From a virus, in the IMG/VR virus record IMGVR_UViG_3300006919_000286, positions 1 to 29,427 of that record: 29,427 nucleotides of DNA, one strand, 5' to 3'. Positions 1-29,427 of this stretch are shown here, piece after piece (the stretch's first letter is position 1; every line of letters begins with the position of its first letter). The notes beneath the pieces are model-generated. The model saw only the letters and a program-made list of their open reading frames with translations. It was not told where the DNA came from and searched no databases. The position numbers and the translations under genes were made by a program.

Positions 1-234
1 GGCATGATTGAAACTCGAATTAACAATGGAACTGAAAAAGTATTTAGGATGCTAGAAGATGATACAAAAGAACTTATGGATATTGATAATACCCCTCCTG
101 CTGACGGGATGCAACCTGATGCCAAGGCTGTCATGGGGACCGAAGGAACAACAGATAATCCAACCGGAACCACAGATAGTAACGGTAACAGAGAAAGTCC
201 CATTACGAATCTATCAACCACCTCTACCGGCTGA
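1..234 (+). CDS. 3' end of an unidentified protein (5'-truncated)
   Basis: The reading frame is open from the first base of the window and ends with TGA at 232-234, so the start lies outside. An internal ATG at 4 is available but has no visible ribosome binding site. The first 33 residues are charged and helix-like; the rest is rich in Thr, Gly, Asn and Asp and looks disordered. The last 176 nt overlap the lipoprotein gene that starts at 59 in another frame. Such an overlap is typical of inner/outer spanin pairs, but no transmembrane segment or coiled coil is visible in the part seen here. I do not recognise the family. It could also be the tail of an unrelated upstream protein. Confidence 0.45.
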   Translation, partial: GMIETRINNGTEKVFRMLEDDTKELMDIDNTPPADGMQPDAKAVMGTEGTTDNPTGTTDSNGNRESPITNLSTTSTG

Positions 235-496
235 GATTGACCTTCTCAATGTAAATTTCTTCGTCATCACTGAAGAAAACTTGCAAGAACAAATCAAGAA
301 AATTGAAAAAATGCTTGACGGCAACTTTGTCGTGTTCGCACTCACACCTGATGGTTATGAAAAGATGGCAGAGAACTTCCAAGAGGTTCGCCGTTATGTG
401 AGACAACAAAAAGAACTCATCATTTACTATCGTGAAGCTACAACCGAAACTGAAGGCACCACTGCTGAAGAATGGTTGTCAAACAACAAAGAATAA
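59..496 (+). CDS. Predicted lipoprotein, candidate outer spanin-like
   Basis: The 145-residue protein starts with a lipoprotein signal peptide: a short basic n-region (MIQKN), a hydrophobic core (residues 6-15) and the lipobox LTGC with Cys18 as the lipidation site. The mature part begins with a proline-containing segment (QPEPQ, then YQPPLPAEI), followed by a helix-rich domain that ends with Tyr/Glu-rich residues. Family members occur in marine T4-like phages as uncharacterised proteins (from memory). The start at 59 is preceded by a weak AGGAT/AGAAG sequence. The gene begins inside the preceding frame and overlaps it by 176 nt, as in Rz/Rz1 lysis genes. At 128 mature residues it is longer than a classical Rz1, so the spanin role is an inference only. 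Confidence 0.7.
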   Translation: MIQKNLWILIIPLLLTGCNLMPRLSWGPKEQQIIQPEPQIVTVTEKVPLRIYQPPLPAEIDLLNVNFFVITEENLQEQIKKIEKMLDGNFVVFALTPDGYEKMAENFQEVRRYVRQQKELIIYYREATTETEGTTAEEWLSNNKE

Positions 497-506
497 GATT
501 GATGAT

Positions 507-1085
507 ATGCCAACTACTACTAATATAGACCATGATAAAAAATTTATTTATGTGCATGTGCCTAAATGTGCTGGTAAACTTATAGAGAAATATTTTTTTG
601 GGAAAGAACCAGTAAACGGTTCATCTAATCATCATACTATAGAAAAGATATTATCTTTAGAAGAAAATATCGACGATTATTTTGTTTTTTCAACCGTGAG
701 AAACCCGTGGGATAGAGTTGTGAGTGGGTGGTACGCTGAGAAAAAAAGGAGGTCGATAGATGCTGGTGATTCATTCGAAAATTTTATACTCAATCACCGT
801 TGGAAAGTTTCTAGTGGTGGTAGAGAGTATCATTACTATTTAAAATATCCAGACGGAAGCATCATTGAGAATTTATATAAAGTGGAAGATATTAACACGG
901 AAAAATGTCCTATACAAGAGTTGGGAAAAAAATTTGATATAGAGTTACCCGAAAGATTCGATAAAGTAAATCCAACTCATGAGGAACGTAAACCCTACCA
1001 AGAATACTATACTAAAAAAACCCGTCAAATAGTTTATGACCATTTAGGTTATGAAATAGAACTTTTTAACTATAAGTTCGAATAA
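507..1085 (+). CDS. Sulfotransferase-family protein
   Basis: A 192-residue protein with both PAPS-binding signatures of sulfotransferases. The 5'-phosphosulfate loop is YVHVPKCAGK (residues 15-24). The 3'-phosphate element is VRNPWDRVVSGW (residues 64-75), with the conserved Arg65 and Ser73. This family moves sulfate from PAPS to a hydroxyl group, usually on a carbohydrate. I chose the ATG at 507, which lies after the preceding stop (494-496). A longer frame from a GTG at 432 exists, but it would run through the lipoprotein gene and its added residues do not look like part of the domain. It sits apart from the glycan cassette at 7.7-17.4 kb but fits the same theme of sugar decoration. The substrate is unknown. 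Confidence 0.85.
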   Translation: MPTTTNIDHDKKFIYVHVPKCAGKLIEKYFFGKEPVNGSSNHHTIEKILSLEENIDDYFVFSTVRNPWDRVVSGWYAEKKRRSIDAGDSFENFILNHRWKVSSGGREYHYYLKYPDGSIIENLYKVEDINTEKCPIQELGKKFDIELPERFDKVNPTHEERKPYQEYYTKKTRQIVYDHLGYEIELFNYKFE

Positions 1086-1145
1086 TAATATATAATAGTT
1101 CCACCGATAACAATAACCCCTTGACGAATGAGGAGGCACATTTTT

Positions 1146-3065
1146 ATGCCCAGCAATTTTTTACCCACTAGTTACCAAGAATTTATTCACCTGTCCCGAT
1201 ATTCACGATGGTTACCTGAGAAGGGACGCAGAGAAACGTGGGAAGAAACGATTGCAAGATACTTCGACTTTTTCACTGAACATCTAGAAGAAACTTGTGA
1301 CTATAAATTAACTGACAAACTGCGTAGTGAATTAGAAGAAGCGGTATTGACGCAGAAAGTAATGCCTTCCATGCGTTGTCTTATGACTGCTGGTGAAGCC
1401 CTCAAACGTGAGAATATTGCTGGGTATAATTGTTCTTACATTGCAGTAGATAAACCACACGCATTTGACGAAATCTTGTATGTATTGATGAATGGTACAG
1501 GTGTAGGATTTTCTGTAGAACGTCAATATGTTTCCCAACTTCCCGTAGTCGCAGAAGAGTTTCACAGTACAGACACGACAATTGTTGTAGCCGACTCTAA
1601 ATTGGGTTGGGCGAAAGCGTTGAAAGAATTAATTGGTTTATTATACGCTGGTCAAGTTCCGATGTGGGATCTCAGCAAAGTACGTCCCGCTGGTGCACCT
1701 CTCAAGACGTTTGGTGGTCGTGCATCAGGACCAGAACCGTTGAATCAATTGTTCGAGTTTTGTGTGTCTACGTTTAAGAACGCTGCTGGTCGCAAACTGA
1801 ATTCTGTTGAATGTCACGATATCGTATGTAAGATAGCAGAGATAGTAGTGGTAGGGGGTGTACGTAGAAGTGCTCTCATATCCCTCTCAAACCTCTCAGA
1901 TGACCGTATGAGACACGCTAAAGCAGGTCAGTGGTGGAATGACCATGGCCAACGTGCACTTGCCAATAACTCTGCTTGTTATACAGAAAAACCAGACATC
2001 GGTATCTTTATGGACGAATGGAAAGCCCTCTATGACTCTAAGTCTGGTGAGCGTGGTATCTTCAATCGTCAATCTGCCAATATGATGGCAACAGCCTCAG
2101 GTCGTAGAGAAGTTGGCGATTATGAGTTTGGCACCAACCCTTGTTCTGAAATTATTCTGCGCTCACGTGAATTTTGTAACCTCTCAGAGGTTGTAGTACG
2201 CCCAAGTGACTCATGGGAAGACCTTGAAGAGAAAGTCCGTCTGGCGACGATTCTGGGGACTTTCCAGAGTAGTTTGACTAGTTTTAAGTATATCTCTAGT
2301 GCTTGGAAAAAGAACTGCGAGGAAGAACGTCTGTTGGGTGTTTCGATGACTGGTATCATGGATAATAAACTGACTAACGGTAAAGTGAAAGGATTGGCCG
2401 AAAACTTAGAAAAACTTAAAGAGATTGCGGTTAAGACTAACGCACATATGTCTAAGTTATTGGGTATCAATCAGTCAGTTGCAATCACTTGCGTTAAACC
2501 GTCCGGTACAGTGTCTCAGTTAGTTGATGCAGCGTCAGGTATTCATGCTCGTCACAATCCATATTACATTCGTACAGTACGTGGTGACAAAAAAGATCCG
2601 CTGACTCAGATGATGGTTGATGCTGGGTTCCCTGTAGAAGACGATCAGATGAATCCGTCGCATACTTCAGTATTTTCCTTTCCGGTGAAAGTAGATAAGA
2701 ATGCTGTGTTTCGTACTGACATGTCAGCCATTGAGCAGTTAGAAATGTGGTTGGTCTATCAGAAACATTGGTGTGAACATAAACCATCTATTACTGTGTC
2801 GGTTAAGGAGCATGAGTGGTTAGATGTTGGTGCGTGGGTATACAGTCATTTTGATTATATGAGTGGTGTGTCGTTCTTACCGTTCTCTGAACACACATAT
2901 ACACAAGCTCCGTATCAAGACACAGATGAAACAGGATACAAAACGTTACTTGCACAAATGCCTAAAGATGTAGATTGGAATAAACTCGCAGAATATGAAA
3001 TGTCTGATATGACAGTTGGTGCACAAGAACTTGCTTGTGCTGCAGGATTTTGCGAGATTACATAA
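1146..3065 (+). CDS. nrdJ: Adenosylcobalamin-dependent (class II) ribonucleotide reductase
   Basis: This 639-residue enzyme reduces ribonucleotides to deoxyribonucleotides using coenzyme B12, feeding phage DNA synthesis. Visible family landmarks in order: the N-terminal region with MPSMRCLMTAGEAL and the NCSY cysteine, a GTGVGFSVE loop, GGVRRSALISLSN, the active-site NPCSEI and CNLSE block, KPSGTVSQLVDAASGIHAR, and a C-terminal CAAGFC pair (CxxxxC) that would re-reduce the active site. The pattern fits the monomeric Lactobacillus RTPR-like branch, although it is shorter than the roughly 740-residue prototype; no intein is visible. The ATG at 1146 was chosen over 1128 because AGGAGG lies at 1131-1136, nine bases upstream. 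Oxygen-independent NrdJ is common in marine phages, and it implies that the host makes or imports B12. Confidence 0.93.
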   Translation: MPSNFLPTSYQEFIHLSRYSRWLPEKGRRETWEETIARYFDFFTEHLEETCDYKLTDKLRSELEEAVLTQKVMPSMRCLMTAGEALKRENIAGYNCSYIAVDKPHAFDEILYVLMNGTGVGFSVERQYVSQLPVVAEEFHSTDTTIVVADSKLGWAKALKELIGLLYAGQVPMWDLSKVRPAGAPLKTFGGRASGPEPLNQLFEFCVSTFKNAAGRKLNSVECHDIVCKIAEIVVVGGVRRSALISLSNLSDDRMRHAKAGQWWNDHGQRALANNSACYTEKPDIGIFMDEWKALYDSKSGERGIFNRQSANMMATASGRREVGDYEFGTNPCSEIILRSREFCNLSEVVVRPSDSWEDLEEKVRLATILGTFQSSLTSFKYISSAWKKNCEEERLLGVSMTGIMDNKLTNGKVKGLAENLEKLKEIAVKTNAHMSKLLGINQSVAITCVKPSGTVSQLVDAASGIHARHNPYYIRTVRGDKKDPLTQMMVDAGFPVEDDQMNPSHTSVFSFPVKVDKNAVFRTDMSAIEQLEMWLVYQKHWCEHKPSITVSVKEHEWLDVGAWVYSHFDYMSGVSFLPFSEHTYTQAPYQDTDETGYKTLLAQMPKDVDWNKLAEYEMSDMTVGAQELACAAGFCEIT

Positions 3066-3206
3066 ATGGAAGAGTATAACTATACGTTAGAATGTCCATC
3101 GTGTGAATGTGTCTGTGAGCTAAAAGTTTTTGACGAAGACGAACTTCCCTGTAATTGTCCTATGTGCGGGGAAGATGTCAACGAAGAGTGGACGATAGCA
3201 GACTGA
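3066..3206 (+). CDS. Cys-rich 46-residue protein, zinc-ribbon-like
   Basis: The start codon directly follows the nrdJ stop (TAA then ATG), so the two are almost certainly co-translated. The protein is acidic and has seven cysteines: CPSCECVC (residues 10-17) and CNCPMCG (residues 29-35). Two CPxC knuckles suggest one zinc ribbon with spare cysteines. I do not recognise a named family. The tight coupling to ribonucleotide reductase makes a redox or metal-related helper role conceivable, but nothing in the sequence proves it. It could also be a small transcription or translation modulator. Confidence 0.7.
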   Translation: MEEYNYTLECPSCECVCELKVFDEDELPCNCPMCGEDVNEEWTIAD

Positions 3207-3218
3207 CTATATAATGCC

Positions 3219-3635
3219 ATGACTTGGTATTATGAAAACAAAATATATGAGCCCAACGAAGAGGATTTACGTTCTCTCGTTGGGTTTGTTTATTGTATCG
3301 AAGAAAAAACTACTGGTATGAAGTATATCGGTAAAAAGTTTTTTTGGAGGTCTAAGATACTCCCCGTAACAAAAACCCGTAAGAGACGTAAGAAAACCCT
3401 TGTAGAGAGTGATTGGCGTAACTACTTTGGATCAAACGAAGTTTTAAAAGAACGTGTTATTGAGAACGGAGAAAACATATATAATAGAGTAATATTAAAA
3501 TTATGTAAGACAAAGGGCGACTGTTCTTATTACGAAGCTAAACTTCAATTTGAATATGACGTTCTATTAGATGATAAATACTATAATAGTTTTATAGGTT
3601 GTAAAATACATTCTAAGCACTTAACTCATGATTAA
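3219..3635 (+). CDS. GIY-YIG-like nuclease-fold protein
   Basis: A 138-residue protein with GFVYCIEEKTTGMKYIGKK at about residues 22-40. This fits the GIY-YIG core: a GxVY strand, a loop, then YIGKK. A basic stretch (KTRKRRKK) and a SDWRNYFGSN segment follow. GIY-YIG enzymes cut DNA and include phage homing and repair nucleases. The usual downstream catalytic Arg and Glu cannot be assigned with certainty, so activity is uncertain. The ribosome binding site is weak. It overlaps the following kinase gene by 8 nt. Similar proteins occur in marine T4-like phages; this one may be a free-standing endonuclease or a degenerate relative. Confidence 0.65.
   Translation: MTWYYENKIYEPNEEDLRSLVGFVYCIEEKTTGMKYIGKKFFWRSKILPVTKTRKRRKKTLVESDWRNYFGSNEVLKERVIENGENIYNRVILKLCKTKGDCSYYEAKLQFEYDVLLDDKYYNSFIGCKIHSKHLTHD
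3573..3580 (+). promoter_or_regulatory. Possible T4-type late promoter (GATAAATA)
   Basis: GATAAATA differs at one position from the T4 late promoter TATAAATA and lies 48 nt upstream of the P-loop kinase start. Late expression would suit a packaged protein. In AT-rich DNA such a match can arise by chance. Confidence 0.25.
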
Positions 3636-4293
3636 TTTTAAACAGTTTATCTCAGAAGGGGTCAACGACCCCGCAATCTTCAAAGCAATCTTCCTCGCAG
3701 GCGGGCCCGGTTCGGGCAAATCTTTTATCGTTGGTCAGACCGCACTCACGGCATTGGGTATGCGTGTAGTGAACTCCGACGATGCCTTCGAGAATGCTAT
3801 GAAGAAGGCTGGTATGGAAATGAACCCCGAAAATATTTTCTCTGTCAAAGGTCAAGAAATGCGTGGCCGGGCAAAAACACTCACTGGTAAAAAACAAGAA
3901 CTCTATCTTAAAGGTCGTTTAGGTATCGTCATTGATGGTACTGGTAGAGAGTATGATAAAATCAAAAGACAGTCTATAGAGTTACAGAGACTTGGTTATG
4001 ATACCGCAATGATATTCGTCAACACCGATAGAGAAACCGCCTTGGCGCGCAATAGGGCGCGTACTAGGTCCCTTCCTGATGATGAAGTATCAAAAATGTG
4101 GCAGGCAGTACAGAACAATATCGGTAAATTCCAAGGGCATTTTGGTAGAAATTTCATCGTCCTAGATAATAGTGATGGTGCGAATTGGAAGGCGGGTACA
4201 CAACAAGGGTATAAGTGGGCTAGAAAGTTCACCGAGAAGGAACCAACTAAACCCGTGGCCAAAAAATGGATTGCGAGAGAGAAATCTAAATAA
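3628..4293 (+). CDS. P-loop kinase-like protein with a capsid-targeting-like N-terminus
   Basis: A 221-residue protein with a Walker A motif GGPGSGKS (residues 25-32), a VVNSDDAFE segment and GIVIDGTGRE as a likely Walker B-type strand, followed by an Arg-rich lid (ALARNRARTRSLPDDEV). This layout matches small-molecule or nucleotide kinases and the zeta-toxin-like group. The first ten residues, MINFKQFISE, resemble the T4 capsid-targeting sequence MKTYQEFIAE. ISE|G also fits the (I/L)xE cleavage rule of the T4 prohead protease. The protein could therefore be packed into the head, trimmed and delivered with the DNA; this is an inference. A near-late promoter lies upstream (3573). The substrate is unknown. 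Confidence 0.8.
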   Translation: MINFKQFISEGVNDPAIFKAIFLAGGPGSGKSFIVGQTALTALGMRVVNSDDAFENAMKKAGMEMNPENIFSVKGQEMRGRAKTLTGKKQELYLKGRLGIVIDGTGREYDKIKRQSIELQRLGYDTAMIFVNTDRETALARNRARTRSLPDDEVSKMWQAVQNNIGKFQGHFGRNFIVLDNSDGANWKAGTQQGYKWARKFTEKEPTKPVAKKWIAREKSK

Positions 4294-4294
4294 C

Positions 4295-4323
4295 TTGACA
4301 AGTACGTTTATTATGTGTATAAT
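4295..4323 (+). promoter_or_regulatory. Consensus sigma70-type promoter
   Basis: TTGACA at 4295-4300 and TATAAT at 4318-4323 are separated by exactly 17 bp, a perfect match to the bacterial housekeeping promoter. It lies just after the kinase stop codon and 30 bp before the DUF6433 gene. It probably drives early expression of the block through phoH and lysozyme by unmodified host polymerase. Confidence 0.85.
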
Positions 4324-4352
4324 GAAGCTTAGCGCGACGGGGATAATAGTAT

Positions 4353-4790
4353 ATGGCTATTAGCATGAAAAAATTAGAAGTGTTTGAGATACTAGATAAG
4401 GTATCTTCTGCTAAAACACGTAAAGATAAAATCGATATTCTGCAAAAAAATAATATTATGCCTATAAGAGATGTTCTTAGAGGCACCTTTGATCCAAATA
4501 TTCAATGGAACCTTCCTTCAGGAGATGTACCTTACACTCCAAATAAAGAAGAATCATATCCTTCTACTTTACTCAAACAACACATGAAATTCAAGTATTT
4601 TGTGAGAGGTTTGCGAGAGAGTGAAAATCTTAATTCTATTAAAAGAGAAAAAATGTTCATTGAAATTTGCGAATCGGTACACCCAGAAGATGCTAGAATA
4701 CTAGTATCTATGATAAACAAAAAACCACCTGTGAAAGGATTAACAGAAAAATTAGTAAAGGAGGCTTACCCAGATTTAATCCCGACTTGA
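4353..4790 (+). CDS. DUF6433-family protein of T4-like phages
   Basis: A 145-residue protein of unknown function. The N-terminus (KKLEVFEILDKVSSAKTRKD), the RDVLRGTFDPNIQW block and the PYTPNKEESYPSTL block match what I know as DUF6433, widespread in T4-like cyanophages. The ATG at 4353 has GGGGA about ten bases upstream; a second ATG at 4365 is possible. It is the first gene behind the strong promoter at 4295, so it should be expressed early. No catalytic motif is visible. Confidence 0.8.
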   Translation: MAISMKKLEVFEILDKVSSAKTRKDKIDILQKNNIMPIRDVLRGTFDPNIQWNLPSGDVPYTPNKEESYPSTLLKQHMKFKYFVRGLRESENLNSIKREKMFIEICESVHPEDARILVSMINKKPPVKGLTEKLVKEAYPDLIPT

Positions 4791-4827
4791 TTATGATTCC
4801 CACTAACTAGAACAGGAGAGTTTGCCT

Positions 4828-4986
4828 ATGGTAGCAAATCAAATTGAAAGACTAAAAAAAGATTCTAGAGAACTTGGACATTATATCCATAAGTTAAATA
4901 AAAAAGGGAAATCGGAGGCAGCATACAGAATGCAAAAGAAACAAGCATTCTTAGAAGCTGCTATACAACAAGTTATAAGGGGGTGA
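4828..4986 (+). CDS. Small basic helical protein (52 aa)
   Basis: It starts at an ATG eight bases after AGGAGAG (4813-4819). The protein is mostly charged helix (NQIERLKKDSRELG, then YRMQKKQAFLEAAIQQV) with no cysteines and no membrane segment. Similar short proteins sit after the DUF6433 gene in marine T4-like phages (from memory). Function unknown; the heptad-like pattern would allow dimerisation. Confidence 0.65.
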   Translation: MVANQIERLKKDSRELGHYIHKLNKKGKSEAAYRMQKKQAFLEAAIQQVIRG

Positions 4987-4998
4987 TCCTAATCTAAC

Positions 4999-5020
4999 GG
5001 GCACTCTTAACGGAGTGCCC
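4999..5020 (+). other. Intercistronic hairpin
   Basis: GGGCACTC (4999-5006) and GAGTGCCC (5013-5020) form a perfect 8-bp stem with a six-base loop, 16 nt before the next start codon. No T-run follows, so it is unlikely to be an intrinsic terminator. It may stabilise or separate the messages on either side. Confidence 0.6.
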
Positions 5021-5036
5021 AATAGGAAATTTATAT

Positions 5037-5270
5037 ATGCCAACATATGATATGAAAAATGTGAAGACTGGAGAAGTCAAAGAAATGTTTTTGAAAATCT
5101 CTGAAAAAGAAACTATGGTTAAATCAGGTGAATGGATACAAGTACATCTCGAACCAATGAAAATTGTTCGGACTACAACATCAACTTTATCCAAAACTTC
5201 TGATGGATGGAGAGACCACCTGAAAGCCATCAAAAAAAGTTCCGGTAAAAGCAATACCATTAAAACATGA
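5037..5270 (+). CDS. FmdB-like small protein without zinc ligands
   Basis: A 77-residue protein beginning MPTYDMKNVKTGEVKE. It resembles the FmdB/CxxC regulatory family start (MPxYxY...) but has no cysteine at all, so it cannot bind zinc as the family does. The C-terminus is basic and Ser/Thr/Lys-rich. Its stop overlaps the phoH start (ATGA), so it is translationally coupled to phoH. Marine T4-like phages carry the same small gene beside phoH (from memory). Role unknown. Confidence 0.65.
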   Translation: MPTYDMKNVKTGEVKEMFLKISEKETMVKSGEWIQVHLEPMKIVRTTTSTLSKTSDGWRDHLKAIKKSSGKSNTIKT

Positions 5271-5962
5271 AACAATATAAACAAACGGAACAAATGAATA
5301 TTCGTTTGGATAATCTAGTAACGGTTGATCCAATCACAGACAAACAGAGAGAGGTCTTTCAAGCTTGGAGAGACGGAGATCATCTTGCACTCACAGGAAC
5401 AGCTGGAACAGGCAAAACTTTTCTTGCACTGTATCTCGCCCTCGAAGAGGTTATGAACAAATCCACACCTTACGATAAAGTTCAAATCATTCGCAGCGTT
5501 GTCCCTACACGAGAAGTCGGGTATTTGCCAGGCACACTAGAAGACAAACTCAACGCATTTACCGGGCCTTATCGTGCAATATGTACGGAATTATTTAATG
5601 ATGTGAAAGCATATGAGAAATTAACTCATAACGGATACATTGCATTTGATTCAACCTCATACATTCGTGGTGTTACATATGATAACTGTATCATTGTTGT
5701 GGATGAAATGCAGAATCTAAACTTTCATGAACTAGATTCTGTAATTACAAGGATTGGTCAAGCCACTAAAATTATTTTCTGTGGCGACTATCACCAATCT
5801 GATTTTAAACAAGAGAAAGACAAACAAGGCGTAAATACATTCTTAGAAATACTTGACAATATGCGGCATTTCAGTATAATATCATTTGGATGGGAAGATA
5901 TTGTCCGTAGTGATTTTGTACGTGACTATATAATGACTAAAGAATGGATGGGAATAAAATAA
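5267..5962 (+). CDS. phoH: PhoH-like P-loop ATPase
   Basis: A 231-residue protein with Walker A GTAGTGKT (residues 44-51), the PhoH-typical RSVVPTREVGYLPG block (77-90), Walker B IIVVDEMQN with Asp147-Glu148, and a sensor-type CGDYHQSD. PhoH proteins are RNA/DNA-associated NTPases of the superfamily 1-helicase-like fold. In phages they are common marine marker genes, but their task in infection is not settled. Length is normal for phage PhoH. The start overlaps the previous stop by four bases, and its own stop overlaps the next start by one base. There is no visible Pho box, so phosphate control is not indicated here. Confidence 0.93.
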   Translation: MKQYKQTEQMNIRLDNLVTVDPITDKQREVFQAWRDGDHLALTGTAGTGKTFLALYLALEEVMNKSTPYDKVQIIRSVVPTREVGYLPGTLEDKLNAFTGPYRAICTELFNDVKAYEKLTHNGYIAFDSTSYIRGVTYDNCIIVVDEMQNLNFHELDSVITRIGQATKIIFCGDYHQSDFKQEKDKQGVNTFLEILDNMRHFSIISFGWEDIVRSDFVRDYIMTKEWMGIK

Positions 5963-6201
5963 TGGAACACATTTCAAAAGCAATGAGAAGTTACCTTGAA
6001 GGTCGTTTACAATATCATATCGCGAACTGGAACATCTTCGTAAAGAATCCAGTAGGTGTTGCTGAACACGGCGACTTTATGCAGACACTAGAAAATGAAT
6101 TGGACGCTATTGCAAAGTATAAAGAATTGATTGATGCTTTGGATTATGTCAATGGAACACCAGGCAATTTACCAAACATTTTAACTGAGGGTGATAAGTG
6201 A
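5962..6201 (+). CDS. Conserved small protein of unknown function (79 aa)
   Basis: The start ATG shares a base with the phoH stop (TAATG), so translation is coupled. The protein is helical and acidic with aromatic residues (LEGRLQYHIANWNIFVKNPVGVAEH, split by a Pro-Val-Gly turn) and a second helix (FMQTLENELDAIAKYKELIDAL). No motif is recognised. The longer frame from 5944 lies wholly inside phoH and is not preferred. Confidence 0.65.
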   Translation: MEHISKAMRSYLEGRLQYHIANWNIFVKNPVGVAEHGDFMQTLENELDAIAKYKELIDALDYVNGTPGNLPNILTEGDK

Positions 6202-6365
6202 ACTATGTGAGTCTGGATAGTTTCACTAATGATGACGATTTGATTACTGAGGTTAGAAGAGTTTTTCCTCAATGTCCGAATCCAAATCAATACCCAAAGG
6301 TCTTTGATTGGCATTGTAGATTATATATATTTTACCAACGTAGAAAACAAAGGTACGGAAAATGA
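6198..6365 (+). CDS. Small basic protein of unknown function (55 aa), GTG start
   Basis: It starts at GTG 6198, with GAGG seven bases upstream, overlapping the previous stop by four bases; its stop overlaps the lysozyme start by four bases. The N-terminal half is acidic (SFTNDDDLITEV). The C-terminal half is aromatic and basic (FPQCPNPNQYPKVFDWH, then YQRRKQRYGK). The perfect start/stop overlaps on both sides support it as a real gene. I do not recognise the family. Confidence 0.6.
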   Translation: MNYVSLDSFTNDDDLITEVRRVFPQCPNPNQYPKVFDWHCRLYIFYQRRKQRYGK

Positions 6366-6802
6366 ACAGAGAAGAGGTATTCGAAACACTTAAGATTGAT
6401 GAAGGTGTAGAATATAAAGTATACGCTGACCATCTTGGTCTTCATACATTTGGCGTAGGCCATTTAATCATTGAGAGTGATCCAGAATGGGGTGCACCGT
6501 TTGAAACTTCGGTGTCAGAGGAACGTGTGTGGGAAGCATTTGAAAAAGATTTGGATGTTGCTATTTCGGAATGTAAAGTTCTCTTTGAAACTTTTGATGA
6601 CTTTCCCGAAGAAGCACAACAAGTTATTGTCAACATGATGTTCAACATGGGCCGCCCCCGTTTGTCTGGTTTCAAGAAATTCTGTGCAGCAGCTAATGAA
6701 GGTGACTGGAAGACTGCCGCAGTAGAAGGACGTGATTCAAAATGGTACCGTCAAGTAACTAACAGAGCAGAACGACTGATGAGTCGATTGGAGGCAATCT
6801 AA
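6362..6802 (+). CDS. T4-type lysozyme (endolysin, GH24)
   Basis: A 146-residue glycoside hydrolase that would cut peptidoglycan at the end of infection. It aligns with T4 lysozyme: LKIDEGVEYKVYADHLGLHTFGVGHL corresponds to the T4 catalytic region (here split at the active-site loop). Glu14, Asp23 and Thr29 occupy the positions of T4 Glu11, Asp20 and Thr26. The later VIVNMMFNMG and SKWYRQVTNRAERLM blocks match the conserved C-terminal lobe. There is no signal peptide, so release to the periplasm would need a holin. The small membrane protein that follows directly is the nearest candidate. Confidence 0.92.
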   Translation: MNREEVFETLKIDEGVEYKVYADHLGLHTFGVGHLIIESDPEWGAPFETSVSEERVWEAFEKDLDVAISECKVLFETFDDFPEEAQQVIVNMMFNMGRPRLSGFKKFCAAANEGDWKTAAVEGRDSKWYRQVTNRAERLMSRLEAI

Positions 6803-6963
6803 TGAAATACATAGGAAAATTATTAGGTGAAAGAACCACACTTGATGGAATAATGTTGATTGGTGTTTGTGGTACGTTTATCCTTTTTGGTGGCATTGCG
6901 AAATTGTTGGCCTGGGCCGGCTTGGCATACGGCATTTGGACTCTTCTAAAAACTGAGAATTAA
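6802..6963 (+). CDS. Small two-helix membrane protein, holin candidate
   Basis: A 53-residue protein whose ATG shares one base with the lysozyme stop. After a basic start (MKYIGKLLGERTTLDG), residues 17-33 and 35-50 are hydrophobic and Gly-rich (IMLIGVCGTFILFGGIA, then LLAWAGLAYGIWTLL), probably forming two membrane helices with a short turn. Size, membrane character and position beside the endolysin fit a class II or pinholin-type protein. Holins share little sequence, so this is an inference. It could instead be an unrelated small inner-membrane protein. Confidence 0.6.
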   Translation: MKYIGKLLGERTTLDGIMLIGVCGTFILFGGIAKLLAWAGLAYGIWTLLKTEN

Positions 6964-6966
6964 GTC

Positions 6967-7110
6967 ATGGCAAAATCCCCTAATGTTAGTTTAACAAGAC
7001 CTGAGAAAAAACCAAAGGGAACTTCAATTGGTAGTGGTCATTTTAAACGAGCTTCATTAAACAAAAAGAAAAAAGCATCTTTCAAAAAATATAGAGGACA
7101 AGGAAGATAA
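6967..7110 (+). CDS. Small basic protein (47 aa) of marine T4-like phages
   Basis: The protein is strongly basic: MAKSPNVSLTRPEKKPKG, then GTSIGSGHFKRASLNKKKK and a C-terminal FKKYRGQGR. I know this pattern (MAKSPN...KYRGQGR) from cyanophages as a conserved hypothetical protein. No fold can be assigned; nucleic-acid binding would suit the charge. It overlaps the next gene by one base. Confidence 0.65.
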   Translation: MAKSPNVSLTRPEKKPKGTSIGSGHFKRASLNKKKKASFKKYRGQGR

Positions 7111-7526
7111 TGGACAAGAACCAAGCAGTAGAAAAAGTAAACAGTCTCTTCGAATATGAGTATGACAAAGATCAATACAACGCAGCGGATTACTGGAGAG
7201 TTTTAGACGTTAGTCTTGATAAAGATCAGGGAGATTGCGAAGACTATGCACTTACTGTTGCTTGGTTACTTGCTGGTCAAAGTAGGCTAAAGTTTTTGTG
7301 GATGTTACTGACAAGAAAGTTCAGGGTTTGTTTTGTAACAGTAAATGGTGGTGGTCACGCCATTCTTTATCATGATGGTATGTATGTGGATAATTGGAAA
7401 CGTGAGTGGACACTTAAGTCTGGTTATGAAAAAGATTATGCCAAATACGATTGGACATTTAAGTATTATTATAATCCCTTCACGGTTATTGTAAAATTAA
7501 CACAAGGAAAGTTTTGGAAAAAATAA
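7110..7526 (+). CDS. Bacterial transglutaminase-like cysteine peptidase
   Basis: A 138-residue protein resembling the BTLCP group (peptidase C93 type). A GDCEDYA motif places the nucleophile at Cys43, GGGHAILYHDG gives His83, and MYVDNW gives Asp94, together a Cys-His-Asp triad. BTLCP enzymes in bacteria process surface or c-di-GMP-linked adhesion proteins (LapG is a member). In phages the target is unknown. There is no signal peptide. It lies three genes behind the lysozyme, in a strictly overlapping gene string, so a late or envelope role is possible. Confidence 0.8.
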   Translation: MDKNQAVEKVNSLFEYEYDKDQYNAADYWRVLDVSLDKDQGDCEDYALTVAWLLAGQSRLKFLWMLLTRKFRVCFVTVNGGGHAILYHDGMYVDNWKREWTLKSGYEKDYAKYDWTFKYYYNPFTVIVKLTQGKFWKK

Positions 7527-7681
7527 TGGCCAAGTATTCTAGATTTGATCCTAAGAATAAGAAAAAAAGAAACGATAAGTACAGATCTGAAAAGAAAAAG
7601 AACAATAAAAATGATTCGGCATCTAAAAACGATTGGAATGATGAAACCGAACGTTTATTGAAAAAATACAATTATCGTTAA
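7526..7681 (+). CDS. Small Lys/Asn-rich protein (51 aa)
   Basis: The ATG overlaps the peptidase stop (TAATG). The sequence is highly charged and low in complexity (MAKYSRFDPKNKKKRNDKYR, then KKKNNKNDSASKNDW) and ends with a short helix (DETERLLKKYNYR). It is likely disordered and nucleic-acid binding, but no family is recognised. It closes the lysis-side gene string before the glycan cassette. Confidence 0.55.
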   Translation: MAKYSRFDPKNKKKRNDKYRSEKKKNNKNDSASKNDWNDETERLLKKYNYR

Positions 7682-7696
7682 AAACTAAAGTTCGTT

Positions 7697-8446
7697 ATGA
7701 AAAATTTGATATTCCAGTACTACATTCCCTATGAGGCGAATGACACCCACCTAGGCGGTGTTGAAATGCCTGAATGGGCTAAGACGGGTTCTAGGTGTGC
7801 ACAAAAATATGCAGAACTTTGTGGTGCTGATTACATGTTGCTTCACGACAGGTTCTTTCCGGACCTAGACCCCAGACTAGATTCTAGTAGGATTCACTAC
7901 GACTCACAATTCTCCAAGTACGATAAGATTTTGGTTCTTGACCTTGATATGCTTATCACCACCCGAGAAAATATTTTTGATATACCAATCGAAGACGTTG
8001 CGATGGTACATGAAGTTGGTATTCATCAAAAGATGGGTGGGTGGTTATCAAAAGTGATGTACGTACCACTTGACCAAAGAGGTATTATCGCTTATGGTAA
8101 AAAACTTTTTGGTGACGATTGGACGTTTCCTAAATCTTCATTATACCCAAAAGAAAAGTGGAGATATATGAACGGTGGTTTACAACTCTGGTCAAAACAA
8201 GGAAGAGAAAAGGCCCGAGAACATTTTACATCACTAGACGATTATGTTATACACACAAGATATACCGAACAAATGTATGTCAATCTTCAGTTGTCGCAAC
8301 CAGTTTTTAAAGTAACAGAATTAGATAATAAGTGGAACCGTTTGCCTTATCAATGGGTGGGCCAACCTGATGGATATATTAATCACTTTTTGGCACGTCA
8401 TAAATTTAGTATGCCTGAATTAGAAAAAAGAGGAATGTGTATATGA
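7697..8446 (+). CDS. Glycosyltransferase-like protein 1 (DxD, GT8-like fold)
   Basis: A 249-residue protein of the nucleotide-diphospho-sugar transferase fold. KYDKILVLDLDMLITTRENI holds the DxD metal/nucleotide motif near residue 78. A conserved start (LIFQYYIPYE..MPEWAKTG), the CGADYMLLHD segment and YMNGGLQLWSK are shared in pattern with the genes at 12329, 13823 and 14627, so these are paralogs. It would transfer a sugar from an activated donor to an unknown acceptor. It is the first gene of the glycan cassette. The following methyltransferase gene overlaps it by four bases. Confidence 0.8.
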   Translation: MKNLIFQYYIPYEANDTHLGGVEMPEWAKTGSRCAQKYAELCGADYMLLHDRFFPDLDPRLDSSRIHYDSQFSKYDKILVLDLDMLITTRENIFDIPIEDVAMVHEVGIHQKMGGWLSKVMYVPLDQRGIIAYGKKLFGDDWTFPKSSLYPKEKWRYMNGGLQLWSKQGREKAREHFTSLDDYVIHTRYTEQMYVNLQLSQPVFKVTELDNKWNRLPYQWVGQPDGYINHFLARHKFSMPELEKRGMCI

Positions 8447-9054
8447 TGTTCTTGGAATTGGCCGCGAATCGTAAACGTGGTTTGAATTGGGATGCAGTAA
8501 ATGTTAGTAGTAATTATGGTGACAAAGCAGTAAAACTTCATGACCTAACTAACTTACCCATTAAGGGAATTCCTGATAATTTTTATGATGGTGTGTATTC
8601 AGAACATTTTATTGAACACATGTACAAGTATCAAGGTGTAAATGTCTTTAAAGAAATTATGCGAGTGTTGAAACCAGGCGGTGTTGTTCGAACAGTCTGG
8701 CCTTCATACGATGTTGTTGAGTGGTTAGTCGGTGAAGAGGATTTGTCAAATCACCCGTTTGTCAAACATTACTATCAAAGATACATTGTGCAAGAAAGAT
8801 TCTGCGCTGCAGGACATCAAAACAAAAGAATTCAAGAACAAGTTGCACTAGGTCTTCTTTATCAGAAGGGTGAACATTTATACCTTTGGGGTAAACAAGA
8901 AATGATTGACACCTTAACTTCTCTTGGTTTTCAGAATGCAAAAGAGTACGAATATGGTAAAAGTTCCTTGGCGGATTTTAATAACATCGATACGCCTGGC
9001 CAGATTCGTGCGATGCATTCTACCGTAGTTGAGGCTAAAAAATCATGGAAGTAA
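8443..9054 (+). CDS. SAM-dependent methyltransferase (class I)
   Basis: A 203-residue protein. NVSSNYGDKAVKLHDLTNLP is followed by FYDGVYSEHFIEHM and MRVLKPGGVVRTVWP, which match motifs II-IV of class I (Methyltransf_11-type) enzymes. A classical Gly-rich motif I is not evident at the N-terminus, as in several short sugar methyltransferases of this type. The ATG at 8443 was chosen: AAGAGGA is eight bases upstream and it overlaps the previous stop (ATGA). It probably methylates a sugar made by the cassette; the substrate is unknown. Confidence 0.75.
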   Translation: MMFLELAANRKRGLNWDAVNVSSNYGDKAVKLHDLTNLPIKGIPDNFYDGVYSEHFIEHMYKYQGVNVFKEIMRVLKPGGVVRTVWPSYDVVEWLVGEEDLSNHPFVKHYYQRYIVQERFCAAGHQNKRIQEQVALGLLYQKGEHLYLWGKQEMIDTLTSLGFQNAKEYEYGKSSLADFNNIDTPGQIRAMHSTVVEAKKSWK

Positions 9055-9449
9055 CCATAATAGTTACGGGTGATAACACTTTAAAACCTTTATGGCATCC
9101 ATTGTATTTTAAATACAAAGATGACCCCAAGTACCAAATCGTTTTTGCAAAGAATGTGATGAACGGAATTAATCACGCAAGATTCGCCAATGTGTTTGTA
9201 ACGAATTATAACGCTATTCCAACCTACAGAATGATGACTGAACTTCTGGAATTGAAAAAAGGTCAGATGATATGTCCCTCATGGCACAAGTATATGACTA
9301 ATAATTTTGAAGGTGCTGAGTGTGAAGAATCTTTCTCTGTTAATCGCGACCTATATAAAGGCGAAACGAAAAACGAATATATTAAAAAAAGAAACCCTGA
9401 AGTGATTAAAAAGGGAAAGATGTATTTTTTGATGAGGAATGATGAATGA
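9045..9449 (+). CDS. Unrecognised protein in the glycan cassette (134 aa)
   Basis: The 134-residue protein overlaps the genes on both sides (10 and 4 bases), so it belongs to the same message. It begins with a hydrophobic strand (MEVTIIVTGDN) and has aromatic/His residues (LWHPLYFKYK, MICPSWHKYM). The C-terminal third is basic. I recognise no family or catalytic motif. Context suggests an accessory role in sugar assembly or transfer. Confidence 0.65.
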   Translation: MEVTIIVTGDNTLKPLWHPLYFKYKDDPKYQIVFAKNVMNGINHARFANVFVTNYNAIPTYRMMTELLELKKGQMICPSWHKYMTNNFEGAECEESFSVNRDLYKGETKNEYIKKRNPEVIKKGKMYFLMRNDE

Positions 9450-10381
9450 AAATTTTAATTACAGGTGCAGCTGGTTTTATAGGTTTCCATGCAGCGAAAC
9501 ACTTCACTAGATTAGGACATGAAGTTTGGGGAGTAGATAATTTCAATTCTTATTACGACCCAGATTTAAAACACAAACGCGCTCAAATATTAAGAGACGA
9601 ATACAATGTAAAAATTGAAAAGATAGACTTAAAAAGTTCTGAAGAAACCACCTTTATCGTCGATAACATTAAACCCGACTTTTGTATTCATCTTGCCGCA
9701 ATGGCCGGTGTTCGTTATTCAATGGAACACGCTGATGAATATATCACAAATAATTGTATGGGCACTCTTAATCTTATCAATGCACTAGAGAAAAACGATT
9801 GTCAAAATGTTGTCTATGCTTCGACATCGTGTGTGTTACACGGCAATCCCTTACCTTGGGGAGAAAGTGAACATATCTATCCGCAAATTAATCCTTACGG
9901 ATACACCAAATTTATCAACGAATCGCAGTTTCATATCTCGAATATACCGAATGCTGTTGGACTAAGGTTCTTTACTGTATATGGTCCTTATGGTCGCCCA
10001 GATATGGCCCTGTTCGATTTCACTAAAAACATTCTTGATGGTAATCCTATAACCTTGTATAATTATGGCGAAATGAAAAGAGATTTTACTTATGTCGATG
10101 ATATCGTTCATGGCATTGAATGTGTTTTCAACAACATGACTCCACGTGATATGTACAACATTGGCAGAGGTGAACAGGTTGAATTGTCGCGTTTTGTACA
10201 AGCGATTCAAGACTCTCTTGGAATAGTAGCAGAAATTAAGTATGGCCCAAAACATCCCGCTGACGCTTTAGAGACATGGAGTGACACACGTAAACTTCAA
10301 GCGATAGGATACAACCCCCAAACATCTATCGAAGAAGGGGTAAACAACTTTGTTAAATGGTATAGGTCTTATCATAATTAG
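9446..10381 (+). CDS. NAD-dependent sugar-nucleotide epimerase, UDP-glucuronate 4-epimerase-like
   Basis: A 311-residue extended short-chain dehydrogenase. The NAD-binding loop GAAGFIG is at residues 7-13, AAMAGVRYSMEH is the typical substrate-side loop, and the catalytic pair is in NPYGYTKF (YxxxK). RFFTVYGPYGRPDMALF and FTYVDDIV are hallmarks of the UDP-glucuronate 4-epimerase group. The usual Ser before the Tyr falls in ASTSCVLHG, where the family often has SSSVYG. It would supply a hexuronic acid nucleotide (for example UDP-galacturonate) to the neighbouring transferases. Exact substrate is inferred from family resemblance. Confidence 0.87.
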   Translation: MKILITGAAGFIGFHAAKHFTRLGHEVWGVDNFNSYYDPDLKHKRAQILRDEYNVKIEKIDLKSSEETTFIVDNIKPDFCIHLAAMAGVRYSMEHADEYITNNCMGTLNLINALEKNDCQNVVYASTSCVLHGNPLPWGESEHIYPQINPYGYTKFINESQFHISNIPNAVGLRFFTVYGPYGRPDMALFDFTKNILDGNPITLYNYGEMKRDFTYVDDIVHGIECVFNNMTPRDMYNIGRGEQVELSRFVQAIQDSLGIVAEIKYGPKHPADALETWSDTRKLQAIGYNPQTSIEEGVNNFVKWYRSYHN

Positions 10382-10389
10382 GAATAAAA

Positions 10390-10989
10390 ATGAAAAATAT
10401 TATTTTAGAAATTGGTGTTAATACGGGTCAAGATGTAGATCGTTTATTGCAGTATCGAGGCAATTATCATGGTTTTGAACCAGTACCAGAACTCTATAAT
10501 AAACTGACTCAAAGATATCGAAATAACGAACGAGTAAAATTTTATCCTCATGCTGTTGATATTGAAGAAGGTTCAGCGACTTTTAATATTTCAAAACCAA
10601 CAGGTATTGCTTATGCTTACGGTTGTTCTAGTCTTCATGATTTTTCCACTAATCTAGATGAAGTATGGCCTGGTCGAGAAGATTTTGAAGTCGTAGAAAA
10701 AATTACCGTAGAGAAAGTTCGACTGGATAATTTTCTAGACAAAATCGAATATGACAAAATAAGTTATTTGTGGTGTGATGCACAAGGTAATGATTTAAAC
10801 GTACTTAAAAGTATGGGTGACCATGTTAAAAATATTCAAGAGGGCCGAATAGAGGTTGCCTACAGAGTTGAATTATATTCAAATACAGGTAATACCCACG
10901 GCAACGCTATTCAGTTTTTAGAAGAACACGGATTTAAATATCGTATACATAAACCTAATCATGAGTGTGATATTATATTTTGGCGATGA
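10390..10989 (+). CDS. FkbM-family methyltransferase
   Basis: A 199-residue protein. ILEIGVNTGQDVDRLL is the SAM-binding motif I, GFEPVPELYNKL is the acidic motif II region, and ITVEKVRLDNFL plus YLWCDAQGNDLNVLKSM match the conserved core of FkbM (Methyltransf_21) enzymes. FkbM proteins O-methylate sugars and polyketides. The gene overlaps the next one by four bases. Two methyltransferases in the cassette suggest a capped or methylated glycan. Confidence 0.83.
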   Translation: MKNIILEIGVNTGQDVDRLLQYRGNYHGFEPVPELYNKLTQRYRNNERVKFYPHAVDIEEGSATFNISKPTGIAYAYGCSSLHDFSTNLDEVWPGREDFEVVEKITVEKVRLDNFLDKIEYDKISYLWCDAQGNDLNVLKSMGDHVKNIQEGRIEVAYRVELYSNTGNTHGNAIQFLEEHGFKYRIHKPNHECDIIFWR

Positions 10990-12332
10990 TAAAATTAGTT
11001 CTTTTTGATTTGGATGGTGTTTTAGTAGACGCTAAAAATATTCACTATGTGTCTTTGAACAAAGCACTTCCGGAAGAATATATTATCACTCCCGAAGAAC
11101 ATCGTAATGTTTATGATGGTAGAAAGACCAAAGAAAAACTCCAGATGTTAACGGAGTCTAAAGGTCTTCCAGTAGAACTCCACGAATCGATTTTCAATCG
11201 TAAACAAAAAGAGACGGTTGAGATGATGCACGACCTACCTATCAACACTCATGCCTTAGACCTTTTCAAAGAGTTGGAAAATCTAGGATATATTATTGGT
11301 GTGTGTTCTAATTCTATTCGTAGAACTGTCTTGACAGCACTTGCAAAATCTGGTTTAATAGAATATTGTTCTGTGATTTTATCGAATGAGGATGTGAAGA
11401 ACTCTAAACCACATCCAGAAATATATTGGAAAGCAATGTCAATGATGGGTTGTCTTCCCGAAGAAACTGTAATTGTTGAAGATTCTCCGCCTGGTCTTCT
11501 CGCAGCAGCACGCTCAAGAGCCACATACATAAGAGTAGAAAGTACTAAAGATGTTACTAAAGAAAAAATCATGTCTAAATTGGAAACTAACGAAGTGAAA
11601 AACGTTTGGAAAGAAGAAAAGTTAAATGTCTTAATTCCTATGGCTGGTGCAGGTTCTAGATTTGCACAAGCTGGATACACATTCCCCAAACCCTTGATTG
11701 ATATTAAAGGTAAACCGATGATTCAGGTTGTGGTCGAAAATCTTGGGTTAGAAGCGAATTATATTTTTGTGTGTCAAAAAGAACATAACGAAAAATACAA
11801 TTTGAAGAACATGTTGTCTCTCATTGCACCCAACTGTAAAGTTGTTGAAGTCGACAGAATCACTGAAGGTGCAGCTTGTACTGCTCTTTTAGCGAAAGAT
11901 TACATCAATTCAGAAGACCCATTGTTTTTCGCTAACAGTGATCAATGGGTAAACTGGGACCCTGTTCAGTTTATGTATAATATGCAGGAGAGTCATGCTG
12001 ATGGTGGAATTGTTACGTTTAAGGCCACACACCCCAAGTGGTCTTTTGCAGAAGTTGATGAACACGGTATAGTTAGAAAGGTTGCTGAAAAAGACCCTAT
12101 TTCCGATAACGCTACAGTAGGTTTTTATTACTGGAAAAAAGGTTCTGACTTTGTAAAATATGCCGAACAAATGATAGAAAGAGATATTCGTGTCAATAAC
12201 GAATTCTATGTTTGTCCAGTGTTCAACCAAGCTATTGAAGATAATAAAATAATTAGAACGTATCAAGCGAATGAGATGTGGGGATTGGGTACTCCCGAAG
12301 ATTTATCATATTATTTGGAGAACAAGTCTTGA
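10986..12332 (+). CDS. HAD phosphatase / sugar nucleotidyltransferase fusion
   Basis: A 448-residue two-domain protein. Residues 1 to about 205 are a HAD hydrolase: DLDGVLVD (8-15) carries the nucleophile and acid Asp, VCSNS is motif II, NSKPHPEIY has the motif III Lys, and EDSPPGLLAA has the motif IV acid. From about residue 212 a nucleotidyltransferase follows: IPMAGAGSRFAQAG (GxGxRF loop), FPKPLIDIKGKPM, and FANSDQ as the metal-binding acid. One chain could dephosphorylate a sugar phosphate and another site make an NDP-sugar, or the two may act in sequence. The ATG at 10986 overlaps the previous stop (ATGA). Confidence 0.85.
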   Translation: MIKLVLFDLDGVLVDAKNIHYVSLNKALPEEYIITPEEHRNVYDGRKTKEKLQMLTESKGLPVELHESIFNRKQKETVEMMHDLPINTHALDLFKELENLGYIIGVCSNSIRRTVLTALAKSGLIEYCSVILSNEDVKNSKPHPEIYWKAMSMMGCLPEETVIVEDSPPGLLAAARSRATYIRVESTKDVTKEKIMSKLETNEVKNVWKEEKLNVLIPMAGAGSRFAQAGYTFPKPLIDIKGKPMIQVVVENLGLEANYIFVCQKEHNEKYNLKNMLSLIAPNCKVVEVDRITEGAACTALLAKDYINSEDPLFFANSDQWVNWDPVQFMYNMQESHADGGIVTFKATHPKWSFAEVDEHGIVRKVAEKDPISDNATVGFYYWKKGSDFVKYAEQMIERDIRVNNEFYVCPVFNQAIEDNKIIRTYQANEMWGLGTPEDLSYYLENKS

Positions 12333-13081
12333 ATCTGATATTACAACATTTTGAAGGCACCATGCCTGAATGGGCGTATTACTGTGAGAAGACGGTGAAA
12401 CGTTATGCAGAGATGACAGGGGCAGATTATCAACTGATTCGTGGTTTTCCTATGGGTAAAGAACTTGGGTTTACTCCACAGAAATTGTGTCTCCTATTAG
12501 AAAAGTATGACGAGTATGACCAAGTGTGTATGATTGATATGGACACGATTGCGACTAAAAGATACCAGAGTTTCTGGAATAGACCTGAAATTGGTGTGTT
12601 GCATGATAGAGCGATTGCTGGACCTAAAGCGTTGAATGCTGTTACGAGAAAACCTCATCCTAGCAAAACACCTGAGGCTGCACCTAATCTATACAAACAA
12701 GGGTCGTGGTGTTTCTTTGGTAATTGGATAAAACTTAATAGAGAACAAAGGCAAGAACTCAGAAAACATTGGAATCAAAAACTATTTGAAGAATCTCTGG
12801 TGGATAAACATCCAGGCGATGAAGTTATCTTACATTATCTTTTTCATCAATCTAAAATCCTAGACGGTAAACATCCCCGTGATGTTTGTATGAGAACGGA
12901 TTATCGAGACGGCGAAGATTTATGTAATCTAAAATTTAGAGAGGATTCTCGGTGGGACAAGAAATTCTGCAATCAACCAGAGGATTCTGACCCTGATGCA
13001 TCATTGATACATTTTTGTGCTGGGAGAAAAAGACAGATTGTCAGTGCTGTCAAATCGATTTACGGTAATATGATTATATGA
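12329..13081 (+). CDS. Glycosyltransferase-like protein 2 (DxD)
   Basis: A 250-residue paralog of the 7697 protein. I place the start at TTG 12329, overlapping the previous stop (TTGA), because the protein then begins LNLILQHFEGTMPEWA, matching the N-termini of its paralogs, and GGAG lies eight bases upstream. MTGADYQLIRG and YDQVCMIDMDTIATKRY (DxD) align with the family. The C-terminal SDPDASLIHFCAG fits the usual acceptor-side His. No longer ATG start gives a better fit. Donor and acceptor are unknown. Confidence 0.78.
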   Translation: MNLILQHFEGTMPEWAYYCEKTVKRYAEMTGADYQLIRGFPMGKELGFTPQKLCLLLEKYDEYDQVCMIDMDTIATKRYQSFWNRPEIGVLHDRAIAGPKALNAVTRKPHPSKTPEAAPNLYKQGSWCFFGNWIKLNREQRQELRKHWNQKLFEESLVDKHPGDEVILHYLFHQSKILDGKHPRDVCMRTDYRDGEDLCNLKFREDSRWDKKFCNQPEDSDPDASLIHFCAGRKRQIVSAVKSIYGNMII

Positions 13082-13818
13082 AGACAGCAATCTGTTTTTC
13101 CGGCATTCCTAGAGGTGATGTTGCCTCATGTGTGGAAAAATATAAAAAAGTTTTTCCTGATGCTGACCCGTTTTATTTTACATGGACCGAATATAAAACG
13201 GAGATGGAATCCATACTAAACTCTTCAGTCGATCACGCTGAAGAACCAGAAATAGATTACTGTGCATTTTTAGAGTCACCCACATTTCCAAATAAAGATG
13301 GTTCTGAATCCACTGTCGGTCCTAACGTAATCACTAACAATCCCAACCGAATGAAAAGATTTCGGGACAACTGGGAATATGCACATTTTAAGGCCCTTCG
13401 TACCAAACAGTTAATCGGTCACGCTTTACATCTTGAAAAAATTCCGTTAGAATATGATATGATAATTCGTGCTCGTTACGACATTGAAATATCTTTAAAG
13501 TGTGACTTCGACCGATACGTTGAAAATTCATACGAGAAAAAACGAGCTATCGGATTTTCGTTTGGTGTTAATGGTATTAGTGGTAACTGGGAAACAATTA
13601 AACATCTAGATGGCAACTATCAAGATGAGGGTAGAAAATATCTAGAAGATTTTATGATATTTCATCCTAGAGAAATGTATGATTCCGAATGGGTTAAGAA
13701 GTTATATAAATCTAAACAACTGTATCCATCTGAAATCGGTTGGTATCAGGTATTGAGTTACCCATTCGGTACCAATCATTTATGTTGCGGTGGTGGTGTT
13801 AGATTAGCATATAGGTAA
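13078..13818 (+). CDS. Putative glycosyltransferase-like protein with RARYD motif
   Basis: A 246-residue protein. ICFSGIPRGD opens the first strand, FPDADPFYFTWTEYK follows, and YDMIIRARYDIEI carries an RxRxD element in the position where similar phage and capsule-cluster proteins bind a nucleotide sugar. The C-terminus has GGGVRLAYR. I do not recognise a named family with certainty. It overlaps the previous gene by four bases and sits between transferases, so a transferase role is likely. Confidence 0.6.
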   Translation: MKTAICFSGIPRGDVASCVEKYKKVFPDADPFYFTWTEYKTEMESILNSSVDHAEEPEIDYCAFLESPTFPNKDGSESTVGPNVITNNPNRMKRFRDNWEYAHFKALRTKQLIGHALHLEKIPLEYDMIIRARYDIEISLKCDFDRYVENSYEKKRAIGFSFGVNGISGNWETIKHLDGNYQDEGRKYLEDFMIFHPREMYDSEWVKKLYKSKQLYPSEIGWYQVLSYPFGTNHLCCGGGVRLAYR

Positions 13819-13822
13819 AAAT

Positions 13823-14623
13823 ATGAAATGTTTGATATATCAGTACTGGGATGGTACACCATCTAGTGAATGTTTGGCGAGTACTTCGGCTATGAAAGAA
13901 TATGCCAATCGAATTGGTGCCGACCATTTGTTCGAACGCGACCCTAAGTATGTAACGGGTTTAGGAAAATACTCTCCACACTACGGTCAATTCAAAGTGG
14001 TGTTCGATAAATCCTTTGACCAGTATGATAAAATTCTTTTCACTGATACAGATGTCTTTCCTACAGAAAATCTCGAAGAAAATATCTTTGATGAAATAGA
14101 AGATAAAGACATTGCTATTGTGGAAGAATGGCAACAGATAGAGGTTAGGAAAAAACATACCGTTGCGGGAATTAATCACGCTAATGATAAAATATGGGCC
14201 AGAGTTGTAGAATCAAAATGGGATGTTACGTTACCCAAAGCTGAGTGTGGTTCAGTTAAAGCCTATAATTCTGGTGTGGTATTGTGGTCTAGAAAAGGTA
14301 TAAACAAAGCTCGAACAAGGTTTGTTCCTTTTCAAAGTTATGTTTCAATGATAAACTTTTCTGGACTACCTGTATTCTATACATGTGACCAACCATACAT
14401 ACACGCAATGTTAGAAGTAGCTGGATTAAATTGGAAAGAGTTGGACTACAAATGGAATAGTTCAGTACACTATGTGCCTGGTACAAAGGAACCAAGACCC
14501 GTTAACGATTTAAGAGAGGGTCGTGCTAATTTTGTACATGTTCAATTAGCTGGTGCTAATCGTTACAATGCTGAGAAACTTTCACGCATTGTAAATCTCC
14601 CTGTCGAACAATGGAACTTATAA
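13823..14623 (+). CDS. Glycosyltransferase-like protein 3 (DxD)
   Basis: A 266-residue paralog. MKCLIYQYWDGTPSSECLAS, RIGADHLFERDP and QYDKILFTDTDVFPTENLEE (DxD) align with the proteins at 7697, 12329 and 14627. It also has AYNSGVVLWSRKG, matching the NGGLQLWSK block of the first paralog, and a late DYKWNSSVHYVP segment. Four bases separate it from the previous gene. Similar length and motif order across the set point to repeated duplication followed by divergence. Confidence 0.8.
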   Translation: MKCLIYQYWDGTPSSECLASTSAMKEYANRIGADHLFERDPKYVTGLGKYSPHYGQFKVVFDKSFDQYDKILFTDTDVFPTENLEENIFDEIEDKDIAIVEEWQQIEVRKKHTVAGINHANDKIWARVVESKWDVTLPKAECGSVKAYNSGVVLWSRKGINKARTRFVPFQSYVSMINFSGLPVFYTCDQPYIHAMLEVAGLNWKELDYKWNSSVHYVPGTKEPRPVNDLREGRANFVHVQLAGANRYNAEKLSRIVNLPVEQWNL

Positions 14624-14626
14624 GTT

Positions 14627-15334
14627 ATGAAAGGTATTATTCTACAACACTTCGAACCACAAGCAGTTAATCGAGACCCTGAACTTGGTTCTGAAACTCC
14701 CCGCCCTTGGATTGTGAATAAAAGTATCGCAAACATTAAAAATTATGCTGAAAAGATTGGCGCAGAATATCGTTTATTGTCAGGTGAACCTTTTCGGCCT
14801 GGATTGAGAGCCCAATGTCAGAAGTGTGCGATGATTAATGAAGAGTATGATGAATATGATGTAGTGGTCATGTTAGATACTGATAAGTTCATGGTGAAAG
14901 GTTGTCAAGAAAACATCCTCGAAGCAAAAGGAATTGCACCCTTTGACAAAATTCATAGTGATATGATTCTACCAAAGTTTTATAGACAATTCCCTCATTG
15001 GGCCAGTATGAATACACCAATCTGGTCGGGCGCTTGTTATGTGATGCCTAGAGATTTTCGTATCTTAATGAGAAATCAAATTAATCCTGAAATGGAAAGA
15101 ATGTTTAAACAGGTTAGTCCATTGCCCTTTGTAGATGAAGGTATTTTTCATTGTCTCTCAGTAAAAGCTGGTATTACTATTGGTCCTAAGTATAATCTAG
15201 ATTCACGATGGGATCAGAGCAGTTATCTACCCAATCCTGAGAAAGCATTTATGTTACATATGAGACATAAACCAAAACCAAGAGATGAGAATCTGAAAGA
15301 CTTTATCGCAAAAGGAATAATCGAAGACCTTTAA
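14627..15334 (+). CDS. Glycosyltransferase-like protein 4 (DxD)
   Basis: A 235-residue paralog. MKGIILQHFEPQ, KIGAEYRLLSGEPF and EYDVVVMLDTDKFMVKGCQE (DxD) match the family core. The middle has SGACYVMPRDF in place of the NGGLQLW block, and the end has AFMLHMRHKPKPRDE. It is somewhat shorter than its paralogs. It begins three bases after the preceding stop. Substrates unknown. Confidence 0.78.
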   Translation: MKGIILQHFEPQAVNRDPELGSETPRPWIVNKSIANIKNYAEKIGAEYRLLSGEPFRPGLRAQCQKCAMINEEYDEYDVVVMLDTDKFMVKGCQENILEAKGIAPFDKIHSDMILPKFYRQFPHWASMNTPIWSGACYVMPRDFRILMRNQINPEMERMFKQVSPLPFVDEGIFHCLSVKAGITIGPKYNLDSRWDQSSYLPNPEKAFMLHMRHKPKPRDENLKDFIAKGIIEDL

Positions 15335-15335
15335 T

Positions 15336-15983
15336 ATGAAATCATTTGTTATAACAATTCAATCAAACCCCAAGTCCGTAGAGGCCGCGTCTCGTTGTAT
15401 AAAGTCGATGCCCGAACACAACGTACAGATGTTCGATGCGATTACACCAAACGACAATCCCGAAAAATTGTTCGAAGAAAAGGGTATCAACCCCGAAGGC
15501 TTCATTGAAAAATATTCTTATCTTGAGTCGTGTATGTCTGCCTTTCTTTCTCACCATACTTTATGGGAGAAGTGCGTAGAAGATAATCAAGAATACCAAA
15601 TCTTCGAACATGATGCGGTAGCGGTAAATAATATCCCCTTGTTCATTAACTATGATAAAGTAATCTCTTTGGGTCAACCTAGTTATGGAAAGTATAACAC
15701 ACCAATGCACATCGGTGCTGGACCACTTGTTTCTAAAAGATATTTTCCAGGCGCCCATGCATACAGACTAAAACCTGCTGGTGCGAAGATTCTCATTGAA
15801 ACTGCAAAGACCAAAGGTGGACCAACAGACGTTTATCTTAACCTGATACATTTTCCTTGGTTAGAAGAGTACTACCCCTGGCCTGTAGCAGCAAAGGATT
15901 ATTTCACAACCATACAAAAAACCGAAGGTTGTTTAGCGAAACATAACTGGAAAGGTGGTCAGAATTATGAAATCGTTCGATAA
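15336..15983 (+). CDS. GT25-like glycosyltransferase (LPS type)
   Basis: A 215-residue protein. MKSFVITIQSNPKSVEAASR opens like GT25 enzymes, CMSAFLSHHTLWEKC matches the family's conserved Ser-His-Leu-Trp block, and YQIFEHDAVAV fits the FEDDa metal-site region with E-H-D in place of E-D-D. RLKPAGAKILIETAK follows as the usual nucleotide-side helix. GT25 enzymes add galactose or glucose to lipooligosaccharide. The next gene starts inside its last codons (17-base overlap). Confidence 0.75.
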   Translation: MKSFVITIQSNPKSVEAASRCIKSMPEHNVQMFDAITPNDNPEKLFEEKGINPEGFIEKYSYLESCMSAFLSHHTLWEKCVEDNQEYQIFEHDAVAVNNIPLFINYDKVISLGQPSYGKYNTPMHIGAGPLVSKRYFPGAHAYRLKPAGAKILIETAKTKGGPTDVYLNLIHFPWLEEYYPWPVAAKDYFTTIQKTEGCLAKHNWKGGQNYEIVR

Positions 15984-16632
15984 GTGTTTCGTTACTGGAT
16001 GTGACCAAAACACTGAATGGATGCTTCCGTGGTTCATGAAGAACTACCTGAAACACAATACGACTCCTATAGTGTTTGCTGACTTTGGTGTCAGCGATGC
16101 GACTCGTTCTTGGGCATATCAGATTGGTGGTTTTGCTGAAATGTTCCAAGTTGATAAACAGAGAACTGGTGGATGGTTCTATAAACCTCAAGCATTGAGA
16201 AAAACAGACGGAAAGTATGTTTGTTGGTTAGATACTGATATTCATATTCTTGGTGATATGTCTGGAATCTTCGATCATTTCGAACCTAACAAATTAGCTA
16301 TGGTGGAAGATGTTGGTTGGACAAAACGAAGAGGAGAAACATGGCATAACTCTGGTGTTGTAGGAATAATTAATAAACCAAACATCTTGACAAAGTGGGA
16401 ACAACAGTGTAAAATAAACCCTTCAGTTGGAGATCAAGAAGTTCTTCATGAAATGGTTAGAGCTAGTCCTTTAACGAGAATGACAAACATCACTTCTTTA
16501 CCTAATATATACAATTGGATGCGTCTTCAAATATTAGATGGGAATGACAACCCAAATAAGTTGGCTATGCATTGGACGGGATTTAAAGGAAAAGAACAGA
16601 TTAGGAAAATAATGTACCATGAAAAAAAATGA
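15967..16632 (+). CDS. Glycosyltransferase-like protein 5 (DxD)
   Basis: A 221-residue protein. CFVTGCDQNTEWMLPWFMKN opens it, GGWFYKPQALRKT is a typical donor-site helix, and GKYVCWLDTDIHILGDMSGI contains the DxD motif. EDVGWTKRRGETWHNSGVVG follows. It is more distant from the other four DxD transferases. The ATG at 15967 was preferred to 15955 because GGTGG is about nine bases upstream. It overlaps both neighbours. Acceptor unknown. Confidence 0.75.
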   Translation: MKSFDKCFVTGCDQNTEWMLPWFMKNYLKHNTTPIVFADFGVSDATRSWAYQIGGFAEMFQVDKQRTGGWFYKPQALRKTDGKYVCWLDTDIHILGDMSGIFDHFEPNKLAMVEDVGWTKRRGETWHNSGVVGIINKPNILTKWEQQCKINPSVGDQEVLHEMVRASPLTRMTNITSLPNIYNWMRLQILDGNDNPNKLAMHWTGFKGKEQIRKIMYHEKK

Positions 16633-17410
16633 TGTTGTTCATCTTATAGGGAATGGTGATAAGTCGGTTTTTTGGCATGATATGAATGAACCAGAAGGTG
16701 TTCGTTTAGTGTGTAATATGCCTCCGTTTCACGTCGAAGATGTATATGCAACCATAATGGTGGATTTTAAAATGATGATGGCCTTGACAGAAGGTCATGT
16801 TAATTTGGATATGTACCGTTGGGTCTTGGGTAATCGACCTAAAATATGGATGAACGATCCTAGTCAATCTTCTTTTTATTTAAAGTATGCACAAAACATT
16901 GTGGGGTTTTATTTACACGTTCCTGAATACTGCGGCCCAGTAGGCGATCCACAATCTGCTACTAACTTTAACTGCGGTCACATGGCGACTCATTTTGCAG
17001 CGACTAAGTTTAAGCCGAAAGAAATTCATATGTACGGTTTTGATACTATTATGGATTTCAATATGCGTTCGATAACAGATGTGTATCTGATGAGTGACCG
17101 TTCAAATGCAAATAATTATAGGTTGTTGAATAATTGGCGTCCAATATGGTATCATCTGTTCAAAGAGTTTGAAGGTCAAACTAAATTTATTATTCACCAT
17201 GACCATGACGAGATTAAAATTCCTCAAGGAAAAAATGTACAAATCGCAATTCATGAATCTAAAAAACAATCTAAACAGAATAAAAAAGAATCGATAGAGG
17301 CAATGGATTCTTCACGAATTCTAACCGAAGAACAACTATCAAAACTTAATCGAAAACAAAGAAGAGTGTACGAAGCTAGACTACGAAAAGGCAAACTTAA
17401 GGCAGGTTAA
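16619..17410 (+). CDS. DUF115/sialyltransferase-like protein with basic tail
   Basis: A 263-residue protein. VVHLIGNGDKSVFWHD at the N-terminus resembles the IGNGxS loop of the DUF115 and GT42-like folds. NCGHMATHFAATKFKPKEIHMYGFD resembles their second nucleotide-binding segment (GhxA..A...k.I...GxD). The final 50 residues are Lys/Arg/Gln-rich and probably disordered. A transferase of the CMP/UDP-sugar type is likely but not certain. It overlaps the preceding gene by 14 bases and ends the glycan cassette. Confidence 0.6.
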   Translation: MKKNDVVHLIGNGDKSVFWHDMNEPEGVRLVCNMPPFHVEDVYATIMVDFKMMMALTEGHVNLDMYRWVLGNRPKIWMNDPSQSSFYLKYAQNIVGFYLHVPEYCGPVGDPQSATNFNCGHMATHFAATKFKPKEIHMYGFDTIMDFNMRSITDVYLMSDRSNANNYRLLNNWRPIWYHLFKEFEGQTKFIIHHDHDEIKIPQGKNVQIAIHESKKQSKQNKKESIEAMDSSRILTEEQLSKLNRKQRRVYEARLRKGKLKAG

Positions 17411-17416
17411 TATATT

Positions 17417-18079
17417 ATGTTTAAACACGTAAAAATTGGTTTGGGATATGATGACCTCGAATCTGTTACAGAAGAATCTGGTCGCAGATACGCTACACCG
17501 ACTGGAACAAAATATCCGTCGATAACTACGGTTCTTAGTATTCTGTCTAAGGATTCAATCGCTCGATGGAGAAAAAGAATTGGTGAAGAGAAAGCCAATC
17601 AAATCACTTTTCGTGCATCGCAACGTGGAACAAGTGTTCACGAATTAATCGAAAAATACATAAATAACGATTCGAAATATTTGTCTGGTTATATGCCAAA
17701 CATTGTCGCTAACTTCTTATCCGTTAAGGATATCTTAGATGAACGAATCGGAAAAGTATACGGCCAGGAACTTCCTCTTTATAGCGACCATTTACGTCTT
17801 GCTGGGCGTGTCGATTGTGTTGCTGAATTTGACGGAAAGATATCGATCATTGACTTTAAAACTTCCCGAAAACTCAAGCGCCGAGAGTACATCGAAAACT
17901 ACTTCTGTCAAGAGGCTGGATACGCTGTCATGTGGGAAGAACGAACTGGCATGCCAATTGAACAACTCGTTACTATAATCGCTGTAGACGACGAAAACCC
18001 GCAAGTATTCATAGAATCTAGAGATAAGTGGATAGGAAAACTAATCGAAACCACTGATCTATATTACCAAACGTTATAA
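17417..18079 (+). CDS. PD-(D/E)XK exonuclease-like protein
   Basis: A 220-residue protein of the RecB/Cas4-like nuclease group. GTSVHELIEKY supplies the first acidic/His region, LAGRVDCVAEFDGKISIIDFKTSRKLK carries the D...DxK core (Asp in RVDCV, then DFK), and CQEAGYAVMWEERTG matches the QxxxY helix. Marine T4-like phages carry a similar exonuclease, probably for recombination or host DNA breakdown. The start is seven bases after the glycan cassette, so it may share its message. A terminator follows at 18101. Confidence 0.83.
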   Translation: MFKHVKIGLGYDDLESVTEESGRRYATPTGTKYPSITTVLSILSKDSIARWRKRIGEEKANQITFRASQRGTSVHELIEKYINNDSKYLSGYMPNIVANFLSVKDILDERIGKVYGQELPLYSDHLRLAGRVDCVAEFDGKISIIDFKTSRKLKRREYIENYFCQEAGYAVMWEERTGMPIEQLVTIIAVDDENPQVFIESRDKWIGKLIETTDLYYQTL

Positions 18080-18100
18080 TCTTATAACAAAACAGTCTAA

Positions 18101-18128
18101 AAAAGGTGTTGACAAAACACCCTTTTCT
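18101..18128 (+). terminator. Intrinsic terminator after the exonuclease gene
   Basis: GGTGTT and AACACC form a 6-bp stem around GACAA; flanking AAAA and CTTTTCTT extend it and supply a T-rich tail. It closes the long plus-strand message and separates it from the accessory island. Confidence 0.7.
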
Positions 18129-18164
18129 TGAGATCATTACCTTGTAATTAAGGAGATGTGATTG

Positions 18165-18668
18165 ATGAGTTTTCAAATTAAAGACAACGTTTTGAATGGT
18201 GTTAAAAGTGACCTGAAAAAGTTGCTTTCTTTCTATGATGAGGTTGGACTGAGAAAGAGTAATAAACAGTTATCCGAGGATATTTCTGGATTGTTTGAAA
18301 ACAACATCGAGAAGTTGGTTGAGGGTGCAGTTGCCCCGAAGTTGGATAGTGAACCGGACATTCGATTTCATGGTGAACCAATCGAGATAAAAACGACTAA
18401 TGGTCATAACTGGAGAGGCGGTACCTTTTCAAAAAGACCAGGATATTATGTTTTTGTGAGTTGGGAAATTGTCGATGGTGAACCTAAATTTTTCGTGGCT
18501 GGCACACCATTATTAGAATCTGACTGGAAAGGTGGCGGCGAAAATTACTATGCTACCCATTATGGTAAAAAAGAACTTGTTGATAATCAAAGAGTTACAT
18601 ACTTTAGTGGTGACCTGATTGTCAATCAGGGCAAGAAAAGACGGACCATTAAAGTCGAATATTCGTGA
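18165..18668 (+). CDS. Orphan restriction-endonuclease-like protein
   Basis: A 167-residue protein. EPDIRFHGEPIEIKTT holds a PD-(D/E)XK site with Asp65, Glu74 and Lys76. It is followed by NWRGGTFSKRPGYYVFVSW, a layout seen in small type II restriction enzymes. No methyltransferase is adjacent, so it is either an orphan nuclease attacking host or rival DNA or a repair enzyme. I chose the ATG at 18165 (AGGAG at 18151-18155) over the TTG at 18162. It sits alone between a terminator and a palindrome-promoter module, as cargo genes often do. Confidence 0.72.
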   Translation: MSFQIKDNVLNGVKSDLKKLLSFYDEVGLRKSNKQLSEDISGLFENNIEKLVEGAVAPKLDSEPDIRFHGEPIEIKTTNGHNWRGGTFSKRPGYYVFVSWEIVDGEPKFFVAGTPLLESDWKGGGENYYATHYGKKELVDNQRVTYFSGDLIVNQGKKRRTIKVEYS

Positions 18669-18674
18669 AAAAGC

Positions 18675-18699
18675 GGAATATAACGTATTCCAAAATTTC
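18675..18699 (+). repeat. Palindrome module copy A
   Basis: GGAATATAACGTATTCC is an inverted repeat (GGAATA, five bases, TATTCC) followed by AAAATTTC. The same 25 bases recur at 19535-19559 with one change. Each copy lies just downstream of or across a stop codon and 37-62 bp upstream of a promoter -10 region. It may be an operator, or a stem at the mRNA end. Confidence 0.8.
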
Positions 18700-18711
18700 A
18701 TCAAAAAACGC

Positions 18712-18740
18712 TTGCAATTTACCGCAATAACTGAGATAAT
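18712..18740 (+). promoter_or_regulatory. Sigma70-type promoter A
   Basis: TTGCAA (18712-18717), 17 bp, then GATAAT (18735-18740). The 24 bases from 18736 match those from 19586 with two changes, which supports a shared promoter module. It would drive the three-gene unit 18769-19543. Confidence 0.65.
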
Positions 18741-18768
18741 ATGTTTTTAATCAATGAGAGGTCGAACT

Positions 18769-19146
18769 ATGTCTTACTTAATCCACCAGTTTCATCTGTC
18801 AGAAGACGCTAGAGACCACTTGAATAAAGTTGGTTGGGGCGGTGATTTCGGTGATTTTCCCGAGATCGCAATCCAGCGTGATGTCAAGTTCTCGGGTGGT
18901 TCAGAGAACTATGAACCTTGGATGGAAGAGCACTTCGAATCGGTTGCTCGTGTAACTGGTGTTGATACCCTCGAAGATGTGTTTCATGTTGGTAATGGAT
19001 ATGGTCCTGAAGGGTCTTGCATTCAGAAGTTCACCCGAATGCATTCGGTTTCTGTGGGTGATATCATTGTCAACGAGAAGTGTGGTACTGCATGGATGGT
19101 TGATGGCCAGGGTTGGTCTAACGTTGATTTTGGGAGGATGTTCTAA
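18769..19146 (+). CDS. Unknown protein with a phage-typical C-terminal block (125 aa)
   Basis: The protein starts at ATG 18769, seven bases after GAGAGG; the earlier in-frame ATG (18754) has no binding site. The sequence is acidic, with FHVGNGYGPEGSC and then MHSVSVGDIIV. The HSxSVGD(I/V)I block recurs at the C-terminus of many small phage proteins (from memory), but its role is not known. First gene behind promoter A. The next gene overlaps by one base. Confidence 0.65.
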   Translation: MSYLIHQFHLSEDARDHLNKVGWGGDFGDFPEIAIQRDVKFSGGSENYEPWMEEHFESVARVTGVDTLEDVFHVGNGYGPEGSCIQKFTRMHSVSVGDIIVNEKCGTAWMVDGQGWSNVDFGRMF

Positions 19147-19331
19147 TGGAAAGAAATAAATTAAATCATGAGGTAGGTTCTGTGTATATTCCTGAAGATA
19201 GACGCCGTAAGGATAACATTCGTTTTGAAGGTAACGACTTTGATGAGTCCTTTATGGAAGGTGTTATAGGTTCTTGTCTTGGTTCTATGGTTATCTTTGG
19301 CGTGTTACTTGCAATTGTGGTGATGTTATGA
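19146..19331 (+). CDS. Small C-terminally anchored membrane protein (61 aa)
   Basis: The ATG overlaps the previous stop (TAATG) and GGGAGG lies eight bases upstream. The first 40 residues are polar and charged (PEDRRRKDNIRFEGND). Residues 41-61 form a hydrophobic helix (IGSCLGSMVIFGVLLAIVVM) that would anchor it in the inner membrane with the N-terminus in the cytoplasm. Function unknown. Confidence 0.6.
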   Translation: MERNKLNHEVGSVYIPEDRRRKDNIRFEGNDFDESFMEGVIGSCLGSMVIFGVLLAIVVML

Positions 19332-19543
19332 GAGTGCGCCAGGAAGTCACTGTGTGGGATAAGACGGACTATCGAGTACCCGCACACATATACCTCACTT
19401 CAGGAACAACTCTCCTTGGCTACGTGCCAGAAGGTTCCTCAGAGGCGATTATCTTTGCACACCCTAAGAAACAATGGTCTGTGGCGAGACGTAAATTTCG
19501 AGACCTCACCAAGGCAGAAATTAAAGGAATATCTGGAATATAA
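19328..19543 (+). CDS. Small unknown protein (71 aa)
   Basis: The start ATG overlaps the previous stop by four bases (ATGA). The protein contains beta-rich stretches (VTVWDKTDYRVPAHIYL, TTLLGYVPEG) and a basic helix (KKQWSVARRKFRDLTKAEI). The stop codon lies inside palindrome copy B. No family is recognised. Confidence 0.6.
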   Translation: MRVRQEVTVWDKTDYRVPAHIYLTSGTTLLGYVPEGSSEAIIFAHPKKQWSVARRKFRDLTKAEIKGISGI

Positions 19544-19559
19544 TGTATTCCAAAATTTC
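19535..19559 (+). repeat. Palindrome module copy B
   Basis: GGAATATAATGTATTCC plus AAAATTTC, 24 of 25 bases identical to the copy at 18675. It overlaps the stop codon of the gene ending at 19543. The changed base lies in the spacer of the palindrome, so the symmetry is kept. Confidence 0.8.
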
Positions 19560-19561
19560 TC

Positions 19562-19590
19562 TTGTATTTTTTCAAAAAGTATGCAATAAT
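19562..19590 (+). promoter_or_regulatory. Sigma70-type promoter B
   Basis: TTGTAT (19562-19567), 17 bp, AATAAT (19585-19590), followed by the same initial transcribed block as promoter A (ATGWTTTTAAWCAATGAGA). No credible protein gene follows for about 470 bases, so the product is probably a non-coding RNA or a precursor of the tRNAs. Confidence 0.6.
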
Positions 19591-19612
19591 ATGATTTTAA
19601 ACAATGAGAAAA

Positions 19613-19723
19613 CGGAGAGATTAGATACCAACTGAATCGAGATAGAAATCAACTGAATGCTACTGGAGTCTACGGACTAGAAAATAACTGAAAGCAACTG
19701 GAACTCGAACTGGAATCTCTCCG
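19613..19723 (+). ncRNA. Predicted structured RNA with repeated ACTGRA boxes
   Basis: CGGAGAGATT (19613-19622) pairs perfectly with AATCTCTCCG (19714-19723), enclosing about 90 bases. Inside, CCA/TGG and TCGAG/CTCGA can extend the stem, and AGTC-TACG-GACT (19667-19678) forms a UNCG-type tetraloop hairpin. Six copies of (A/T)ACTGRA lie at 19630, 19651, 19661, 19686, 19696 and 19708. All frames carry stops and none gives a convincing protein. It follows promoter B directly. The structure is read by eye; no known RNA family is recognised. Confidence 0.55.
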
Positions 19724-19775
19724 CCCCACGTTAAAAGGAATCAATGTGTTTAGAGTGTCATAAAAATATTTCTTT

Positions 19776-19815
19776 GGGGGTGGTTCCCCTTTGCGGGGAG
19801 GGTAATGCCTCCCCC
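19776..19815 (+). other. GC-rich double hairpin in AT-rich non-coding DNA
   Basis: GGGG-TGGTT-CCCC (19777-19789) is followed by GGGGAGG-GTAATG-CCTCCCC (19795-19814). The G-runs and C-runs can also pair in an alternative long stem. It is not followed by a T-run on this strand. It lies between the repeat-box RNA and tRNA-Thr. Confidence 0.55.
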
Positions 19816-19870
19816 ATATACATTTTGTGGAAAGACGGTTATATGTTTCTATCTTACTAATGAATCGTCA

Positions 19871-19914
19871 AATATAGTGCGGGGCGGTAGAGGATACTGA
19901 GGGGCAACTATATT
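19871..19914 (+). other. Imperfect stem-loop upstream of tRNA-Thr
   Basis: AATATAGT (19871-19878) pairs with ACTATATT (19907-19914), enclosing CGGTA-GAGGA-TACTG flanked by two GGGG runs. The remaining non-coding sequence up to 19960 is AT-rich, and I see no promoter or gene in it. Confidence 0.4.
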
Positions 19915-19960
19915 ACTTTTAATTTCGGAATAGATATACATGAAAAAAATTAACAATTTA

Positions 19961-20035
19961 GCCGCCAAAGCATAAGTGGCGATGCAGGGGTCTTGTAAAC
20001 CTCAGAACCAAGTTCGACTCTTGGTGGCGGCACCA
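19961..20035 (+). tRNA. tRNA-Thr (anticodon TGT)
   Basis: A full cloverleaf: acceptor GCCGCCA/TGGCGGC, D stem GCAT/ATGC, anticodon stem GGGGT/ACCTC with loop CTTGTAA (anticodon TGT, T before it), T stem CCAAG/CTTGG with loop TTCGACT. Discriminator A and CCA are encoded. It reads ACA, an A-ending codon favoured in AT-rich phages. Confidence 0.93.
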
Positions 20036-20065
20036 GTTATTCCCTAATAACAAGAGAACGAGAAA

Positions 20066-20230
20066 ATGTTGATTCCAAAAGAGATTAATGGTCAGTGGTT
20101 TCTGGGTGATCAACCAATAGGTGAACCACAAATTGTTAGTGATGAAGAAAAAGAACAATATATTCAATCTCAACTTGGAAGGGTGGGTTCGAATCCAGCC
20201 ACTTCCACCAATGACTTACCAAGGATGTAA
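20066..20230 (+). CDS. Possible small protein whose end runs through a tRNA remnant (54 aa)
   Basis: An open frame of 54 residues between the two tRNAs. The first 37 residues look protein-like (IPKEINGQWFLGDQPIGEPQ, then VSDEEKEQYIQSQL). The rest, GRVGSNPATST, is the translation expected from a tRNA T-arm and acceptor end. The binding site (GAGAACGAG) is weak. It may be a real small gene extended into a tRNA fragment, or chance. Confidence 0.4.
   Translation: MLIPKEINGQWFLGDQPIGEPQIVSDEEKEQYIQSQLGRVGSNPATSTNDLPRM
20177..20210 (+). pseudogene. tRNA 3'-end remnant or tRNA-like minihelix
   Basis: GGTTCGAATCC-type T-loop sequence is followed by an acceptor-like CACTTCC, then ACCA. No matching 5' half (GGAAGTG) occurs upstream. 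The preceding GGAAGGG can instead pair with CTTCC, giving a bulged hairpin with a CCA tail. Confidence 0.6.
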
Positions 20231-20235
20231 AAAAA

Positions 20236-20481
20236 ATGTTTAATAGAATTTACAAAATTGAAGAGTATTTTGAAGGACAAATCTATGACTCCGCTGTACA
20301 AATGGTTGAAGAACTATTTGAGTGTGATGTTCCAGATTTGACCAGAGAACAGATTGATATGTTGGAAGAATGGGTTGCGAATAACGAGTACAGTGTAATG
20401 TGTTCGGGTTTTAATCAGGTGATTCATTGGTGGGAAGATGCCAACATGACTGATGATTTATGGGATGATGAGGAAGAATAA
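20236..20481 (+). CDS. Acidic unknown protein between tRNA genes (81 aa)
   Basis: The gene starts ten bases after AAGGA. The protein is strongly acidic and helical (FECDVPDLTREQIDMLEEWV) with a Trp/His-rich segment (NQVIHWWEDANMTDDLW) and a DDEEE end. No family is recognised. The stop abuts tRNA-Pro by one base, so it could lie on the same transcript and be cut off at the tRNA 5' end. Confidence 0.6.
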   Translation: MFNRIYKIEEYFEGQIYDSAVQMVEELFECDVPDLTREQIDMLEEWVANNEYSVMCSGFNQVIHWWEDANMTDDLWDDEEE

Positions 20482-20482
20482 T

Positions 20483-20559
20483 CGGGGTATAGCGCAGTCT
20501 GGTAGCGCGCCTGCTTTGGGAGCAGGATGTCGGGAGTTCGAATCTCTCTACCCCGACCA
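20483..20559 (+). tRNA. tRNA-Pro (anticodon TGG)
   Basis: Cloverleaf: acceptor CGGGGTA/TACCCCG, D stem GCGC/GCGC, anticodon stem CCTGC/GCAGG with loop TTTGGGA (anticodon TGG), T stem GGGAG/CTCTC with loop TTCGAAT (one wobble pair). Discriminator A and CCA are encoded. It reads CCA. The sequence is unusually close to bacterial, notably alphaproteobacterial, tRNA-Pro (from memory). Confidence 0.95.
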
Positions 20560-20580
20560 ACATTCATAATGAACTTTGAT

Positions 20581-20609
20581 TTGACATTACTAGATGCATT
20601 TGGTATACT
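20581..20609 (+). promoter_or_regulatory. Strong sigma70-type promoter
   Basis: TTGACA (20581-20586), 17 bp, TATACT (20604-20609). It lies just after tRNA-Pro and about 50 bp before the thyX-containing gene string. The following AATGTTTTTAAT recalls the initial transcribed block of promoters A and B. Confidence 0.8.
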
Positions 20610-20656
20610 ATATCTAATGTTTTTAATTTACTTAATTTCACGGAGTACCGAACGAG

Positions 20657-20788
20657 ATGATTGAAGAATACTTAGAAATTTTCGGCGCAATATTCTTTCT
20701 GATGGTTGCATTTTGTGGATGTATATATCCTTTTTTAATTGAGAAAGACACTTTTAATGATGGAGAATTTGATGATAACCCGAAGTGA
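20657..20788 (+). CDS. Small membrane protein (43 aa)
   Basis: It starts at ATG 20657, with CGGAG about eleven bases upstream. Residues 7-27 are hydrophobic (IFGAIFFLMVAFCGCIYPFL) and probably cross the membrane once; the C-terminus is acidic. The first gene behind the promoter at 20581. It overlaps the next start by 17 bases. Function unknown. Confidence 0.5.
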   Translation: MIEEYLEIFGAIFFLMVAFCGCIYPFLIEKDTFNDGEFDDNPK

Positions 20789-20969
20789 TTTTAATGAGGA
20801 TGCGTTTGATACATTGTTTCGTGATGCGTTGATCGAGCAACTTGAGGATTTTAAGTCAACTATGGACGAAGATAGTATTGCTGATTCTAAAATAGTCGAA
20901 GCATTGAGGCGTGTAATTGCGTATAACAGTGTGCCAGGAACTTATGAGGATGGAAAATATGACCTGTGA
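20772..20969 (+). CDS. Small acidic helical protein (65 aa)
   Basis: The ATG at 20772 is preceded by GGAG at the correct distance; earlier in-frame starts at 20739 and 20757 lack one. The protein is acidic (NEDAFDTLFRDALIEQLEDF, then IVEALRRVIAYN). It overlaps the thyX start by 11 bases, so the two may be coupled. No family is recognised. Confidence 0.55.
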   Translation: MITRSDFNEDAFDTLFRDALIEQLEDFKSTMDEDSIADSKIVEALRRVIAYNSVPGTYEDGKYDL

Positions 20970-21642
20970 AGTGAGTCTTGTCGGTATGACACAACCCAGT
21001 GCAATTACTGGTTGTCATACTGCTAATGAATTGATTGCCTATGCAGCACGTGTAAGCAATCCAGGAAATCAAAACAATGAGAAGACTGCCCCAAAGTTAT
21101 TGCGGTATCTTATTAAAGAAGGTCACTGGTCTCCTTTCGAGATGGTCAGTGTTACGATGGAAATCAAAACGACACGAGATATCAGTCGTCAGATAATTCG
21201 ACACCGCTCATTTGCCTTTCAGGAGTTTTCTCAACGGTATGCAGTGAGTGAGGGGTTTAACACTCACCGAGAGGCACGTAAACAACATCCTACAAACCGG
21301 CAACTATCGATGGTAGATGAAGATCCCATTCGTCAGAAGAAGGCGCAAGAGGTCTTTAATGAGATGCAGGCAGAGGTTGCTAAAGTCGCTAAAGACTATT
21401 ATGAAATGGCGTTGAATACGGGCATTGCGAAAGAACAGGCTCGTGCTCTTCTTCCTGAAGGTCTCACAGAAACAACATTGTATATGTCAGGTACCTTACG
21501 TTCATGGATTCATTATTGCGAACTGAGGCGAGGACACGGAACGCAGTCGGAGCATATCAAAGTTGCAGACAAGTGTTGGGATGTTCTTGGAACACATTTT
21601 TCAGATGTAGTGAAAGCCGTGGAGAGTCTAAATGAAATTTGA
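20959..21642 (+). CDS. thyX: Flavin-dependent thymidylate synthase
   Basis: A 227-residue enzyme that makes dTMP from dUMP using FAD, NADPH and methylene-tetrahydrofolate. The signature RHRx7S is RHRSFAFQEFSQRY (residues 81-94). The FAD/dUMP-binding AARVSNPGN is at about 29-37, KEGHWSPFEM at 53-62, and ARALLPEGLTETTLYMSG and RSWIHYCELR at the C-terminal side. Length is normal. The ATG at 20959 has AGGA eight bases upstream; a longer frame from 20917 overlaps the previous gene and is not preferred. Together with NrdJ it would supply DNA precursors. Confidence 0.95.
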   Translation: MTCEVSLVGMTQPSAITGCHTANELIAYAARVSNPGNQNNEKTAPKLLRYLIKEGHWSPFEMVSVTMEIKTTRDISRQIIRHRSFAFQEFSQRYAVSEGFNTHREARKQHPTNRQLSMVDEDPIRQKKAQEVFNEMQAEVAKVAKDYYEMALNTGIAKEQARALLPEGLTETTLYMSGTLRSWIHYCELRRGHGTQSEHIKVADKCWDVLGTHFSDVVKAVESLNEI

Positions 21643-22054
21643 AATTGGTAAACAATATGTTATTGGTAACAAGTATAAGAAGTCTGTCGAAGAGTTTTCG
21701 TTTCTTCGTAAAGAAGAAGATTGTAGTTTCGTAATTGAAACACTATGGCGTTCTGGAGAGTGGTTGATTATTCCGCAAAACGAAGACGAGTGTAAAATTC
21801 TTCAGGATGCTTACGACAACGAAGAGGATATGGAAGTATGTTTTGAGGATATGGAATTTCTGTATACCGACGATGGAATTTATGAAGAATTCAAATGGTA
21901 TGGCAATCTTGAAAATGATGAGAAAGAACAAGAACGAATTCAAGAAGGGTTTTATGACGAAGGTTATATGTTCTTAGAGAGTAATGGTTTCACAGAACAA
22001 GATCCAGAAGTGTATATCATTGGAGGTATTCGGGCTGAGGAGAAAACTGTATGA
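21632..22054 (+). CDS. Acidic protein of unknown function (140 aa)
   Basis: It overlaps the thyX end by 11 bases, with GGAGAG upstream. The first half is beta-like (FEIGKQYVIGNKYKKSVEEF, WRSGEWLIIPQNEDE); the second half is strongly acidic (NLENDEKEQERIQEGFYDE). The end has PEVYIIGGIRAEE. No motif is recognised; DNA mimicry by the acidic half is only speculation. It overlaps the next gene by four bases. Confidence 0.6.
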   Translation: MKFEIGKQYVIGNKYKKSVEEFSFLRKEEDCSFVIETLWRSGEWLIIPQNEDECKILQDAYDNEEDMEVCFEDMEFLYTDDGIYEEFKWYGNLENDEKEQERIQEGFYDEGYMFLESNGFTEQDPEVYIIGGIRAEEKTV

Positions 22055-22227
22055 ACGGAAAGAAATCGAAACTTTTAAGAAAGAACATTGATGGAGGTGT
22101 TGACAAAAAAGTTAAAAAAATGTATAATCAACTTTCACACCAAGATAAAAACGTGTTAACTCAGGTTTTTGATTTCGCCAAATCTATCGAAAAAGAAGAG
22201 GACAATGAACGTATTCGTACTGAATAA
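22051..22227 (+). CDS. Small basic helical protein (58 aa)
   Basis: The ATG overlaps the previous stop (ATGA). The protein is basic at the start (NGKKSKLLRKNIDGGVDKKV) and helical after (QDKNVLTQVFDFAKSIEKEE). A consensus promoter (22100-22128) lies inside its codons 17-26, and its last 23 bases overlap the next gene. Both overlaps suggest a compact, real gene. Family unknown. Confidence 0.5.
   Translation: MNGKKSKLLRKNIDGGVDKKVKKMYNQLSHQDKNVLTQVFDFAKSIEKEEDNERIRTE
22100..22128 (+). promoter_or_regulatory. Consensus sigma70-type promoter inside a small gene
   Basis: TTGACA (22100-22105), 17 bp, TATAAT (22123-22128), a perfect match, located within the 58-codon gene. It would start transcription about 70 bases before the gene at 22205. 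Confidence 0.75.
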
Positions 22228-22822
22228 AGACCCAGTACAGTGTGCTAAGGAACACATCGACAAACATGTTGTAAAAATGTGTACCGAGTACGCGCAGCTT
22301 CTAAGTACCTGCCATCGAACTGTCGATGGTACGTACTGGAAAGGAACAACTCAAAATGGTCGTTCTGTTGCAAGATATTATCTTGACAATTCCAATATGA
22401 ATATTGCCCTGTATAAGGCCTGTCATATCAACCACCCCTGTAATATTTGGTTACGAGAATCATCCGAAAATTATAAGTGGTTATATAAACTATGGGTTCA
22501 CCTTGGTAAAGAGTATACATATCGGTACGGCAAAATTCATAAGTCTCTATTTGACCTACGTAAGGTTCTAATAGAACCACCCGAAAATTTAGAGTCTAGA
22601 GGTTTTACAGAACCGCCTCCTGCGATGAGTGGGTTTCCTCAGTGCATCGTTGAAAATAATATTGTCGCTTCTTATCGTAATTACTACTGGGAAGCTAAAC
22701 GAAGTTTTTCTGCATGGACTCGAAGAAACCCTCCAACGTGGTGGAAAGAATTTGAAAAGAGAGAAAAAGAAGGCACCCTTGGAATGTTAAATGATAATAA
22801 CAATGGTTTAATTTTGGAGTAA
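22205..22822 (+). CDS. Conserved phage protein with HVVKM motif (205 aa)
   Basis: The protein starts at ATG 22205, with GAAGAGGA just upstream. It shows MNVFVLNKDPVQCAKEHIDK, HVVKMCTEYAQLLSTCHR, HINHPCNIWLRESSENYKWL, YRYGKIH and RNPPTWWKEF. Proteins with this motif order (DKHVVKM...E.AQLL..., NHPC..W.R) are widespread in phages. Some are annotated as pyrimidine-dimer glycosylase-like; I cannot confirm that here. Conserved His, Lys and Glu suggest an enzyme. Driven by the promoter at 22100. Confidence 0.7.
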   Translation: MNVFVLNKDPVQCAKEHIDKHVVKMCTEYAQLLSTCHRTVDGTYWKGTTQNGRSVARYYLDNSNMNIALYKACHINHPCNIWLRESSENYKWLYKLWVHLGKEYTYRYGKIHKSLFDLRKVLIEPPENLESRGFTEPPPAMSGFPQCIVENNIVASYRNYYWEAKRSFSAWTRRNPPTWWKEFEKREKEGTLGMLNDNNNGLILE

Positions 22823-22825
22823 AAA

Positions 22826-23134
22826 ATGTCTGGTAAAGGTTCAAGACGCAGGCCAACATTAGTCGAACAAGAACTAGTTGACCATAATTGGGATATAATT
22901 TTTGGTGGAAAAAATATGAAACACGAACACAAACGCGAAGGTATCTCTGAAGAAATTTCAAAACATATGTCTGAAAACGGTAAAAAAGAAGCTCTCGTAA
23001 TCAAAACTGAAAAAGGTTATGTGGTTGAGTTGTATGAAAAAAGTCGTTACCTTCGCACCGTCGATGTTTCGAACCATAGTTTATCTTACGCAGAAGATAC
23101 TGCCGAAAACTATATACTAGGTGTGCTGGAATAA
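22826..23134 (+). CDS. Protein with phage KGSRRRP motif and a second small domain (102 aa)
   Basis: GGAG lies seven bases upstream. The first 30 residues (MSGKGSRRRPTLVEQELVDH, then NWDIIFGGK) match a short stand-alone phage protein type that starts with (M)SGKGSxxRP. The remaining part from MKHEHKREG onwards is a beta-like domain (ALVIKTEKGYVVELYEKSRY). The join suggests a fusion of two small genes. Its last 25 bases overlap the 3' end of the opposing minus-strand gene. Confidence 0.6.
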   Translation: MSGKGSRRRPTLVEQELVDHNWDIIFGGKNMKHEHKREGISEEISKHMSENGKKEALVIKTEKGYVVELYEKSRYLRTVDVSNHSLSYAEDTAENYILGVLE

Positions 23135-23388
23135 ATTTCTTGAATATAATCTTCGAATTGTTCAACCTTCTGTAATCTGTTAGGCCAATAAATATAGTCT
23201 TTCTCAGGATTCTTTTTGAGATTTGATAACAACGGTTGAATTGCATTATACAATTTATCCAGTTTTTGTTGAGTAGTACTCACATCAGCAGAAACAGACT
23301 GTATGGTTTGGTTTGCTTGTTGAACCGCATCCAATTCATCCTCTGTAACCGCTGTAAAACCAAAATCGAAAATATCACCACTTGACAT
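23110..23388 (-). CDS. Conserved coiled-coil protein of T4-like phages (92 aa)
   Basis: On the minus strand, with AAGG before ATG 23388. MSSGDIFDFGFTAVTEDELD is followed by a helical heptad stretch (TIQSVSADVSTTQQKLDKLY) and NPEKDYIYWPNRLQKVEQFE. I know this NPxKDYIYWPNR pattern as a conserved uncharacterised protein in T4-like marine phages. Upstream frame up to 23583 is antisense to the next gene and is ignored. It stands alone among plus-strand genes and converges with the previous one. Confidence 0.7.
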   Translation of the reverse strand: MSSGDIFDFGFTAVTEDELDAVQQANQTIQSVSADVSTTQQKLDKLYNAIQPLLSNLKKNPEKDYIYWPNRLQKVEQFEDYIQEIYSSTPSI

Positions 23389-23446
23389 TTGAAAACCTTT
23401 ATGGTAAGCTTGTGTAGTATTTAGGGTTAATAAGGAATTCACTTTT

Positions 23447-23962
23447 ATGAACAAATGGGAAGAACCCGAAAAAGAGATTAAACGCAAAAAGATTCGTCGT
23501 AAAAGAAAACCTATGACGGATGAACAAAAGAAGGCCGCAGCAGAAAGACTTGCACTCGCTCGTGCTGCAAAAGGTCCGATCAAGAATCTCTCACTTCCTG
23601 AGAACCTTCGTGACTTAACTGATGATCATTACCTTTCACCTAAGAAAGTTAAACAATGGATAAAGGTGTGGAAATCAAAACTAACTGGAATCAAATACTG
23701 GAAAGATTCTAAAGATCGAAAAGAAAGACTAGAGTACCAGATTGCCGAAGCATATGTAAAAAATATGCAAAATTATCTTACCACAGGTATCTGGTCAGAC
23801 TTTCGTTATGGAGAGAATAGAGAACACAAGATAGTCTGGAAAGTTGTTGCCCCTGCTTTTGATTCCAACGGAGAAATAAAAAGATCGCAGGGATACTTCT
23901 ATGACGATATTGGTTTTTATGGTAACGAAGAGGAGGAAAACGATAATGTCAATGGGGTTTGA
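23447..23962 (+). CDS. Basic conserved phage protein near gp33 (171 aa)
   Basis: A 171-residue protein. The first 45 residues are very basic (KRKKIRRKRKPMTDEQKKAA), followed by a helical core (VKQWIKVWKSKLTGIKYWKD) and YVKNMQNYLTTGIWSDFRYG. A similar protein precedes gp33 in T4-like cyanophages (from memory). Function unknown; nucleic-acid binding is plausible. It overlaps the gp33 start by 17 bases. The 58-bp gap before it holds only weak promoter-like sequence. Confidence 0.7.
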   Translation: MNKWEEPEKEIKRKKIRRKRKPMTDEQKKAAAERLALARAAKGPIKNLSLPENLRDLTDDHYLSPKKVKQWIKVWKSKLTGIKYWKDSKDRKERLEYQIAEAYVKNMQNYLTTGIWSDFRYGENREHKIVWKVVAPAFDSNGEIKRSQGYFYDDIGFYGNEEEENDNVNGV

Positions 23963-24194
23963 TGGTCTGATGTTAACGAAAAATAAATTTTCAAAGATGG
24001 TTGAGAATGTTGTTAAAACTAGTAATAGTTCCTATATGGATGCTATCATTCACTTGTGTGAAAAGAACAACATTGAGATTGATGATATTAAAAAGTATGT
24101 TTCACCAACCATCAAAAACAAACTTGAGGTTGAGGCTCAAAACCTGAACTTCATGGTAGAACCTAAAGGCAACACCTTGCCATTGGGGGAATAA
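23946..24194 (+). CDS. 33: Late transcription coactivator gp33
   Basis: An 82-residue protein. NSSYMDAIIHLCEKNNIEID and IKKYVSPTIKNKLEVEAQNL align with T4 gp33 (SYLEATTAFLEENSIPETQF, then IEKIQSEA). In T4, gp33 joins host RNA polymerase to the sliding clamp and, with gp55, activates late promoters. The T4 clamp-binding end (DFLL) is replaced here by NTLPLGE, as in marine relatives (from memory). I chose ATG 23946, preceded by AGAGGAGG; the frame from 23901 lies within the previous gene. A T4 late promoter follows at 24203. Confidence 0.8.
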   Translation: MSMGFDGLMLTKNKFSKMVENVVKTSNSSYMDAIIHLCEKNNIEIDDIKKYVSPTIKNKLEVEAQNLNFMVEPKGNTLPLGE

Positions 24195-24202
24195 TGTGGT
24201 AT

Positions 24203-24210
24203 TATAAATA
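24203..24210 (+). promoter_or_regulatory. T4-type late promoter
   Basis: An exact TATAAATA, the T4 late promoter element, 71 bases before the gp32 start codon and behind gp33. The presence of gp33 in this genome supports use of such promoters. Confidence 0.7.
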
Positions 24211-24211
24211 C

Positions 24212-24226
24212 TTCATATATTATGAA
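24212..24226 (+). promoter_or_regulatory. Leader hairpin, possible gp32 autoregulatory operator
   Basis: TTCATA-TAT-TATGAA forms a 6-bp stem with a three-base loop, 54 bases upstream of the gp32 start, followed by an A-rich unpaired stretch. T4 gp32 binds a folded leader plus A/U-rich RNA to repress itself; this leader has the same plan but no pseudoknot is evident. Confidence 0.35.
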
Positions 24227-24280
24227 TAAAGTGGATAAAACAAAATATAAAAACATACATTGAACATACGAGGAAAACAT

Positions 24281-25180
24281 ATGTCTTTTGCAAATCTAAA
24301 GCGCAATCGCGCCAACTCTATCGCTAAACTTGTTGCCGCAGCCGGTGATAGTGGCGAACAACAAAAATCAACAAAATCCTACATTGATGAACGTCAATGG
24401 AAACCTACTGTCGATAAGGCAGGTAATGGTTACGCCGTTCTTCGATTCCTTCCCGCTACGGAAGATAACGACCTACCTTGGGTTCGTTATTGGGATCACG
24501 GGTTCAAAGGTCCAACTGGGCAATGGTATATCGAGAAGTCTCTGACATCCGTTGGTCAACAAGACCCTGTTTCAGAAATGAACAGCAAGTTGTGGAACTC
24601 CGGTGTTGAGTCTGACAAGGATTTGGCTAGAGAACGCAAGCGTCGATTGCACTATGTTGCAAACGTTCTTGTTGAACAAGACGCAAGCAACCCCCAAAAC
24701 GAAGGTAAGGTTATGCTCTTTACTTTCGGTAAGAAAATCTTTGATAAAATTATGGATGTAATGCAACCTCAGTTTGCTGATGAACAACCAATGAATCCCT
24801 TTGATTTCTGGGACGGTGCTTCGTTCAAATTGAAGATTCGTAATGTTGAAGGTTATCGTAACTATGATAAATCTGAGTTCGCTTCTCCATCTCCACTATC
24901 TGAGAATGAAGCTGAATTGGAAGAGATTTATGACCAACTTTACGACCTGAGCGAATTCACTGACCCCGAGAAATACAAGTCGTATGACGAGTTATATGCA
25001 CGTCTGATGTTGGTTTTGGGTGAGGCAAACAACAAAGGGTTCCGTCCTGAACTTGCAGAGATTGAAGAACCTGCTCCACGAAAGTCATCTCCTGCACCAG
25101 AAATTGTTTCTGCGAGTGATAATGACGACGATGATGATGACACTATGTCATACTTCGCCAAGTTGGCTGCTGAAGATTAA
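24281..25180 (+). CDS. 32: Single-stranded DNA-binding protein gp32
   Basis: A 299-residue protein. The N-terminus SFANLKRNRANSIAKLV is the basic cooperativity domain. The OB-fold core aligns with T4 gp32: AGNGYAVLRFLPA, HGFKGPTGQWYIEKS, NPQNEGKVMLFTFGKKIFDK, FDFWDGASFKLKIRNVEGY. The tail is acidic (NDDDDDDTMSYFAKLAAED) and would contact replication partners. The zinc ligands of T4 are absent: T4's Cys-rich stretch is replaced by SVGQQDPVSEMNS, as in cyanophage gp32. ATG 24281 follows AGGAAAAC; the TTG at 24260 is not preferred. A terminator lies downstream. Confidence 0.93.
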   Translation: MSFANLKRNRANSIAKLVAAAGDSGEQQKSTKSYIDERQWKPTVDKAGNGYAVLRFLPATEDNDLPWVRYWDHGFKGPTGQWYIEKSLTSVGQQDPVSEMNSKLWNSGVESDKDLARERKRRLHYVANVLVEQDASNPQNEGKVMLFTFGKKIFDKIMDVMQPQFADEQPMNPFDFWDGASFKLKIRNVEGYRNYDKSEFASPSPLSENEAELEEIYDQLYDLSEFTDPEKYKSYDELYARLMLVLGEANNKGFRPELAEIEEPAPRKSSPAPEIVSASDNDDDDDDTMSYFAKLAAED

Positions 25181-25259
25181 ACGCGAGGGTTGATTGCCTT
25201 GGGTATCCTGCAGCGACTTTACCTAAGTCACTAATAAGACAGGAGTGTTGTATCGCGTT
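25180..25259 (+). ncRNA. Predicted structured RNA in the gp32 3' region
   Basis: AACGCGA (25180-25186) pairs with TCGCGTT (25253-25259). Inside, TCCTG (25206-25210) pairs with CAGGA (25240-25244), and GACTT-TACCT-AAGTC (25215-25229) forms a nested hairpin. The element sits between the gp32 stop and its terminator. Pairing was read by eye; no known RNA family is recognised. Confidence 0.45.
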
Positions 25260-25294
25260 GAGATAAACACTTAAAATCACCAAAACAATTACTA

Positions 25295-25319
25295 GGGGAC
25301 TTTACGGTCCCCTTTTTAT
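25295..25319 (+). terminator. Intrinsic terminator after gp32
   Basis: GGGGAC-TTTACG-GTCCCC is followed by TTTTTAT. It closes the plus-strand message just before the convergent minus-strand tape-measure gene. Confidence 0.85.
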
Positions 25320-25324
25320 TTGTG

Positions 25325-27247
25325 TTAGTAACTCATTGAAAGACCATCGACAGCAGATGGTGTATCGAAGTATGCAGAAGATTGACTGATATTACTTACG
25401 TTAGATGTTGGTGCATTCACTACGTTGACAGCTTGTTGACTTTGTTGTTCTGCTCGTGCTTCTTCTCTTGCTATCGTTTGTGTACCTAATTCTTGTGCAA
25501 TATCGGTTCTCTTCGTCTCGGCTGGTGCAACTTGAATAGGAGCGGTTTCGGCTGGAGATGAGAAGAAGTCTCCAATCTTATCAAAGATAGATTTCTGTTT
25601 ATTTTCTAAAAACATTCTAACTTCATCTGGTGACGCACCATCATCAACCAATCTTCTCACTTGACCAAAGGTAACACCAGTAACCTTATATTCTTGCATA
25701 ATGTTGTTAAGTTCATTATCAGCATCTCTAGTTTGATATACAATGGTGCCTTCACCTGTTTCTGTGTCGAACCCACCACTCACCTTTTTCTGTCTTATTT
25801 TTGTTATTTCTTCACCAGAAGTTGCGTCAATAGACTCTTTTGTTACGAATGATGATTGGGCACCACGTGCATATTTCCCAGTCATTGCACCCTCAACAAC
25901 GGTAATCCCCTCTTGACTTGTTCTTTCACGAGTATCAATACTACCATCACTTGATTGGGTCGATACGGTTTCAAAACTATCACTAGATTCGACGTTCGCA
26001 ACATTCGTATCAGGCATAAAGGGGTAGAAGGGTCCAAATCCAACTTTGCCGATAACAGGCACATCAAACTCTATACGGGGTACACCAATCTCAGCGAACA
26101 TATTAGTGAGCATAGACTTTATCTTACTGAAATCAAATAATTCACTGAAGAATGTTGATATTTCATCACCGATACCTGATATTTTTTCTGAAACCTGATT
26201 CCACGCTTCGGTGAGTGGTGAGAAGAAATCACCGATACTTGTTAACGTTTCATCGAACCATGTTGATATAGCGTCGATGGTTTCATTAAACCACGCTGTG
26301 ATTCTATCTGGAATACCTGTAATCCAAGTTTCGAAGGTATCCATCAACTCAGCAAATCCTTCTTGGAAACTGAACGAATCTAGAAAACTTTCTATTTCAG
26401 TGAAACCAAGTGCTCCTGCAAGCCATGATACCATGTCTTTAATCAAATCTGCTGGCCACATGACGATTGCACTAATAACTTGTTCTATACCTCTAGAGAT
26501 ACCTCTAAGAAATTTTTCGGCTAAATTATCATCTTCGTTTGCAGTGAAACCTTCTACAAATCCCATCACACCGTTGTAAATAGCATAAAGTGGTAAAAGT
26601 ATTCTTCCAAATACACGTAACAGGTTTTTACCTATTTTAATAATTGCTGGAAGCAACGTCTTTGTTACAAAAGTACCAATCCCTTTAAAAACTGCAATCA
26701 TTAAAGGAACGATACGTGCTACAGTTGTCATAACACCACTAATCACACCACCTACGCCCATTAAATCAGCAACATATTTTAAAAATCCTTTTTCTTCTAA
26801 TTCTTTTTGTGCATCTCCAACATCTTTAAGAAAATTTGAAGTGAACCCCTTGGAACCTTCTCTTTTCGCTTCAGCACCTTGAAGATTTTCTTTTTTCTTC
26901 TTTTGTTCTTCGTTTTCCGCCTGTTCACGGTTTAAAAGAAGTTGTTCCTCTTCGTTTTCTAAAGATTCTTGTTGTATAGTAATTGATTGAATATGATTCT
27001 GATTGATTGAATCAAACATTTTAGAAATGTTTTTTGTGAAGTCTTTAATATCGTTAGAAATACGAGTTAACGTTTTATCCATTGACATGAAGATTGAACG
27101 AATTTCGACTGTAGGGTCATCAGAAGAACCACCTCCACCCATCATCATTGCAGCATTTTGTGCTTGTAAGGAACGTGTAACTTCTACTAGGTTAGCAGTA
27201 GCTGGTAAAAGTTCGCCCGAGATTGTTTGTATGTCGTTATCCGCCAT
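25325..27247 (-). CDS. Tail tape-measure-like protein
   Basis: A 640-residue protein. The N-terminal 160 residues are helical with charged coiled coil (ESLENEEEQLLLNREQAENE). Hydrophobic segments follow at about 160-240 (VISGVMTTVARIVPLMIAVF, RILLPLYAIYNGVMGFVEGF) and 255-280. The middle has repeated Trp-rich helices (ETWITGIPDRITAWFNETID). The end is Gln/Ala-rich with SNVSNISQSSAYFDTPSAVD. This layout (coiled coil, hydrophobic bundle, low-complexity tail) is typical of tape-measure or hub proteins that set tail length, the role of gp29 in T4. It comes after the gp26/gp51 genes, the position of the T4 hub block. Family assignment is by layout. Confidence 0.7.
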   Translation of the reverse strand: MADNDIQTISGELLPATANLVEVTRSLQAQNAAMMMGGGGSSDDPTVEIRSIFMSMDKTLTRISNDIKDFTKNISKMFDSINQNHIQSITIQQESLENEEEQLLLNREQAENEEQKKKKENLQGAEAKREGSKGFTSNFLKDVGDAQKELEEKGFLKYVADLMGVGGVISGVMTTVARIVPLMIAVFKGIGTFVTKTLLPAIIKIGKNLLRVFGRILLPLYAIYNGVMGFVEGFTANEDDNLAEKFLRGISRGIEQVISAIVMWPADLIKDMVSWLAGALGFTEIESFLDSFSFQEGFAELMDTFETWITGIPDRITAWFNETIDAISTWFDETLTSIGDFFSPLTEAWNQVSEKISGIGDEISTFFSELFDFSKIKSMLTNMFAEIGVPRIEFDVPVIGKVGFGPFYPFMPDTNVANVESSDSFETVSTQSSDGSIDTRERTSQEGITVVEGAMTGKYARGAQSSFVTKESIDATSGEEITKIRQKKVSGGFDTETGEGTIVYQTRDADNELNNIMQEYKVTGVTFGQVRRLVDDGASPDEVRMFLENKQKSIFDKIGDFFSSPAETAPIQVAPAETKRTDIAQELGTQTIAREEARAEQQSQQAVNVVNAPTSNVSNISQSSAYFDTPSAVDGLSMSY

Positions 27248-27425
27248 TTCTTTGCCTGATTCGTTCGTTCTCTTCTTTAACGTGTTGAATTAACATCATG
27301 ACATAAATTTCCCTCTCCCAAGGCAACATCTCATTCAATTCTGTCAAAGAGTATTTATGATGTTGCATCAACTGAAAATTCAGTTGGTAATGATTAACTA
27401 AGTTATCATGAGAGAGGCATATTAA
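27237..27425 (-). CDS. gp51-position ORF reached by -1 frameshift (62 codons)
   Basis: The frame opens at the T-run ending the gp26-like gene and runs without an ATG start until codon 20 (27368), which has no ribosome binding site. Its product (LSHDNLVNHYQLNFQLMQHH, then SLTELNEMLPWEREIYVMML) looks conserved and includes residues upstream of that ATG. A -1 shift at T_TTT_TTT fuses it to the gp26-like protein (297 residues in all). In T4, gene 51 follows gene 26, so this may be the gp51 counterpart or a chaperone tail. It ends 11 bases inside the next gene. Confidence 0.65.
   Translation of the reverse strand, partial: LICLSHDNLVNHYQLNFQLMQHHKYSLTELNEMLPWEREIYVMMLIQHVKEENERIRQRNGG
27352..27359 (-). 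promoter_or_regulatory. Possible late promoter for the tape-measure gene
   Basis: CATAAATA on the minus strand, one change from TATAAATA, 105 bases before the tape-measure start codon and inside the gp51-position frame. Confidence 0.25.
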
Positions 27426-28129
27426 AAAAAATTCTGCATACCCTCAATAATTCTATCGTTTTCCTCTTTACAGTCTATACATGTGAATTGTAAATGATAT
27501 GTTGTTTTTGGCATGTCCTGTAAGAAAGCTGCAACCTTTGCAAATTGACCTGATGTCATTGACTCCAAAAACTCATCAACCGCCTCTTGTGGTTCATCGT
27601 CTAATGCGACCCGTTCTTCTGCTGTGCGAATGGCTTCCATACATTTTGAAATTAAGATGAATGCATTCTTGGACGAATCGTCAAGTTCCACCTGTCCTTC
27701 TGATAGATGTTTGTATGAAGGGTAGCGCATCTCGACACTAATATCGTCATTCAGTTTAATAATATTATCAATCTTTTCAGGCATACTAACCTTCACCTGT
27801 TCAAGGTCAATTTCAACATCGTTTTGAATATCACAGTGCGAACATTTAACAGCCACCTTTGTTTTTTCACCAACAGATTTCGCACGAATTTGAGTAAACA
27901 TATACTCAACATCGAATGTAGTAAGTTTATTGCGGTTGATAGAATCCTCGACACAAGACTCAATTGTGTCTAGTACCGCTCTTAGAGTTGATTTTTCATC
28001 TCCTGATTCGAATGCCATTAGAAGAATTTTTTCTTCCTTTACAAGATAGGGTCTAAATCTTACCGTCTTTTGAGTTGACGGAATTGTCAACTCATATTTT
28101 GGTGAGGAATTAAGTTTAGGTAATGCCAT
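27422..28129 (-). CDS. 26: gp26-like baseplate hub protein
   Basis: A 235-residue protein. MALPKLNSSPKYELTIPSTQ, VRFRPYLVKEEKILLMAFES, LTTFDVEYMFTQIRAKSVGE and VEMRYPSYKHL match the T4 gp26/baseplate hub family of marine T4-like phages. It has two CxxC pairs, CSHC near residue 110 and CIDC near 217, which could form a zinc site. In T4 gp26 is needed to assemble the central hub. The last codons QNFF lie on the slippery T-run, and a -1 shift would add 62 residues. Confidence 0.82.
   Translation of the reverse strand: MALPKLNSSPKYELTIPSTQKTVRFRPYLVKEEKILLMAFESGDEKSTLRAVLDTIESCVEDSINRNKLTTFDVEYMFTQIRAKSVGEKTKVAVKCSHCDIQNDVEIDLEQVKVSMPEKIDNIIKLNDDISVEMRYPSYKHLSEGQVELDDSSKNAFILISKCMEAIRTAEERVALDDEPQEAVDEFLESMTSGQFAKVAAFLQDMPKTTYHLQFTCIDCKEENDRIIEGMQNFF
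27425..27431 (-). promoter_or_regulatory. Slippery heptamer T_TTT_TTT for -1 frameshifting
   Basis: In the gp26 frame the codons are AAT TTT TTT TAA, giving a perfect X_XXY_YYZ site directly before the stop. GAGGG lies nine bases upstream, at about the distance of Shine-Dalgarno-like stimulators. A hairpin (CAACTGA-ATTT-TCAGTTG, 27369-27386) lies 38 bases downstream, farther than usual. Confidence 0.6.
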
Positions 28130-28166
28130 TTCATCGTTCTCCGTTTAATATAGACATAAAATATAT

Positions 28167-28841
28167 TTAAGCACCGCCAGGAATCTGCGGCGGTTTACTG
28201 TTTTGCAACAATTCCTTCTGATGATTTCTTTCTAAAAAAGAAGATTCTCTATTTGACTTCCAGTTTTTATATACAAAGTCAACAGATATTTCTACTAACT
28301 GATCCGGTTGATCATTATATGATGGACCAGTCATCGTTACTGGATATGCATCTTCCAGCAGACAAGCATAAACCACGTCGTAAGGTATATCGAAGTCTCG
28401 TGTACTACCAGATGACGTTGATGTTGGGTCAGTCGGTGAAGTTATGTTTGCTTGTAATTTGTCTATGGTTGTGGTTGGTTTTAATTGTTGAATATTAATA
28501 TTCCTAGTATAGTCATTGAAATAACCAATTTGGTATGTGGTATTATTAACAATTAAATTCATCCATTCTTCGAAAAAATATCTAACGTAAGGGTCGTTCA
28601 AAACCAAAAACGTCATAGTAACATTTGGTTTTTCATAACCGTATGCGACCGTTTGTTTGGAGATACCAATCAACCTTTCGTTCGTAAGAATCTGTCTACC
28701 AGGCATGTTTGTTGAACGACAGAGAAGGTCTATGTTTTTTGACTGTTCCTGAGCAGGTAAAATCACACGAAATAGATTTCCTGAAGCGACACCGCCACCC
28801 GAACCTACTACATTTTTTAACTCTTCTATACTATAGGCCAC
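28167..28841 (-). CDS. Tail-tube-family protein (gp19/gp54-like)
   Basis: A 224-residue protein starting at GTG 28841 (GGAAG about seven bases upstream). ASGNLFRVILP, DLLCRSTNMPGRQILTNERL, VAYGYEKPNVTMTFLVLND, YVRYFFEEWMNLIV and QIGYFNDYTRNI match the T4 gp19 tail-tube fold. T4 gp54 and gp48 share this fold, and the nearby hub genes make a gp54-like tube initiator as likely as the main tube subunit. It overlaps the upstream gene by 11 bases. Confidence 0.78.
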   Translation of the reverse strand: MAYSIEELKNVVGSGGGVASGNLFRVILPAQEQSKNIDLLCRSTNMPGRQILTNERLIGISKQTVAYGYEKPNVTMTFLVLNDPYVRYFFEEWMNLIVNNTTYQIGYFNDYTRNINIQQLKPTTTIDKLQANITSPTDPTSTSSGSTRDFDIPYDVVYACLLEDAYPVTMTGPSYNDQPDQLVEISVDFVYKNWKSNRESSFLERNHQKELLQNSKPPQIPGGA

Positions 28842-29427
28842 TTATAACTTCCCTTGTGTTCTTGTATGCAGTAGATTGTCCCGCGCCTCTCCACTGTGCC
28901 GTTGGTAAGAAGGTCGCAATCTCCCACTCTGGTGCGGGCACAAATGCCAACTTATCTTCTACCTGTCTGGTTAGGTAGTGTTTAAAACAGGGTTGAAACA
29001 TTTTCAACCTTGATGTGTTTTTTAACATTCTGTAAGTAATACCTAACCTAGTATCTTCATCATAGTTATTATCAGTCGTATAGTTCATCAACGAATCAAG
29101 AAACTTAGCTCTCAATGCGATTGGTAGATAATGTAAGTTCAGCCCATAAAATCCTTTGGGCGCTGGCCCAGCAACAATCACGAGAGGAAATGCATCCCAA
29201 TACGGTAATGTGTCCCTATGTTTTGCATCATAGAAGAACATCGCCATCTTACCAATCACCGCTTTATTTCTTCCAGTACTTACAGACTGTCTATCGATCG
29301 GGTCTTCTTTCATTAATGCTCGTCGATTGACCTGCATATTCTGAACCTTTTTTCTAAACCACTCTCGTGATTCACGAGAACGTGGAGTGATACCAGCTCT
29401 AAATGCCTGTTGTTCTACTTTCTGGAA
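28831..29427 (-). CDS. Virion-module protein of marine T4-like phages (5'-truncated)
   Basis: The frame is open to the window edge, so the start is missing; 198 codons are visible. AFRAGITPRSRESREWFRKK, MAMFFYDAKHRDTLPYWDAF, GFYGLNLHYLPIALRAKFLD and APEWEIATFLPTAQWRGAG form a conserved set known from cyanophages and related phages. Such proteins are sometimes annotated as DNA end protector (gp2-like), which I cannot confirm. It sits upstream of the tail-tube gene, so it is probably a structural or assembly protein. An internal ATG at 29337 is not its true start. Confidence 0.6.
   Translation of the reverse strand, partial: FQKVEQQAFRAGITPRSRESREWFRKKVQNMQVNRRALMKEDPIDRQSVSTGRNKAVIGKMAMFFYDAKHRDTLPYWDAFPLVIVAGPAPKGFYGLNLHYLPIALRAKFLDSLMNYTTDNNYDEDTRLGITYRMLKNTSRLKMFQPCFKHYLTRQVEDKLAFVPAPEWEIATFLPTAQWRGAGQSTAYKNTREVISGL

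Follow-up and report, generated by a model that had tools for sequence, protein, structure and literature searches.

A P-loop kinase gene of a T4-like phage opens with what looks like a head-targeting sequence, which raises the question of whether the enzyme is packed in the capsid and enters the host with the DNA. The window (the whole stretch of 29,427 nucleotides analyzed here) is a genome fragment (29 kb) from a marine, T4-like bacteriophage and includes genes for gp32, baseplate proteins, PhoH and the DNA end protector. Head genes are absent from the fragment; they are carried, a gp21-type protease among them, by two close relatives, G001 (a 94-kb contig) and G002 (146 kb), whose kinases are 95% identical to that of the window.

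The Kinase Gene and Its N-Terminal Tag

The kinase gene occupies positions 3628-4293 (+ strand) and codes for a protein of 221 amino acids that begins MINFKQFISEGVNDPAIFKAIFLAGGPGSGKS. Its assignment as a P-loop kinase, proposed in the preliminary description, was borne out by Pfam matches to AAA_33 (3.7e-11) and Zeta_toxin (PF06414; 1.4e-9, 38.1 bits, above the cut-off). The Walker A motif GGPGSGK (residues 25-31; 3700-3720, + strand) is invariant save for one position in a wide alignment, and the active site (Walker A, D51, R141, R145 and R147) is conserved across the kinases. E10 and G11 are invariant as well and are directly followed by a conserved DPxIFKA block. The genes ahead of the kinase are not head genes: a SegE-type GIY-YIG gene (3219-3635, + strand; PF19835, 2.6e-32), which shares 8 nt with the 5' end of the kinase gene, and a gene for ribonucleotide reductase. 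Elsewhere in the window, positions 7697-16632 hold a long series of open reading frames that read as glycosyltransferase-like and sugar-nucleotide-type, and positions 9446-10381 encode what reads as an NAD-dependent epimerase-like protein.

Positions 3628-3660 translate as MINFKQFISEG, the opening of the 221-codon frame. The first ten codons (MINFKQFISE; 3628-3657, + strand) form a capsid-targeting-like propeptide whose positions 4, 7, 8 and 10 are conserved as in the T4 capsid-targeting sequence (CTS), and the mature part is predicted to start at codon 11 (3658). In T4 IPIII, targeting to the head depends on residues 4 and 7 and processing on residues 8 and 10; the protease gp21 cleaves after L/I-x-E (PMC9026906). 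As read from NC_000866, T4 ipII and ipIII start with MKTYQEFIAE/A and ipI with MKTFKEFTSTTTPVSTITE/A (the slash stands for the cut). The window protein has aromatic residues, F4 and F7, at both targeting positions, and its residues 8-11, ISE/G, fit L/I-x-E followed by a small residue. The predicted prohead protease site, Glu10/Gly11 (3655-3660, + strand), is conserved in relatives. The likeness of MINFKQFISE to MKTYQEFIAE, which had been noted earlier, holds.

A strict CTS-like pattern was tried on five T4-like sequences and matched 7 of 841 gene starts versus 4 of 3198 internal methionines (Fisher p = 0.0025). It found no match in HTVC008M, though the kinase of this phage keeps a shortened tag; a looser pattern produced many internal matches, probably by chance. 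Judged by sequence comparison, the capsid-targeting-like tag on the kinase is real and well beyond chance.

Conservation of the Tag among Kinases

Kinase loci were collected from two scans of viral contigs (80 loci per scan, with some contigs occurring twice), and 17 more came from cellular genome assemblies. Stand-alone kinases were dereplicated to 62, of which 33 have a ten-residue tag. Position 4 is F or Y in 32 of these 33 non-redundant tags, a count somewhat favored by our rule for choosing start codons, which preferred an aromatic-followed candidate where there were several (most loci had a single one). Position 7 (F, Y or H), position 8 (I, L, M or V) and position 10 (E) follow the pattern in all 33, and positions 3, 5, 6 and 9 are the most variable. 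Within the tag, only residues 4, 7, 8 and 10 are constrained, in agreement with the mutagenesis of IPIII (PMC9026906). Taken together, the comparative evidence strongly supports packaging.

The tags are between 8 and 21 residues long (for example, MLKFSNFIQQLDE/G, MQTFKDYLEISE/G and MLTFENYLKEEFVTLKRELEE/G), while the end of the tag, [ILMVF]-x-E/G, is constant in all 62 stand-alone kinases; P2 is free and is filled by 12 different residues. Such an end, with variable length in front of it, argues for packaging. The proposed fit of ISE/G to the protease rule of T4 is borne out by the whole set, and homologs lacking the leader, named earlier as evidence that would speak against packaging, did not appear: no stand-alone homolog without a tag was found among the 62. 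The retention of the tag in every distinct stand-alone relative suggests that the kinase is probably delivered ready-made at infection.

Kinases of Straboviridae that are only ~24% identical also keep a tag, which further argues for packaging: RB43, a phage of E. coli (MKSFKDFVSLDE/A), KP27, a phage of Klebsiella (MKSFKQFTESTLTE/A), S13 (MNFKEFCQLDE/A) and Aeromonas phage 65 (MKKFSEFIKLEE/K). In a four-sequence set, the profile of the marine family matched S13, Aeromonas phage 65 and RB43 at 5e-12 to 8e-18. Homologs in the E. coli phages RB43, RB16 and Lw1 make the packaging idea testable in the laboratory. A further homolog, gp187 of the Tenacibaculum phage PTm1 (L217:864-2705), is split inside Walker A (GGAG / SGKG) by ~310 residues that begin with Cys and look like an intein.

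A gp21-type protease, whose presence had been suggested as a check, was found (PF03420) in G001, G002, HTVC008M and Melnitz, which is consistent with cleavage of a packaged kinase. The window is a fragment devoid of head genes, and for its own phage the protease is putative.

Fused Kinases

At twelve further loci the kinase lies inside a longer open reading frame. The fusion junction reads hydrophobic-x-E/G in 12/12, with V or L at P3. Five of these frames (L161, L166, L174, L186 and L193) have a tag-like start (MLVKGFKQFNE, MIKGFKQFNE or MIQSFKQFKE) and, behind it, a nucleotidyltransferase bearing a motif of the FGRFNPPTTGH type. Elsewhere the fused protein opens without a clear tag (L124, L156, L179, L190, L197 and L209), or its start is cut off (L181 and L185). 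A nucleotidyltransferase-type domain is present in three of the proteins whose clear start tag is absent (L124, L156 and L209); the remaining fused loci are without it or cut off. A tree of 75 kinases requires the stand-alone and fused states to have changed into one another at least five times. That fused kinases keep V/L-x-E/G through these changes argues for packaging; that in about half of the fused forms the long protein does not begin with a clear tag argues against it.

The L156 protein contains four internal CTS-like segments (FEMFLEE, FEAYLNE/A, FEAFITE/E and FESYLEE/G; 0.12 expected). Such repeats are not typical of fused kinases in general; the eight others tested have none.

In the jumbo phage Atu_ph07, the kinase (gp53) forms the rear part of a fusion whose front domain shows, by reading, an ART-like YRGM motif. 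This domain has no Pfam match, and its start resembles a tag. The fusion belongs to a row of ten consecutive genes (L084:3254-5587, L091:39484-50000) whose products all start with M[KR]WxxL-x-E, and most of them carry YRGM or YRGI, suggestive of ADP-ribosyltransferases. The row lies in the cluster of CDS 31-76, from which mass spectrometry found 29 virion proteins, a figure that refers to the cluster and not to gp53 individually.

Tagged Proteins in Virions

Other genes of related genomes also begin with a tag of this kind, as the preliminary description had asked to see. In all three virion-detected nucleotidyltransferases whose sequence was read, the protein starts with it: T4-GC190 of S-SM1 (MKKFSAFLNE/A), detected in virions (PMC3037559); NMNAT of S-SCSM1 (MKSFLQFLKE/A), annotated, like neighboring genes of the same island, as a virion protein (PMC9602691); and S-SZBM1_140 (MRFRQFIIE/A), detected in virions (PMC9146016). 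A cytidylyltransferase of S-CREM2 was detected in virions as well (PMC10665884); its start lies outside our tag comparison. These tagged enzymes lend support to packaging of the kinase. The authors of the cyanophage virion studies left it possible that such enzymes co-purify rather than are packaged, and some of the S-SCSM1 island virion proteins have no tag. One annotated virion protein of S-SCSM1, the 69-residue gp279 (L211:6508-6717), ends with RTFKEFLEYIE, which is tag-like and C-terminal.

This island recurs in G002, where a nucleotidyltransferase (MIPSFKQFLVE/E), a DUF6267 protein (MKTLSDFLTE/Q) and a 135-amino acid protein (VKTFKAFINE/A) are tagged and late promoters lie within the island. 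A search for ligase relatives of DUF6267 (phmmer versus PDB) returned only weak myosin matches, so this relationship was rejected and the KxDG resemblance comes from reading alone. Among the papers searched, we found none tying kinase or nucleotidyltransferase proteins to the T4 tag, and the terms "capsid targeting" and "cyanophage" occurred together only in a T4 review.

A tag may also bring the kinase into the head for a role there, in core assembly or DNA packing, rather than as an injected effector. The rule for the protease site also holds for the core proteins of T4, IPIII has an effect on head assembly as well (PMC9026906), and in G002 a tagged small open reading frame adjoins gp21. A core filler, however, needs no intact, conserved active site such as that described above, and T4 ejects its internal proteins of this class (PMC9026906); we therefore regard a purely in-head role as very unlikely.

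Structural Model of the Kinase

In an AlphaFold model built with 35 sequences (mean pLDDT 86), residues 1-9 have pLDDT under 50 and a helix is placed at residues 4-12. As modeled, the protein is a detachable leader ahead of a compact enzyme, and the disorder of the tag agrees with packaging.

The helix suggests another explanation, that the tag is the first helix of the kinase fold, E-G its structural cap and the protein an ordinary enzyme made during infection and left unpackaged. The invariance of E10 and G11, which run straight into the DPxIFKA block, points the same way, and the invariant E-G could be partly structural. However, besides the low confidence of residues 1-9, the tag changes in length while hydrophobic-x-E/G stays, unrelated virion proteins begin with the same pattern, and fused kinases keep the junction without the helix start. 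We consider this explanation unlikely, if a little less so than an in-head role.

Sequences Upstream of Kinase Genes

The argument from a late-like promoter upstream of the kinase does not hold for the copy in the window, though it does for relatives. The octamer GATAAATA is present at 3573-3580 (+ strand), with 47 nt between it and the kinase ATG; it is probably no more than a stretch of segE codons (..DDKYYN..), and nothing like it precedes the kinase of the 146-kb sister genome G002, where G-variants of the late promoter octamer are rare. We therefore give it little weight as a promoter. The lack of a convincing late promoter of its own, together with its place behind segE and a ribonucleotide reductase gene, argues against packaging of the window kinase.

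Among the 62 kinases, ATAAATA is present within 60 nt upstream in 26, where shuffling predicts 2.6, and in none on the other strand. In many relatives the element is TATAAATA in intergenic DNA. Late-type promoters upstream of many relatives are in line with packaging.

The element (T/C)ATAAATA often starts exactly 13 nt before the ATG (6 of 18 in HTVC008M, L085-L087; 3 of 22 in Melnitz, L088-L090; 0 of 9 in S-SM1) or, in G002 (L094-L101; 3 of 15), 13-14 nt before it. The 13-nt distance also occurs at kinase loci L011, L025, L055, L167, L201 and L208. With a T4-like transcription start, late mRNAs at this spacing would be leaderless.

Fold Relatives and Possible Substrates

Fold matches of the model were PSTK (VIA Z 16.0), polynucleotide kinase (PNK) of C. 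thermocellum (4jt2; 15.6), T4 PNK (1ly1; 13.4) and zeta toxin (13.4), with ~17-21% identity over the matched part; sequence matches were to zeta toxin, adenylate kinase and PSTK. Our leading guess, held tentatively and at well below even odds, is that the kinase heals RNA or DNA ends in the manner of PNK, partnered by the HAD nucleotidase that lies beside it in several phages. A HAD nucleotidase gene follows the kinase in RB43 and KP27, and the island of HTVC008M and Melnitz contains a nucleotidase of the NT5C type.

A different substrate, compatible with a packaged and injected kinase, would be nicotinamide riboside. The kinase would phosphorylate it and the nucleotidyltransferase would make NAD, as in a packaged NadR-like pair restoring NAD depleted by host defence. 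Such a role fits the nucleotidyltransferase partner, which is fused to or lies beside the kinase in several phages, the recurrence of NMNAT-like proteins in cyanophage virions and the two-domain layout of NadR (PMC9503650). The kinase nevertheless resembles PSTK, PNK, zeta toxin and adenylate kinase, with the NadR kinase not among the listed sequence or fold matches; the substrate of the nucleotidyltransferase is putative, and in RB43 and KP27 the neighbor is a HAD nucleotidase instead. The NadR-like pair is thus improbable.

Discussion

We propose, with a probability of roughly four in five, that the kinase is packaged by its CTS-like tag, trimmed by gp21 and probably injected. By analogy with T4 IPIII, late in infection the tag would dock the kinase on the prohead core via residues 4 and 7, and the docked enzyme would be enclosed when the shell forms. 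A gp21-type prohead protease would then cut after Glu10, freeing the compact kinase beside the DNA in the head. On infection, the kinase would be ejected with the genome and would act in the host ahead of phage gene expression.

A broader view, which we find possible and rate somewhat below an even chance, is that marine T4-like phages load a kit of enzymes into the head via a shared N-terminal address code and inject it for repair or counter-defence. Its members would be the kinase, NMNAT-like nucleotidyltransferase, DUF6267 (with its KxDG motif) and nuclease-like proteins, some of them as protease-cut polyproteins. Known in T4 from small anti-restriction proteins, the head-addressing tag is here extended to nucleotidyltransferases and a catalytic kinase of abundant marine phages. 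The tag offers a simple explanation for the recurrence of NMNAT-like enzymes in cyanophage virions, and it supplies a sequence rule by which injected effectors can be predicted.

Among known systems, the fold is that of polynucleotide kinases, PSTK and zeta toxins; identity over the matched part is low, and the fold by itself does not reveal the substrate. The cyanophage NMNAT-like cytidylyltransferases share the tag, a linked island and, in some phages, fusion to the kinase, but they are a different enzyme, and their presence in virions comes from mass spectrometry while that of the kinase is predicted. T4 Alt and the ART arrays of Atu_ph07 are likewise catalytic cargo, and a fusion in Atu_ph07 places the kinase itself after an ART-like domain; the predicted cargo of the window is, in contrast, a stand-alone kinase and not an ADP-ribosyltransferase. 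The closest parallel is with T4 IPI, IPII and IPIII, which have about ten N-terminal residues with an aromatic residue at position 4, an aromatic residue (or H) at position 7 and L/I-x-E before the cut; spacer and length variants among the kinase tags share the layout of ipI. The cargo of T4 is a small anti-restriction protein, whereas here it is a P-loop kinase whose packaging and cleavage are predicted.
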